From: Helcobacillus massiliensis
Lineage (GTDB): Bacteria; Actinomycetota; Actinomycetes; Actinomycetales; Dermabacteraceae
Reading direction: 5' to 3'
Assembly: GCF_014191425.1 (NCBI RefSeq)
Contig: NZ_JACHWP010000001.1
Coordinates: 930,001-994,000, forward strand
Length of the DNA stretch: 64,000 bases
The translations under genes and the position numbers were made by a program. Below, one piece after another: positions 1-64,000 of this stretch; the first letter of the stretch is position 1; the number at the start of each line of letters is the position of its first letter. The notes beneath the pieces are model-generated. The model saw nothing but the letters and a program-made list of their open reading frames with translations, was not told where the DNA came from and searched no databases.

Positions 1-204
1 CGCCTGCTTCGGCACGCTGAGGAGATCCGCATGCCGGTGGAGAACCTGATCTCCCCCGGGCAGGTGCGTCAGTGGGTGTGGAACCACGAGACGGCGTCCG
101 ATGATACGGCCGCTGTGCGCCGCGAGCTCGAGGCCGTCGGTGCGCGGCCGTGGCAGGCTCAGCAGGTGGCGCCGCTGCTTCAGGCGGCACTCCCCCGCCG
201 CTGA
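1..204 (+). CDS. rnd: Ribonuclease D, C-terminal end (partial)
   Basis: This open frame enters from the left edge and ends with TGA at 202-204, giving 67 residues. The text MPVENLISPGQVRQWVW followed by a short helical tail resembles the last HRDC-type helical domain of actinobacterial RNase D, a 3'-5' exoribonuclease of the DEDD family that trims tRNA and other stable RNA precursors. The catalytic exonuclease domain lies outside the window, so the assignment rests only on the C-terminal HRDC-like segment. It converges on the Nudix gene at 248-880. Another HRDC-bearing protein is the main alternative. Confidence 0.6.
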   Translation, partial: RLLRHAEEIRMPVENLISPGQVRQWVWNHETASDDTAAVRRELEAVGARPWQAQQVAPLLQAALPRR

Positions 205-247
205 CCCGCACCGGTCACTGCGCTCGGGTGGGACATGCGCGCTGGGG

Positions 248-880
248 TCAGGCGCCCGGCAGCGGTCGGTCGGCGTCGGGCAGGTCCAGCTGAGCAACAT
301 CCGCCTCGCCCAGACCCTGCCGGTTCAGATGCGCCCAGACGGCGAGCACTGCGCTGCCCAGCGCCGCATTGGTGACCTCACCGCCGAGGACGGCGTCGAC
401 CAGCTCCCCCAGCGGCACGAGCTCCACCTCGATCTCCGCTTCCTCATCCGTCCGGTCGAATTCCACGGAGGCGGCGGGATGGGCGCCGAGAGCGACGAAG
501 ATCCGGATCATCTCACTGGAGCTGCCCGCCGACGGGAAGACGTCGAGGAGGTGATGGATCCGCGTCGCCTCGTACCCGGTCTCCTCCGCCAGTTCGCGCA
601 GGGCCGCGTCCCCGAGTGCCTCGCCGTCCTTGTCGAGCAGTCCCGCGGGGATCTCCGCGAAGCACCCACCGGCCGGGTGGCGGTACTGCCGGATGATGAC
701 GGCGCGGGCGTCGTCGGTGAACGCGAGGACGGCGACCGCACCGGGATGGTCGATGTATTCGCGGTCGAAGCGGACCCCGTCGGCGAAGTCGACGGTGTCA
801 CGCCGGACCGTCCAGATCATGCCGGAATGGACGGCTCGGGACTGGACGGTGGGGCGAGCGCCGAAGCGGTCGGTGAGCAT
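248..880 (-). CDS. Nudix hydrolase, ADP-ribose pyrophosphatase type
   Basis: A 210-residue protein. The Nudix box lies around residues 80-103: AGLLDKDGE, then [10 protein letters not shown], which supply the Mg-binding REXXEE glutamates. The six residues between the leading Gly and Glu match my memory of the M. tuberculosis ADP-ribose pyrophosphatase Rv1700. The family hydrolyses ADP-ribose to AMP and ribose-5-phosphate. I place the start at ATG 880, after a GGAGAA ribosome site, not at the longer frame reaching 1000, which lacks family similarity. It is the last gene of the long minus-strand operon, with its ATG 10 nt after the glycosyltransferase stop. In mycobacteria the same family also sits near recN-steA-steB. 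Confidence 0.85.
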
Positions 881-890
881 CAGTTCTCCT

Positions 891-2009
891 TCAGTCGAGC
901 TGCAGCAGCCGGGTGATCTGCTCCAGCAGGTCCGCATCGCCGGGCAGGCTGTGGGATCGGCGGAGGGCCCGCAGGCGGAAGTCAGCGCGCACTGCGGCAT
1001 CGCTCATCTGCACGATCGCGTCGGCGAGGGCCGACGGGTCCGCCGGTGGCACGAGCAGGGCAGCGTCCTCCGTCACCCAGCGGGTGCCGCCGGCGTCGGT
1101 GGCGATCACGGCGCACCCGCGGTGCAGTGCTTCCTGGATCGCGACGGGCTGTCCTTCCCAGACGGAGCTCTGCACGATCACGTCTGCGTCGGCCATGAGG
1201 GCCGGGAGGTCGGTGCGGTGGCCGAGCAGGTGCGCTTCCTCCCCGGAGCCGGCGATGAGCTGCTCGAGGTGGTGGCGCAGCGGCCCCTCCCCCGCGATGT
1301 CGAGCCGCACCGGCCCCATGCCGCGCTCCTTCAGCAGGGCCATGGCCGCGAGGGCGGTGGGGATGTCCTTCTGCGGGGCGAGCCGCGCCGGCATCAGCAG
1401 ACGCAGGGGCTCCGAGTCGGTATCGGTTCCGCGTGATGGGTTCGGGTCGCGGCCATCGCGCCGTGCCGAGGCCAGCTCCTCGGAGTCGCGCGGCGCGTCG
1501 GTGGCGCCGGGTCGCTGCGCGGGGATGACAGCGCGCTCCACCTGCTCCGCACCGGCGGCTCGTGCGGCATCCGCGAGGTCCGGGGAGACGGCGAGGATGC
1601 CGTCGGCCCCGCGAGCGGTGATCCGCAGCAGCACCGCCCCCACTGCGGCGCTGACACCTCGAGTGGGGAGGGCGTTGTGCAGGGTGACGATGAGTCGACC
1701 GCGGCGTTCAGGCGCACAGCCTCGACGGGCCAGAACGGCCAGTGCCCCGGCCCGCACCCCGTGGGCGTGCACCGCGACGCTGGGGCTGCGGCCCAGCAGG
1801 GTCCGCAGGGCGAGCACGGCGCGGAGGTCCCGCAGCGGGTGCGGGCGGGCACCGATCGGCATGCCGTGATGGTGGATGGCGCTCGCGGGAATCGCATCGT
1901 CGGTAGGGCCGGCGTCCAGGGTGGGGTGGCCGGCTGCGGTGAGCATCCGGTGCTCATCGCGGATGTGGCTGAGGATGCCGCCGGCGGCGCGGGGACGAAT
2001 GATGATCAT
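891..2009 (-). CDS. Glycosyltransferase, GT4 family (GT-B fold)
   Basis: A 372-residue protein. The C-terminal half carries the GT4 donor-binding region: [17 protein letters not shown], then [19 protein letters not shown] with the EX7E motif, then [12 protein letters not shown]. The N-terminal half is a diverged acceptor domain (residues 1-180) containing [13 protein letters not shown]. The start ATG overlaps the murJ stop (ATGA), so translation is probably coupled. The neighbourhood (MurJ, MraY-like protein, SteA/B) suggests work on a cell-wall or surface-glycan precursor, but donor and acceptor cannot be read from the sequence. No signal peptide is visible, so it is probably cytoplasmic and membrane-associated. 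Confidence 0.8.
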
Positions 2010-3673
2010 GCTGATTCGTCGGCGGTGCGCTCTGCTCGGCGGCCCGGCAGCAGAGAACCGGCGATGCCGATGACGGCGCGGGCACGAGCGGGGTCGAGCA
2101 CGGCGATCAGCCCCAGGCAGGCCGCTCCGGCGGCGACGCCGATCACGGCGCCGAGCAGCGCGGCGGTGGCGGCCCCCGTCATCATCGGTTCCGCGGCCCG
2201 CCCGCCGAAGTAGCCGCCGACGGACGCCACGATCGACGCCATGGCCGCCGTCGCGGTTCCGCGCATCATCGCCGCCCCGTCCTCGGGCGCGAGCGTGTGC
2301 TCACGCAGCACGGTGATCGCGCTGACCGCACCGACGATCTGCCCGATCGCGATCGAGAACGCGAACAGCACGGCCGCCTCGGACGCGGTGCGGGTGCTCG
2401 AGGTGAGGACGGTGAAGGTGATCAGCAGTCCCGCGCACAGCCACGGCACCGCCCCCACCATCAGTGCTTCGCGCGATTTCAGGGCCGCGTTGAGCACCCG
2501 GATGGAGTGCATGACGACCCCGAACGGGATCAGTCCGATCGCGAACGCGGCGGTCACGGCGCCGACACCGACCACTCCCGTCCGGTCGATCGCTGTGAAG
2601 AAGCGCTCCAGACCGACGGATGCGCCCCACAGCGCGGCGCCGCCGACGCCCGCCAGTGCAGTGATCGACAGCATCGACCCGAGAGCCAGCCGCGACAGTT
2701 CCGCCTTGTCGCCGGCGAGCCTCGACTCGGACAGGGTGGGGAACACGGTGGTCATGATCGGCACCAGCAGGATGGCGTACGGCAGGAGGTAGACGGCCTG
2801 ACCGTACTGGAACAGGGGTAGGGTGCCGGAGCCGCCGGCGCGGACCGCGAGGATCAGCACGAGGGCGGTGACGGCCTGCTGCGCGAGCACCGCGGTCATC
2901 CCGGCGGCGGCGAGCCCGAGGGCGTGGCGGGTGACGCCGCGCGGCAGGGTGAGGGTGGGTCGGTAGCGCAGGCCTGCCTTCAGCGACGGGATGATCAGCG
3001 GCAGCGCCATCGCGGCCACGCCGAGGGTGGTGCCCCAGCCCAGCCAGAACTCGCCGCCCGGCGGCAGCGTCGCCACCGACACGGCGGGCGGTACCGACGC
3101 CGCGTACGCCGCGTAGGTCGCCATCACCATCAGCGAGGACACGAGAGGGACGAACGCGGGCCAGAAGAAGCGCTTGCGGGCCTGCAGGAACGCTCCGAGC
3201 ACGATCGTGATGCCGTACAGCGGCAGCTGCAGGGCGAAGACCCGCAGTAAGCGTGCGCCCAGGTCCACCCCGGCGGTGGAGAGGGAGGAGCTTCCCTGCG
3301 CGAACACGAACTCGGAGATCGGGTGCGCGAACGCGATGACGAGACCGGCGAGCACCGCGGTGATGATCAGCGTCCAGGTCAGGAGCGCGGAGATGATGCG
3401 GTCGGCTCGTCGGCTCGCGGTGATCTCCATCCCCGCGATCAGCGGGATCACCATGCCGGCGAGGGCGCCGCCGGCGGCAGCCTCGAACAGGACGTTGGGG
3501 ACGAGGTTCGCGGAGGAGTAGGCGGTGCCGACGTCGCCGGCGCCGACGCTGGCGCCGAACACCAGGTAGCGGATGAATCCGGCGATGCGGGCGAGGATCG
3601 TCACCACGGCGATCATGCCGGCGGCGCGGATCAGGGCCCGCGTTCGGGACCCGTTCGGTGCATTCACCGTCAT
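2006..3673 (-). CDS. murJ: Lipid II flippase MurJ (MviN)
   Basis: A 555-residue polytopic membrane protein with about 14 hydrophobic segments. The N-terminal part holds the MviN/MurJ signature: ARIAGFIRYLVFGASVG and then NLVPNVLFEAAAGGALAG. The family moves lipid-linked peptidoglycan precursor across the cytoplasmic membrane. Unlike the mycobacterial homologue, there is no C-terminal pseudokinase or FHA-binding extension; the protein ends shortly after the last membrane segment. The start ATG overlaps the stop of the MraY-like gene upstream, and the stop overlaps the glycosyltransferase start, inside one operon. I judge the assignment safe at family level. Which lipid-linked substrate it prefers is inference. 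Confidence 0.92.
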   Translation of the reverse strand: MTVNAPNGSRTRALIRAAGMIAVVTILARIAGFIRYLVFGASVGAGDVGTAYSSANLVPNVLFEAAAGGALAGMVIPLIAGMEITASRRADRIISALLTWTLIITAVLAGLVIAFAHPISEFVFAQGSSSLSTAGVDLGARLLRVFALQLPLYGITIVLGAFLQARKRFFWPAFVPLVSSLMVMATYAAYAASVPPAVSVATLPPGGEFWLGWGTTLGVAAMALPLIIPSLKAGLRYRPTLTLPRGVTRHALGLAAAGMTAVLAQQAVTALVLILAVRAGGSGTLPLFQYGQAVYLLPYAILLVPIMTTVFPTLSESRLAGDKAELSRLALGSMLSITALAGVGGAALWGASVGLERFFTAIDRTGVVGVGAVTAAFAIGLIPFGVVMHSIRVLNAALKSREALMVGAVPWLCAGLLITFTVLTSSTRTASEAAVLFAFSIAIGQIVGAVSAITVLREHTLAPEDGAAMMRGTATAAMASIVASVGGYFGGRAAEPMMTGAATAALLGAVIGVAAGAACLGLIAVLDPARARAVIGIAGSLLPGRRAERTADESA

Positions 3674-4521
3674 TCGGCGCGTCCCAGACGGTCGATGGCG
3701 CGCAGCGCGGGGACCGAGTCGATGATGCGGGAGAACGACACGGTCTCACTGGCGAGCGTCAGTCCCACGAGGGCGGCGGCGAGCGCGGCGCGGGCGGAGC
3801 GCGGCAGGGCGCGCGATGCGGCAGTGCCGACGGCGGCGCCGAGGATGTTGGCTCCGCTGTCGCCGAGCATCCCGACCTCATCGAGATCGGCGGGGGCGGC
3901 GGACGCGATGACGCCGAGGATTCCCAGCAGCAGGTCCCGCGCCGATTCGTCCAGGTCGCCGTCGCGCAGACGGGAGAGAACCCCGAGACCGGGAACGGCG
4001 GAGAGTGCTGCTGTGGCTTTGAGGGCGCGGCCGGGCCGCAGGTCGAACAGGTTGATGAGGTTGGCGCTGCCGGCGATGAGGACCGTGTCGATGGCTCGGT
4101 CCAGTGCCTTCGGCTGGTGCAGCGAGATGACGGCGGCGGCGGCGGGGATGGCGAGCGCCTTCGCAGCGCCCGTGGTGAGGCGTCCGCGGCGCAGCGCACC
4201 GAGGTGACCTCGCAGCCCCTTGGAGGCGGTGGTCCCGTGGTCCTGCAGGAAGGGTTCGGCGAGGTCGTCGATGAGGCCTAGAGCGCCGATGGCGGCGAGT
4301 GCGGCGCGCTCCCGCATCGGCAGGGCCCCGGACGCTCCGCCGACGATCCCGGCGATGACGCCGATGCCTTCGGCGAGGCTGACGGTGGAGCCGCGGTAGT
4401 TGGTGCGCTGCAGAGCCCGGCTGACGTCGCCCGCGAGCTCCGGCGGGAGCGCGGCGATGCCGGAGTCGAAGGCTGCCTGCGCGGCGGTGGTGGTGTTGGC
4501 GGCGGCGAAAGCGGCGGTCAT
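3670..4521 (-). CDS. MraY/WecA-like phosphoglycosyl transferase homologue, short
   Basis: A 283-residue hydrophobic protein. Motifs fall in the order of the MraY/WecA family: NYRGSTVSLAEG (residues 41-52), LIDD (83-86, the paired aspartates), KGLRGHLGALRRGRLTTG (101-118), NLINLFD (154-160) and LGDSG (219-223, the aspartate aligning with the catalytic loop). The second Asp of the usual NxxNxxDGxDG motif is replaced, and the protein is shorter than the usual 320-360 residues. It has a GGAGGA ribosome site, its ATG overlaps the steB stop, and its stop overlaps murJ. It may transfer a phospho-sugar to a polyprenyl phosphate or be a regulatory homologue. It cannot be the housekeeping MraY on position alone, since that gene normally lies in the dcw cluster. 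Confidence 0.7.
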   Translation of the reverse strand: MTAAFAAANTTTAAQAAFDSGIAALPPELAGDVSRALQRTNYRGSTVSLAEGIGVIAGIVGGASGALPMRERAALAAIGALGLIDDLAEPFLQDHGTTASKGLRGHLGALRRGRLTTGAAKALAIPAAAAVISLHQPKALDRAIDTVLIAGSANLINLFDLRPGRALKATAALSAVPGLGVLSRLRDGDLDESARDLLLGILGVIASAAPADLDEVGMLGDSGANILGAAVGTAASRALPRSARAALAAALVGLTLASETVSFSRIIDSVPALRAIDRLGRAE

Positions 4522-5690
4522 CGGTCTCCTCCGGAGTCACTGGCGCCCTGCGGCGCGGAAGGGGTGGGAGTGCTGGTGCGGCGCTGGTTCTTCTGCCCAC
4601 CCGAATCGGGGGACGCACCGCTGCCGCTGGTGGTGTCGGTGTCCGCGTCGGCGGGCTGCGCGGGTTCCGTCGGCTGAGAGGCGTCCGGGGCGTCTGCGCC
4701 GGACTGGCCGCCGCCGGCTGGGGAGCTGGGCAGCGCCGGCATCGGGGCCTGTGCGTCGGGGGCGGCGCCGTAGTGACCTGAGCTGCCGCCGCGCACCGAT
4801 TCGGCCAGGGCGAGCACGATCACGACCGGACCCTCCGGTGAGGTGACGGCATCGACCGTCGACACGGACTGCAGGTCGGTGGTGCGGCGGATGGCGCGGA
4901 CCAGGCCGACGGATTCGTGCAGCGTCGGCGACTGACCCGCAACCACGATCGGAGCCTTCGCCTCGCGCATGTCGGTCACGAACCGCATCTGCACCGCTTC
5001 GACTCGGCTGATGCGCTCGGCATCCTGGGCGGCGCTGTCGTCCGAGTTGGTGAACGTGTCGGGGGCGGCTGCGACGTACACGAGCCCGGCGGGGGCGACC
5101 ACTGAGCCGCCGTCACTGGTGATGAAACCATCGGCCGCGAGGCGCTTGACCACCTCAGTGCGGTCGGCGTCGCTGAGGGGCGACTGCGGGGAGATCGCGA
5201 CCATCAGCGCATGCATGAGGCCTTCGCCGCTGGTCGAGGTCTGAGCGGCGAGCTCCGGCCAGCGGCTGGTGAGGGCGGTGAGGGTGTCAGTGCGCTTGGC
5301 CTCCGCGGCCGGATCCCACAGGGACGGGTTCAGGCTGATCCGGTTGCCGGTGGTGCCGCCGGCTTGGGTGACGCGTTCGCTCACCTGGTCAGCGGCGGTG
5401 GCGACGGATTCGCCGTCGGAGATGATGGTGATGGGGGCGCCATCGGGCAGGGCGCCGGCGAGCAGCTCTTTGCCGGAGGCGTCGATGTAGCTGGTGAGGC
5501 GCTTGGCGCCGTCCGTCAGCTCCGTGTTCTGAGCGCGCAGCTCGTCCTTGTCGCGGCGCAGCTGCTCCACCTGGTTGGTGAGCTGTTCGCCGAGGCTCTG
5601 CCGCAGGGGCCCCGCGCCGAGCACGATGCCGAGGGCGAGCGCCAGGAAGACGGCGACGAGGGACACGAGGTGGTAGCGGAAATCAATCAT
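4518..5690 (-). CDS. steB: SteB / MctB-family membrane protein
   Basis: A 390-residue protein starting MIDFRYHLVSLVAVFLALAL, the strongly conserved beginning of the MctB/SteB family: a single N-terminal membrane segment (residues about 8-28), then a coiled coil (about 30-70) and an extracytoplasmic domain. The C-terminal 80 residues are a Pro/Ser/Asp/Gly-rich disordered tail. In M. tuberculosis the family member MctB (Rv1698) affects copper tolerance; in Corynebacterium SteB works with SteA at the division site. Its start overlaps the steA stop by 8 nt. In this context a division or envelope role is more likely than copper export, but the sequence does not decide. Confidence 0.85.
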   Translation of the reverse strand: MIDFRYHLVSLVAVFLALALGIVLGAGPLRQSLGEQLTNQVEQLRRDKDELRAQNTELTDGAKRLTSYIDASGKELLAGALPDGAPITIISDGESVATAADQVSERVTQAGGTTGNRISLNPSLWDPAAEAKRTDTLTALTSRWPELAAQTSTSGEGLMHALMVAISPQSPLSDADRTEVVKRLAADGFITSDGGSVVAPAGLVYVAAAPDTFTNSDDSAAQDAERISRVEAVQMRFVTDMREAKAPIVVAGQSPTLHESVGLVRAIRRTTDLQSVSTVDAVTSPEGPVVIVLALAESVRGGSSGHYGAAPDAQAPMPALPSSPAGGGQSGADAPDASQPTEPAQPADADTDTTSGSGASPDSGGQKNQRRTSTPTPSAPQGASDSGGDR

Positions 5691-6930
5691 GGGTCTCTTC
5701 CCGGAAGGGTCGGGTCAGCCGGGGCGGCAGCAGAAGGGCGGCTGCGCTCGCCGGAACGCTCTGCAGCGTGAACAGTCCGGTGAACCACGACAGGAAGTCG
5801 TCGAGCCGAGCGCCGAGCAGCTGGATGAGGGTCTGCCCGCCGGCGGTGACGGACAGGGCGGCGATGATCGCCACGAGGCCCGCCGCCACGAGGGCGAACA
5901 GCTGAAGGGTGGAGATGCGCTGACGGTACAGGCGGGACACGCCTTTGGCGTCCACCAGTTTGGAGCCGACGCGCAGCCGGGTGAGGAACGTGGAGGACAT
6001 GCCGGCGCGGCCCTTGTCGAGGAACTCCTCGAGGGTGCCGTGGGTGCCGACTGCGACGATGACGTCGGCGCCTCGGTCGTCGGCCAGCAGCATGGCGATG
6101 TCCTCACTGGTGCCGGAGGCCGGGAAGGTCACGGCGTCGTCGTCGAGGCCGAGTTCGGCGAGGCGCTCCATCCCGGGGGCGCAGCCGTCGCGGTAGGCGT
6201 GGACGACGAGTTCGGCTCCGCAGCGCAGCGCGCGATCGGACACGGAGTCCATGTCTCCGATGATCATGTCAGGCCGATAGCCGGCATCGAGGACGGCGTC
6301 GGCACCGCCGTCGACTCCGACGATGATGGGACGGTTCTCGCGGATGAACGGCTGCAGGACCGTGAGGTCCTCCTTGTAGTGGTAGCCGCGCACCACGATG
6401 AGCACGGCCCGGTCCTGGAAGACCGTGCGCACATCCGGTGTGCCGACCCCGTTGATGAGCAGATCGCGCTCCTGCACCATGTATTCCATGGTGTTCTCCG
6501 CGAACTTCACCAGCTGTTCGGAGAGGCCCTCGCGGGCGCGGCGCAGGTCCTCGGCGACGATGGACGGGGTGTAGCGCTTGCCCTGGAGGACGTCCCCGGT
6601 GGCGAGGCGCACATCGGCACCGTCCAGGGTGAGTTCGTGGCCTTCGCCGATCGTCTCCAGCAGGGTGTCGTGTTCGATGTCGATGACGATGATGCCGGCG
6701 TCCACCAGGATCTGGGGGCCCATGTTGGGGTAGCGCCCGGAGATGGACTGCGCGGCGTTGATCACCGCGGCCGGTTTCTTCTCCACGAGTGCTTCCGCGG
6801 CGACGCGGTCGATGTCCTCGTGGTCGATGACCGCGATGTCGCCGGGGACCAGCCGTTTGGTGAGGTCCTTGGTGCGGCGTCCGATGCGGGCGATGCCGGT
6901 GGTGACGGCGGGCGTGTGCACGGTGCTCAT
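5683..6930 (-). CDS. steA: SteA, cytokinetic-ring associated protein
   Basis: A 415-residue protein matching SteA as I know it from Corynebacteriales: a thiamin-pyrophosphokinase-like catalytic-fold region (PIIVGVDGGADAVLD, then DMIIGDMDSVSDRAL, residues about 205-235) followed by two hydrophobic C-terminal segments (about residues 340-365 and 380-400). The fold resemblance is to nucleotide-binding ThiN-like domains; SteA is thought to act with SteB in septal peptidoglycan processing. The ATG overlaps the recN stop and the stop overlaps steB, so the three genes are probably cotranscribed. Function in this organism is by homology only. Confidence 0.85.
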   Translation of the reverse strand: MSTVHTPAVTTGIARIGRRTKDLTKRLVPGDIAVIDHEDIDRVAAEALVEKKPAAVINAAQSISGRYPNMGPQILVDAGIIVIDIEHDTLLETIGEGHELTLDGADVRLATGDVLQGKRYTPSIVAEDLRRAREGLSEQLVKFAENTMEYMVQERDLLINGVGTPDVRTVFQDRAVLIVVRGYHYKEDLTVLQPFIRENRPIIVGVDGGADAVLDAGYRPDMIIGDMDSVSDRALRCGAELVVHAYRDGCAPGMERLAELGLDDDAVTFPASGTSEDIAMLLADDRGADVIVAVGTHGTLEEFLDKGRAGMSSTFLTRLRVGSKLVDAKGVSRLYRQRISTLQLFALVAAGLVAIIAALSVTAGGQTLIQLLGARLDDFLSWFTGLFTLQSVPASAAALLLPPRLTRPFREETHD

Positions 6931-8711
6931 CGCTTCTCCCCCGCCTGGGTCCGTTTCTTCTTCCGGCCCGGAGCGGCGGCGTACCGGGATGCGGCGGTCT
7001 GTGCTGCGGCGGCGGATTCGGCGAGCAGTTCCTCAGCGTGGGTGAGGGCGGCTTCCGAGGAGGCGTCGCCGGCGAGCATGCGCGCGAGTTCGTGGACGCG
7101 CCCGTCGCTGTCCAGCAGGTCGACTCGGGAGGAGGTCTCCTCGCCGCGGGTCTCCTTCACGATGGTGAGGTGGGTTCCGGCGTAGGAGGCGACCTGCGGC
7201 AGGTGCGTCACCACGATGACCTGGGCTTCACCGGCGAGGTGAGCGAGGCGTTCGCCGACGGCGCGGGCCGCTTTGCCGCCGATGCCGGCGTCGATCTCGT
7301 CGAAGATGAAGACGGGGTGGCCGATCTCCTGGTTGCGGTCGGTGCGGTCGGCGACGAGCGACACTTCGAGTGCGAGCATGACGCGGGAAAGCTCACCTCC
7401 GGAGGCACCGGTCGCCAGCGGCATGAACTCGGCGTTGCGGTGGGGCTGCATGAGGAACGTGACGAGGTCGCGGCCGTGCTCACGGGCGGGTGCGGGTGCG
7501 ATGTCGACTCGGATCTTCGCGCCGGGCATCTCGAGTGTGGCGAGTTCGGTCTCGATGCGATCGGCGAGGCGTTCGGCGGCGGTGCGGCGCCGCTGGCTCA
7601 GCTGGGCGGCGAGGTCGTCGAGCTCCTCGTCCTGTTCGACGATGCGGGCGGTGAGCTGTTCGCTGGTGTCGGCGGCGCTTTCGAGGTCGTGGAGGGCGCT
7701 GACGGCGCCGGCGGAGTTGTCCAGCAGTTCGGTGACGGTGGCGGCGCCGTCCAGCCGCGGCCCGAGGTCGCGGACGAGGACGCTGAGGGTGTGGAGACGC
7801 TGCTGTGCTTCCTCCATGCGGCCCGGGGAGGCGTGGGAGTCGTCCTGCAGGGATGAGAGGTCGGCGGCGGTGTCGCTGAGCTCTTCGCGGGCGGAGACGA
7901 GCCGATCCACAAGGGGTGCGAGGCCGGGGGTGGAGTCGGAGTCGAGCGCGGTGATGGCGGCGATGGCCTCGTCGAGGCGGGTGAGGGCGCTGCCGGTTTC
8001 GTCGCCGACGAGGTGCATGAGGGTGGTGTCGAACGCGTCGGCGGCGTCGGCGGCGTCGCTGAGGCGGGTGATCTCCTCGCGCAGAGCGTCGTCCTCCCCC
8101 GGCTGCGGGTCCACCTCTTCGAGGGTGGTGAGGATGCTGGTGAGTTCCTGCTCGCGCTGCTCGCGGTCGGCGAGGAGGGCGCGGATGCGCTCCAGTTCGG
8201 CGGCGTTGTCGCGGCGGGACCGGAAGGTGGCGCGATGCTCGGCGAGGAGGTCGTCGAATTCGGGGCCGATGGTGGAGTCGAGCGCGTCGCGCTGCAGGTC
8301 GGGGCTCTTCAGGCGGATCTGGTCGCTCTGACCGTGGATCGTGATGTTCTCGCCGACGAGTTCGGCGAGGGTGGAGACGGGGATGGGGACCCCGCCGACA
8401 TGGGCGCGGGAGCGTCCGTCCTTGGTGACGCGGCGGACGACGAGCACTTCGCCGTCTTCGGCTTCGGCGCCGAGGTCGTCGAGGCGGTGCTGGAGCAGCG
8501 GGGATCCGTCGACGCGGAGGCGGCCCTCGACGGTGCTGGACACCCCGGCTCGGCGCTTGTCGAGGCGGGTGCCGAGCAGGAGGGACAGTCCGGTGACGAC
8601 CATGGTCTTTCCGGCGCCGGTTTCGCCGGTGATGGCGGTGAATCCGGGCCCGAAGTCGAGGACGGCGTCGTCGATCACGCCGATGTGGCGGATGGCGAGG
8701 GAGGTCAGCAT
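6927..8711 (-). CDS. recN: DNA repair protein RecN
   Basis: A 594-residue SMC-like ATPase. The Walker A motif GETGAGKTMVV lies near residue 29; a long heptad-rich central region (about 155-370) gives the coiled coil; the C-terminal half carries the ABC signature region (GASGGELSRVMLALEV) and the Walker B segment FIFDEIDAGIGGKAA, then VTHLPQVASYA. RecN acts in recombinational repair of double-strand breaks. The length is normal for the family. The ATG overlaps the NAD kinase stop (TGATG). A Lys/Arg-rich tail (PGRKKKRTQAGEKR) closes the protein. Confidence 0.95.
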   Translation of the reverse strand: MLTSLAIRHIGVIDDAVLDFGPGFTAITGETGAGKTMVVTGLSLLLGTRLDKRRAGVSSTVEGRLRVDGSPLLQHRLDDLGAEAEDGEVLVVRRVTKDGRSRAHVGGVPIPVSTLAELVGENITIHGQSDQIRLKSPDLQRDALDSTIGPEFDDLLAEHRATFRSRRDNAAELERIRALLADREQREQELTSILTTLEEVDPQPGEDDALREEITRLSDAADAADAFDTTLMHLVGDETGSALTRLDEAIAAITALDSDSTPGLAPLVDRLVSAREELSDTAADLSSLQDDSHASPGRMEEAQQRLHTLSVLVRDLGPRLDGAATVTELLDNSAGAVSALHDLESAADTSEQLTARIVEQDEELDDLAAQLSQRRRTAAERLADRIETELATLEMPGAKIRVDIAPAPAREHGRDLVTFLMQPHRNAEFMPLATGASGGELSRVMLALEVSLVADRTDRNQEIGHPVFIFDEIDAGIGGKAARAVGERLAHLAGEAQVIVVTHLPQVASYAGTHLTIVKETRGEETSSRVDLLDSDGRVHELARMLAGDASSEAALTHAEELLAESAAAAQTAASRYAAAPGRKKKRTQAGEKR

Positions 8712-9670
8712 CAGCGCTCCTGCGCGGCGGGGTCATCGTGCCCGCGACCGCGCCAGCCGTCGACGGGCAGTTCGAACTTCTCCACGAGGCGGTCGGCGAA
8801 GGGGGTGTGGGTCAGTCGCGCGAACTGGATGGAGTTGGGTGAGAGCACCGATTCGATGCGCATGCCGGCGTGAACGTCGAGGACGCGTCGGCCGTCCATG
8901 GTGAGGACTGCGCTGCACGTATTGTCGGCGGTGATCTCGATGGCCGCTTCGCTGGAGCGTCCCAGGACGAGGGGACGCGCGAAGAGAGCGTGGGCGGCCA
9001 GTGGGACGACGAGGAATGCGTCGACCTCCGGCCAGACGACGGGTCCGCCGGCGCTGAAGCCGTATGCAGTGGAGCCGGTCGAGGTGGACAGGATGACGCC
9101 GTCGCAGCCGAAGGTGGAGACGGGGCGGCCGTCGATCTCGATGACGACGTGGACCATCTTCTGCCGGTCGGACTTCTCCAGGCTGGCTTCGTTGAGGGCC
9201 CACTCGGCCGCCACCATGCGGTCCTCAGCGTCGTACACCTCGATGTTGAGGGTGCCGCGCTTCTCGATCGAGTAGTCCCCGTCCAGCAGGCGGTGAACGG
9301 TGGTGGCGAGGTCGGCCGCTTCGGATTCGGCGAGGAAGCCGACGTGTCCGAGGTTGACTCCGTGTACGGGGACGCTGTGCTCGCGGGCGATCTCGAGGGC
9401 GCGCAGGATGGTGCCGTCGCCGCCGAGGACGATGACGAGTTCGTCGATGGCGGGGTCGAGGTCGTGGACGATGTCGACGTCCGGCCCGTCGATGGCCTCG
9501 AGGAGGCCGTCGGGCAGCAGCGCGGGGTCGGCTTCGCGCATCTCGGTGAGCTGCTGGTCGAGGATGCCGGTGCGCACGCCGCGGTTGCGCATTTCGTGGA
9601 TCACCTGGGCGAGGCCGCGCAGCGCGCTGGAGCGCCCGGTGTGCAGATAGAGAAGGAATCGGCGCATCAT
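8711..9670 (-). CDS. nadK: NAD kinase
   Basis: A 319-residue protein with the ATP-NAD kinase motifs GGDGTILRA (about residue 84), NLGHVGFLAE (about 106), STGSTAYGFSAGGPVV and the C-terminal beta-sandwich region. The enzyme phosphorylates NAD to NADP. Two adjacent ATG codons open the frame (9670 and 9667); either could be used, and both overlap the tlyA stop. The recN-nadK-tlyA order is widely conserved in actinobacteria and in Bacillus relatives. No missing residues noted. Confidence 0.95.
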   Translation of the reverse strand: MMRRFLLYLHTGRSSALRGLAQVIHEMRNRGVRTGILDQQLTEMREADPALLPDGLLEAIDGPDVDIVHDLDPAIDELVIVLGGDGTILRALEIAREHSVPVHGVNLGHVGFLAESEAADLATTVHRLLDGDYSIEKRGTLNIEVYDAEDRMVAAEWALNEASLEKSDRQKMVHVVIEIDGRPVSTFGCDGVILSTSTGSTAYGFSAGGPVVWPEVDAFLVVPLAAHALFARPLVLGRSSEAAIEITADNTCSAVLTMDGRRVLDVHAGMRIESVLSPNSIQFARLTHTPFADRLVEKFELPVDGWRGRGHDDPAAQER

Positions 9671-10500
9671 CTGGTCCTTCCTTCTCCGCGTCCGCTGGCC
9701 CGTTCGACTGCTTCGTCGATCATCCCACAGACGTGGTGGGAGCAGGCGGGATTGGGTGGGGTGTTGCGCCCATGGAGGAAGAACTCACGGTTGCCGTTTT
9801 GGCCGGGCAGCGTGCTCTCCTGCACGCCGACGACGGTCAGTGCGTGCTCGGCGCAGGCCTCGGCGACAGCGGCGATGGCGCGGCGCCAGAGCGCGGGGTC
9901 GGTGACGACCCCGGATTTCGGGAGGTTGCCCCGGCCCACTTCGAATTGGGGTTTGACCATGAGGACGATGTCGGCGCCGTCGGCGGCGACGCGGCTGATC
10001 GTGGGGATGATCTGGGTGAGGGAGATGAAGGAGACGTCGGAGACGATGAGGTCGGGCCGGTGACCGACGGTGTCGACGCTGAGGGTGCGGGCGTCGGTCT
10101 GTTCGAGGCTGCGCACACGCTCGTCGGCGCGGAGGCGCTCGATGAGCTGCCCGGTGCCGACGTCGACGGCGGTGACGGTGCGGGCGCCGGCGCGCAGGAG
10201 GACGTCGGTGAATCCGCCGGTGGAGGCGCCGAGGTCCAGAGCGTGGGACCCGTCGGCCGTGTCGTCGAGGTGGAAGGCGGTGAGGGCGCCGGCGAGCTTG
10301 TGGGCGGCCCGGGAGGCGTATTCGCCGCCGACGGGTGCTCCGGTGACGTCGAGGCGGTCGTCAGGGCCGACGGGAGCGGATGCGCGCCGGGCCCGGGCGC
10401 CGTTGATGAGCGCCCTGCCTTCCTCCACGATGCGGCGGGCGTGGGTGCGCGAGGATGCGAGGCCGCGCTGATGGAGCGCGGTGTCGATGCGGGTGCTCAC
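9667..10500 (-). CDS. tlyA: TlyA family rRNA (cytidine-2'-O)-methyltransferase
   Basis: A 277-residue protein: an S4 RNA-binding domain (residues 1-60, RIDTALHQRGLASSRTHARR) and a Rossmann methyltransferase domain with the SAM-binding loop DLGASTGGFTDVLL (about 90-103), then DLIVSDVSFISL and VMLMVKPQFEVG-like motifs. Members methylate 2'-O positions of 16S and, in some species, 23S rRNA; in mycobacteria loss gives capreomycin resistance. The start is GTG at 10500, which overlaps the stop of the HAD phosphatase gene (GTGA). Whether one or both rRNA sites are modified cannot be read here. Confidence 0.92.
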   Translation of the reverse strand: MSTRIDTALHQRGLASSRTHARRIVEEGRALINGARARRASAPVGPDDRLDVTGAPVGGEYASRAAHKLAGALTAFHLDDTADGSHALDLGASTGGFTDVLLRAGARTVTAVDVGTGQLIERLRADERVRSLEQTDARTLSVDTVGHRPDLIVSDVSFISLTQIIPTISRVAADGADIVLMVKPQFEVGRGNLPKSGVVTDPALWRRAIAAVAEACAEHALTVVGVQESTLPGQNGNREFFLHGRNTPPNPACSHHVCGMIDEAVERASGRGEGRTR

Positions 10501-11615
10501 CGTGCCGCACCGGCCTCGCTGTCCGCGGTGATGGTGGTGTTCGTCAGGCGGATCTCGCCGGCGAAGGCGCGGTCGGGGTGGGTGGCGCGGATGAGGCTGA
10601 TGACGGCCTGGTGGGTGTGCCAGTCCTGGTCGGTGGCGTTGACGGTGATGATGCCGTCGGCGAGCTCCGCGGTCACTGGCCCGTACACGCAGCGTGCGGC
10701 CCGGACGCTCCCGCTGCCTTCTCCCCCACCGGCCTCACGTGTCACTCCCTCGGTGCCCCCGCTGCCCTCGTCTTCGCCGGTCGCGCCGGCCTCCACGTTG
10801 GGGTCGCCGGCGGGGCCGGTGAGGAAGGAGAGGTCGGGCCGGATGAAGGTCGGGCGCTGGATCGGCTCGGCGTAGGCGGCGTCCTGCCAGCTGGAGACGC
10901 CGGTGAGGACGTGCAGGGTGGGCAGGTCGGCGCGGTTGCCGCCTTCGATGTCGGTGTCGAGTCGGTCGCCGACGACGAGCGGGGCATGCGAGGACACCTG
11001 CTGTGCGGCGGTGGTGAACATTGCGGGCTGGGGTTTGCCGGCGATCTGCGGCTGCTGACCGGTGGCATGGGTGAGCGCGGCGACGAGGGATCCGTTGCCG
11101 GGCGCGAGGCCGCGTTCCGTGGGGAGGGTGGAGTCCGCGTTGGTGGCGATCCACAGGGCACCGGCGCGGATGGCGTAGGCCGCCTCAGCGAGGTCGCGCC
11201 ACCCGACGGTGGGGGCGAATCCTTGGATCACGGCCGCGACCGTGTCATCGGCTTCGCGGACGGGTTCGTATCCCCGTGCGTCGAGTTCATGGGTGATGCC
11301 GTCGCCGCCGACGACGAGCACCTGGGCGGGTGCGGGGACGCTCTGCTCGAGCACGGCGACTGCGACGTGGGGTGAGTTGACCACTTCATGCGCGTGCGCG
11401 CTGAAGCCGAGCGCCGTGAGGTGCTCCACCACCATGTCGGGAGTCCGGGAGGCGTTGTTGGTGGCGAATGCGATCGCCGTCCCGTGGGAGCGAGCGGCAT
11501 CCACGCTGTCGACCGCGTGGTCGATGGGGCGATGACCGTGCATGAGGGTGCCGTCCATGTCGAGCAGGAGGGCGTCGAAGCGGTCGAGGAAGCTGAGTTC
11601 AGTCCTGGCGCGCAT
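10497..11615 (-). CDS. HAD-IIA family sugar phosphatase with C-terminal extension
   Basis: A 372-residue protein when started at ATG 11615, which has a GAGGA ribosome site and overlaps the TPR gene by 17 nt. The frame stays open upstream to 11915, but that part is antisense-like text with no family similarity. HAD motif I is LLLDMDGTLMHG (about residues 14-25). The NagD/HAD-IIA cap region follows (ATNNASRTPDMVVEHLTALG), with motif IV in VVGDRLDTDIEGGNRADL. After residue 285 come a Gly/Glu-rich linker and a 65-residue tail (VYGPVTAELADGIITV...) that I do not recognise and that NagD-type proteins lack. The substrate is unknown. It lies directly upstream of tlyA. Confidence 0.85.
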   Translation of the reverse strand: MRARTELSFLDRFDALLLDMDGTLMHGHRPIDHAVDSVDAARSHGTAIAFATNNASRTPDMVVEHLTALGFSAHAHEVVNSPHVAVAVLEQSVPAPAQVLVVGGDGITHELDARGYEPVREADDTVAAVIQGFAPTVGWRDLAEAAYAIRAGALWIATNADSTLPTERGLAPGNGSLVAALTHATGQQPQIAGKPQPAMFTTAAQQVSSHAPLVVGDRLDTDIEGGNRADLPTLHVLTGVSSWQDAAYAEPIQRPTFIRPDLSFLTGPAGDPNVEAGATGEDEGSGGTEGVTREAGGGEGSGSVRAARCVYGPVTAELADGIITVNATDQDWHTHQAVISLIRATHPDRAFAGEIRLTNTTITADSEAGAAR

Positions 11616-13224
11616 CGGTGTCCTCGTCGTCGGTCTCGATATCGGCGGCGTCCTCGGTGCCGGCCCCCTCCGGGCTGGGCTGAGGGTCGGACATCTCGCT
11701 GTCTTCTGCCGGTTCGGCGTCATCGTCGGCGCCTGCTTCCGCAGTGTCTTCTGAGCGGGCAGCGTCGTCGGCTGCTTCTCGTTCGCGTTCGCGCTCTTCG
11801 GCGAGGAAGTCGTCGAGGACGTCCATGACGCCGATCTGTTCGTCGGTTTCGAGCACGACGGGTGCCTGGACCTTGCTGGGGCGGCCCAGGCGCTCCCCGG
11901 CGTCGGTGATCTCATTGGTGTCGGCGTCGGCGGCGAGGGTCAGCCACTTGAAGGCTTCATCGCTGCGTCCGGCCTTCTCCAGGAGGTCGGAGTAGGCCAC
12001 CCAGAGGCGCACCTGCCACTGTCCGTTCACCTTCTGGCGCAGCGCTGGGATGTCAAGGGACGCAAGGGCAAGGTCGATATCGCCCATGTCGGCGTAGGCA
12101 CCGGCGACGACGATCATCAGTTCGATGGTCTCGGATTCACTCAGGGATTCCGCTTCCGGCAGCGCTGCGACGTCGAGGGCGCGTTCGGGGCGGCCGAGCC
12201 CGCGTTCGCAGTCGGCGATGATCGGCAGCATGTCGTTGCGACCGTTCATGCGCATGGCGGCACGCAGTTCGCGGATTGCGGCGCGGTACTCTCCGGCCCC
12301 GTAGAGCCGGACACCGTACATTTCGCGGACGGTCGCTGCGCGTGCACCGAATCGGGTGGCCCAGCGGAAGTGGTCGAGACTGAGTTCGGGATCGGTGTCC
12401 TGGATGAGCATGCCTTGGACGAGGTGGCGGCTGACGCGCTCCTCCTGGTCCTTGGTGAGGGTCTTCAGCTCCGAGCGGATCTCCTTGGGAAGCTCGCGAC
12501 CGGTGATCTCGGCGGGCACGAACGGTTCCCGACCTGTACGGATCCGGTCGTCACGGTCCTGCTGGTGGTCCACAGGCGCGCTGCTGAAGTCGCGGCGGTC
12601 GCTGCGGGGCCCACGCCGTTCGTCGCGATGCCCACGGTCGTCGCGGCGCTGCTGGCGGAACCCTCCACGATCCTGCTGGTGTCCCCCTCGCTCGCCGCGG
12701 CGGGAATCCTTGCGGTAGCCGCCTCGGTCATCCCGAGGCGAATCCTTGCGGTAGCCGCCTCGGCCGTCGCGGCGCGACTCGTTGCGGTCACTGCGCCGGT
12801 CATCTCGACGGGAGTCGCCGCGATGACTGCCGCCCCGGCGGTCACCTCCCGGGCCTCGGTGGGCAGAATGACGCTCGTCCCGACGGGAGCCGGCGCTGTG
12901 TCGGTGCGATCGGGACTGGCCGGCGGCATCGCCGCTGCCGTTGTCCCGCTTTTCCCACCAAGGTGTGGACTGTGAATCGTCACGGCGGCGATGGTTGACG
13001 TCACTTCGACGCCCTCGATTATCGCCGTATTCGCCGCGGCTACGCTCGTCGCGGCTGCGGCCCTGTGCGTCACCGCGCTCGTCGCGGCGCTGACGGCGGT
13101 CGCCCCGGCTGGTATCGCGCCGTTGCTCGTTGGAGCGGGGGTAGCCACCCGCGCGGCGAGACTGAGATGAGTGGGACCAGTCACGGCGTTTGCCGCGGTC
13201 GGAGCGGTGCTCGTAGTCAGACAA
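11599..13224 (-). CDS. Tetratricopeptide-type protein with Arg/Asp-rich disordered N-terminus
   Basis: A 541-residue protein in three parts. Residues 1 to about 225 are almost entirely R, D, G, S, Q, E and H (RRDDRRSDRNESRRD and similar) with a 12-residue direct repeat (GGYRKDSPRDDR / GGYRKDSRRGER). Residues about 235-460 are helical repeats of TPR character (MYGVRLYGAGEYRAAIREL, GDIDLALASLDIPA, SDLLEKAGRSDEAFKWL). The last 80 residues are very acidic. The start is TTG at 13224 behind a GGAG site at good spacing. It heads the tlyA-nadK-recN operon. The R/D/G-rich tail suggests RNA binding or condensate formation, which is inference; no catalytic motif is seen. Confidence 0.75.
   Translation of the reverse strand: MSDYEHRSDRGKRRDWSHSSQSRRAGGYPRSNEQRRDTSRGDRRQRRDERGDAQGRSRDERSRGEYGDNRGRRSDVNHRRRDDSQSTPWWEKRDNGSGDAAGQSRSHRHSAGSRRDERHSAHRGPGGDRRGGSHRGDSRRDDRRSDRNESRRDGRGGYRKDSPRDDRGGYRKDSRRGERGGHQQDRGGFRQQRRDDRGHRDERRGPRSDRRDFSSAPVDHQQDRDDRIRTGREPFVPAEITGRELPKEIRSELKTLTKDQEERVSRHLVQGMLIQDTDPELSLDHFRWATRFGARAATVREMYGVRLYGAGEYRAAIRELRAAMRMNGRNDMLPIIADCERGLGRPERALDVAALPEAESLSESETIELMIVVAGAYADMGDIDLALASLDIPALRQKVNGQWQVRLWVAYSDLLEKAGRSDEAFKWLTLAADADTNEITDAGERLGRPSKVQAPVVLETDEQIGVMDVLDDFLAEEREREREAADDAARSEDTAEAGADDDAEPAEDSEMSDPQPSPEGAGTEDAADIETDDEDTDARQD
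12704..12763 (-). repeat. 36-bp period direct repeat in the TPR gene
   Basis: A 24-base identical stretch occurs at 12704-12727 and again at 12740-12763, a period of 36 bp. It encodes the twelve-residue units beginning GGYRKDS. The repeat lies within the Arg/Asp-rich tail and probably arose by slippage or duplication. Confidence 0.85.
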
Positions 13225-13559
13225 TTCAGTTCTCCTGCCTCAGGGCGCTGGCGCTATGGGGTTACACATCAAGACTAGGGCACCTGACCGTGTCCACCTA
13301 CGGGCCCGCGGCAGTAGTTAGCAGAAGTCACGGCGTTCATGCGAGCGCAGTGAGAGCCCAGAATGGAGGTGCACTGCGGTGCGCCTGTCCGGACGGCCCC
13401 TATGCGGTCTGGTGCGCATGTCAGGACATCCGCCATCTGCGGCACGGGCACGCGACTGCAACGGGTCGGTCGCAGCGGATGGCCGCCGGGGCCAGTCCTT
13501 CACACACACAGCAACAAGCAGCGTCAATGAACCTGTGCCGCGAAAGAACAATTAAATGC
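13225..13559. other. Intergenic region between the rrn operon end and the TPR gene
   Basis: About 335 bases without a supported gene. On the minus strand it must hold the promoter of the TPR-recN-murJ operon; a possible -10 (TAGTCT, 13271-13276 as read on the minus strand) lies about 47 nt before the TTG start, but I find no matching -35 at normal spacing. Short open frames here lack ribosome sites and family similarity. No tRNA fold was recognised. Confidence 0.4.
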
Positions 13560-13593
13560 GTGTGGGCCCCAACCACAAGGCTGGAGCCCACAC
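13560..13593 (-). terminator. rRNA operon terminator hairpin
   Basis: A perfect 8-bp stem GTGTGGGC / GCCCACAC with an 18-nt loop lies just past the 5S gene on the minus strand. It is followed on that strand by AT-rich GCATTTAATTGTT. The position fits intrinsic termination of the rRNA operon. Confidence 0.7.
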
Positions 13594-13606
13594 CACACAA
13601 GAAAAA

Positions 13607-13724
13607 GTCCGGCAGCGACCTACTCTCCCACACCCTCCCGAGTGCAGTACCATCGGCGCAGTTGGGCTTAGCTACCGGGTTCGGAAAGGTAACCGGGCGT
13701 TTCCCCAACGCTATGACCACCGGA
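13607..13724 (-). rRNA. rrf: 5S ribosomal RNA
   Basis: About 118 nt. Read on the minus strand it runs from CCGGTGGTCATAGCG through GGGGAAACGCCCGGTTACC and GATGGTACTGCACTCGGGAG to GTAGGTCGCTGCCGGAC, the conserved order of actinobacterial 5S rRNA. The ends are estimated from conservation and may be off by a few bases. It is the last gene of the rrn operon. Confidence 0.93.
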
Positions 13725-13927
13725 ACAACCACACAAAGACCGTTCCACACCACACCCACCGGGTGCAGGGATCAGACACTATACACAACACAACCCCACC
13801 ACCAACACCACCCACAAAAAGGGCACTGCCGGCAGCCACAAGGGGTGCGGTCAATCAACCGCCTAGTGGACGCGAACACACAAGCAAACACACCAACCAA
13901 CAGCCAGTGCTTTATGCGTATTTTGAT

Positions 13928-18905
<4,978 letters not shown>

Positions 18906-19139
18906 AAATTTGAAACCCGGCAGAAAACAAACAACCGACGCTGATAAAAAATCTGCGTTCAATTGTCCGAAGAAATCAACTAGAAAATTGATCCTCTGCC
19001 AAAAAAACTTTGGCATCAACAAACAGACACACTATTGAGATATCAAACAACTTGCGCACACTGATCGTTACGGCTCGCGCCGCTCGGCCTCAATGGCTAC
19101 TTCTTCACGATATTCGTGCCGCTCTCGGCACGGGAGATT
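18906..19139 (-). other. rRNA operon leader region
   Basis: The transcribed leader from the promoter to the 16S start, about 230 nt and clearly more AT-rich than its surroundings. It contains the boxA-like site at 19032-19050 and a hairpin GCCAAA-GTTTT-TTTGGC near 18997-19013 that may form part of the 16S processing stem. I see no gene in it. Confidence 0.6.
19032..19050 (-). promoter_or_regulatory. boxA-like antitermination site in the rrn leader
   Basis: On the minus strand it reads TTGTTTGATATCTCAATAG, followed by TGTG. This resembles the actinobacterial rrn leader boxA (TTGTTTGAGAACTCAATAG form) and has a second copy in the spacer. Confidence 0.65.
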
Positions 19140-19168
19140 ACTCTACCCGCTTGGGAACTCCTCCGCAA
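19140..19168 (-). promoter_or_regulatory. rRNA operon promoter (SigA type)
   Basis: On the minus strand the -35 TTGCGG (19163-19168) and the -10 TAGAGT (19140-19145) are separated by exactly 17 nt. They lie about 235 nt upstream of the 16S gene, just before the leader with boxA. The bases between this promoter and menG (19169-19416) hold no gene that I can support. Confidence 0.7.
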
Positions 19169-19416
19169 GCCCCTCCGCTATGATCTGCGTCACTGTCTCT
19201 GTTCGGCATGGTGCCGCGCTTCGACTGCGTCGCTGTCATCGTTGAGAGGTGAAGCTCTTGGCTTCGGAATCGCCGCCTGAGGAACTTCCGTTCTCCGCGG
19301 CAACGAGATGAAACATTACGCGCTCCGGATCGGGCCCGCAAGCCAGCGCCGCGCGAAGGTGCGCTGGATAACAGCGGCAGCTTCGGTTCGGCTGTGCCGC
19401 CTGGTGAAACCGCTGG

Positions 19417-20118
19417 TCAGCGAGTTGCCGGGACGTACCCACGGTGCAGCGCCACGATGCCGCCCGTCAGGTTCCGATACTGAGCCTTCTCCAGGCCCGC
19501 ATCGAGGAACCATGACCTGAGACCCTGCTGGTCCGGCCACGCTGCGATCGACTCCGCCAGGTACGTGTACGCAGAGCCGTCCGAAGCCACCGCCGACGCC
19601 ATTGCGGGCAGCGCCTTCATCAGATAGTTCGAGTACACGTGCCGGAAGACTCGATTGGTGGGCGTGGAGAACTCACACACCACCACACTGCCGCCTGGAC
19701 GCACCACGCGGGTCATCTCCGCCAGTGCCTTCTGCGGCTGCTGAACATTGCGCAGTCCGAAGGACACCACAGCTGAATCGAAGGAGTCGTCAGCGAATGG
19801 GAGCGCGGTCGCATCAGCGCCGATGAAGGTGATGTGGGGCTGGCGGCGCCGGCCCTCCTGCATCATTCCCTCGGAGAAGTCGGACGCGATGACGCGATGG
19901 CCAGCGGCAGCAATCGCCGCGGACGACGTCCCAGTGCCTGCGGCGACGTCCAGAACATCCGAGTGCGGACGCAGATCCAGCGCCTCGACCATGGCACGCC
20001 GCCAGCTGCGCACCTGCCCGAAGGCGAGGATGTCGTTGAGCAGGTCGTACCGTCCGGCGATGCCGTCGAACATCGAGGAGACGTCAACGGGCTTCTTCGA
20101 GAGGTCAGCGCGGTTCAT
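19417..20118 (-). CDS. menG: Demethylmenaquinone methyltransferase
   Basis: A 233-residue UbiE/MenG-family methyltransferase. After the N-terminal SSMFDGIAGRYDLLND motif comes the SAM-binding loop DVAAGTGTSSAAI (about residues 56-68), then RNVQQPQKALAEMTRVVRPG with the RVLKPGG-like segment. The enzyme makes menaquinone from demethylmenaquinone for the respiratory chain that NDH-2 (23938-25287) feeds. The start is ATG 20118, not the long upstream frame reaching 21078, which is antisense to serC. The -10-like CAGGAT sits exactly 6 nt before the ATG, so the mRNA is probably leaderless. Confidence 0.93.
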   Translation of the reverse strand: MNRADLSKKPVDVSSMFDGIAGRYDLLNDILAFGQVRSWRRAMVEALDLRPHSDVLDVAAGTGTSSAAIAAAGHRVIASDFSEGMMQEGRRRQPHITFIGADATALPFADDSFDSAVVSFGLRNVQQPQKALAEMTRVVRPGGSVVVCEFSTPTNRVFRHVYSNYLMKALPAMASAVASDGSAYTYLAESIAAWPDQQGLRSWFLDAGLEKAQYRNLTGGIVALHRGYVPATR

Positions 20119-20124
20119 GCCTCC

Positions 20125-20130
20125 ATCCTG
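20125..20130 (-). promoter_or_regulatory. -10 of a leaderless menG promoter
   Basis: CAGGAT on the minus strand, then six bases (GGAGGC), then ATG of menG. GGAGG lies too close to the ATG (one base) to be a normal ribosome site. Confidence 0.45.
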
Positions 20131-20202
20131 CCTGATCGACGGCGTGCGCCCCGCACGGCGCGCCGATGGCGGACAGGACTGCACCGCTGATGAGTCGACC
20201 AC

Positions 20203-20208
20203 CACAAT
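20203..20208 (+). promoter_or_regulatory. -10 of a leaderless serC promoter
   Basis: CACAAT, then GGGTGC, then ATG of serC at 20215. No Shine-Dalgarno sequence is present upstream of the ATG. Confidence 0.5.
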
Positions 20209-20214
20209 GGGTGC

Positions 20215-21345
20215 ATGAGCAACAGCCAAACATTGACGATCCCCTCGACCCTTCTGCCGACCGACGGCCGCTTCGGCTCCGGCCCCAGCCGTGTTCGACC
20301 AGAGCAGATGGCCGCGCTCGATCGCGCCGGCCGTACGGTGATGGGCACCTCCCACCGACAGCCCGCCGTGAAGAACCTCGTCGGCCGAATCCGCCGCGGC
20401 CTCACCGACCTCTTCGACGCGCCCGACGGGTACGAAGTCGTTCTCGGCAACGGTGGTGCCACCGCCTTCTGGGACACCGCCGTCAGCTCCCTGATCCGCA
20501 CTCGCTCGCAGCACGTCACCATCGGCGAGTTCTCCCAGAAGTTCGCCGAAGCCGCTGCTGCCGCACCCCACCTGCAGGACCCGTCGGTCATCTCCAGTGC
20601 CCCCGGCACCCTCGCGCTGCCGACGGGCGAGGCCGATGTCGACGCCTACGCCTACGCCCACAACGAGACCTCGACCGGCGTGATGAGCCCCATCATCCGG
20701 CCGCACAGCGCCACCGATGACCAACTGGTGCTCGTGGACGCTACTTCCGGCGCCGGCGGGCTGAGCGTCGACATCGAGCAGACCGACGTCTACTACTTCT
20801 CCCCGCAGAAGTCCTTCGCCGCCGACGGCGGCCTGTGGTTCGCCCTGTGCTCCCCCGCTGCCATCAGCCGTGCCGAGGAGATCGCCGCGACCGACCGCTG
20901 GATCCCCCAGTTCCTCTCCTTCACCACCGCCCTCAGCAACTCCCGCAAGGACCAGACCCTGAACACGCCCGCCACCGCCACCCTCCTGCTCATGGCAGAA
21001 CAGGTGGACTGGATGAACAAGAACGGCGGTCTGGACTTCACAACGGCTCGAACCGCTGAGACGAGCGGTCTGCTGCACCAGTGGGTCGAAGGGCGTGACG
21101 AACTGACGCTGTTCGTCACGGAGCCTTCGGCCCGGTCGCAGGTCGTCACCACCATCGACCTCGACAGCGCCATCGACGCCGCCGAGGTCACGCGCATTGC
21201 GCGCGCCAACGGCATCATCGACATCGAGCCGTACCGCAAGCTCGGCCGCAACCAGCTGCGGATCGCGACGTTCCCCGCGGTCGATCCCTCAGACGTGCAG
21301 GCGCTCATCGCAAGCCTCGACTGGGTGCTCGACCAGCTCAGCTGA
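20215..21345 (+). CDS. serC: Phosphoserine transaminase
   Basis: A 376-residue PLP enzyme of the mycobacterial-type SerC group. It opens with LPTDGRFGSGPSRVRPEQ, carries GTSHRQPAVKNLVGRI, and has the PLP-binding lysine in YFSPQKSFAADGGLW (K about residue 203). It converts 3-phosphohydroxypyruvate and glutamate to phosphoserine in serine synthesis. It is divergent from menG and followed by a strong bidirectional hairpin. The start is set by homology and by the leaderless -10 spacing. Confidence 0.93.
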   Translation: MSNSQTLTIPSTLLPTDGRFGSGPSRVRPEQMAALDRAGRTVMGTSHRQPAVKNLVGRIRRGLTDLFDAPDGYEVVLGNGGATAFWDTAVSSLIRTRSQHVTIGEFSQKFAEAAAAAPHLQDPSVISSAPGTLALPTGEADVDAYAYAHNETSTGVMSPIIRPHSATDDQLVLVDATSGAGGLSVDIEQTDVYYFSPQKSFAADGGLWFALCSPAAISRAEEIAATDRWIPQFLSFTTALSNSRKDQTLNTPATATLLLMAEQVDWMNKNGGLDFTTARTAETSGLLHQWVEGRDELTLFVTEPSARSQVVTTIDLDSAIDAAEVTRIARANGIIDIEPYRKLGRNQLRIATFPAVDPSDVQALIASLDWVLDQLS

Positions 21346-21363
21346 CACCGAAGCACAACCCAC

Positions 21364-21400
21364 AACGGCGGCCCTCTCCCACTCGAGAAGGGCCGCCGTT
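21364..21400. terminator. Bidirectional terminator between serC and the NCS2 permease
   Basis: A perfect 12-bp inverted repeat AACGGCGGCCCT / AGGGCCGCCGTT with a 13-nt loop. It lies 18 nt after the serC stop and 42 nt beyond the end of the convergent permease gene, so it probably serves both. Confidence 0.8.
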
Positions 21401-21442
21401 CTCAGGCGTCGCGGAAGCGGCAGGGCAACAGGGGCGTGTGCC

Positions 21443-22939
21443 TCAGGAGATCAGGGTCGCCAGTGGATCCCGCAGGAAGTACAGGACGAACATGCCCGCG
21501 ATGATGTACATCAGCGGATGGATCCGTCGGCCCGCACCCTGGACGAGCTGCAGCAGCACATACACGATGAAGCCGGCGCCCATGCCGACCGTGATCGAGT
21601 AGGAGAACGGCATCAGGATGATCGTCAGGAACGCCGGAATCGCCACCGACAGGTTCGAGAAGTCGATGTCCGTCACCTGCGTCATCATCAGGAACCCGAC
21701 CAGCACCAGCGCCGGCGTCGCAGCCTCGTAGGGCACCAGCGCCACCAACGGCGACAGGAAGACGGTCGCCAGGAAGCACAGGCCCGTCACCACCGACGCG
21801 AACCCGGTGCGCGCTCCTTCTCCGACACCGGTCGCGCTCTCCATGAAGCTCGTGGCGGATGACACGCCGCCCACGCCGCCCAGGATCGCCGCAGCAGAAT
21901 CGGCCACGAGGATCCGCTGCGAATGGGGAACGTCCCCGTCCTCCTGCACCAGCTCAGCCTCTGACGCGACCGCGACCATCGTCCCCATCGTGTCGAAGAA
22001 GTCGGCGAGCAGCAGCGAGAACACCACGATGGACGCACCGACCACGCCCAGCGCCGTCACACCGCCGATCGGGTCCGCCTCGAACACCGTGGAGAAGTCA
22101 GGCAGAGCGAACGCCGAGAGATCCAGCGCCGGGACGTTCATCGACCAGCCCGTCGGGTTCCCAGAGGACTTGCCGTCCGCCGGAACGAACACACCGATCT
22201 TCAGCACCGCTTCCAGCAGCACCGCCACAATCGTCGTGGAGAGGATCGAGATGAGGATCGCCCCGGGCACCTTCTTCACCCACAGCACGATCATCAGCAG
22301 CAGCCCGAACACGAACACCGCCGTCGGCCAGCCCTCCAGCGAACCGTTGACGCCCAGCTGCACCGGCACCCCCGTGCCGGAGGTGACGAAGCGGGCGTTG
22401 AACAGACCGATGAACGCAATGAACAGGCCCATGCCCACAGCGATCGCCGTCTTCAGGAACCCTGGAACCGCCCGGAACACCGCCCGGCGGAACCCCGTCA
22501 GCACCAGCAGCAGAATGATGACGCCTTCGAGGACCACCAACCCCATCGCGCCGCCCCAGGTCATCCCCGGCAGTGCGACCACGGAGTAGGCGAGGTAGGC
22601 GTTGAGGCCGAGTCCGGTCGCAAGAGCCAACGGGAACTTCGCCCACGCGCCCATCAGAATCGACGCCACCGCGCCCACCAGAGCGGTGCCCGCAGCGACC
22701 GCGGGAAGGTTCGGCTCCGTGCCGCCGCCGAGGAAGTGCCCCGTGGAATCCGGAACCGTGCCGATGATCAGAGGATTCAGCACCACGATGTAGCACATGG
22801 CGAAGAACGTCACCACGCCGCCGCGGATCTCGCGGCCCACCGTGGATCCGCGCTCAGAGATGTGGAAGTAGCGGTCAAGCGCGCCGGGGCGCGGCTGCTG
22901 GCTGCTGGGTGCGGTCCTGGTGTCCGAGGTGCTCGACAT
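21443..22939 (-). CDS. NCS2 family purine permease (AzgA/PbuG type)
   Basis: A 498-residue membrane protein with about 12-14 hydrophobic segments. The NCS2/AzgA features are the N-terminal REIRGGVVTFFAMCYIVVLN, then ATGLGLNAYLAYSVV, the substrate-site segment ADFFDTMGTMVAVASEAELV and SATSFMESATGVGEGARTG. This subgroup takes up adenine, guanine or hypoxanthine by proton symport, not uracil or xanthine. It stands alone with its own -10 (GAGAAT) 6 nt before the ATG. Confidence 0.88.
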   Translation of the reverse strand: MSSTSDTRTAPSSQQPRPGALDRYFHISERGSTVGREIRGGVVTFFAMCYIVVLNPLIIGTVPDSTGHFLGGGTEPNLPAVAAGTALVGAVASILMGAWAKFPLALATGLGLNAYLAYSVVALPGMTWGGAMGLVVLEGVIILLLVLTGFRRAVFRAVPGFLKTAIAVGMGLFIAFIGLFNARFVTSGTGVPVQLGVNGSLEGWPTAVFVFGLLLMIVLWVKKVPGAILISILSTTIVAVLLEAVLKIGVFVPADGKSSGNPTGWSMNVPALDLSAFALPDFSTVFEADPIGGVTALGVVGASIVVFSLLLADFFDTMGTMVAVASEAELVQEDGDVPHSQRILVADSAAAILGGVGGVSSATSFMESATGVGEGARTGFASVVTGLCFLATVFLSPLVALVPYEAATPALVLVGFLMMTQVTDIDFSNLSVAIPAFLTIILMPFSYSITVGMGAGFIVYVLLQLVQGAGRRIHPLMYIIAGMFVLYFLRDPLATLIS

Positions 22940-22945
22940 GCCCCC

Positions 22946-22951
22946 ATTCTC
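22946..22951 (-). promoter_or_regulatory. Possible -10 of a leaderless permease promoter
   Basis: GAGAAT on the minus strand, then GGGGGC, then ATG at 22939. The first base departs from TANNNT, so this is a weaker member of the set. Confidence 0.35.
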
Positions 22952-23030
22952 ACCGATGCGCCCACGGTGCGTGCATGCAGTGACGCCCGCTCACGCAGTC
23001 AGCGCGACGGGCATCACAGAACAAGAGCAG

Positions 23031-23810
23031 TCAGCGCTTCAGCTGGTGCTCCTCGGAGAACCGGTAGTAGTCAGCGAGCTCCAGCTTCGCAGCGGCCTCA
23101 TCGTCGATCACGAGGACCACGTCAGGATGCATCTGCAGCGCAGAGCCCGTCCAGCGGGAGGACACGGAGCCCTCCACGCACTGCGCGATGGCCTCCGCCT
23201 TATTGCTGCCCGTTGCGGTCAGCACGATGCGGCGCGCCTCCAAGATGGTGCCGATGCCCTGAGTGAGGACGTGGACCGGAACGTCCTCCTTCTTGTCGAA
23301 GAAGCGGGCGTTGTCCTCGATCGTCTGCTCCAGCAGCACCTTCACGCGAGTCCGGGAGGCCAGGGAGCTGCCCGGTTCGTTGAAGGCGATGTGTCCGTCG
23401 GTCCCGATGCCGAGGAGCTGCAGGTCGACGCCGTCGGCAGCGCCGATGGCGGCGTCGTACCGGGCGGCTTCGGCGACGGGGTCCTCGGCGTCACCGCGCG
23501 GGGACTGCACCGCGGAGTCCTCGATGTCGATGTGGTCGGTGAGGTGCTCACGGATGAACCGGGCGTAGCTCTGCGGGTGGTCGGCGTCCAAGCCGACGTA
23601 CTCATCCAGCATGAACACGCGCGTGCCGGCGAAGCTGAGGCCCTCCTCCCGATGGCGGCGGATCAGCTCGGTGTAGCTGAGCACCGGCGACGACCCGGTG
23701 GCCAGGCCGAGTGTGGCACCGGATTCTCCGGCACCGCGCACAACGGCCTCGATCTGGTCGGCGACTGTGCGGGCGGCGTCCTGGGGTGTCTTCTTGATGA
23801 TGACGCGCAC
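23031..23810 (-). CDS. nagB: Glucosamine-6-phosphate deaminase
   Basis: A 259-residue protein with NagB motifs: LGLATGSSPVLSYTELI (phosphate loop), FMLDEYVGLDADHPQSY (catalytic Asp) and GIGTDGHIAFNEPGSS (with His). It converts glucosamine-6-phosphate to fructose-6-phosphate and ammonia, linking amino-sugar use to glycolysis; no nagA or transporter lies beside it. I choose GTG 23810, preceded by GGAAGGAA at good spacing, over the longer frame from 23912, whose extra 34 residues are Arg/Pro-rich and unlike the family. The length then equals the usual 260. Confidence 0.92.
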   Translation of the reverse strand: MRVIIKKTPQDAARTVADQIEAVVRGAGESGATLGLATGSSPVLSYTELIRRHREEGLSFAGTRVFMLDEYVGLDADHPQSYARFIREHLTDHIDIEDSAVQSPRGDAEDPVAEAARYDAAIGAADGVDLQLLGIGTDGHIAFNEPGSSLASRTRVKVLLEQTIEDNARFFDKKEDVPVHVLTQGIGTILEARRIVLTATGSNKAEAIAQCVEGSVSSRWTGSALQMHPDVVLVIDDEAAAKLELADYYRFSEEHQLKR

Positions 23811-23860
23811 GGCGTTCCTTCCGATGGGAATGGCGGGGACAGGATTGGGGCGGGGACACA

Positions 23861-23898
23861 GCAGCGCTCGCCTCCGCGGTCGCGGCGACGAGCGCTGC
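23861..23898 (-). terminator. Hairpin downstream of ndh
   Basis: A perfect 10-bp stem GCAGCGCTCG / CGAGCGCTGC with an 18-nt loop lies 40 nt past the ndh stop on the minus strand, before nagB. There is no clear U-tract, so termination efficiency is uncertain. Confidence 0.5.
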
Positions 23899-23937
23899 CG
23901 TGCACTGTTCACCGAGGAGACACCCTCGGTGCGGACG

Positions 23938-25287
23938 TCACTTCTTCTTCGGCGTCGACGCGGCGGCGAGTTCGAAGGCGCGGCGCGGATCCGTGGACTC
24001 CGGGATGCCGAGGATGTCGCGGTTGCCGATGGCGTTGGTCGCCCATCCGGCGATCACCGCGGCCTTGCGCGCGAAGGTCGGCATGGCGTACACGTGGTAG
24101 GCGCGGGCTGCTGCCCAGGCCGGCAGGCCCTTCAGTTCGATGGTCTTGCCGCCGATGAACAGTTGACCGACGCCCTTGTACATGCCGAGCGTGGCGACGG
24201 TGCCGAGGTTCTTGTGGAAGTAGTCCACCAGGGGACGGCCGTCGATGTCGCGGACGATGTTGTCGGCGAGGCGGACAGCCTGACGCTGAGCGTGCTGCGC
24301 GTTCGGGGGGCAGACCTTGCCCTCGCCGGAGGCGAGGTCCGGAACCGTGGTGCAGTCGCCCGCGGCGAACACGTTCTCCAGCGGACCGTTCTCGCCCTTG
24401 ACGCGCAGATCGGCCATGCAGTCGAGGCGGCCGGTCTGGTTCAGCGGCAGGTCCGAGTTCGCCAGCACCGGGTTCGGCTTGATGCCGGCGGTCCAGACGA
24501 TGAGGTCCGAGGCGAACTCGTCACCGTCGGAGGTCTTCACGATGCCGTCCTCGCAGGAGTTGAGGAAGGTCTCGAGCTTGACCTCGATGCCGCGCTCACG
24601 CATGTCCTTCAGAGCGAACTTGCCGAGGTCGTCGCCGACCTCGGGAAGGATGCGGCCCATCGCCTCGACGACCACGAATCGGACGTCCGACGGGTGCAGG
24701 TCCGGGTAGTAGCGCAGGGCGGCGCGGACCATGTCCTGCGCCTCTGCCACAGCCTCGCCGCCGGCGAAGCCGCCGCCCACGAAGGTGAAAGTGAGCAGGC
24801 GCTTACGGGTCTCGGCGTCCTTCGTGGAGGCTGCCTCCGCGAGGTTCGCGAGGATGCGGTCGCGCACAGCGATGGCCTCTTCGACCTGCTTGAAGCCGAT
24901 GGCGTTCTCCGCCAGCCCGGGGATCGGCAGGGTGCGCGGAACAGCGCCCAGGCCGATCACCAGGTAGTCGTAGTTGATGGAGACCGCGACATCGTCATCG
25001 GTCTTCACCTGGACCGAGCGGTCCTTGTGGTCGATGCGGTCGACGGTGCCGGTCACAACCTTCGCACCCTTGAGCACCTTGCGCAGCGGAGCGAGGACGT
25101 TGCGCGGGTCGATGGCGCCGGCGCCCACCTCAGGCAGGAACGGCTGGTACGTGAGGTACGGGCGGGAGTCGACGACGGTCACGGCCGCGTTGGAGCCGAG
25201 CTTCTTCGTCAGCTCCGAGGCCACGTTCATGCCGACGGTGCCGCCGCCGAGGATGAGGACATGGGGCTTGGATGCATTGGTGTTCAT
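23938..25287 (-). CDS. ndh: Type II NADH dehydrogenase (NDH-2)
   Basis: A 449-residue two-dinucleotide-fold flavoprotein. The FAD loop GGGTVGMNVA lies near residue 14, the NADH loop FVGGGFAGGEAV near 165-176, and the FAD-contact motif FAAGDCTTV near 310. An AQHAQRQAV quinone-site-like segment and an amphipathic C-terminus ending in Lys residues fit monotopic membrane attachment. NDH-2 passes electrons from NADH to menaquinone without proton pumping. It is separated from ppx by 54 nt and carries its own -10 (TAGCCT) 7 nt before the ATG. Confidence 0.9.
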   Translation of the reverse strand: MNTNASKPHVLILGGGTVGMNVASELTKKLGSNAAVTVVDSRPYLTYQPFLPEVGAGAIDPRNVLAPLRKVLKGAKVVTGTVDRIDHKDRSVQVKTDDDVAVSINYDYLVIGLGAVPRTLPIPGLAENAIGFKQVEEAIAVRDRILANLAEAASTKDAETRKRLLTFTFVGGGFAGGEAVAEAQDMVRAALRYYPDLHPSDVRFVVVEAMGRILPEVGDDLGKFALKDMRERGIEVKLETFLNSCEDGIVKTSDGDEFASDLIVWTAGIKPNPVLANSDLPLNQTGRLDCMADLRVKGENGPLENVFAAGDCTTVPDLASGEGKVCPPNAQHAQRQAVRLADNIVRDIDGRPLVDYFHKNLGTVATLGMYKGVGQLFIGGKTIELKGLPAWAAARAYHVYAMPTFARKAAVIAGWATNAIGNRDILGIPESTDPRRAFELAAASTPKKK

Positions 25288-25294
25288 GGCTTTA

Positions 25295-25300
25295 AGGCTA
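25295..25300 (-). promoter_or_regulatory. -10 of a leaderless ndh promoter
   Basis: TAGCCT on the minus strand, then seven bases (TAAAGCC), then ATG of ndh at 25287. No ribosome site is visible. Confidence 0.45.
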
Positions 25301-25341
25301 GTCCTGTTCTTCTGATCGTTCCATGTGGGATGTGTGAGGTG

Positions 25342-26921
25342 TCAGTCAGTCTGCGCACCCGTCGGCGCGCTCGTTCGAGGCGCCGGCTCCGCCTCCGCGA
25401 CCCGCAGTCGCCGCAGGGCGCTGAGGGCGATGCCGTCGAGGATGTCGTGTTCGCTGGTGACGGCGACGGAGACGTGGCCTTCAGCGGCGACGCGGCGCAG
25501 GATCCGCGCCCAGACGAGGGCTCCGGCACCGATGACGTCGACGCGGCCCGGGTGGATGTACGCCATCTGCTCCCGCTCGGCGCGCGGGGTCCGCGCCATC
25601 TCCTCGCACAGCTCGGCGAAGCGCTCCACATCAGTCTCGGCGCCGTGGATCGCATCCGGTTCGTACTGGTCGAGGCCCAGTGCATGCGCTGTCATCGTGG
25701 TGACGGTGCCGGCGACGCCGACCAAGGAGCGCACGCGGGAGAGGTCGATCTCGGTGGCGGTGTCGAGCATCTCGTCGATGTCCCGCTCTGCAGCGCGGAT
25801 CGCGTCCTCACTCGGTGGGTCGTCCTGCAGATGGCGCTCCATGATCCGCACGGACCCGATGTTCAGGGAGACCTCCGCCTCGGGCTCCTCAGCACCGATG
25901 ATCAGTTCGGTGGAGCCGCCTCCGATGTCCACCACGAGGGACGGGGCTTCCGGCGCCGACGGGAGCGAAGTGACCGCGCCCTGGAAGCTGAGCGTCGCCT
26001 CCTCAGCACCGTCGATCACTTCGGGGTCGATGCCGAGGATCGAGCGGACGCCGCGGACGAAGTCGTCGCGGTTGGAGGCATCGCGGGTGGCGCTGGTGGC
26101 GACGAAGCGCACCGCGGCGGGGGCCACCCCTGCGGCGTCGATCCTCTGCTTGTAGGACCGCAGCGCCTCCAGCGTGCGGTCGATCGCTTCGGGGTCGAGG
26201 ACGCCGGTGCGGTCCACGCCGTAGCCGAGCCGCACGATCGTCATGGTGCGGTCGATGTCGGTGAGTGCTGCACCACCGGGTCGGTCGGGATCGTCGGCGG
26301 CATCGGCGATGAGCAGACGAATGGAGTTGGTGCCGCAGTCGATCGCTGCGACCCGGTCGGTGGGCCGGGTGCCGTCGGCCTCCCACTCAGCGGTGACCGA
26401 CGCCGGCGTGTCCTCACAGCGACAGCGCTCAATGCTGGCGCTCTCGGCGATCTGCTCGAGGACCCGGTCGCCATAGGGATTCAGCCCCGGGCCCTCTGCG
26501 AGGGCGTGACCGGCGAGGGCGTGCAGGCACTTCACGCGCTCGGGCATGCCGCCGCACGAGATCCCCCGGATCTCCTCCACATCGCCGAGCTCATCGCGGC
26601 GCTCAAGGAAGTGTTCATGGGCGCGCCGGTGCTTCCGCTGCGCCTCCGGATCGCCGGCGAGCTCCTCCGTCCACTCGGCGAGGGTGCCGGTGGCCTCAAC
26701 GCGGGAGATCTCCTCCACCAGCGACGGCAGCGTCAGGTAGAAGGAGGTGGGGAACGGGGCGCCGCTCGGCAGGCGCGGCAGAGTGCGCACCACCGCGGGT
26801 GCACCGCAGGCGCACCGGCGGGCGATCGACACGACCCCGCGCATCGTGCGGCCCAGCTGGCGGGACATGATCTCCATGTCGAGCGCAGTGGCGGGGCTCT
26901 CGAACGGCATCGGGTCGAGGG

Positions 26922-26925
<4 letters not shown>
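25342..26925 (-). CDS. DUF501 - exopolyphosphatase (Ppx/GppA) fusion protein
   Basis: A 527-residue single frame joining two proteins that are usually separate. Residues about 10-160 are the DUF501 domain (PSGAPFPTSFYLTLPSLVEE, RGISCGGMPERVKCLHALAG with conserved Cys residues). Residues about 190-510 are a Ppx/GppA domain of the ASKHA fold, with the phosphate-binding loops AAIDCGTNSIRLLIADA and VVDIGGGSTELIIG. Ppx removes terminal phosphate from polyphosphate, or acts on pppGpp in GppA. The ATG overlaps the ftsB stop. In M. tuberculosis Rv1025 (DUF501) and Rv1026 (Ppx2) are neighbours, so this looks like a gene fusion with order kept. Confidence 0.88.
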
Positions 26926-30157
<3,232 letters not shown>

Positions 30158-30161
<4 letters not shown>

Positions 30162-33100
30162 CGTGCGGCCCCCACGGTGCCCGGGGCCTGAGCGGTCTCA
30201 GCGATGGCGCTGTCCGGGCGCAGAACGGCGATGACCGTGCGGCACCAGTCGAGCAGGTCGTCGTCCACGAGGCCGGTGCCGCCGATCCGCTTGGTCTGCG
30301 GGTGCGGGATGAGGACCAAACGGGTCGCCGGTTTGATGAGTGTGCCGGGGAACAGACGCTTGAGGCGCATCGCAACCGAATCCGGCACCTCGAGATGACC
30401 GAAGCGGATCATCCGGCCCTGCACCTGCACCTCGTCGATCTCCGCCTCGATGCAGTCCAGGCGGAAGCGCGCCACCGTGAACAGCAGAGCGACCTCGGGC
30501 GGCATCTCGCCGTACCGATCGGTGAGCTCCTCCCGAACGCTCTCCAGCTCCTCGGTGCTGACGGCCTTCGACAGCTTCGAATACGCCTCCAGGCGCAGCC
30601 GCTCCGATTCGATGTAGTCGAACGGGATCCGGGCGTTCAGCGGCAGCTCCACCTTCGCGTCCCGGCGCACCGGGGCACCCGTGCCCTTGAACGCATTCAC
30701 CGCCTCGCCGACCATGCGGACGTAGAGGTCGAAGCCCACACCGGCGATGTGGCCGGACTGCTCACCGCCGAGGAGGTTGCCTGCGCCGCGGATCTCGAGG
30801 TCCTTCATCGCCACCTGCATGCCGGCACCCAAGTCGGAGTGGGTGGCGAGAGTGGTGAGGCGGTCGTGGGCGGTCTCGGTGAGCGGCTTGTCGCCGCGGT
30901 ACAGGAAGTACGCGTAGGCGCGTTCCCGGGACCGGCCCACCCTGCCGCGCAGCTGGTGCAGCTGCGAGAGGCCGAACCGGTCGGCGTTCTCCACGATCAG
31001 CGTGTTCGCGTTGGAGATGTCCAGGCCGGTCTCCACGATGGTGGTGCACACCAGCACATCGAACCGCTTCTCCCAGAAGTCGAGGATCACGCGCTCCAGC
31101 TGCGCTTCGTTCATCTTGCCGTGCGCCACTTCGACCCGGGCATCCGGCACCAGCTCACGGATCTTCTGCGCGGTGCGGTCGATGTCCTCCACCCGGTTGT
31201 GGATGTAGAACACCTGCCCCTCGCGCAGCAGCTCGCGACGGATCGCCGCGGCGACCTGCTTGTCCTCCTGTGCGCCCACATAGGTGAGGACGGGGTGACG
31301 CTCCTCGGGCGCGGTCGCCAGAGTGGACAGTTCGCGGATGCCGGTGACGGCCATCTCCAGGGTGCGCGGGATCGGTGTGGCCGACATCGACAGCACATCG
31401 ACGTTGGCGCGCAGCGCCTTCAGCGTCTCCTTGTGCTCCACGCCGAAGCGCTGCTCCTCATCGACGATGATCAGGCCCAGGTCCTTGAAGCGCACCTGGC
31501 CGGTGAGCAGACGGTGCGTGCCGATGACGACATCGACGGAGCCGTCGAGGAGGCCCTCCACCGTGGCATCCGACTCCGCCTTCGCCTGGAAGCGCGACAG
31601 GCCCCGCACCGTGACGGGGAAGCCGGCGAAGCGCTCGGTGAAGGTGTCCACATGCTGCTGCGACAGCAGGGTGGTGGGAGCGAGCACAGCGACCTGTTTT
31701 CCGTCCTGGACGGCTTTGAACGCCGCACGGACCGCGATCTCCGTTTTGCCGAATCCGACGTCGCCGCAGATCAGGCGATCCATCGGGATCGGGCGCTCCA
31801 TGTCCTTCTTGACCTCGTCGATCGTGGACAGCTGGTCGGGCGTCTCCGTGAACTCGAACGCGTCCTCCAGCTCCTGCTGCCAGGGGGTGTCCGGACCGAA
31901 GGCGTGCCCTTCGGACGCCTGGCGGGCACTGTACAGCCGCACCAGTTCGTCGGCGATCTCCCGGATCGCCTTGCGGGCCTTCGACTTGGTCTTCGACCAG
32001 TCGCTGCCGCCCATCCGGTTGACGCTCGGCGACTCCCCGCCGACGTACTTCGTGATGTGCTCCAGCTGGTCGCTGGGCACGTACAGACGATCACCCGGCT
32101 GTCCGCGGCGTGACGGCGCGTACTCGATGACGAGGTATTCGCGGGTGGTCCGTTTGCCCGCCTGGCCGACGGTGCGGCTGGTGAGCTCCACGAACCTGCC
32201 GACGCCGTGGTGGTCGTGCACCACGAAATCCCCCGCCTTCAGCTGCAGCGGGTCCACTGTGACGCGGCGCTTGGACGCCAGGCGACGCTCCGAGCTGCGG
32301 CGCGCCCCGGACTTTCCGGTGAGGTCGCGTTCGCACATCACCATGATCTGCTCCGACTCCAGCACCACGCCTTCGGTGATGGGGCCGGTGGTGATGAGCA
32401 GCTGGCCCTCGGCCGGTTCCTCGTCGAGGGTCTCGGTGAACTGCGCGGTGACGTCGGCGTCGCGCAGGCTCTCCGCGAGGTGGCGGCCGGTGCCGGCGCC
32501 GGCCGTGGTGATGAGCAGGCGCCAGCCGTCGGTCTGCCGGCGGTGAAGATCTCGCGCCGCCTGGGCGGTCGATCCGCCGTAGCCGGGGTGGGCGGCTGCG
32601 GCGACGGTGATGTCGGCGTCGATGCCGAACGGGGCGGCGGTGGTCAGTGGGATGCCGCGCCGGCGGAAGATCTCCTGCAGCGCGTCGATGTCGAGGAAGC
32701 TGGCCTCGTCCACATCGATCGGCACTGCGCCCTCACCAGCGGCGCTGGACCACGCGGCGGCGAGGAACTCCCCGGTGGTCTGCACCAGTTCGTCGGCTCG
32801 GGCGCGGACGCGCTCCGGCTCCAGCACGAGCACGCGGGAGCGCTCCGGCACCGTCTCGGCGACGGACTCCATCCCGTCCACCAGGACCGGGCTGAGGGAC
32901 TCCATGCCGTCCACGGCTATGCCGTCGGCGATCTGGGTGAGCATGTCCGCGAGGCCCGGCAGCTGCTGGGCCATCTCGCGGGCACGTCGGCGCACATCGT
33001 CGGTCAGGAGGATCTCCCGACAGGCGGGGGCGTGCAGCTCGGTGAGTTCGGCGTCCAGCGAGCGCTGATCGGCGACGGAGAAGAAGCGCATCTCGTCGAC

Positions 33101-33715
33101 GTCGTCGCCGAAGAACTCGATGCGGACCGGGTGGGGCTCCGTCGGCGCGAACACGTCGAGGATGCCGCCGCGCACGGCGAACTCGCCGCGGCGCTCCACC
33201 ATGTCGACCCGGACGTAGGCGGCGGCCGCCAGGTCGTCCACCAGCTGATCCATCGGGTAGGCGTCATCGCGGACGATGCGCACGGGCCGCAGGTCGCCGA
33301 GGCCCTTCGCCATCGGCTGCATCAGGGCGCGCACCGGCATCACCAGCACGCTCAGCGGGTCGGTCTCCTCCGGGTGAGCGAGCCGGTACAGAGTGGCGAG
33401 CCGCGTCGCGACCGTATCCGAGCGCGGCGAGAGCCGCTCATGCGGGAGGGTCTCCCACGCGGGCAGCAGGGCCGCGGGGGCCGACGGGGCCAGCGCCTGC
33501 ACCTGTGCGAGCACGTCCTCGGCTTCGCGGGTGGTGGCGGTGACGATGATCAGCGGCTGATCGGTGCCGGCGGAGCTCGCCGCTTCCGCCGCGACGAAGG
33601 GATGCATGCCCTGCGGGGCGATGATGCTGATGGACTGCGAGGCGCTGAACGCCTCCCCGATGCGCTGCAGGTCCGCCGAGCGGCGGACCAGGTCCAGGGC
33701 GTGGCCGAGGCTCAC
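30158..33715 (-). CDS. mfd: Transcription-repair coupling factor Mfd
   Basis: A 1185-residue protein with the full Mfd order: UvrB-like N-terminal modules (MPVRALMQPMAKGL, VRGGILDVFAPTEPHPVRIE), a CarD-like RNA-polymerase-interacting domain (LKAGDFVVHDHHGVGRFVEL, about 500-570), the RecG-type helicase with Walker A GDVGFGKTEIAVRAA and box II IIVDEEQRFGVEHKE, motif VI in QLRGRVGRSRERAYAYF, and the TRCF C-terminal domain. It removes stalled RNA polymerase and recruits UvrA. The start is GTG 33715, overlapping the pth stop (GTGA). No truncation is seen. Confidence 0.97.
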
Positions 33716-34314
33716 GGGCGGATCGCCTCCCGCTGGTGGAATTCGTTCTGGGCGGACAGCAGACCGTGCAGTGCGAGGTGCTCGGCGGCGTTCGCACCGT
33801 CGATGAGGAGGTCGTCCAGCACCTTCCGCTCGGCGGCGGAGAATCGTGAGAGGACGTGGTCGGCGGTGTCCTGGCCGCGGTGCGGGCGCCCGACGCCCAG
33901 CCGCACTCGCAGGTAGTCGCGCGTGCCGAGCGCACGAGTGATGTCCCGCAGGCCGTTGTGCCCGCCTTCGCCGCCGCCCTGCTTGAGGCGGACCGTGCCG
34001 AACTCGGTGTCGATCTCGTCATGCACCACGATCACGTGGTCGGGGTCGATGCCGTAGTACTGGGCGAGCGAGCTGACCGGGCCGCCGGAGACGTTCATGA
34101 AGCTGGTGGTCTTGGCGAGGACCGCGCGCACCCCTTGGCCGGGCAGGCCGAGCCGGCCTTCGATGACCTCCGCGGCGGCGCGCTTGGCGCTGCTGAAGCG
34201 GCCTCCGGCGCTGCCGGCCATCACATCCAGGCACATGTGGCCGATGTTGTGGCGGGTCTGGGCGTACTGGGGGCCCGGATTGCCGAGGCCCACGATCAGA
34301 ACTGTGCTGCTCAC
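33712..34314 (-). CDS. pth: Peptidyl-tRNA hydrolase
   Basis: A 200-residue protein starting at GTG 34314 behind AAGGATGG. Motifs are LIVGLGNPGPQYAQTRHNIG (with the catalytic His), KTTSFMNVSGG, HDEIDTEFGTVRLKQGGG and GHNGLRDI. It releases peptides from peptidyl-tRNA that drops off ribosomes. The longer frame to 34374 runs into the rplY terminator and was rejected. The order rplY-pth is classical. Confidence 0.95.
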   Translation of the reverse strand: MSSTVLIVGLGNPGPQYAQTRHNIGHMCLDVMAGSAGGRFSSAKRAAAEVIEGRLGLPGQGVRAVLAKTTSFMNVSGGPVSSLAQYYGIDPDHVIVVHDEIDTEFGTVRLKQGGGEGGHNGLRDITRALGTRDYLRVRLGVGRPHRGQDTADHVLSRFSAAERKVLDDLLIDGANAAEHLALHGLLSAQNEFHQREAIRP

Positions 34315-34352
34315 CGTTTTTCCATCCTTCGCGCGTCGGTCCACAGAGTACA

Positions 34353-34382
34353 GGGGCGCCGTGCCTGTCGGCACGGCGCCCC
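34353..34382 (-). terminator. rplY terminator hairpin
   Basis: A perfect 13-bp stem GGGGCGCCGTGCC / GGCACGGCGCCCC with a 4-nt loop, 20 nt past the rplY stop and about 40 nt before pth. There is no long U-tract, so some readthrough into pth-mfd is likely. Confidence 0.75.
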
Positions 34383-34401
34383 TGCGGGTGTCAGAAGAGG
34401 A

Positions 34402-35043
34402 TCACTCCTCGTCGGAGTCCTCGGCGTCCTCGGAGGACTCCTCGCCCTCAGCGGCCTCCTCGCCCTCGGCGTCCTCGGCCTCCGGGGTCTCGAGGTCGGC
34501 CTCGTCGACCTGCGGCACCTCAACGGAGACCACGAGCGCCTCAGCGTCGGTCACCAGCTCCGCACCCTCGGGCAGGGTGAGGTCGCCGGCGAAGATCTGG
34601 GTGCCCTCCTCGAGGCCCTCCACGGAGATCTCGATGACCTCGGGGACCTTGAGAGCGTCCACCAGAATAGTGAGGTCGTTGAGCTCCATGATGTGGGTGG
34701 CCGGCGACACCGGCTCGCCCTCGACCTGGAACGGAATGTCCACCTCGACCTTCTCGCCGCGCTTGACGACGATCAGGTCCAGGTGCTGGATCTCGCGACG
34801 CACGGGGTGGCGCTGGATGTCCTTGATCAGGGCGAGCTTGGTCTTGCCGTCCGGCAGCTCGAGCTCGATCAGGGCGTTGGAGTTACGGGCGATCAGAGCG
34901 GTGGCGTGGTACGGAAGGACCAGGTGGACCGGGTCCATCTCGTGGCCGTACAGCACAGCGGGGATCGCGTTGTCGCGGCGGATGCGGCGGGCAGCGCCCT
35001 TGCCGAAGTCTTCGCGGCGCTCAACCTTCAGGTTCTCTGCCAT
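34402..35043 (-). CDS. rplY: 50S ribosomal protein L25 (Ctc/TL5 type)
   Basis: A 213-residue long-form L25. The N-terminal 5S-binding domain (RREDFGKGAARRIRR, VLYGHEMDPVHLVLP) is followed by the TL5 C-terminal beta domain (VEVDIPFQVEGEPVSPATH) and a very acidic tail of Glu/Asp/Ala (last 40 residues). The protein binds 5S rRNA. ATG 35043 has an AAGGAG site; the longer frame from 35097 was rejected. It is the first gene of the rplY-pth-mfd-mazG run. Confidence 0.93.
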   Translation of the reverse strand: MAENLKVERREDFGKGAARRIRRDNAIPAVLYGHEMDPVHLVLPYHATALIARNSNALIELELPDGKTKLALIKDIQRHPVRREIQHLDLIVVKRGEKVEVDIPFQVEGEPVSPATHIMELNDLTILVDALKVPEVIEISVEGLEEGTQIFAGDLTLPEGAELVTDAEALVVSVEVPQVDEADLETPEAEDAEGEEAAEGEESSEDAEDSDEE

Positions 35044-35470
35044 GGGATTCTCCTTGTGAAGATGCGGAGGCGACTCAACGCGACACAAGGCGCCCACGAA
35101 GACGTGGACTGGCTATGGTCACCGCGTCGATCACGGAGAGCAGGCGCTCTCCCTCGCCGAAGTTCTCCAGAAGTCTACCGGCGCCGCCGGCTGAGGGCCA
35201 GGACTCCAGCCGGGAAGCCGGGTGACGTTCAGCACCCGTCGGTCCACCGGGCAGGCGCGCACAGCCCTCCCGGCAGCCATCTCGCGTGCTGTCCATGATG
35301 GCGCATCGCACCCGCTCGGAACCGCACCGGCGAGGAATTCGATGAGACCGCTCAGAAAAGGACACTGGTCCCTTTTTTTGGGTCTTTCACAGGGATACGG
35401 TGGAACCGACTTCAGAGAAGACGCCAATCCAGGAAGCAGAAGAATAGGGATTCGCCAGAAAGGCCCTGCG
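35044..35470. other. Intergenic region between rplY and the DoxX-like gene
   Basis: About 430 bases with divergent genes on both sides and no open frame I trust. It has a small hairpin CCACG-TCTT-CGTGG in the rplY leader (35093-35106 on the plus strand) and the U-flanked hairpin at 35356-35379. Promoters for both genes must lie here; I could not identify convincing hexamer pairs. Confidence 0.4.
35356..35379. terminator. Small hairpin with U-tracts upstream of the DoxX-like gene
   Basis: GGAC-ACTG-GTCC flanked by AAA on one side and a run of seven T on the other. On the plus strand this resembles an intrinsic terminator or attenuator in front of the DoxX-like gene; on the minus strand it also ends in TTTT. 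The stem is only 4 bp plus A-U pairs across a bulge. Confidence 0.35.
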
Positions 35471-36043
35471 ATGACTGCCCCGACCGCACCCCGCAATCTC
35501 CACCCCACCGACTCGACAGCCGCTCTCACCCGTACGGACGAGCGCCGTGGCGTCGCATCCTGGATGTTCCCCGCGGCAGGTGTGCTGCGCATCCTGACCG
35601 GTTTCGTGTTCCTCTGGGCATTCTTCGACAAGCTGTTCGGCCTCGGCGTCGGCACCGAACCGGGGAAGTCGGTGCTGAACGGCGGCAGCCCCACCACCAG
35701 ATTCCTCACGCACGCAGTTCCAGCAGGAAATCCCCTCACCGGCGTGTGGAATGCCCTGGTGTCGATCAATCCGTTCACCGACATCCTGTTCATGGCCGGG
35801 CTTCTGGGCATCGGTGCGGCACTGATGCTCGGGATCGGCATGAAGGTCGCCACCATCAGCGGCGTGGCGATGTACCTGTTCATGGCGCTGGCGGCGTACC
35901 CGTTCGGCACCAACCCGTTCGTTGATGACCACGTGCTGATGGCACTGGTGCTGATCGTCCTGCTGGGCGTCGGCGCTCAGGACCACCTCGGCTTCGGCCG
36001 GAAGTGGGCACAGATCGTCGGTGAGGATTCGTGGCTCCGCTGA
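35471..36043 (+). CDS. DoxX-like integral membrane protein
   Basis: A 190-residue protein with four hydrophobic segments: residues about 34-55 (VLRILTGFVFLWAFFDKLFG), 95-120, 122-143 and 150-170. The segment GFVFLWAFFDKLFGLG and the four-helix layout fit the DoxX/TQO small-subunit superfamily, which includes thiosulfate:quinone oxidoreductase subunits and many uncharacterised proteins. The first 25 residues are polar. The ATG follows an AAAGG site. No partner oxidoreductase is adjacent, so the substrate is unknown. A strong hairpin at 36086-36125 ends the gene. Confidence 0.75.
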   Translation: MTAPTAPRNLHPTDSTAALTRTDERRGVASWMFPAAGVLRILTGFVFLWAFFDKLFGLGVGTEPGKSVLNGGSPTTRFLTHAVPAGNPLTGVWNALVSINPFTDILFMAGLLGIGAALMLGIGMKVATISGVAMYLFMALAAYPFGTNPFVDDHVLMALVLIVLLGVGAQDHLGFGRKWAQIVGEDSWLR

Positions 36044-36085
36044 GCCCGGTCCCACCGGTCCCCCGGGGCTGACACCGCCCCGTCA

Positions 36086-36125
36086 GGGCCTCGGAGCTGC
36101 GAGGAGGGACGCGGCTCCGAGGCCC
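36086..36125 (+). terminator. Terminator of the DoxX-like gene
   Basis: A stem GGGCCTCGGAGC / GCTCCGAGGCCC (12 bp, perfect) followed by TTCTT on the plus strand, 42 nt beyond the stop codon. Confidence 0.75.
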
Positions 36126-36157
36126 TTCTTCATGCTCTCCCAGCACCTCGAACACAA

Positions 36158-36187
36158 AGGCGCGGACGGTGGAGGCCGTCCGCGCCT
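36158..36187 (-). terminator. Terminator of prs
   Basis: A perfect 12-bp stem AGGCGCGGACGG / CCGTCCGCGCCT with a 6-nt loop, followed on the minus strand by TTGTGTT. It lies 48 nt past the prs stop and faces the terminator of the convergent DoxX-like gene. Confidence 0.75.
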
Positions 36188-36235
36188 GGTGCGCGCTCAC
36201 CGCTTCCCCGTGCCCGGGGCGAGCGGCAGGACCGA

Positions 36236-37216
36236 TCAGACGTCGCCGTCGAACAGGCTCGTCACCGAGCCGTCATCGAAGACCGCGCGGATCGCACGGG
36301 CCAGCAGCGGTGCGATCGACAGCTGCGTGAGAGTCTCGAACTTCTTCTCCTCCGGGATCGGGAGTGTGTTGGTGCAGATGACCTCGCGGATGTCCGCGTT
36401 GCGCAGACGCTCGGTGGCGGGGTCCGAGAAGATCGGGTGGGTGGTCGCCACCACGACGGAGTTCGCGCCGTTCTCCTTCAGCGCCTCGACTGCCTGCACG
36501 ATGGTGCCGGCGGTGTCGATCATGTCGTCCACGAGGATGCAGGTCTTGCCGCTGACATTGCCGATGACGCGCTTGGCCACTGCCTGGTTCGGCTTCTTCG
36601 GGTCACGGGACTTGTGGATGAAGGCCAGCGGCACGCTGCCGAGCACCTTCGCCCACTTCTCCGCGACGGCGATGCGGCCGGCGTCCGGGGAGACCACGCA
36701 GAGGTCCTCATCGCCGTAGTGCTCCTTGACGTAGCCGGACAGGATCGGCATGGCCATCAGGTGGTCGACGGGACCGTCGAAGTAGCCCTGGACCTGAGGG
36801 GCGTGCAGGTCCACCGAGATCATGCGGTCGATGCCGGCGGTGCGGTACAGGTCGGCGACCAGGCGGGCGGAGATCGGCTCGCGGCCGCGGTGCTTCTTGT
36901 CCTGGCGCGCATACGGGTAGGACGGAGCGATCGCGGTGATGCGCTTGGCGCTGGCGCGCTTGAGGGCATCGACCATGATCAGGTGCTCGACCAGCCAGTT
37001 GTTGAGCGGCGCCGGGTGCGCCTGGAGGACGAAGACGTCCGCACCTCGCACGCTTTCGCCGTAGCGCACGTAGATCTCGCCGTTGGCGAAGTCCCAGGCG
37101 TCCATCGGCAGGAGGTCGATGCCGAGCTCGCTCGCGACTTCCTGAGCGAGCACGGGGTGCGCCCGGCCCGCCGCAAGCACGAGGTGCTTCTCACCCTTGG
37201 TGCTGATGCCGCTCAT
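36236..37216 (-). CDS. prs: Ribose-phosphate pyrophosphokinase
   Basis: A 326-residue class I PRPP synthetase. Visible motifs are the regulatory flexible segment around YPYARQDKKHRGREPISARL, the metal and ribose-phosphate region VSVDLHAPQVQGYFDGPVDH, VVSPDAGRIAVAEKWA, and the PRPP loop LVDDMIDTAGTIVQAVEAL (about residues 225-243). It makes PRPP for nucleotide, His and Trp synthesis. The ATG overlaps the glmU stop, forming the glmU-prs pair common in actinobacteria. Confidence 0.96.
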   Translation of the reverse strand: MSGISTKGEKHLVLAAGRAHPVLAQEVASELGIDLLPMDAWDFANGEIYVRYGESVRGADVFVLQAHPAPLNNWLVEHLIMVDALKRASAKRITAIAPSYPYARQDKKHRGREPISARLVADLYRTAGIDRMISVDLHAPQVQGYFDGPVDHLMAMPILSGYVKEHYGDEDLCVVSPDAGRIAVAEKWAKVLGSVPLAFIHKSRDPKKPNQAVAKRVIGNVSGKTCILVDDMIDTAGTIVQAVEALKENGANSVVVATTHPIFSDPATERLRNADIREVICTNTLPIPEEKKFETLTQLSIAPLLARAIRAVFDDGSVTSLFDGDV

Positions 37217-38694
37217 TTCTTCTCCTCAGTTCCGTTCTCGGTGGATGTGTCGGTCGGCGTGGAGTGCGATGCACGAGCCGCTGCGGCGGCATCGGCTGCC
37301 GCGGTGCCGGCGCGGTTCTTCAGGGTCCATCCTTCCAGCGTACGCTGGGAGACGGTGTTGATGGCGAGGTCACCGGGGGCGACGTCCTCCAAGACGGTGG
37401 TGCCGGCGCCGGTGGCGGCGCCGTCGCCGATGGTGACCGGAGCGATGAGCACGTTGTCGCTGCCGACGCGCACATGCTTGCCGACCACGGTGCGGTGCTT
37501 GTTGACGCCGTCGTAGTTGGCGAAGATCGTGGCTGCGCCGATGTTGGTGCCCTCACCGATCTGGGCATCACCCACGTAGGACAGGTGCGGCACCTTGGCG
37601 CCGTCGCCGATCTGCGCGTTCTTCGTTTCGCAGAAGCCGCCGATCTTGCCGGCGGCGCCGAGCACGGTGCCGGGTCGGAGATAGGTGAAGGGGCCGACGG
37701 AGGCGCCCTCACCGATGGAGGCTCCGCTGCCGTGGGTGCGGACCACGCAGGCGCCGTCGCCGACGGTGATGTCGGTGAGCGTGGAGTCGGGGCCGATCTC
37801 GCAGTCCGCGCCGATGGCGGTGGTGCCGTGCAGTTGGACGCCGGGGCGGATGACGGTGTCGGCGCCGATGGTGACGGTGCTGTCGATCCAGGTGGTCTCC
37901 GGGTCCACGATGCCGACGCCGGCGCGCATGTGGCGCTCCAGGATCCGTCGGTTCATCTCGCGGGCCAGCTGGGAGAGCTGTACGCGGTCGTTGGCGCCCT
38001 CGACCTGGTCGATGTCGTCGATCGGGTGAGCGCAGACGCGGTGGCCGAGCTCCCGGGCGATGCCGAGGACATCGGTCAGGTACATCTCGCCCTGGGCGTT
38101 ATCGGTGGTGACGCGGGCGAGCGCGGTGCGCAGGAGGTCGAGGTCGAAGGCGTAGATGCCGGAGTTGATCTCCGTGATCGCGCGCTGCTCCTCGGTCGCG
38201 TCCTTGTGTTCGACGATGCCGAGGACGTCGCCGCCGTCGGACTCGCGCAGGATGCGGCCGTAGCCGGTGGGGTCCTCGAGGTGAGCGGTGAGGACGGAGA
38301 CCTTGGCGCCGGAGCCGGCGTGCGCTTCCATGAGTGCGCGGAGGGTGTCGCCCTGCAGGAGGGGGACGTCGCCGTAGGTGACGAGGACGGTGCCGGTCTC
38401 CGCGGCGACCTGCTCGAGGCCGCACTGCACGGCGCGCCCGGTGCCGGGGATCTCGTCCTGGTCGGCGATCTTCACCTGGGGTGCGTGCTCGGCGAGATGG
38501 CCGACCACCTGCTCGCGTTCGTGCCGCACCACGGCGACGACCTCTGGGGTGCCCGTCTCACCGGCCGCGCCGATGGCGTGCACGAGCATCGACTGCCCGC
38601 ACACGGGGTGGAGGACTTTCGGAAGCTTGGACTTCATTCGAGTGCCGGCCCCTGCTGCGAGGACGACGACTGCTGCTGGCGTCTGAGAGTCCAC
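37213..38694 (-). CDS. glmU: Bifunctional GlmU (GlcNAc-1-P uridyltransferase / GlcN-1-P acetyltransferase)
   Basis: A 493-residue protein. The N-terminal nucleotidyltransferase begins VLAAGAGTRMKSKLPKVLH and holds TYGDVPLLQ; the C-terminal left-handed beta helix starts near residue 255 and contains SYVGDAQIGEGTNIGAATIF and ANYDGVNKHRT. It makes UDP-GlcNAc for peptidoglycan. The start is GTG 38694, after GAAGGAG at good spacing. The last 30 residues are a low-complexity tail. tRNA-Gln lies 62 nt upstream on the same strand and may be cotranscribed. Confidence 0.96.
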   Translation of the reverse strand: MDSQTPAAVVVLAAGAGTRMKSKLPKVLHPVCGQSMLVHAIGAAGETGTPEVVAVVRHEREQVVGHLAEHAPQVKIADQDEIPGTGRAVQCGLEQVAAETGTVLVTYGDVPLLQGDTLRALMEAHAGSGAKVSVLTAHLEDPTGYGRILRESDGGDVLGIVEHKDATEEQRAITEINSGIYAFDLDLLRTALARVTTDNAQGEMYLTDVLGIARELGHRVCAHPIDDIDQVEGANDRVQLSQLAREMNRRILERHMRAGVGIVDPETTWIDSTVTIGADTVIRPGVQLHGTTAIGADCEIGPDSTLTDITVGDGACVVRTHGSGASIGEGASVGPFTYLRPGTVLGAAGKIGGFCETKNAQIGDGAKVPHLSYVGDAQIGEGTNIGAATIFANYDGVNKHRTVVGKHVRVGSDNVLIAPVTIGDGAATGAGTTVLEDVAPGDLAINTVSQRTLEGWTLKNRAGTAAADAAAAARASHSTPTDTSTENGTEEKK

Positions 38695-38756
38695 TCAATG
38701 GCTCCTTCGGATGGCCTTCATCGGTTGGCGGCGACGCGATCTGCAGATCACTGCCG

Positions 38757-38828
38757 TTCCGCGACCAGGAATCGAACCTGGAATCTCAGAACCAAAATCT
38801 GATGTGTTGCCGATTACACCATCGCGGA
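38757..38828 (-). tRNA. tRNA-Gln (anticodon TTG)
   Basis: A 72-nt cloverleaf: acceptor TCCGCGA / TCGCGGA, D stem GTGT / ACAC, anticodon stem TCAGA / TCTGA with loop TTTTGGT (anticodon TTG), T arm CCAGG-TTCGATT-CCTGG and discriminator A. CCA is not encoded. It lies just upstream of glmU, as in other actinobacteria. Confidence 0.95.
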
Positions 38829-38850
38829 TGACCCGTAGGGGACGCTCCCG

Positions 38851-38856
38851 ATCCTA
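38851..38856 (-). promoter_or_regulatory. -10 upstream of tRNA-Gln
   Basis: TAGGAT on the minus strand, 22 nt before the tRNA 5' end. No convincing -35 is visible at 17 nt. Confidence 0.4.
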
Positions 38857-39001
38857 AGCCTCGGCCTGTCCATTCGCTTAATCTGCCGAGCCGGGATGTG
38901 TGAGACTTGGGGTCGCCTCCGACACCGACGGCGGACCCCGCGCGGGCCGCCTGGACCGGCAGCCGTCGGAAGAGACCCGACGAGACGAGGAGACGCAGAC
39001 G

Positions 39002-39535
39002 ATGACAGCTGAGCGCCCCGCGATGGACGAGGTGGACCGCATCGTCCGGGCCTGGCAGCAGCTGCAGCCCGATCTCAACTCCACTCCCCTGCACGTGTTC
39101 TCCCGCATCTCCCGCATCGCGTGGATCCAGGAGAACCTGCGGCGCGATGTCTTCGCGAAGGTCGGCCTGGACGGCTGGGAGTTCGACGTCCTCTCCGCAC
39201 TGCGCCGCGCCGGCGACCCGTTCCAGCTCACTCCCCGACTGCTGATCCAGGAGACCCTGGTGACCTCCGGGACCATGACCACCCGGCTCGACAAGCTGCA
39301 GGCGCGGGGCCTGGTGACGCGGGCCCGCGCCCCCGAGGACGGCCGCAGCGTGGTGGTGCAGCTGTCGGCGGAGGGCATCCGCCTGGCCGATGAGGCGATC
39401 AGTGCGCTGATGGACGCCGAACAGGAGTTCCTCGACGCCCTGCCCGCGGGCGCGCAGGAGCAGATGGGCGATGCTCTGCGCAGTCTTCTGCTCGCGCTGG
39501 AGGCGCCGGCGGACGCCGAGGACCCGTCGGCCTGA
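39002..39535 (+). CDS. MarR-family transcriptional regulator
   Basis: A 177-residue protein with a MarR winged helix: helices around GWEFDVLSALRRAGDPFQL, recognition helix region TLVTSGTMTTRLDKLQARG and the wing TRARAPEDGRSVVVQLSAEG (about residues 95-125). Helical N- and C-termini form the dimer. ATG 39002 has a GAGGAGA ribosome site; the longer frame to 38900 was rejected. Its ligand is unknown. It lies 139 nt upstream of the SPFH cassette on the same strand, so it could regulate or be unrelated to it. Confidence 0.88.
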   Translation: MTAERPAMDEVDRIVRAWQQLQPDLNSTPLHVFSRISRIAWIQENLRRDVFAKVGLDGWEFDVLSALRRAGDPFQLTPRLLIQETLVTSGTMTTRLDKLQARGLVTRARAPEDGRSVVVQLSAEGIRLADEAISALMDAEQEFLDALPAGAQEQMGDALRSLLLALEAPADAEDPSA

Positions 39536-39594
39536 CCTCCGTGACGTCTCCGTCGAGCCCGGGTGGGGACCCCTCCCCCGGCTGACACGCAGGT

Positions 39595-39635
39595 GGGCGC
39601 CGTCGGCTGTGCTTGGATTGTCTGCAGCGGCGCCC
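39595..39635 (+). promoter_or_regulatory. Inverted repeat before the SPFH gene
   Basis: GGGCGCCG and CGGCGCCC are separated by 25 nt, 60 nt past the marR stop and 40 nt before the SPFH gene. It could be a weak terminator of marR or an operator. There is no U-tract after it. Confidence 0.3.
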
Positions 39636-39674
39636 GTCACATCGGCGCTGAACCATCCACTTCAGGAGGACCTC

Positions 39675-40925
39675 ATGGGCTTCATCCAGGCATTCACCGG
39701 CGCACTCGGCGGCACCTTCGCCGACCAGTGGCTGGACTTCCTCACCGTTCCGTCCGGCATTGCGCCGACGGCCGCTCTGTTCCCCGCCGTCTCGAAGGGC
39801 ACCAACGCCGGTCGCGGCCAGAACACCAAGGGCAGCGAGTCGATCATCTCCAACGGGTCGAAGATCGTGGTGCCGCCGGGCTACGGCCTCATCACGATGG
39901 AGGACGGCCGCACCACGGGCCTGATCACCGAGCCGGGCGGGTACATCTGGGCCTCCGGCGATCCGAACTCCCGCTCCGTGTTCGCCGGCAACGGCATCAT
40001 CGCCTCCACCGTGTCCACCACCTGGGAGCGCTTCAAGTTCGGCGGGCAGCCCGGCAGCCAGCAGCTGGCGATGTTCGTGTCGCTGAAGGAGCTGCCGAAC
40101 AACCGCTTCGGCACCCAGTCGGAGATCTACTGGGACGACCGCTACATGAACGCGCAGGTGGGCGCCGTGGCGCGCGGGTCGTACACGATGAAAATCGTGG
40201 ATCCGCTGCTGTTCGTGCACAACTGGGTCCCCGCGAGGCACCTCCAGCCGAACGCTCAGCCGTTCGACTTCACGGACATGAGCAATGACGCCGCGGACCA
40301 GCTGTTCCGCGAGGTCGTCGCCTCCCTCGCCGCAGCGTTCTCGAAGTACACCAACGACGAGGACAAGGACCACCGCATCACCCGCATCCAGCAGGATTCG
40401 ATGGGCCTCGCCCAGGCGCTCGGCGCCGCGGTGGAGGAGAACTACCGCTGGGCGGCGGACCGCGGTCTGGTGATCGTCAAGGTCGCGATGGAGTCCATCG
40501 AGTACGACGAGGACACTCGCCGCCTGCTGTCCGATGTCAAGAAGGCCGACGCCCTCTCCGGCGACCGCTCCCGCTCCTTCGCCAGCCAGGCGTTCGCGCG
40601 CGGCGTGGAGTCCGCTGGCCAGAACGGCGGCGGTGCGGGCCTGGCGATGATGGGCATGGGCGCCGGTGCGCTCGGCGGCATGGCCGCGCCAACGAACCAG
40701 ACGCCGTTCGCCGGCGCGCAGCAGGGTCAGCAGCAGGCAGCGCCCCAGCAGGACGGCGGGGCCGGTCAGGCGCAGGGCGGCCAGACTCAGGGCGGGCAGG
40801 CCGACGGGTCCCAGAGCGGCGAGGATCCCGTGGCGAAGCTCGCGCAGTTCAAGCAGATGCTCGACCAGGGCCTCATCTCCCAAGAGGACTACGACGCTGC
40901 GAAGAACCGCGCGCTCGGCCTGTGA
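39675..40925 (+). CDS. SPFH-domain protein with C-terminal SHOCT domain (YdjI-like)
   Basis: A 416-residue protein. Residues about 50-300 form an SPFH/virion-core-like domain (IVVPPGYGLITMEDGRTTG, STTWERFKFGGQPGSQQLAM, FREVVASLAAAFSKYT). Residues about 310-380 are Gly/Ala/Gln-rich, and the last 30 form a SHOCT motif (KLAQFKQMLDQGLISQEDYD). No N-terminal membrane hairpin is obvious, so it probably associates peripherally with membrane. ATG 39675 has a GGAGG site at 7 nt. The zinc-ribbon gene follows with a TGATG overlap. The layout recalls Bacillus YdjG-YdjI, linked to PspA-type membrane stress in that species. No protease motif is present. Confidence 0.8.
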   Translation: MGFIQAFTGALGGTFADQWLDFLTVPSGIAPTAALFPAVSKGTNAGRGQNTKGSESIISNGSKIVVPPGYGLITMEDGRTTGLITEPGGYIWASGDPNSRSVFAGNGIIASTVSTTWERFKFGGQPGSQQLAMFVSLKELPNNRFGTQSEIYWDDRYMNAQVGAVARGSYTMKIVDPLLFVHNWVPARHLQPNAQPFDFTDMSNDAADQLFREVVASLAAAFSKYTNDEDKDHRITRIQQDSMGLAQALGAAVEENYRWAADRGLVIVKVAMESIEYDEDTRRLLSDVKKADALSGDRSRSFASQAFARGVESAGQNGGGAGLAMMGMGAGALGGMAAPTNQTPFAGAQQGQQQAAPQQDGGAGQAQGGQTQGGQADGSQSGEDPVAKLAQFKQMLDQGLISQEDYDAAKNRALGL

Positions 40926-42241
40926 TGTCCGCCCCGTTCGATCCCAACGCCCCGCGTCCCATCCCCCAGGGAGCACACGACGCCCACCGGGTCGCCGCCG
41001 ATCCGCAGGGCGCGCCGCTGAACGGGACCGAAGCCAGTGACGAAGCGATGACGGATGTCCGCCCCGTCGGCGAGCAGGTCATCGACACCTCGCGCGGCCA
41101 GCAGAGCGGCTTCCAGAAGTGCCCCCGCTGCGGCTCCACGGAGATCGGGTACTCCCCCGTAGCGGCCGCTCTGGTGTGCACCTACTGCCGCTTCCAGTGG
41201 AACGAGGCGAACGCGGACCAGCAGTTCGGGTTCGACTCCTCCATCGGCTCCCTGCGAGGAACGGTGCACGGCTCCGGTGCTGCGAACCTGGTCGAGGACG
41301 ACTCAGTGGTGACGATCCGCTGCGCCGGCTGCGGCGCCGACGTCGTCATCGATCCGCAGCAGGCGGCTCAGGCGCGCTGCCACTGGTGCCGACAGGTGCT
41401 GAGCCTCGGCCAGCGCATCGGCAACGGCCGCATCCCGGACGCGATCCTGCCGTTCACGGTGCCGCATGAGGCGGCCGTCAAGAACATCCGCGAATTCGCC
41501 GGATCCCGGCGCGCGTTCGCCACCGCCGCCTTCAAGGAAGGGTTCCAGCCGCAGAACATCCTCGGGGTGTACATGCCGTACATGCTGGTGGATGCGACCA
41601 TGGACGTCGAGCTGCAGGGACGGGGCCAGGAGCACCTCGGCACCCGCACAGTCGGCTCCGACGACAAACGACGCACCTACTACATCGCGCAGGAGTACGA
41701 GTTCGGTCGCCGCTTCACCCTGCGCGTGGACGACCTGCCGCTCGAGTCGAACGCGGACCGCGCCCACATGAACACCGCCGTGAACACGAACAACGTGATC
41801 AATGCGGTGCAGCCGTTCGATACGAAGAACGCCGTCGCCTACAACCCGAACTACCTCAGCGGATTCACCTCGGAGCGGCGCGACACGAACATCGCCGACC
41901 TCGGCGGAGAAGCGGCCGACGGCTTCCTGTCCATCGCCCGCGCCCGCGCCTCCGGCATGCTGCCGCTGTACGACCGCGGTGTGGTCTGGGAGCGGGAGGG
42001 ACTGGACGTGCACGGCAGCCGTTGGGTGTCGATCTATCTGCCGGTGTGGCTGTACAGCCACATGGAGCAGCGGTCCGACGGCAGCCAGTTCGTTCACTAC
42101 ATCGCCGTGAACGGCCGCACGGGGCGCACCATGGGCTCCGTCCCCGTGTCGCAGGGCAAGCTGATCGCCGTGTCCGCGCTCGCCTCCCTCGGCGGGCTGG
42201 TGCTGGGCTTCCTTGCGCCGCTTGTCGCCAATGTCTTCTGA
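40925..42241 (+). CDS. Zinc-ribbon membrane-anchored protein (TFIIB-type)
   Basis: A 438-residue protein. It carries two four-Cys zinc ribbons: C66-x2-C69 ... C85-x2-C88, and C133-x2-C136 ... C152-x2-C155. A long mixed alpha/beta region (about 165-400) follows, with YMPYMLVDATMDVELQGRGQ and WVSIYLPVWLYSHMEQ, then a single C-terminal membrane segment (about 415-436). It resembles the family annotated as TFIIB-type zinc-ribbon proteins next to SPFH genes; the cytoplasmic ribbons and tail anchor suggest a membrane adaptor. ATG 40925 overlaps the SPFH stop; GTG 40922 is an alternative. Confidence 0.8.
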   Translation: MSAPFDPNAPRPIPQGAHDAHRVAADPQGAPLNGTEASDEAMTDVRPVGEQVIDTSRGQQSGFQKCPRCGSTEIGYSPVAAALVCTYCRFQWNEANADQQFGFDSSIGSLRGTVHGSGAANLVEDDSVVTIRCAGCGADVVIDPQQAAQARCHWCRQVLSLGQRIGNGRIPDAILPFTVPHEAAVKNIREFAGSRRAFATAAFKEGFQPQNILGVYMPYMLVDATMDVELQGRGQEHLGTRTVGSDDKRRTYYIAQEYEFGRRFTLRVDDLPLESNADRAHMNTAVNTNNVINAVQPFDTKNAVAYNPNYLSGFTSERRDTNIADLGGEAADGFLSIARARASGMLPLYDRGVVWEREGLDVHGSRWVSIYLPVWLYSHMEQRSDGSQFVHYIAVNGRTGRTMGSVPVSQGKLIAVSALASLGGLVLGFLAPLVANVF

Positions 42242-42255
42242 GAAGGACACCGACG

Positions 42256-42516
42256 ATGAACGAAGCGATCAGCTACATCCTGTTCCCGCTCGGCGGCATG
42301 CTGCTGGTGGGGCTCACGGTGTACTTCGCGATCTACCAGTACTACCGCAACACCGATAAGTCCTACGAGTTCGAAACTCAGACCAGTGTCGAAGTGGTCG
42401 ATGTGCAGATGTACGATCGGCCCACTCGCCGCTACGACAGTCTGCGTTCACGCATGATGAACGGGCACAACACGCTGGATCATCGGCAGCGGGTGCGGCG
42501 CGTTCCCCTGAAGTGA
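42256..42516 (+). CDS. Small single-pass membrane protein
   Basis: An 86-residue protein with one membrane segment near the N-terminus (residues about 8-26, ILFPLGGMLLVGLTVYFAI) and a basic, Tyr/Arg-rich cytoplasmic tail (YDRPTRRYDSLRSRMMNG). An AGAAGGA ribosome site precedes the ATG, 14 nt after the zinc-ribbon gene, so it is probably the third gene of the cassette. I do not recognise the family. It ends 21 nt before the convergent alkB gene with no hairpin between. Confidence 0.75.
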   Translation: MNEAISYILFPLGGMLLVGLTVYFAIYQYYRNTDKSYEFETQTSVEVVDVQMYDRPTRRYDSLRSRMMNGHNTLDHRQRVRRVPLK

Positions 42517-42537
42517 TGGTCCACGACGCGGTGATGC

Positions 42538-43209
42538 TCAGCCGCTGAGGCCGGTGACCCGCATCGTGATGTTGATGCGGCCGCTGGTGAGGCCGCATCC
42601 GTCGGGCGCGGTGCCCGCCCGGGTGCCGAGCACACCGTGGAATGCGAGCCTGGACGGCCCTCCGAACACGAACAGGTCGCCCGAACGCAGCTCAAGGTCC
42701 TGATAGGGCCGGTTTCGGGTCTCGGTGTTCCCGAAGCGGAAGCGGCAGGAATCACCGATGGACAGGGACACCACCGGGTCGTCGGCCTTTTCGTCCTTGT
42801 CCTGGTGCATGCCCATCCGGGCGGTGGAGTCGTAGAAGTTCACCAGGGCGGTGTCGGGGCGGTAGCGGACCGCGGCGCTCTCGTCCCCGGTGGCGGTGGT
42901 GAGGGCGCGCCGACCCAGCCGCCCCATCCAGTCGGGGAAGTCGAGCACGCGGCGCCCGTTGACGTCCACGGCCTCCCGCGTGTAGCCAGTGGGGCGCCAA
43001 TGCCACCCGAGGCAGACGGTGCGCACGCTCATCGGGTTTCCGCGGATCGTGGTGGAGTGCAGGGGCACCGGTCCCTCGACCCACCGATGGAACTGGCCGA
43101 CGATCCAGCGCTGCTGCTCCAGGGTGAGGAACCCGGGCACGAAGTGGGCACCCGGCGGCAGCTCCGGAATCGGGCGCTGCACGAGCTCGTCCCCGAACAG
43201 GGGGTCCAT
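42538..43209 (-). CDS. alkB: AlkB-type 2OG-Fe(II) DNA dealkylase
   Basis: A 223-residue protein with the AlkB dioxygenase core: iron ligands in MGMHQDKDE (H-x-D), the distal His in SRLAFHGVLG and the 2-oxoglutarate Arg motif RINITMR near the C-terminus. PVPLHSTTIRGNPMSVRTVC is the nucleotide-recognition region. It oxidatively removes methyl groups such as 1-meA and 3-meC. ATG 43209 overlaps the ogt stop (TGATG), giving a two-gene direct-reversal repair unit with ogt. The longer frame to 43305 was rejected. Confidence 0.92.
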   Translation of the reverse strand: MDPLFGDELVQRPIPELPPGAHFVPGFLTLEQQRWIVGQFHRWVEGPVPLHSTTIRGNPMSVRTVCLGWHWRPTGYTREAVDVNGRRVLDFPDWMGRLGRRALTTATGDESAAVRYRPDTALVNFYDSTARMGMHQDKDEKADDPVVSLSIGDSCRFRFGNTETRNRPYQDLELRSGDLFVFGGPSRLAFHGVLGTRAGTAPDGCGLTSGRINITMRVTGLSG

Positions 43210-43724
43210 CAGCGGCCCGATTCGAGGTCCAGCAGCATCCGCTTCGCTTCGAGCCCGCCGCGGTAGCCGCCGAGCGACCCGTCGGCGCGCAGCACGCGGT
43301 GGCATGGCACCAGAATGGGGAGAGGGTTGGAGCCGCAGGCGGAGCCGATTGCGCGGGTCGCCCTCGGGCGGCCGACGGAATCGGCGACCTGCGTGTAGGT
43401 GCGGGTGGTGCCGTAGGGGATCTGCGCGAGGTGGTTATGAACGGCGCGGCGCAGCTCCGTGGTGGCCGGTGGTGCCAGCGGCACGGTGAATCCTCTGCGC
43501 TCACCCGCGAAGAACTCGGCGAGCTCCGCTTCGGCGCGCTCGAGGTGGTGAGCGGCCGACGGGTGCTGCCCGCTGCTGGGTGCGCAGTCCCGCTGGGGCG
43601 ATGAACGGTCGGCGTCGCGGGGGACGTCGAGGTCCGCCTCGAAGCTGACGGCGCTGACGCCGCGGTCAGTAGCGGTCAGCAGCAGGCGCCCCAGGGGCGA
43701 ATCGATTACGCGCTCAGCAGTCAT
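43209..43724 (-). CDS. ogt: Methylated-DNA-[protein]-cysteine S-methyltransferase
   Basis: A 171-residue protein starting IDSPLGRLLLTAT and containing the PCHRV active site (VPCHRVLRADGSLGGYRGG), with the winged-helix segment IPYGTTRTYTQVADSVGRP. It transfers O6-methyl groups from guanine to its own Cys. I choose ATG 43724 because a -10 (CACAAT) sits exactly 6 nt before it; ATG 43766, overlapping the ABC-F stop, is the alternative and would add 14 residues. It lies directly downstream of the ABC-F gene. Confidence 0.9.
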   Translation of the reverse strand: MTAERVIDSPLGRLLLTATDRGVSAVSFEADLDVPRDADRSSPQRDCAPSSGQHPSAAHHLERAEAELAEFFAGERRGFTVPLAPPATTELRRAVHNHLAQIPYGTTRTYTQVADSVGRPRATRAIGSACGSNPLPILVPCHRVLRADGSLGGYRGGLEAKRMLLDLESGR

Positions 43725-43730
43725 GCGCCC

Positions 43731-43736
43731 ATTGTG
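43731..43736 (-). promoter_or_regulatory. -10 of a leaderless ogt promoter
   Basis: CACAAT on the minus strand, then GGGCGC, then ATG 43724. It matches base for base the serC -10 (CACAAT) and nearly its 6-nt spacer (GGGTGC). Confidence 0.5.
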
Positions 43737-43765
43737 CCAGCCGGCCTCGCCCGTGGCCGCGTCCA

Positions 43766-45562
43766 TCAACCGGTGAGCTCTGTGAGCTCGAGCCAGCGCT
43801 CCTCCAACTGCTCGATCTCCTCCTCGCGTTCGCGCACCTGCGCGTGCAGGGCGCTGAGCCCCTCGAAGTCGGTGGGGTCGTGGGCGGCGAGCTGATCGTG
43901 CAGGCGAGCGATCTCGGCGGTGAGGCGGTCGATGCGTCGTTCGATGGAGGAGACCTCCTTCTTCACGGCATGCAGCTCGGCTCCGCTGAGCGCCTGTCCC
44001 TCTGGTGCGGCGGACCCGTCGGAGCCGCGTGCCGTGGCCGCTGCATCAGGGCGGGAGTCCTGGGCGGCCCGCAGCTGCAGGTACTCCTCCACCCCGCCGG
44101 GCAGGTGCCGCAGCCCCTGGTCGATCACCGCGTACTGCTGATCGGTGACGCGCTCCATCAGGTAGCGGTCGTGACTGACCACGATCAGGGTACCGGGCCA
44201 GGAGTCCAGCAGGTCCTCCAGCGCGGTCAGCATGTCGGTGTCCACATCGTTCGTGGGCTCATCGAGGATCAGCACGTTCGGTTCGCTCATCAGCACCAGC
44301 AGCAGCTGCAGGCGGCGGCGCTGGCCACCGGAGAGGTCCATCACCGGGGTCGACAGGTGGTCCTTCGTGAAGCCGAGGCGCTCCAGCAGCTGGGCGGGGC
44401 TGAGCTCCTTGCCGTCCACTGTGAACGACGTCCGGTACTCGGCGAGCACCTCGCGGACCCGCTTGTCGCCGATCTCCGCGAGCTCGCGGAACTGCTGGTC
44501 GAGGATCGCCACCTGCACGGTCTTGCCGCGGGTGATGCGACCGCTGGTCGGCTCGATCGCTCCGGCGATGAGGTTCAGCAGGGTCGATTTGCCTGCGCCG
44601 TTCTGGCCGAGGATGCCGGTGCGCTCACCGGGGGCGATGAGCCAGGTGACATCCGCGAGCACCTGCTTGTCGCCGTAGGCCACGCCCACGTCCTCCAGGT
44701 CCACGACCTTCTTGCCGAGGCGCGCCGTGGCCATGCGCTTGAGTTCGAGGGAGTTGCGGACATCGGGCACATCGGCGATGAGCTGATTGGCGGCGTCGAT
44801 CCGGAACTTCGGCTTCGAGGTGCGCGCGGGGGCGCCGCGGCGCAGCCACGCCAGTTCCTTGCGCATCAGGTTCTGCCGCTTCTGCTCCGCCTGGGCCGCG
44901 ATCCGGTCGCGCTCCACGCGCTGCAGGACGTACGCCGCGTAGCCGCCTTCGAACGGCTCCACGATGCCGTCGTGCACCTCCCAGGTGGCAGTGCAGACTT
45001 CGTCGAGGAACCAGCGGTCGTGGGTGATGACCACGAGCGCCCCCTGGTTCTTCGGCCACCGGTTCTTCAGATGCCGGGCGAGCCAGGCGATGCCCTCCAC
45101 ATCCAGGTGGTTGGTGGGCTCATCCAGACCGATCAGGTCCCACTCCCCCACCAGCAGCTGCGCGAGCGCGACGCGGCGGCGCTGCCCACCGGAGAGGGCG
45201 CCGATCAGGCGGTCGAAGGGGATGTCGGAGACGAGGCCGGAGACGACGTCGCGGATGCGGGGGTCGCCCGCCCACTCGTACTCCTGGAGATGGCCGACGA
45301 TCTCGTGGCCGACGGTGGCCTCGTCATCGAGGCTGTCCGACTGCGCCAGCAGCCCGATGCGGACACCGCCGCGTGGAGTGACCCGCCCGCCCATCGGCTC
45401 GAGACGGCCGAACAGCATGGACAGCAGAGTGGATTTGCCGTCACCGTTGCGGCCGACCATCCCGATGCGGTCGCCGTCGAAGATGCCGCAGGTGACCGAG
45501 TCGATGACGACGCGGTTCGGATATGCCAGGTGCAGGGACTCAGCCCCGAGGAGAAGTGCCAC
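43766..45562 (-). CDS. ABC-F family ATPase (Uup-like)
   Basis: A 598-residue protein with two ABC cassettes and no membrane domain: Walker A GRNGDGKST and GQNGAGKST, signatures LSGGQRRRVALAQLL and LSGGQRRRLQLLL, Walker B with GLDEPTNHLD and ILDEPTNDVD. A linker (about 245-280) and a C-terminal coiled coil (about 510-590, SSIERRIDRLTAEIARLHDQ) match the Uup subgroup. ABC-F proteins act on the ribosome in translation quality control or antibiotic protection, and Uup-like ones also affect transposition and 50S assembly. The start is GTG 45562 with a -10 (TAGGGT) 6 nt before it. Confidence 0.9.
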   Translation of the reverse strand: MALLLGAESLHLAYPNRVVIDSVTCGIFDGDRIGMVGRNGDGKSTLLSMLFGRLEPMGGRVTPRGGVRIGLLAQSDSLDDEATVGHEIVGHLQEYEWAGDPRIRDVVSGLVSDIPFDRLIGALSGGQRRRVALAQLLVGEWDLIGLDEPTNHLDVEGIAWLARHLKNRWPKNQGALVVITHDRWFLDEVCTATWEVHDGIVEPFEGGYAAYVLQRVERDRIAAQAEQKRQNLMRKELAWLRRGAPARTSKPKFRIDAANQLIADVPDVRNSLELKRMATARLGKKVVDLEDVGVAYGDKQVLADVTWLIAPGERTGILGQNGAGKSTLLNLIAGAIEPTSGRITRGKTVQVAILDQQFRELAEIGDKRVREVLAEYRTSFTVDGKELSPAQLLERLGFTKDHLSTPVMDLSGGQRRRLQLLLVLMSEPNVLILDEPTNDVDTDMLTALEDLLDSWPGTLIVVSHDRYLMERVTDQQYAVIDQGLRHLPGGVEEYLQLRAAQDSRPDAAATARGSDGSAAPEGQALSGAELHAVKKEVSSIERRIDRLTAEIARLHDQLAAHDPTDFEGLSALHAQVREREEEIEQLEERWLELTELTG

Positions 45563-45568
45563 GGACCA

Positions 45569-45574
45569 ACCCTA
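45569..45574 (-). promoter_or_regulatory. -10 of a leaderless ABC-F promoter
   Basis: TAGGGT on the minus strand, then TGGTCC, then GTG 45562. No ribosome site is seen. Confidence 0.45.
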
Positions 45575-45606
45575 GCGGGGTGCCCGTCGGCCGCGGAAAC
45601 ACGCGT

Positions 45607-46536
45607 TCAGGCGGTCACATGCGCGCCGGCGGCTCCGCCGCCGACCCGGTGGGTGCGCGCTACGTCATGGTCGGCGAGGATCGCCTGCTCCAGCTGCGCA
45701 GCGTGCTCGCCGCTGACGGCGAGCACCGCAATCGTGGGGCCCGAGCCGGAGACGACAGCGCCGAGCGCGCCAGCGGTGCGGGCCGTCGCGATGAGGGCGC
45801 GCAGGCGGGGGTCGGCGTCGAACGCTGCGGCCTGGAGGTCGTTGTCCATCAGCGCCCCCACGCGGTGGAGGTCGCCGTCGGCGAGAGCGGTGAGCAGCGC
45901 GGAGTCGGCGTCGGGCTGCTCGGGAACGGGGCGGCCGGCTGCCGCGGTGAGCTCGTCGAAGCGGCGGAAGATGCCCGGAGTGGACAGGCCGCCGCCGGGT
46001 TCGATGAGCAGCCAGTGCCAGGACCCCGCTGCGGGCACCGCCTCAAGAACATCGCCGTACTCGGTGCCGAGGGCGGTGCGGCCCAGCAAGGGGAATGCGA
46101 CGTCCGCTCCGAGATCGCGGGCGAGGACGGTGAGTTCGTGCAGGCCGAGCTCGAGCCCCCACAGGCGGTTCAGGGCCACGAGCGTGCCGGCGGCGTCAGC
46201 GCTGCCGCCGCCCATTCCGCCGGCGACCGGCACCTGCTTGTCGACATGAATGCGGGCGGAGCCGCCGACGGGGCGTCCGAGCACGGCGGCGCGCTCGTGG
46301 ATGGCTCGCGCAGCGCGCACCACGAGGTTGGTGCCGTCCACCGGCAGGTGTTCGGAGCCGGCTCCGGACATGGTGACGGTGAGGTCATCGGCGCGTTCAG
46401 CGGTGATGGTCTCCACCAGGTCGACCGCGTGGAAGACGGTGGCGAGCCGGTGGTAGCCGCGTTCGTCTGCGCGCCCGCAGCGCAGGGAGAGGTTGATCTT
46501 CCCGGGCGCGTGCACTGTCACTGAGCCGACTGTCAT
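45607..46536 (-). CDS. ispE: 4-diphosphocytidyl-2-C-methyl-D-erythritol kinase
   Basis: A 309-residue GHMP kinase: APGKINLSLRCGRADERGYH at the start, the ATP loop VPVAGGMGGGSADAAGTLVAL (about residues 100-120) and a C-terminal GAVVSGSGPTIAVL. It phosphorylates CDP-ME in the MEP isoprenoid pathway. I use ATG 46536; the TTG at 46548 is possible. It follows rsmA with a 28-nt gap, the conserved tatD-rsmA-ispE order. Confidence 0.93.
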   Translation of the reverse strand: MTVGSVTVHAPGKINLSLRCGRADERGYHRLATVFHAVDLVETITAERADDLTVTMSGAGSEHLPVDGTNLVVRAARAIHERAAVLGRPVGGSARIHVDKQVPVAGGMGGGSADAAGTLVALNRLWGLELGLHELTVLARDLGADVAFPLLGRTALGTEYGDVLEAVPAAGSWHWLLIEPGGGLSTPGIFRRFDELTAAAGRPVPEQPDADSALLTALADGDLHRVGALMDNDLQAAAFDADPRLRALIATARTAGALGAVVSGSGPTIAVLAVSGEHAAQLEQAILADHDVARTHRVGGGAAGAHVTA

Positions 46537-46564
46537 GGGTCTGAGCAAACCGCATCCGAGCCCG

Positions 46565-47440
46565 TCAGCGCAAACCGGATGCTGCCGCTGCGAGGCGGAT
46601 GAAGTCCGAGATCACGAGGGTCTCTCCGCGGCGGGTCGGTTCGATGCCGGCGGCCTCCAGAGCAGCATCCACGACCTGCGTGGTGCCCAGGGCGGGCTTC
46701 AGCGCGGAGCGGAGGGTCTTGCGACGCTGGGCGAACGCCGCATCGATCAGGCGGAACACGTCCTCGCGGGCGGGCTCCGCCGGATCGGCGACCCGGTCGC
46801 GCTGGATGCGCACCAGGGCACTGTCCACGTTCGGCACGGGCCAGAACACCTGGCGGGAGATGGTGCCGGCGAGCGCCGCTGATCCGTACCAGGCCGTCTT
46901 CACGCTCGGCGCGCCGTAGATCTTGGACCCCGGGACAGCGGCGAGCCGTTCCGCGACCTCCTTCTGCACCATGACGAGGGCGCTGCGCAGGGAGTCGAAG
47001 CGGGCGAACATGGTCAGGACGATCGGTGTGGCCACGTTGTACGGAAGGTTCGCGACCAGGGCCGTCGCATCCGAGCTCGCGGCAGCGGGCCTCGGCAGCT
47101 GCTCCACCTTGAGGGCGTCCCCCTGGGTGAGGGCGAAGGAGTCCGGGTCGAACCCTTTGGCGGCGACGGTCTGCGGCAGCAGGTCGGCGAGCTTCTCATC
47201 GAGCTCAATACAGCCGAGGTGCACCCCTGCGTCCAGCAGTCCGAGCGTGAGGGAGCCGAGGCCCGGCCCCACTTCCACGACGGCCTGGCCGGGCTCGATG
47301 CGGGCGCGCTCCACGATGCCGCGCACCGTGTTGGGGTCGAGCAGGAAGTTCTGGCCCTTCTGTTTGGTGGGCCGGATGCCGCCGGACTCGGCGAGGCGCC
47401 GGATCTCGGGGGCGGTCAGCAGGGGGGAGGGAGCGCTCAT
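46565..47440 (-). CDS. rsmA: 16S rRNA (adenine1518/1519-N6)-dimethyltransferase
   Basis: A 291-residue KsgA/RsmA protein: KQKGQNFLLDPN, SAM loop VVEVGPGLGSLTLGLL, IELDEKLADLL and the catalytic NLPYNVATP. It dimethylates the two adjacent adenines in the terminal 16S helix. ATG 47440 overlaps the tatD stop (ATGA). The longer frame to 47491 is within tatD and was rejected. No rpfB gene intervenes. Confidence 0.95.
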   Translation of the reverse strand: MSAPSPLLTAPEIRRLAESGGIRPTKQKGQNFLLDPNTVRGIVERARIEPGQAVVEVGPGLGSLTLGLLDAGVHLGCIELDEKLADLLPQTVAAKGFDPDSFALTQGDALKVEQLPRPAAASSDATALVANLPYNVATPIVLTMFARFDSLRSALVMVQKEVAERLAAVPGSKIYGAPSVKTAWYGSAALAGTISRQVFWPVPNVDSALVRIQRDRVADPAEPAREDVFRLIDAAFAQRRKTLRSALKPALGTTQVVDAALEAAGIEPTRRGETLVISDFIRLAAAASGLR

Positions 47441-48405
47441 GCGCCGCTCCAGCCGTACACCTCGGCAGTGGTGGCCTGTACGGCGGCGCACGCGTCCTCG
47501 AGGCTGACGCCGTGGACGTCCGCGATGGTCTGCATGGTGTGCGGGATGAGGTACGGCGAGTTCGGCCGGCCTCGGTACGGCACCGGGGTGAGGAACGGGG
47601 CGTCAGTCTCCACCATGACCCGGTTGAGGGGGACGGCGGCGAGGGCATCGCGCAGCGAGTCGTTCGACTTGAAGGTGATGGGCCCGGCGATGGAGATGTA
47701 GGCACCGCGCTGCACGCAGGCGCGGGCGAAGTCGGCGTCGCCGCTGAAGCAGTGCAGCACGGTGCGGTCGGGGATCCCGTCGGCGTCCAGCACGTCCAGC
47801 ACGTCCTGGTGGGCGTCGCGGTCGTGGATCTGCATCGGCAGGCCCTTCTCCTTCGCGAGCGCGATGTGGGCGCGGAAGGAGTCGATCTGGGCGGTGCGGG
47901 CGTGCTCGTCGGCGCGCTTCGTGCGGAACCAGTCGAGACCTGTCTCGCCGATGGTGACCATGTGGTCGTGGTCGAGGAGGTCGGAGACCTCCGCGATCGC
48001 GTCCTCGAGGCTGGGCAGCTCGTTGCCGTCGCGGTCGGTGCCGCGGCGGTGTTCGACCGCGGTGTTGGGGTGGATGGAGACGCCGGCGCGCAGGTGGTTG
48101 CGGAACAGAGCGGGGTCCGCGGGCTGTTCGACGCTGCCGTCGAGCAGGGCGCGGGTCCAGCGGGCGGCGGCGAGGTCGCAGCCGATGGTGATGACGCCGG
48201 TGACGTTCGAGTCGATCGCGAGCTGGAGCTGCTGCTGCACGCTGAGCTCCTCTTTGCCGTCGATGAAGTCGAGGTGGGCGTGGTTGTCCGTCACCGGCAG
48301 CGGCAGAGCCTCCGGCTGGGGAGGCCAGCTGAGGTCGCGACGGCTTCCGCTCTCGGTGCGCTGGTCGCGGGTGCGCTTGCCCGTGGTGGGCGCAGAGTCA
48401 GTCAT
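47437..48405 (-). CDS. TatD-family metal-dependent hydrolase
   Basis: A 322-residue protein with metal-site motifs HAHLDF (about residue 42), GETGLDWF (Glu), [10 protein letters not shown] and [10 protein letters not shown], and ETDAPFL at the C-terminal end of the barrel. The family includes 3'-5' exonuclease/DNase TatD; its exact role in actinobacteria is unclear. A 35-residue polar N-terminal tail is present. ATG 48405 is preceded by TACGAT at exactly 6 nt. Confidence 0.88.
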
Positions 48406-48411
48406 GGACCC

Positions 48412-48417
48412 ATCGTA
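48412..48417 (-). promoter_or_regulatory. -10 of a leaderless tatD promoter
   Basis: TACGAT on the minus strand, then GGGTCC, then ATG 48405. No Shine-Dalgarno sequence is present. Confidence 0.55.
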
Positions 48418-48501
48418 CGGGTGGCGGCCGACGGACCCCGCCGACTGCTGTTATCACCACCACACGCCCGACCCGATACTCTCCCCTGCGCGGCGGTTCT
48501 C

Positions 48502-48510
48502 TGGCATAAT
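48502..48510 (+). promoter_or_regulatory. Extended -10 promoter of rpmF
   Basis: TGGCATAAT, with TGn before a CATAAT -10 at 48505-48510. The start of transcription would be near 48517, leaving a structured leader of about 80 nt. No -35 matches at 17 nt. Confidence 0.5.
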
Positions 48511-48521
48511 CGTCTCCTGTT

Positions 48522-48572
48522 GCGTGCGCTCGTGCCGATTCGTCGGTTCCACACGCACGCCCCCAGATTTTT
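48522..48572 (+). promoter_or_regulatory. Structured 5' leader of rpmF
   Basis: An outer stem GCGTGCG (48522-48528) / CGCACGC (48554-48560) encloses a perfect inner hairpin CCGA-TTCG-TCGG (48535-48546). A run of six T follows at 48567-48572, before the ribosome site AAGGAG. This could be a ribosomal-protein leader or attenuator; the T-run sits six bases past the stem, so intrinsic termination is not certain. Confidence 0.4.
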
Positions 48573-48595
48573 TCATTCGAGCAAGGAGCGTTCTC

Positions 48596-48766
48596 ATGGC
48601 AGTGCCCAAGTTCAAGATGTCCCGGGCCCGCACCCGTTCGCGCCGCGCCCAGTGGAAGGCTGAAGCCACCGACCTCGTGCAGGTGTCCGTCCGCGGCCGC
48701 ACCGCACGTGTTCCGCGCCGTCTGGCCAAGGCCTACCAGCGCGGTCTGATCGACATCGATGCCTGA
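48596..48766 (+). CDS. rpmF: 50S ribosomal protein L32 (zinc-free form)
   Basis: A 56-residue protein starting [20 protein letters not shown], the conserved N-terminus of actinobacterial L32. No Cys is present, so this is the C-minus paralogue that does not bind zinc. It is a little shorter than the mycobacterial L32 as I know it. AAGGAG lies 9 nt before the ATG. It stands alone between tatD and rsmI and is followed by a good terminator. No Zur-type palindrome is visible upstream. Confidence 0.93.
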
Positions 48767-48789
48767 TCTGCTGGATCACATCTGAAATG

Positions 48790-48816
48790 AGCGTCCACTG
48801 CGGTGGGCGCTTTTTT
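48790..48816 (+). terminator. rpmF terminator
   Basis: AGCGTCCAC-TGCG-GTGGGCGCT followed by TTTTTT, 23 nt past the stop codon. One G-T pair is in the stem. It is the clearest intrinsic terminator in the window and may also end the convergent rsmI transcript. Confidence 0.9.
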
Positions 48817-48851
48817 CATGCCCGCGTCCGGTCAGACGCGCAGCGGCCGCC

Positions 48852-49769
48852 TCAGTGCTTCTCGGCCAGAGCCTGCTCGTAGAGGTCGCGTGAGCGCACT
48901 CCCGGCACCTGCGCAGCCACCTGCTTCGCAGCGTCCTTCAGGCGGGTGCCGTCGGCCACGAGCTCACGCAGCAGGTCCATCGGGTCGGCTGCCTGCGCGG
49001 CGGCATGCGCGGCGGCGTCCTCGGGGCCGGCGCCCTCCACCACAATGACGACCTCGCCGAGCACCTCGTGCGCCTCGGCCCAATCCGTCAGCTCCGCGAG
49101 GGTGCCCCGCTTGATCTCCTGGTGGGTCTTGGTGAGCTCCCGGCACACCGCGGCGCTGCGATCTGCTCCGAACGCCTCGCGCATCGCTGCGAGGGTCAAG
49201 GCAGTGCGGCGGGGGGATTCGAAGAAGATGAGGGTGCGGTCGTCCGCTGCGATGCGCTGCAGGGCTGCCGTCCGCTGCCCGGGGCGCCGCGGCAGGAACC
49301 CTTCGAACGCGAACCGGTCGGGCGCGATGCCGGTGTGGGCGAGCGCGGTGACGGGGGCCGAGGGTCCGGGCAGGACATCGACGGGGCAGCCGGTCTCGAG
49401 GGCGGCGCGGACTGCGCGGAACCCCGGATCGGAGACCACGGGCATCCCGGCATCGGTGACGATGAGGACGCGCTGCCCCTCAGCGGCCGCCCTCAGGAGC
49501 CGGTCGGTGCGCTGCTCCTCGTTGTGTTCGTGGTACGAGACGGTCGTGGCGTCCAGGCGGATGCCGAGGGCGGTGGCGAGCCGCTTGAGGCGGCGGGTGT
49601 CCTCCGCCGCGATGAGGTCCGCTTCCCGCAGGGCGCGGGTGAGGCGCACGGTGGCGTCCAGCGGGTTGCCGATGGGGGTGGCGGCGAGGGTCAGCACCCC
49701 GGGGGTGAGGACGGCGTCGGCGCCGACGGGTGCCGAGCTGCCGCTCTGGCCTGCAGTCTCATCGCTCAT
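48852..49769 (-). CDS. rsmI: 16S rRNA (cytidine1402-2'-O)-methyltransferase
   Basis: A 305-residue SPOUT-unrelated, tetrapyrrole-methylase-fold protein: LAATPIGNPLDATVRLTRAL, AEDTRRLKRL, SYHEHNEEQR, VTDAGMPVVSDPGFRAVRA and FFESPRRTALTL. It methylates the 2'-O of C1402 in 16S rRNA. ATG 49769 is preceded by TACGAT at exactly 6 nt. It is divergent from the protein O-mannosyltransferase gene, as in M. tuberculosis. Confidence 0.94.
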   Translation of the reverse strand: MSDETAGQSGSSAPVGADAVLTPGVLTLAATPIGNPLDATVRLTRALREADLIAAEDTRRLKRLATALGIRLDATTVSYHEHNEEQRTDRLLRAAAEGQRVLIVTDAGMPVVSDPGFRAVRAALETGCPVDVLPGPSAPVTALAHTGIAPDRFAFEGFLPRRPGQRTAALQRIAADDRTLIFFESPRRTALTLAAMREAFGADRSAAVCRELTKTHQEIKRGTLAELTDWAEAHEVLGEVVIVVEGAGPEDAAAHAAAQAADPMDLLRELVADGTRLKDAAKQVAAQVPGVRSRDLYEQALAEKH

Positions 49770-49775
49770 GTCCTG

Positions 49776-49781
49776 ATCGTA
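49776..49781 (-). promoter_or_regulatory. -10 of a leaderless rsmI promoter
   Basis: TACGAT on the minus strand, then CAGGAC, then ATG 49769. Its expected -35 position coincides with that of the divergent promoter at 49820-49825. Confidence 0.55.
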
Positions 49782-49819
49782 TCTGTCGCCGCCTGCATCG
49801 ATCGGGCCGCTGCCGCCGC

Positions 49820-49825
49820 TACCAT
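49820..49825 (+). promoter_or_regulatory. -10 of a leaderless pmt promoter
   Basis: TACCAT, then GGCGGG, then GTG 49832. No ribosome site lies at normal distance. Confidence 0.5.
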
Positions 49826-49831
49826 GGCGGG

Positions 49832-51433
49832 GTGTCCACAGCCACAGCTCCTGATTCCGTCGGCCGCACCCGGGCCGTCCACCTGCCCGCAGACGCCCAC
49901 ACCGCCGTCGCGGCCTGGATCACGGCCCTGCTGATCGGCGCGTTCGCGCTGATGCTGCGCCTGCACCGCCTCGGTGCGGTGAAGACTCTCATCTTCGATG
50001 AGACCTACTACGTCAAGGACGGCTACACGCTCACGCAGCGCGGCGTGGAGATGGACTGGCCGGAGAACCCGAACCCCGCGTTCGAAGCGGGAGACGTCTC
50101 CACATTCCTCGATTCCGGTGCGTACGTCGTCCACCCTCCGCTGGGCAAATGGCTCATCGGACTGGGGCAGATGGCCCTCGGTGCCGATGACCCCGTCGGC
50201 TGGCGGATCTCCGCGGCCGTGGCCGGAACGATCAGCATCATCGCCGCTGTTCTGATCGTGCGCCGCCTGCTCGGCAGCCTCCTGTTGGGCGCTCTCACCG
50301 GGTTCTTCATGGCGATCGACGGCGCCCACCTGGTGCATTCGCGCACCAGCCTGCTGGACCTCTTCCTCATGGTGTTCGTGCTGCTGGCGTTCGGTGCACT
50401 GCTGCTGGACCGTGACCGCGCGGATGCGCGGATCGCCTCGGGCCTGCCGCTGGGAGCACGCGGGTGGCGGCTGACGGCGGGCGTCCTGCTGGGTGCGGCG
50501 TGCTCGGTGAAGTGGTCCGGGCTGTACGTGCTGGCGTTCTTCGGCATCCTCACCGTGGTGTGGGACTGGATGCGGCGCCGCCGCGCCCGCGATCCGCACT
50601 GGTTCACCCGAGGCTTCGTCCGCGATGCGATCCCCGCGTTCCTGCAGACGGTGCCGGTTGCGGCACTGGTGTACCTGGCGAGTTGGACCGGCTGGTTCGT
50701 CTCGGACGACGGCTGGGGCCGCCGCTGGGCTGAGAGCAACGGGCACGCCTCCGCGCCGGGGCCCGTGCGGGCCCTGATCTCCTGGTGGCACTACCACCAG
50801 GAGGCGTACCGGTTCCACGTGGGGCTGGACTCCGGGCACACGTACGAGGCGAGCCCGCTGGGCTGGCTGCTGCAGCTGCGACCCACCCTGTTCCTGTTCA
50901 CCTCCTCCGAGCACGGGCAGAACGGCTGCACGGCGCAGAGTTGCGCTGAGGTGATCACATCGGTGGGCAATCCGGTGCTGTGGTGGGCGGCGGCGCTGTC
51001 CATCCCGGTGCTCCTGGTGACCGCGGTGTGGCGCCGCGACGGCCGCGCCGCCGCAATCCTCACCGGCATCGGCGCCGGCTACCTGCCGTGGCTGATGTAC
51101 CTGAACCGCACCGTGTTCACCTTCTACACCATCGTGTTCGAACCGTTCATGGTGATGGCGCTGGTGTACGTGCTGGGGCTGCTGATCGGTCCGCGCCTGC
51201 TGCGGGCCCGTGCCCGCCGCGGGAAGCGGGCCGCATCTCCAGCGGGCGGCGCCGCCCTCTTCGCCGCGGGCGATGAGAAGGCGGCGGGGCGCCGACAGGT
51301 CGGCGCGGCCGCCGCCGGTTCCCTCACCTGCCTGATCATCCTGGTCTCGGCGTTCTTCTGGCCGGTGTGGACCGGGGAGATGATCCCGTACGAGCAGTGG
51401 CAGTGGCGGATCTGGCTGGACAGCTGGTCCTGA
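49832..51433 (+). CDS. pmt: Protein O-mannosyltransferase (PMT family, GT39)
   Basis: A 533-residue membrane protein with about 10-12 hydrophobic segments. The first luminal loop holds the catalytic FDETYYVKDGYTL (Asp-Glu, about residues 55-67); further PMT features are YVVHPPLGKWLIGLGQ and the later WWHYHQEAYRFHVGL, with a conserved C-terminal WTGEMIPYEQWQWRIW. It transfers mannose from polyprenyl-phosphate mannose to Ser/Thr of secreted proteins. The start is GTG 49832, fixed by frame and leaderless -10. The gene converges with luxS, with 3 nt between them. Confidence 0.9.
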   Translation: MSTATAPDSVGRTRAVHLPADAHTAVAAWITALLIGAFALMLRLHRLGAVKTLIFDETYYVKDGYTLTQRGVEMDWPENPNPAFEAGDVSTFLDSGAYVVHPPLGKWLIGLGQMALGADDPVGWRISAAVAGTISIIAAVLIVRRLLGSLLLGALTGFFMAIDGAHLVHSRTSLLDLFLMVFVLLAFGALLLDRDRADARIASGLPLGARGWRLTAGVLLGAACSVKWSGLYVLAFFGILTVVWDWMRRRRARDPHWFTRGFVRDAIPAFLQTVPVAALVYLASWTGWFVSDDGWGRRWAESNGHASAPGPVRALISWWHYHQEAYRFHVGLDSGHTYEASPLGWLLQLRPTLFLFTSSEHGQNGCTAQSCAEVITSVGNPVLWWAAALSIPVLLVTAVWRRDGRAAAILTGIGAGYLPWLMYLNRTVFTFYTIVFEPFMVMALVYVLGLLIGPRLLRARARRGKRAASPAGGAALFAAGDEKAAGRRQVGAAAAGSLTCLIILVSAFFWPVWTGEMIPYEQWQWRIWLDSWS

Positions 51434-51436
51434 GCC

Positions 51437-51901
51437 TCAGACCCCCACTGTGAGCCAGTCCTCGCGCTGCTCCAGGAAGCGGCTCGCTTCCCGCTTCGCC
51501 CCGTCCAGATCATGGTGGGCGCCCCACCCGCACTGGATCTCATTGGCGGCGGGAACCTCATCGGCCGCCACCAGGTCGTTCAGAGTGGCCTCCACCAGAT
51601 CCGCGGCGTCCTGCGCCTCCATGTCGCCGGAGACCAGCAGGTAGAAGCCGGTGCGGCATCCCATCGGCGAGATGTCGATGACCACGTCCGAATGGTTGCG
51701 GGAGTGCTCAGCCATCATGTGCTCCAGCGAGTGCACCACCTCGGACTCGAGATGCTCACGGTTCGGCTGGGTGAAGCGAAGATCGAACTTCGTCAGGCGG
51801 ACCCCGCTGCCGAGGTCCTTGCGGTCGGCGATGCGGATGTAGGGAGCCTCCACCTTGCGGTGGTCCAGGTTGAAGCTCTCCACGTTCATCTTCTCGGCCA
51901 T
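51437..51901 (-). CDS. luxS: S-ribosylhomocysteine lyase LuxS
   Basis: A 154-residue protein with all LuxS residues: the metal site H57-S-L-E60-H61 (HSLEHMMAEH) and C124 in CGWGAHHDL, and the catalytic Cys82 in MGCRTGFYLL. It splits S-ribosylhomocysteine to homocysteine and DPD, the precursor of autoinducer-2. ATG 51901 has a GAAGGG site. No pfs or methionine gene lies beside it, so it is likely a stand-alone part of the activated methyl cycle. Confidence 0.96.
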   Translation of the reverse strand: MAEKMNVESFNLDHRKVEAPYIRIADRKDLGSGVRLTKFDLRFTQPNREHLESEVVHSLEHMMAEHSRNHSDVVIDISPMGCRTGFYLLVSGDMEAQDAADLVEATLNDLVAADEVPAANEIQCGWGAHHDLDGAKREASRFLEQREDWLTVGV

Positions 51902-52002
51902 GACTGTTCCCTTCGACGGCGGTGCTGTGCCCCGTCAGCGTATCGAGATGGGATCAGCGCTCACGGAGAACCGCTGCGGGCCGGCAGGCGCCGTCCGCGC
52001 CA

Positions 52003-52743
52003 TCACCGCGACGAGCGGGAGGTGCGGCCGCGCACCACCGCCACGAACTCCTGCCGAAGGTCATCGTCCGCATCCGTCGGCCAGCACAGGGCGATCTGAG
52101 TGGGCTCGCCGTCCACGTAGGGACGGTGCACCACGGTCCTGCGGTGGTGGAACCGGGCGAGCGACATCGGCATGATCGTGCAGCCGATGCCGGCTCCGAC
52201 GATCAGCACCCGCTCCTTCTCATCGCCCGGGCGCTGCTGGTCGAAGACGTGCTCGTCCTCGAGATCAGCGTCGCTGACCTCATCGAGGATGCTCAGCTCG
52301 TTGTCGCGGCTCATCACCGCCACCGGCACCTCCTGCCACAGCGGCACCGCATGCAGATCGATCGGCGGGTCGAGGTGGGAGCCGCCGATGACCTGCGCCG
52401 GATCGAACCGAGCGAAGACCATGTCGACCTCGCCCGCCGCGAGCGCCTGCAGGGGGTCGCGCTCCACGAGGGGAACGAGCTCCAGGTCCGCGCGCAGCGG
52501 CGACTGACGCCAGCGACGGCCGAACCGGTCCGGCTCCACGCCGGGGATGAATCCGACCCTCAGCGTGCGCTCGTCCTTGGCCGCCTGCCTATCGGCGGCC
52601 TCATGCCCGTCCCCCGAGGTGCGCTGACGTCCTGTGCGGCGCTGCTCCTGGGCCGACGGCTTCTTCCCGCGTCCACCGGTGCGGCTTCTGCCCGCTGCGG
52701 GGCGGCCGCCGCGCGCGGGGCCGCGCTTGGCACGTGAGGACAT
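52003..52743 (-). CDS. LysR-type effector-binding domain protein without HTH
   Basis: A 246-residue protein. Residues 1-75 are Arg/Gly/Ala/Gln-rich (RGPARGGRPAAGRSRTGGRG) with no helix-turn-helix. Residues about 78-235 are a LysR substrate-binding domain: TLRVGFIPGVEPDRF, LQALAAGEVDMVFARFDP, VLIVGAGIGCTIMPMSLAR, ALCWPTDADDDLRQEFV. The normal LysR DNA-binding part is replaced by the basic tail. ATG 52743 has a GGAAGGAG site; the longer frame to 52866 was rejected. It may bind a small ligand and nucleic acid through the tail, which is inference. Confidence 0.78.
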   Translation of the reverse strand: MSSRAKRGPARGGRPAAGRSRTGGRGKKPSAQEQRRTGRQRTSGDGHEAADRQAAKDERTLRVGFIPGVEPDRFGRRWRQSPLRADLELVPLVERDPLQALAAGEVDMVFARFDPAQVIGGSHLDPPIDLHAVPLWQEVPVAVMSRDNELSILDEVSDADLEDEHVFDQQRPGDEKERVLIVGAGIGCTIMPMSLARFHHRRTVVHRPYVDGEPTQIALCWPTDADDDLRQEFVAVVRGRTSRSSR

Positions 52744-52807
52744 GGAGTCTCCTTCCTCCTGGGGACGGGTCCCATCATCGCAGGGTCGGGTTCGGACCCG
52801 AGCGCTG

Positions 52808-53764
52808 TCAGTCGGCGAGGATGCCGGCGGCGGCGCTCTCATCCACCACCAGGTCGGTGGCGACACCGGCGAGCAGGGCGGCGCGCAGCGCCCGCGCCTT
52901 CGAGGATCCGGCGCCGACGAGGATGCGCCGTGGGATCCGCTTCAGGCGGTCCGGGTTCGGGCCCGTGGCGCGGCGGTTCAGTTCGATGTCACGCCAGGAT
53001 CCGTCGGCCCGCAGGGCGATGGTGCAGACGTCGCCGACGACCCCGTCGGCCTGCAGCTGCTCGGTGACCTCCTTGGTGAAGTAGCCGGAGGCGTACACGT
53101 GGGAGGGGACGGCGGAGTCGAAGGCGCCGGCGCCGAATGCGGCGATGGAGGTGCGGTTCTGCAGGTCGAGGATGCGGCGGGTGGAGCGCTCTCGCCACAT
53201 GGCTCGGCGCGTGTCCTCGTAGTCGAAGAACGCGGGGACCGCGAACGGGTGCATCTGTGCGTCCCACTTCTGGGCGAGGCGGCTGATGGCTGCGGTGGCG
53301 TAGTCGAAGCCGGCGCCTTCGGAGTCGATCGCGCCGTTGAGCTGCACGATGCGCGCTCCTGGGACGGGACGGGGCCGGATGGCGTCGGCAACAGCAGTCA
53401 TGGTGGTGCCCCAGGCGATGCCCATGACCGTGCTGGTGTCCATGAGGGAATCGATGAGGGCGGCTGCCTCCTGGGCCGCGGCGTCCAGGCGTTCGCGCTC
53501 ATCCATCGTGGGGGCGACGGGGACGACGGTGGCACTGACGCCGAAGCGGTCGCGGAGCCGGACCTGCAGAGCCTGCACGCGCTGCTGGCCAGGCGGTCGC
53601 AGCGTGATGGTGACGAGGCCGTGGGCACGGGCGTCGCGCAGCAGGCGGGAGATCGTCGAGCGGGACTGGCCGGTGCGGTCGGCGATCGCCTCCATGGTGA
53701 TGCCGTCCTGGTAATACATTAGTGCAGCCTCAAAGGCCGCATTCAGTCGATCGGACCCGCTCAT
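52808..53764 (-). CDS. SorC-family sugar-binding transcriptional regulator (glycerol regulon)
   Basis: A 318-residue protein. An N-terminal HTH (about residues 8-50: ALMYYQDGITMEAIADRTGQ, SRSTISRLLRDARAHGLV) and a SorC/DeoR C-terminal effector domain (about 60-310: MGIAWGTTMTAVADAIRPR, IVQLNGAIDSEGAGFDYATA, ILVGAGSSKARALRAALLAG). It is divergent from glpD with a 14-bp palindrome at 53776-53789 in between, so it probably controls the glp genes in response to a phosphorylated glycerol metabolite. I use ATG 53764 with a -10-like AATACT 6 nt upstream. Standard GlpR proteins are DeoR-family, not SorC. Confidence 0.85.
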   Translation of the reverse strand: MSGSDRLNAAFEAALMYYQDGITMEAIADRTGQSRSTISRLLRDARAHGLVTITLRPPGQQRVQALQVRLRDRFGVSATVVPVAPTMDERERLDAAAQEAAALIDSLMDTSTVMGIAWGTTMTAVADAIRPRPVPGARIVQLNGAIDSEGAGFDYATAAISRLAQKWDAQMHPFAVPAFFDYEDTRRAMWRERSTRRILDLQNRTSIAAFGAGAFDSAVPSHVYASGYFTKEVTEQLQADGVVGDVCTIALRADGSWRDIELNRRATGPNPDRLKRIPRRILVGAGSSKARALRAALLAGVATDLVVDESAAAGILAD

Positions 53765-53770
53765 CAGGCC

Positions 53771-53776
53771 AGTATT
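53771..53776 (-). promoter_or_regulatory. Possible -10 of a leaderless sorC-type regulator promoter
   Basis: AATACT on the minus strand, then GGCCTG, then ATG 53764. It abuts the palindrome at 53776-53789, which suggests autoregulation. Confidence 0.4.
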
Positions 53777-53789
53777 GCACGTTCGTGCA
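53776..53789. promoter_or_regulatory. Palindromic operator of the glp regulon
   Basis: TGCACG-TT-CGTGCA, a perfect 6-bp inverted repeat with a 2-bp centre. It lies just upstream of the glpD -35 (53796-53801) and beside the regulator's own -10. A second, looser repeat CCTGAT-N10-ATCAGG spans 53791-53812 over the -35. Confidence 0.55.
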
Positions 53790-53795
53790 CCCTGA

Positions 53796-53824
53796 TTGAC
53801 CACTCGATCAGGTCACATCACAAT
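53796..53824 (+). promoter_or_regulatory. glpD promoter
   Basis: -35 TTGACC (53796-53801) and -10 CACAAT (53819-53824) with exactly 17 nt between them. The glpD GTG lies about 50 nt downstream with a GAGGA site, so this mRNA has a leader. Confidence 0.7.
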
Positions 53825-53875
53825 GGGTGGACACGACACCCGAGGCGGGCTGCTGCCCGCAGATCTGAGGACACC

Positions 53876-55606
53876 GTGACTCCCTCTCTGAAGGCACCCC
53901 TCAACGCCGAGGCACGCAGGTCAGCATTCGAGGCCTACTCCGCCGCCACGGCCGAGAACCCCTTGGACATCTTCATCGTGGGCGGCGGCATCAACGGCGC
54001 CGGCGCCGCATTCGACGCGGCGACCCGCGGGCTCAGCGTCGGCGTCGCCGAGATGCAGGACTGGGCCACCGGCACCTCCTCCCGTTCCTCGAAGCTCATG
54101 CACGGAGGCCTGCGCTACCTGCAGATGCTCGACTTCAAACTCGTCGCCGAAGCGCTGCGCGAACGCGACCTGCTGCTGACCACCACGGCGCCTCACCTGG
54201 TCCAGCCCGTCAGCTTCGTGTTCCCGATGAAGAACATCGCCGAACGCGCCTTCATCGGCTCCGGTATCGCTCTGTACGACGCGATGCAGACCGGCCACCG
54301 CGCCGTTCCGATGCACCGCCACCTGTTCCCGAAGAAGCTGCAGAAGCACTTCTCGGGCCTCGACCCGGCGAAGAACCGCGGCGGCATCGAGTACTACGAC
54401 GCCACAATGGACGACGCCCGCGTCACCATGATGCTGGTGCGCTCCGCCGTCAACCTCGGCGCCCACGCCACCTCCTACACCCGCGTCACCGACTATCTGC
54501 GCCGCGGGGAACGGGTCATCGGCGTGGAGCTCACCGACCTGCTCACCGGTGATCAGTACACGGTGCACGCTGAGCACGTCATCCTCGCCGGCGGCGTGTG
54601 GACCGGCGACGAGCAGGACCGAGTCGACGCCGGTCAGGGACTCGAGGTGCTCGCCTCCAAGGGCATCCACATCACGGTGCCGCGCGACGCCATCCAGGCC
54701 GAAGAGCACACCGGGGTCATCACCCAGACCGAGAAGTCGGTCCTGTTCATCATTCCGTGGGACGAGTACTGGATCATCGGCACCACCGATACGCCCTGGA
54801 AGCAGGACGTCGCGCACCCCTCGGCCACCAGCGCCGACATCGACTACGTGCTCGAGCATGCCAACGCCGTGCTGAAGAGGCCGCTCCGGCGCGACGACGT
54901 CCTCGGCGTCTTCGCAGGCCTTCGCCCCTTGCTGCAGCCGGTCTCGACGAACGAGGAGTCCTCGGCGAAGGTCTCCCGCGAGCACACCGTGATGGAGGTG
55001 CGCGAGGGGATGTCCGCCATCGCCGGCGGAAAGTTCACCACCTACCGCGTGATGGCGGAGGACGTGGTCGACTTCGCGCTGCGCGGCCAGGCCGATGCGC
55101 CGAAGACGCGGACGAAGCAGATCCCCATCATCGGCGGTGACGGGTTCGAGGAGATGCGCCTGCACGCCGAGCGCCGCGCCCGCGAGTTCGGCTTCGATGC
55201 GATCCGCACCGAACGACTCCTCACCCGATACGGCTCCCTGCTGGGCGAGCTGTTCGCGATGATGGAGGAGGACCCGTCTCTGGCGAAGCCGCTGGAGAGC
55301 GCCCCGCGCTACCTGCGCGCCGAAGTGGCCTACGCCGCCCGTGCAGAAGGCGCGGAGCACCTCGCCGATGTCCTCGCCCGGCGCACCCGCCTCATCTATG
55401 AGGTCACCGACCGGGGAGTCGACGCGGCCGACGAAGCCTCCCGCATCGTCGCCGCGGAGCTCGACTGGTCGGAGGCGCGCCGCGTCTGCGAGGTCGACAC
55501 CTACCGCGCGTACATCCAGGCGCATCTGGATGCCGAAGACGTGCAGACCGATGCTGAGGCCGCCGCCCTCGTGGAGCCCGTCCCCGAAGTCCCCGCGCTG
55601 ATCTGA
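53876..55606 (+). CDS. glpD: Aerobic glycerol-3-phosphate dehydrogenase
   Basis: A 576-residue flavoprotein. The FAD loop FIVGGGINGAGAAFDAATRG lies near residue 32; GTSSRSSKLMHGGLRYL and GLRPLLQP are typical GlpD segments, and the C-terminal all-helical domain follows (about 415-540). It oxidises glycerol-3-phosphate to dihydroxyacetone phosphate and passes electrons to menaquinone at the membrane. GTG 53876 has a GAGGA site. It is the first gene of glpD-glpF-glpK. Confidence 0.95.
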   Translation: MTPSLKAPLNAEARRSAFEAYSAATAENPLDIFIVGGGINGAGAAFDAATRGLSVGVAEMQDWATGTSSRSSKLMHGGLRYLQMLDFKLVAEALRERDLLLTTTAPHLVQPVSFVFPMKNIAERAFIGSGIALYDAMQTGHRAVPMHRHLFPKKLQKHFSGLDPAKNRGGIEYYDATMDDARVTMMLVRSAVNLGAHATSYTRVTDYLRRGERVIGVELTDLLTGDQYTVHAEHVILAGGVWTGDEQDRVDAGQGLEVLASKGIHITVPRDAIQAEEHTGVITQTEKSVLFIIPWDEYWIIGTTDTPWKQDVAHPSATSADIDYVLEHANAVLKRPLRRDDVLGVFAGLRPLLQPVSTNEESSAKVSREHTVMEVREGMSAIAGGKFTTYRVMAEDVVDFALRGQADAPKTRTKQIPIIGGDGFEEMRLHAERRAREFGFDAIRTERLLTRYGSLLGELFAMMEEDPSLAKPLESAPRYLRAEVAYAARAEGAEHLADVLARRTRLIYEVTDRGVDAADEASRIVAAELDWSEARRVCEVDTYRAYIQAHLDAEDVQTDAEAAALVEPVPEVPALI

Positions 55607-55614
55607 GCGCGCCT

Positions 55615-55647
55615 GCGGCCGGCCCTCCCCCGCGGCGGGCCGGCCGC
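55615..55647 (+). terminator. Intercistronic hairpin between glpD and glpF
   Basis: A perfect 11-bp stem GCGGCCGGCCC / GGGCCGGCCGC with an 11-nt loop, 9 nt past the glpD stop and 75 nt before glpF. There is no U-tract, so it probably stabilises mRNA ends or attenuates rather than stopping transcription. Confidence 0.5.
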
Positions 55648-55721
55648 CCACCTGTCCCTGTCCCTTCGACCCCACCCTTCCACCGCCGCACACGCGGCCG
55701 CAGTCTCAATGAGGAGAACCC

Positions 55722-56450
55722 ATGGGAGAGATCTTCCTGTATGAAATCGCCGGTACAGCGGTGCTGACCCTGCTGGGCGTCGGCGTCGTCGCCAACGTCA
55801 TCATCGGCAAGACCAAGGGCTTCGGCGGCGGCTGGCTGCTGATCAACGTGGGCTGGGCGCTCGGCGTCTTCTGCGGTGTCTATGTGGCCTTCAAAACAGG
55901 CGCGCACATCAACCCCGCCGTCACGTTCGGCCTGCTCGCCAGCGGCGCCGCCGAATACGCACCCGGCATCCCCGTGACCTTCGGCAACACGATCGCCTAC
56001 CTCCTCGCGCAGCTGATCGGCGCCTTCATCGGCGCTGTCCTCGCGTGGATGACCTACAAGAAGCACTACGACCAGGAGCAGGACCAGGCCCTCATCCTCG
56101 GCACCTTCGCCACCGGCCCGGAGATCCGCTCCTACGGCTGGAACTTCGTCACCGAGGCCATCGCCACCTTCGTCCTTGTGCTGGTCATCATCATGTTCGG
56201 CTCGACTCCCACCGAGCTCGGCCCGCTGCCGGTGACCCTGCTGGTGCTCGCCATCGGCGCGTCGCTCGGCGGTCCCACCGGCTACGCCATCAACCCGGCC
56301 CGTGACCTCGGCCCCCGCCTCGCGCACGCCGTGCTGCCGATCCCCGGCAAGGGCGGCAGCGATTGGGCGTACTCGTGGGTGCCGATCGCCGGCCCGATCG
56401 TCGGCGGTGTCCTCGCCGGCCTCGTGTCCACCGTCCTCGTCGCCAACTGA
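55722..56450 (+). CDS. glpF: Glycerol uptake facilitator (MIP family)
   Basis: A 242-residue channel with six membrane segments. The two NPA boxes are HINPAVTFG (N64) and [12 protein letters not shown] (N191); the Asp after the second NPAR is the aquaglyceroporin mark. It admits glycerol for GlpK. GAGGAG lies 7 nt before the ATG. It lies between glpD and glpK in the operon. Confidence 0.95.
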
Positions 56451-56499
56451 CCTGTCACAGAACCGTCAACGGGCAGAGAAGCCCCTGAAGGAGACCATC

Positions 56500-58029
56500 A
56501 TGTCCCAGGAGAAGTTCATCCTCTCGATCGACCAGGGCACCACGTCCTCGCGCGCGATCATCTTCAACCACGCCGGCGAGATCGTCTCGGTCGGCCAGAT
56601 GGAGCACGAGCAGATCTTCCCGAAGTCCGGCTGGGTTGAGCACGATCCGGTGGAGATCATCAAGAACGTCCGCGAAGTCATCGGCACGGCCCTGTCCCGC
56701 GCCGACATCAACCGCCACCAGATCGCCGCGGTCGGCATCACCAACCAGCGCGAAACCGCTGTGGTATGGGACCGCACCACCGGCAAACCGATCTACAACG
56801 CCATCGTCTGGCAGGACACCCGCACGAAGAAGATCGTGGAGGAGCTCGGCGGCGGCGACCCGGAGAAGTACAAGGACATCGTCGGCCTGCCGCTGGCCAC
56901 CTACTTCTCCGGCCCGAAGGTGAAGTGGATCCTCGACAACGTCGACGGTGCCCGCGAGAAGGCCGAAGCCGGTGACCTCATGTTCGGCACCACCGACACC
57001 TGGGTGCTGTGGAACCTCACCGGCGGCACCAAGGACGGCCTGCACATCACCGATGTCACGAACGCCTCGCGCACCATGCTCATGAACCTGAAGACCCTCA
57101 ACTGGGAGGAGTCCATCTGCAAGGACATGGGCATTCCGATGTCGATGCTGCCCGAGATCCGCTCCTCCTCCGAGGTCTACGGCGAGGGGTCGAAGAACTC
57201 CCTGCTGATCGGCGCGAAGTTCGCCGGCATCCTCGGCGACCAGCAGGCCGCCACCTTCGGCCAGGCGTGCTTCGAGGTCGGCCAGGCGAAGAACACCTAC
57301 GGCACCGGCAACTTCCTGCTGATGAACACCGGCGAGGAGATCGTCCACTCCGAGAACGGCCTGCTGACCACCGTGCTGTACCAGCTCGGCGACAACAAGC
57401 CGGTCTACGCCCTGGAGGGGTCGGTTGCCGTCACCGGCTCCCTCGTGCAGTGGGTGCGCGACAACCTCGGCCTGATCAAGGACGCCCCCGAGGTTGAGAC
57501 CCTCGCGAAGAAGGTCGACAACAACGGCGGCGTGTACGTGGTGCCTGCGTTCTCCGGCCTGTTCGCCCCGTACTGGCGCGATGATGCGCGCGGCGCAATC
57601 GTGGGCCTGACCCGCTTCGTCACCAAGAACCACATCGCCCGCGCCGTCCTGGAGTCCACCGCGTTCCAGTCCGCGGAACTGGTCGAGGCGATGAACCAGG
57701 ATGCGGACGTGCCGCTGAAGGAGCTGAAGGTCGACGGCGGCATGACCGTCAACGAGACCCTCATGCAGTTCCAGGCGGACCTTCTGGACGTGGATGTGGT
57801 CCGACCGAAGGTCGTGGAGACCACCGCCCTCGGCGCCGCCTACGCCGCCGGCCTCGCGGTCGGTTTCTGGAAGTCAGAGCAGGACGTCATCGACAACTGG
57901 TCCGAGGACACCCGCTGGGAGCCCGCCATGGACGAGGAGACCCGCGAGCGCTCCATGCGCGTGTGGCGCAAGGCTGTGGAGCGCACCTTCGACTGGGTGG
58001 ACGACGACACGGACGCGCTCACCGAGTGA
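56500..58029 (+). CDS. glpK: Glycerol kinase
   Basis: A 509-residue FGGY-family kinase: [17 protein letters not shown] at the start, [38 protein letters not shown] and [19 protein letters not shown]. It phosphorylates glycerol, which keeps it in the cell for GlpD. ATG 56500 is preceded by a GAAGGAG site; the longer upstream frame was rejected. A very strong hairpin ends the operon at 58082-58123. Confidence 0.97.
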
Positions 58030-58081
58030 GTTCCGCTCCCCACGCTGGGGCCGACGACCGGCGCGGTCGTGGGGGCACAGG

Positions 58082-58123
58082 AAGGGGCGGGGCCGAGGAG
58101 ATGTCTCCTCGGCCCCGCCCCTT
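58082..58123. terminator. glp operon terminator, bidirectional
   Basis: A perfect 20-bp stem AAGGGGCGGGGCCGAGGAGA / TCTCCTCGGCCCCGCCCCTT with a 2-base apex, 53 nt past the glpK stop. It lies 29 nt beyond the end of the convergent DUF4870 gene and probably serves both. Confidence 0.85.
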
Positions 58124-58151
58124 CGTTCTGCGCCGTGCGCGGTTCACACGT

Positions 58152-58733
58152 TCACGAGATGATGTGCCAGGTCAGCGGGTAGCGGTAGGCCTCGCCCCTG
58201 TTCGCCGTGACCGCGGCGAGGATCGGAACGATGATCGAGACCACCCATACGATCACCAGGCCGAGGCCGGCGATTGCCAGCGGGATGAGGCCGACCAGGA
58301 CCCACACGAGGATCCAGCCGATGGCGGCGATGATGCCGAGGACCACCTGCGCGATGAAGATGGTGATGGCGAAGTTGAGGGCGCCGGCGGCGGCCTGCCG
58401 CACGAACGGACTGCGGCTGCCGAACACCAGCAGGATCACCAGCGGTCCCAGCCAGCCGAGGTAGCCGACCGACGCGAGGCTGCCGATCAGCATCGACAGG
58501 TGCGCGAGGATCGCCCAGAGACGGGCATCGGAGTCGGACAGCGGCGCCTGCGCCCCCTGCGCGGCCGACGGCTGATGAGCGTAGGGAGCCTGCTGAGCAT
58601 GCGGCTGCTGGCCATGGCCTGCGTGCTGTTCGTTTGAGTTCTGTGCGTGCGGGCCCTGCTGGCCGTAGCCGTACTCGTCGGGCTGCGAGGGATTGGGACT
58701 GTTGGGGTTGTGCGGTGGGATGGCGCTGCTCAT
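58152..58733 (-). CDS. DUF4870 domain membrane protein
   Basis: A 193-residue protein. Residues 1-65 are His/Gln/Pro/Ala-rich and disordered (GHGQQPHAQQAPYAHQ). Residues about 68-190 are the DUF4870/Tic20-like domain with four hydrophobic stretches: RLWAILAHLSMLIGSL, LGPLVILLVFG, VRQAAAGALNFAITIFIAQV, and LAIAGLGLVIVWVVSIIVPI. GGAGG precedes the ATG. The function of DUF4870 proteins is unknown. It ends before the glpK terminator and lies upstream of no clear partner. Confidence 0.82.
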   Translation of the reverse strand: MSSAIPPHNPNSPNPSQPDEYGYGQQGPHAQNSNEQHAGHGQQPHAQQAPYAHQPSAAQGAQAPLSDSDARLWAILAHLSMLIGSLASVGYLGWLGPLVILLVFGSRSPFVRQAAAGALNFAITIFIAQVVLGIIAAIGWILVWVLVGLIPLAIAGLGLVIVWVVSIIVPILAAVTANRGEAYRYPLTWHIIS

Positions 58734-58746
58734 GGCAACCTCCTGG

Positions 58747-59610
58747 TCAGTTGGGTGAGGCGCCGGCGCGGTGCGAATGCACGCGCTCAGCGATCAGGTC
58801 CAGCGTAGGCAGGCGGTCCTGCCCCGCACATGCGACGTAGGCAGGGCGCATGTGCAGCGGGGTCATACCTCCGTCTGACTCGACGCCGGGCTCGCCGGAC
58901 CAGGCCCGGACCGACCCGCCCGCCTGCTGCACCAGGTGGAAGCCCGCGGCCACGTCCCACGGCTTGATGCTCAGCAGCATCGCCGCGTCCGCCCAGCCCG
59001 CCGCCACATAGGCGAGCTCCAGGGCCGCGGTGCCGAGGCTGCGCAGCGCGCTGGTGTCGCTGCGCAGCGCACCCGCCAGGTCGAGGGCGATGTCGGGGTG
59101 GTCGCTGAAGTCGCGGTTGCCGGGGAACGAGGACAGCACCAGCGAATCCTGCTGCGGCTTCATCGTGTGCGGGCCCAGCCTCTCACCGTTGAGGTACGCC
59201 CCGGTGTCATCGGAGAAGAACTCCTGGTGGAGGATCGGGGCGTTGATCACCCCGCCGACGAGGGCTCCATCGATCTCGATGCCGATGGACACGCAGAACA
59301 GCGGCAGGCCGGCGGCGAAGTTCGACGTGCCGTCGATCGGGTCCACGATGAACGCCACCGGGCCGTCACCGCCCTGGTGGCCGCTCTCCTCACCGAGGAT
59401 GCGGGCATCGGGCACAGCGGCGCTGAGCGCGTCGACGATGATCTGTTCGGAGCGCTTGTCATGCTCAGTGACGATGTCGTGTGCGTTGAGCTTGTATTCA
59501 CGGTCGATAGCCGAGCGGTCCAGGCCGCGCTGGTAGTCGGCCGCTGCGCTGGCGGCGGCGCGCGCCGCGTCGACGAGTGAGGTGATGGTGGGGACGGATG
59601 CTGAAGTCAT
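58747..59610 (-). CDS. Inositol monophosphatase family protein
   Basis: A 287-residue protein with the IMPase metal motifs ILGEESG, IVDPIDGTSNFAAGLP (DPIDGT) and the later KPWDVAAGFHLVQQAGG. It may act on inositol-1-phosphate, PAP, histidinol phosphate or fructose-1,6-bisphosphate; the sequence does not separate these. ATG 59610 has GAGGAT exactly 6 nt before it, so it may be leaderless, though GAGAGG further upstream could be a ribosome site. It lies 34 nt downstream of the lactone oxidase gene. Confidence 0.9.
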   Translation of the reverse strand: MTSASVPTITSLVDAARAAASAAADYQRGLDRSAIDREYKLNAHDIVTEHDKRSEQIIVDALSAAVPDARILGEESGHQGGDGPVAFIVDPIDGTSNFAAGLPLFCVSIGIEIDGALVGGVINAPILHQEFFSDDTGAYLNGERLGPHTMKPQQDSLVLSSFPGNRDFSDHPDIALDLAGALRSDTSALRSLGTAALELAYVAAGWADAAMLLSIKPWDVAAGFHLVQQAGGSVRAWSGEPGVESDGGMTPLHMRPAYVACAGQDRLPTLDLIAERVHSHRAGASPN

Positions 59611-59616
59611 GCATCC

Positions 59617-59622
59617 ATCCTC
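59617..59622 (-). promoter_or_regulatory. Possible -10 of a leaderless IMPase promoter
   Basis: GAGGAT on the minus strand, then GGATGC, then ATG 59610. The first base departs from TANNNT. Confidence 0.3.
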
Positions 59623-59644
59623 TCAGGCACCCGTCGGCGCGCCC

Positions 59645-60973
59645 TCAGACGTCCAGGACGGTGCGGGTGTGGTCGTTGAGGAAGATGCCCTTCGGGTCCA
59701 CTTCGGCACGGACCGTGCGGAAGTCGTCGAAGCGCGGGTAGACGCGGGCGAAGTAGTCGGCGTCCAGCCAGTGCATCTTCCCCCAGTGCGGACGCGGGTC
59801 GAACTCCATCAGCTCCTCCTGCACCGCCTGCTGGAAGGCGTAGCCGTCGCGCCGGTGGTAGGTGTGCGCGGCGATGTAGATGGTGTCTCGGTCGTAGCAC
59901 GTGGACATCCAGACATCGTCCGCGGCGGCGCGGCGGATCTCCAGCGGGAACAGCACGTCCCGGAACTCCCGGTGGATGCGGGCGCGGACCTTGCCGAACG
60001 CCTCCGGGAACGCCTCCGCGGCGATCGCGTACTCCGCTTCGTGGAAGCGGACGCGGCGCGGGGCGGTGAACACGGTGTGGGAGTCGTCGGTGACGGCGGC
60101 GCCCGGGAAGAACCGTGAGGCGACATCGGCGAGGGCGGGTGCAACCCGAGGTGACCGGGTGCCGGCGCGGCACATGATCTCCCACACGCCGTTGGCGAGC
60201 AGTTCACGGCTCACGAAGCTGGAGACCCGGTTGGGGCGGGACCGACGGGCGCCGGCCTCCCGTCGGTGCATGGTGTGCAGCGTGGCGCGGGTCGAGCCGG
60301 GGAACCAGAAGATCTCCTGGTGGTCGGCCTGCGTGCTGGACTGGAGGAATCCGGCTACGGCGTCGTCGACCGGGAGGTTCTCGTCCCTGCTCTCCAGCCG
60401 GAAAGCGGGGGCGGTCGCCATCCGAACCTCCAGGATGATGCCGATGACCCCCAGGCTGAGACGGGCCGCTTCGAACAGGCGCGGGTTGGTGTCCTTGTCC
60501 GCCCACACCACGTCACCGCTGGCGAGCGCGATCCGCAGGCCCGTCACGGTGGCGGCGAGGCCCTGCATCTGGTGGCCCATGCCATGGGTGCCGGTCGAGA
60601 TGGCGCCGGCGATGGACTGCGCGTCCACATCGCCCATGTTGATCATGGCGCGGCCGTGGCGCGCGAGCGCGGGACCGATCTCCATCAGGCGGGTGCCGGC
60701 GCGGAAGGTGGCGTCACCGGTGGCGCGGTCGACTTTGACCAGGCCGCGGTGGTTGTCGAGGGTGAGGAGGGTTCCGTCGGTCTCGCACAGCGGTGAGAAG
60801 GAATGGCCGGCGCCGATGGGGCGCAGGCTGTGGCCGTGGGCGGTGGCGCGGGCGATGTGGTGGATGACCGCACTCTCGGTGCCGGGGTGCTCGACGTCGG
60901 CCGCTGAGAAGTCCACGCTGCCGGACCAGTTCGAGGTGAGGGTGCGCTTGTCAGCGAGCGGCAGTGGGGTCAT
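59645..60973 (-). CDS. D-arabinono-1,4-lactone oxidase family FAD enzyme
   Basis: A 442-residue VAO/ALO-type flavoprotein. The FAD domain (about 30-195) contains RPIGAGHSFSPLCETDG and INMGDVDAQSIAGAISTGTH; the ALO C-terminal domain ends PHWGKMHWLDADYF and VRAEVDPKGIFLNDH. The family oxidises sugar-1,4-lactones such as D-arabinono- or L-gulono-lactone. A ribosome site AAAGGACGG lies upstream of ATG 60973. It is the second gene behind the PLP enzyme, with a 20-nt gap; the true substrate is unknown. Confidence 0.88.
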   Translation of the reverse strand: MTPLPLADKRTLTSNWSGSVDFSAADVEHPGTESAVIHHIARATAHGHSLRPIGAGHSFSPLCETDGTLLTLDNHRGLVKVDRATGDATFRAGTRLMEIGPALARHGRAMINMGDVDAQSIAGAISTGTHGMGHQMQGLAATVTGLRIALASGDVVWADKDTNPRLFEAARLSLGVIGIILEVRMATAPAFRLESRDENLPVDDAVAGFLQSSTQADHQEIFWFPGSTRATLHTMHRREAGARRSRPNRVSSFVSRELLANGVWEIMCRAGTRSPRVAPALADVASRFFPGAAVTDDSHTVFTAPRRVRFHEAEYAIAAEAFPEAFGKVRARIHREFRDVLFPLEIRRAAADDVWMSTCYDRDTIYIAAHTYHRRDGYAFQQAVQEELMEFDPRPHWGKMHWLDADYFARVYPRFDDFRTVRAEVDPKGIFLNDHTRTVLDV

Positions 60974-60993
60974 CGGCGGACCGTCCTTTCGGA

Positions 60994-62208
60994 TCAGAGG
61001 AACAGCTGATGCTCACCGCGGTAGGTGGGGACCACGTCCACCACTTCCGTGCCGCGCACCAGTGCATACTGCGAGAAGCGCTCCGCGGGCTCCCCCGCCT
61101 TCGCGCACCTGAGCCATACTGTATCCCCGACCCGCAGGTGCTCTGCCGCTTCTCCGACCACTGGGCTCTGCACTTCGCCGGCGCCCTCCTGACGGCTGAA
61201 CCGCAGGCCCGCTGGGTGCACCACGCGCGGAAGCCTGTCCGGCCCGGGGACACCGCTGGCGATGATCCCGCCGCCGGTGATGGTGGCGACCTTCGGCGCT
61301 GGTCGGCGCACAACGGCGAAGCCGAAGAACAGGGCCGGCCGCGGGGTGAACGCACTGTATTCGTCGAAGAGGGCGGATGCCAGCAGCCCGGACCCGGCTC
61401 CGATCTCGGTGATCACGGGGTCCTGGGACGTGGTCTCGATGGAGCCGGTTCCGCCGCCGTTGACGAATTCGAGGTCGAACTCGCCTGCGACGGCGCGGAC
61501 AGCGGCGCCGCGGCGGTGCAGGATCTCCTGGCTGGAGGCGCGCTGCATCAGGCGGACTACGGCCCGGCGGGGCCCGAGGTTGCCGACCCCGGCGATCTGG
61601 CCCTCATACGCCATGATGCCGACCAGGCGAAGGGCGGGGCGGCGGCTGATCTCTCGGGCGAGGCCCAGCATGTCCTCGGGTGTGCGCAGCGGGGACCGCA
61701 GGGCTCCGATGTGGAGGCCCTTCAGAGGCTGGTAGGCGACGTCCATGTCGATCGCCACGCGGATCGGGGCGGTGCTGCTCGAGGCGGCGCCGATGGCGGT
61801 TTCGATCAGGTCGAGGTGCGGCCTCGAATCCACCATGAGGGTGATGGCGGCGCGGGCGCTGTCGTGCTGAGCGAGGCGCTGGATCGCTGCGGTGTCCGCG
61901 GTGGGATAGGCGACCACGATGTCCTGGTGGCCCCGACTGTGCAGCCACAGTGCTTCGTCCAGGGTGAAGCACAGCAGGCCGGAGTAGCCCTCGGCTGCTT
62001 CCGCCGTGCTGATGAGGGAGCGGACTCGGAGGGACTTCGTGGCGACTCGGATGGGGAGGCCGCCGGTGCGGCGGCGCATGGCGGCGATGTTGTCCTCGAA
62101 GGCGTCGAGGTCGACGACGCCGACGGGGCGGTGGGTGAGCCCGGCCTGCCGGAGGACGGCGTCCAGCTCATCGAACGGCAGGGGGCGGTCGCTGCGAAGA
62201 TGTGCCAC
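60994..62208 (-). CDS. Fold-III PLP enzyme, D-threonine-aldolase-like (amino acid deaminase/aldolase)
   Basis: A 404-residue protein with an alanine-racemase-type N-terminal barrel: VGVVDLDAFEDNIAAMRRR, the PLP Lys in IRVATKSLRVRSLIST (K58), VDSRPHLDLIETAIG, IDMDVAYQPLKGLHIG and FVNGGGTGSIETT (phosphate site). The C-terminal beta domain is that of D-threonine aldolase or amino-acid deaminase homologues. The start is GTG 62208. It pairs with the downstream lactone oxidase gene, an association I have seen in actinobacteria; the joint pathway is unknown. Confidence 0.85.
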   Translation of the reverse strand: MAHLRSDRPLPFDELDAVLRQAGLTHRPVGVVDLDAFEDNIAAMRRRTGGLPIRVATKSLRVRSLISTAEAAEGYSGLLCFTLDEALWLHSRGHQDIVVAYPTADTAAIQRLAQHDSARAAITLMVDSRPHLDLIETAIGAASSSTAPIRVAIDMDVAYQPLKGLHIGALRSPLRTPEDMLGLAREISRRPALRLVGIMAYEGQIAGVGNLGPRRAVVRLMQRASSQEILHRRGAAVRAVAGEFDLEFVNGGGTGSIETTSQDPVITEIGAGSGLLASALFDEYSAFTPRPALFFGFAVVRRPAPKVATITGGGIIASGVPGPDRLPRVVHPAGLRFSRQEGAGEVQSPVVGEAAEHLRVGDTVWLRCAKAGEPAERFSQYALVRGTEVVDVVPTYRGEHQLFL

Positions 62209-62279
62209 GGTGCACGGCCCTTTCCTCAGGAGGCGGCTGTCTGACGCGCTCAGCCCGGCGCACCCTCGGGCCAGCGGGC

Positions 62280-63143
62280 TCAGGCGCGGCGGCGCTCGAG
62301 CACCTCATCCAGTGTAAGGCCCTCGGCGATGGTCATTCCGGCGGCGGCCTCCGCATCCGCGGTCTCGGCTTCGACCGCTTCGATCTCCTCGAGGCGTGCG
62401 TACTCGAGCGGGGCGGTGGCGGAGGACAGGGTGCCGTAGCGGTAGGTCTGGGACTGCTCACGAGCATCGGTGCCGATGATCTCGCGCAGGAACAGTTCGT
62501 GTCGCTCTGCGGGACCCATCACGGCGCTGCGAGCCGGCTGCGCGGTCTCAGCCTGTGCGGCGGTCGCAGTGGAACCGGCTCCGCTGCCGGCATCGTCGGC
62601 TTCCGCGGCGGCCGCCTGGCCGAGGGGTGCCGACTCCTGGACGCGTGCCGGACGCACTGCGCGGCGCTGGCGGCGCGTTCGGGTCAGGCGCAGCGCAGTC
62701 GCGAACATGACGGCGAGCCATGCGACGCCCGCTGCGAGCCACCAGCTGGTGAGCCCGGCGATGGCGGTTCCGGTGAGCGCCAGTGCTCCGACCAGCAGGA
62801 CCAGCAGGATCGCGGTCAGCAGCCGGTGACGGTTCTCCACGGGCGCGATGACCTCGGCGCCGAGATCACGGCCTGCGCCCTGAACCTCGAAGCGCGGGCG
62901 GTCGATCGGAGTGCTGGGACGGAGCAGCTGGGAGCGGTGAGCCATGGGGGAAGCCTTTGCTGATCGTTGCCGGGCCCGCACGCCGCCAGTGAGGTCGCGT
63001 GCGGTGTGGGTGAACCTCTCCTGGTTCATCTCCTGCGCCTGACCGAGCAGTTCTCGGCGACGGGAGATGCGCGGCACAGCGTACCCCAGCCACATGAGCA
63101 GCAGGAGGACGAGGAGCACCGCACCAAGATTGAATTCGTTCAC
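62280..63143 (-). CDS. SepX-like actinobacterial membrane protein
   Basis: A 287-residue protein. An N-terminal membrane segment (residues about 8-24, GAVLLVLLLLMWLGYAVP) is followed by basic RISRRRELLG; two further hydrophobic stretches lie at about 107-150, and the C-terminal half is Ala/Glu-rich. The N-terminal pattern and position next to a RimJ-type acetyltransferase match M. tuberculosis Rv0996 and the Streptomyces DivIVA-interacting protein SepX. The start is GTG 63143, with TACCCT 6 nt before it. Division role is by synteny and the short N-terminal pattern, not by catalytic motif. Confidence 0.65.
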   Translation of the reverse strand: MNEFNLGAVLLVLLLLMWLGYAVPRISRRRELLGQAQEMNQERFTHTARDLTGGVRARQRSAKASPMAHRSQLLRPSTPIDRPRFEVQGAGRDLGAEVIAPVENRHRLLTAILLVLLVGALALTGTAIAGLTSWWLAAGVAWLAVMFATALRLTRTRRQRRAVRPARVQESAPLGQAAAAEADDAGSGAGSTATAAQAETAQPARSAVMGPAERHELFLREIIGTDAREQSQTYRYGTLSSATAPLEYARLEEIEAVEAETADAEAAAGMTIAEGLTLDEVLERRRA

Positions 63144-63149
63144 TGTTCC

Positions 63150-63155
63150 AGGGTA
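63150..63155 (-). promoter_or_regulatory. -10 of a leaderless sepX-like promoter
   Basis: TACCCT on the minus strand, then GGAACA, then GTG 63143. Confidence 0.45.
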
Positions 63156-63210
63156 ATGACAGCGATGTCATTTCCCGGTCAGACACGCGCGGCCTCCCCA
63201 TGGAATCCGC

Positions 63211-63807
63211 TCACGGATTCAGCGGACGGTGCTCCTCCGCGGTCACGGCGAGCAGCAGGTGGTCGCGCCAGGCGCCGTTGACGTGCATCGACCCGGTCAG
63301 CAGGCCCTCACGGCGCAGCCCGACCTTGTGCGCCACCCGCAGGGATGCGGTGTTGGAGGGCTGGATCTGGGCGGTGACGCGGTGCAGGGCGAGGTCTTCG
63401 AAGCAGTAGTCCAGGGCGAGGCGCAGTGCCCGCGTCATCACTCCGCACCCGGCGGCGCTCTCCTCGATCCAATAGCCGATGGGGGCGGTGCTGACCGCGC
63501 CCCACATCATGGGGCCGATCATGACCAGGCCGGTCAGGCGCCCTTCCACCTCAACAGCGAGGGTTGCGGTGGAGCCGAGCCGGTCGCTGCGGCGCAGGGA
63601 GCGGAACACTGCGGCGGAGGAGGCGGGGGCATCAGCCGACGGATCCACGGCCTCCCAGGGGCGGAGCCATTCCCAGTTCTGGTCCCGCAGACGGATGAAT
63701 GCTCGACGGTCGCGGCGGCGCAGGGGCCGAAGCTCGACCCGCGGTTCGTGCCGCGGCGCGCCTGCGTCGGCCGGGGACTGGGCGGCAGGTCCGCCCGGTT
63801 CTCTCAT
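63211..63807 (-). CDS. GNAT N-acetyltransferase, RimJ/RimL type
   Basis: A 198-residue GNAT protein. A 25-residue polar N-terminus precedes VELRPLRRRDRRAFIRLRDQ; the acetyl-CoA region is YWIEESAAGCGVMTRALRLA (about 120-140), and the C-terminal LHRVTAQIQPSNTASLRVAHK matches RimJ/RimL. It may acetylate ribosomal or other protein N-termini. ATG 63807 has an AAGGGGTG site. It lies upstream of the sepX-like gene and divergent from the cyclo-ligase. Confidence 0.88.
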   Translation of the reverse strand: MREPGGPAAQSPADAGAPRHEPRVELRPLRRRDRRAFIRLRDQNWEWLRPWEAVDPSADAPASSAAVFRSLRRSDRLGSTATLAVEVEGRLTGLVMIGPMMWGAVSTAPIGYWIEESAAGCGVMTRALRLALDYCFEDLALHRVTAQIQPSNTASLRVAHKVGLRREGLLTGSMHVNGAWRDHLLLAVTAEEHRPLNP

Positions 63808-63829
63808 GGTCACCCCTTGATCTTCGTGC

Positions 63830-63835
63830 CAGGAT
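63830..63835 (+). promoter_or_regulatory. -10 of a leaderless cyclo-ligase promoter
   Basis: CAGGAT, then GGCGAC, then ATG 63842. It repeats the menG pattern (CAGGAT plus six bases). Confidence 0.45.
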
Positions 63836-63841
63836 GGCGAC

Positions 63842-64000
63842 ATGAGCAACATCGACGACCTCACCGCCCGCAAGAAGGCGCTGCGCAAAGAGATCCTCGC
63901 CGCCCGCCGCTCCGCCTATTCGACACCGGAGGGCGCGCAGCGGCACCGTGATGAGTCCGAAGCGCTCGTCGCCCACCTGGAGGGCTTCATCGACTCCCAT
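63842..64000 (+). CDS. 5-formyltetrahydrofolate cyclo-ligase, N-terminal part
   Basis: The first 53 codons, cut off by the right edge. LTARKKALRKEILAARRSA is the usual N-terminal helix of the cyclo-ligase, which returns 5-formyl-THF to the active folate pool. The position beside the RimJ-type and SepX-like genes agrees with M. tuberculosis Rv0992c. Only the N-terminus is visible, so confidence rests on this motif and synteny. Confidence 0.75.
   Translation, partial: MSNIDDLTARKKALRKEILAARRSAYSTPEGAQRHRDESEALVAHLEGFIDSH

Follow-up and report, generated by a model that had tools for sequence, protein, structure and literature searches.

The locus analysed here raises the question of whether three adjacent genes of Helcobacillus massiliensis, encoding an SPFH-type protein, a double zinc-ribbon protein and a small membrane protein, form a genuine unit, and whether that unit is a relative of the pspA-ydjGHI operon of Bacillus subtilis in a genome that has no PspA. 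The window is the whole 64,000-nt stretch of DNA that was analysed (contig NZ_JACHWP010000001.1, positions 930,001 to 994,000, assembly GCF_014191425.1), and the three genes are hereafter called A, B and C.

Conservation of the three genes as a cassette

A first-pass annotation of the window described three plus-strand genes joined by a TGATG overlap and a 14-nt gap, with a SHOCT motif in the first product, two C4 ribbons and a C-terminal anchor in the second and 86 residues in the third, and each of these features was confirmed (Table 1). Gene A was correctly recognized, but its start had been set about 80 nt too early, at 39595; the open frame extends 5' to 39471 and the best start is at 39675.

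Table 1. Positions of genes A, B and C and of their predicted domains, numbered from the first letter of the window
Feature	Position	Strand	Remark
Gene A, SPFH (YdjI-type) protein, 416 aa	39675..40925	+	AGGAGG Shine-Dalgarno directly 5'
Gene A SPFH/Band 7 domain, residues 65-293	39867..40553	+	Weak Pfam Band_7 match; alignment with relatives
Gene A SHOCT motif, residues 388-414	40836..40916	+	Pfam SHOCT E 6.6e-6
Gene B, YdjG-like double zinc-ribbon membrane protein, 438 aa	40925..42241	+	ATG overlaps gene A stop (TGATG)
Gene B zinc ribbon 1, C66-x2-C69 ... C85-x2-C88	41120..41188	+	Pfam Zn_Ribbon_TF E 1.9e-4; Cys invariant
Gene B zinc ribbon 2, C133-x2-C136 ... C152-x2-C155	41321..41389	+	Cys invariant
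Gene B C-terminal hydrophobic helix, residues ~413-431	42161..42217	+	Hydropathy 2.26
Gene C, 86-aa single-pass membrane protein	42256..42516	+	Starts 14 nt past gene B
Gene C transmembrane helix, residues ~8-26	42277..42333	+	Hydropathy 2.15

Close homologs of gene B, defined by E < 1e-60, were found in 25 of 198 genomes of the order, and 25 close loci from five families (L032 to L056, L032 being a Dermabacter MAG) were read besides the window. The order and strand of A, B and C were identical in all 25. A profile built for gene C and searched across the 198 genomes matched every one of the 25 that carry a close gene B, always directly 3' of B; the only further match was a marginal one of 35 residues. 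The genes flanking the cassette varied between families and, within the window's own family, the Dermabacteraceae, also between the clade of Dermabacter and the window and the main genus, which we take to be Brachybacterium. The adjacency of A, B and C is therefore not inherited scenery. Rare adjacency in a genomic survey had been named in the first-pass annotation as the outcome that would speak against its cassette; the survey instead found the adjacency constant. Hence, A-B-C is a real, tightly conserved three-gene cassette. That an unrelated SPFH gene, a ribbon gene and a small ORF merely became neighbours by chance is suggested by the weak Pfam scores of the window's own proteins and by nothing further, and is contradicted by the constant order, the complete co-occurrence and the differing flanks; given the order survey and the gene C profile, this explanation was rejected as having negligible probability.

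More distant relatives (f20; L057, L059 and L060) kept the A-B pair, with a version of A that ends in a zinc ribbon, and gene C was not detected at these three loci. Duplication of gene B was also observed. One locus in the window's family (L143, G210:C33) carries it in two tandem copies, 49 and 50% identical to that of the window, while several paralogues, some of them distant, are encoded in G302 (L141, L142) and G112 (L057, L058), possibly as parts of further SPFH/ribbon pairs.

The surroundings of the cassette were scrutinized as well. A motif for ECF-type promoters, of the kind used in extracytoplasmic stress, was not enriched 5' of gene A (1 of 26 regions, with 0.96 expected), and a scan for sigma-70 promoters and terminators found none. 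By eye, a TAnnnT element stands approximately 30 to 45 nt 5' of gene A in many of the loci L034 to L054 (GATAGCNTG, GCTANGNTGG), where it resembles the -10 box of a housekeeping promoter followed by a short leader. Just 5' of gene A lies a gene for a MarR-family regulator (38900-39535, plus strand), which is also present in the Dermabacter MAG; at L033 a TetR-family gene holds this position, and the MarR-family regulator was not seen there in other families. On the 3' side, positions 42538-43769 of the minus strand encode an AlkB-like 2OG-Fe(II) oxygenase (Pfam 6.4e-46) and, upstream of it, what appears by eye to be a methylated-DNA-cysteine methyltransferase, together a putative DNA-alkylation repair pair.

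Domains of the three proteins

The Band_7/Band_7_1 match of gene A fell below the Pfam cut-off, at E ~1e-3. Its relatives match Band_7_1 strongly, including an Enterococcus homologue with 32% identity over 317 aa (E 3.9e-13) and the f20 relative at L060 (E 2.7e-14), and because of these matches we regard membership of the SPFH/Band 7 superfamily, judged by homology, as firm. The protein has no transmembrane helix (hydropathy maximum 1.3) and opens on a conserved stretch, MGFIxAFxGAIGGTLADQWxDF. It contains no Cys, hence no C-terminal zinc ribbon, and ends in a SHOCT motif instead, so that the proposed replacement of the SPFH protein's ribbon by SHOCT stands. The SHOCT match scored 26.1 bits, 0.9 bit below the curated 27-bit cut-off of PF09851; the motif is kept in alignments of close relatives, and a C-terminal helical hairpin of about 28 residues fits that family. 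Structure prediction from a two-row alignment gave a mean pLDDT of 33, with the SHOCT hairpin alone confident (pLDDT 60-84), and a profile search of the PDB with gene A returned no match.

Gene B carries four CxxC knuckles, at residues 66, 85, 133 and 152, and none of the eight Cys varies in an alignment of 22 sequences that spans Actinomycetota, Bacillota and Pseudomonadota, with Enterococcus, Comamonas and Vibrio among them. Its structure prediction, likewise from a two-row alignment, had a mean pLDDT of 36, and a PDB profile search with gene B recovered zinc ribbons only. The tail of gene C is basic, with 12 K/R, and contains the conserved pattern YRNxDKRxxxExxT ... MxGxN; no Pfam or NCBIfam family matched gene C above cut-off.

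PspA distribution and candidate roles

We favour, with a probability of roughly 0.55, the reading that the cassette is a lineage-specific form of the YdjI/YdjG membrane module that serves as a membrane scaffold and does not depend on PspA. The soluble YdjI of B. subtilis depends on the membrane proteins YdjG and YdjH for its localisation, and deletion of ydjI lowers membrane fluidity (PMC8581546). The way YdjI is brought to the membrane leads us to infer that an SPFH assembly forms on the inner face and that B and C tether it. Gene A, which has no membrane helix of its own, would build SPFH rings or caps there. The C-terminal helix of gene B would anchor it so that both ribbons lie in the cytosol, and gene C would be a small N-out/C-in anchor with a cytosolic basic tail, the two tethering the gene A assembly much as YdjG and YdjH tether YdjI. 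The SHOCT tail of gene A may serve for docking in place of the C-terminal ribbon that its relatives have, and the assembly as a whole would preserve the fluidity or integrity of the membrane with no PspA involved. By homology, a part in membrane surveillance may be supposed. The ribbon-bearing version of A found in the same pair at the f20 loci was counted in favour of this module reading. The best-defined job of YdjGHI in B. subtilis is bringing PspA to the membrane; PspA is absent here, which weighs against a YdjI/YdjG-type module.

The first-pass annotation had reported that PspA is missing beside the three genes. This was borne out and extends to the genome as a whole (99.9% complete), which gave no match to PspA (PF04012), with controls matched, and none to TPM (PF04536). 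We also considered, and rejected, a typical ydjGHI operon whose pspA lies at another locus.

Across 47 genomes of the window's family, 39 had the cassette and no PspA, five had PspA and no cassette, three had neither and none had both. In the five PspA-positive genomes, pspA is flanked by cydA and rne. Wherever this site is assembled in a cassette genome, cydA adjoins rne and there is no pspA; the corresponding gap in the window's genome was read too. In two PspA-positive species of the main genus, the ABC-exporter and rhodanese genes, which flank the cassette in their congeners, lie close together with no cassette. Within the family the cassette itself sits at two distinct places in the chromosome, one in Dermabacter and the window and one in the main genus, and loss of pspA accompanies both. 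The cydA-rne and ABC-exporter/rhodanese sites together look like an exchange.

This pattern invites the alternative that the cassette protects the membrane in the place of PspA, each lineage retaining just one of the two; in the Dermabacteraceae, it might have taken over from PspA, the losses and gains at the two syntenic sites recording the exchange. The family counts, the reciprocal swap between the cydA-rne and cassette sites, and the two cassette sites each with pspA loss all favour such a replacement, as does the order sample, where PspA was present in three of 25 cassette genomes and 111 of 173 others (raw p 1e-6, shared ancestry ignored). The family tree, however, holds only about three independent contrasts, for which a sign test is not significant, and raw p values ignore ancestry. 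Three family genomes have neither component, two of them being 96-98% complete. Moreover, PspA coexists with the cassette in both sampled cassette genomes of f13 and in 20 of 36 in family f9, as compared with its presence in 135 of 186 f9 genomes without the cassette (p ~0.05, kinship ignored). With 20 of 36 f9 genomes carrying both, exclusion of PspA is therefore no general rule and independence from PspA is not universal. On balance, replacement is a tentative and rather doubtful reading, both in general and for the Dermabacteraceae. The PspA pattern in the window's family is nevertheless the cassette's best claim to interest, being suggestive and not proven. Two related proposals were rejected: mutual exclusion of cassette and PspA everywhere, by the f9 genomes with both, and a loss of TPM tied to that of PspA, since TPM has a scattered distribution in the family (11 of 47 genomes).

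A scaffold on which membrane proteins are assembled or quality-controlled, comparable to HflK/C for FtsH and not specific to envelope stress, would also suit an SPFH protein. SPFH proteins elsewhere form cages around proteases (PMC12048511), and a chaperone-like part in assembly has been suggested for the band-7/TPM proteins that partner PspA (PMC11237479). Against this, no protease or other fixed partner adjoins the cassette across families, and we consider such a role unlikely. A search for anti-phage defence with PADLOC gave a best E of 0.008, to a ribbon only, and PADLOC and PHROGs returned nothing meaningful beyond SHOCT-like tails.

The variant YdjI/YdjG module remains our preferred reading. 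It matters that an SPFH/ribbon pair, accompanied by a third protein dedicated to it, is retained in genomes that lost PspA: the cassette makes it testable whether an SPFH module acts at the membrane in its own right and whether it can substitute for PspA. Gene C, which matches no Pfam or NCBIfam family above cut-off, is now tied to a defined system.

Comparison with pspA-ydjGHI and other relatives

The kinship with the B. subtilis pspA-ydjGHI group that the first-pass annotation had proposed was upheld, at the level of homology, by the SPFH plus YdjG-like pair. The link to YdjG and YdjI was drawn from published domain architecture and an Enterococcus operon. Both systems (PMC8581546, PMC11237479, PMC9239133) pair a soluble SPFH protein with a two-ribbon protein that has a C-terminal membrane segment, and both encode one more membrane protein, here gene C. 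The cassette differs in having no PspA, in operon or genome, and no TPM protein (YdjH), an 86-aa single-pass protein standing in its place. Its SPFH protein ends in SHOCT, whereas that of the ydjGHI group bears a C-terminal ribbon (Ravi et al., PMC11237479), and the SPFH gene comes first in the cassette and last in B. subtilis.

The bridge between the two is an Enterococcus gallinarum operon (NZ_CP116511, L083), which encodes an SPFH protein with a double zinc ribbon, a double-ribbon protein and a 268-aa TPM protein, with no PspA adjoining it. Its SPFH and ribbon proteins are homologous to A (32%) and B (26%) and the order, A - B - third membrane gene, is the same; the operon differs from the cassette in the double ribbon of its SPFH protein and in its TPM gene. 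As the third gene there is TPM in the same order, gene C thus occupies the TPM slot. In Comamonas and Vibrio, too, the SPFH gene adjoins the ribbon-protein gene with no PspA beside them, and SPFH/ribbon pairs without adjacent PspA hence occur in several phyla.

These comparisons overturn one earlier proposal, namely a transfer of the ribbons to an adaptor of their own. In B. subtilis a membrane protein distinct from the SPFH protein, YdjG, already combines two ribbons with a YpeB-related NTF2-like domain and a membrane segment (Ravi et al., PMC11237479), and Enterococcus has ribbons in both proteins; the proposal is wrong because a ribbon-bearing adaptor is common to all versions.

Two further systems share parts with the cassette. 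SPFH-SHOCT proteins (Band_7_1 plus SHOCT), the most frequent SHOCT architecture, match gene A in domain architecture, but PMC3581485 gives that architecture alone, without partners B and C. In relatives from f9 and f13 (L076 to L082), pspA adjoins the gene of a large TPM protein; this PspA-TPM dyad of actinobacteria comprises the two parts of pspA-ydjGHI that the cassette lacks, at a separate locus with no SPFH or ribbon protein. The claim of an undescribed version accordingly holds in part: the adaptor and the SPFH-SHOCT architecture are not new and pairs without adjacent PspA occur elsewhere, but what is special to the cassette is SHOCT in place of the SPFH ribbon, a small protein in the slot of TPM (YdjH), and a genome from which PspA is missing altogether.
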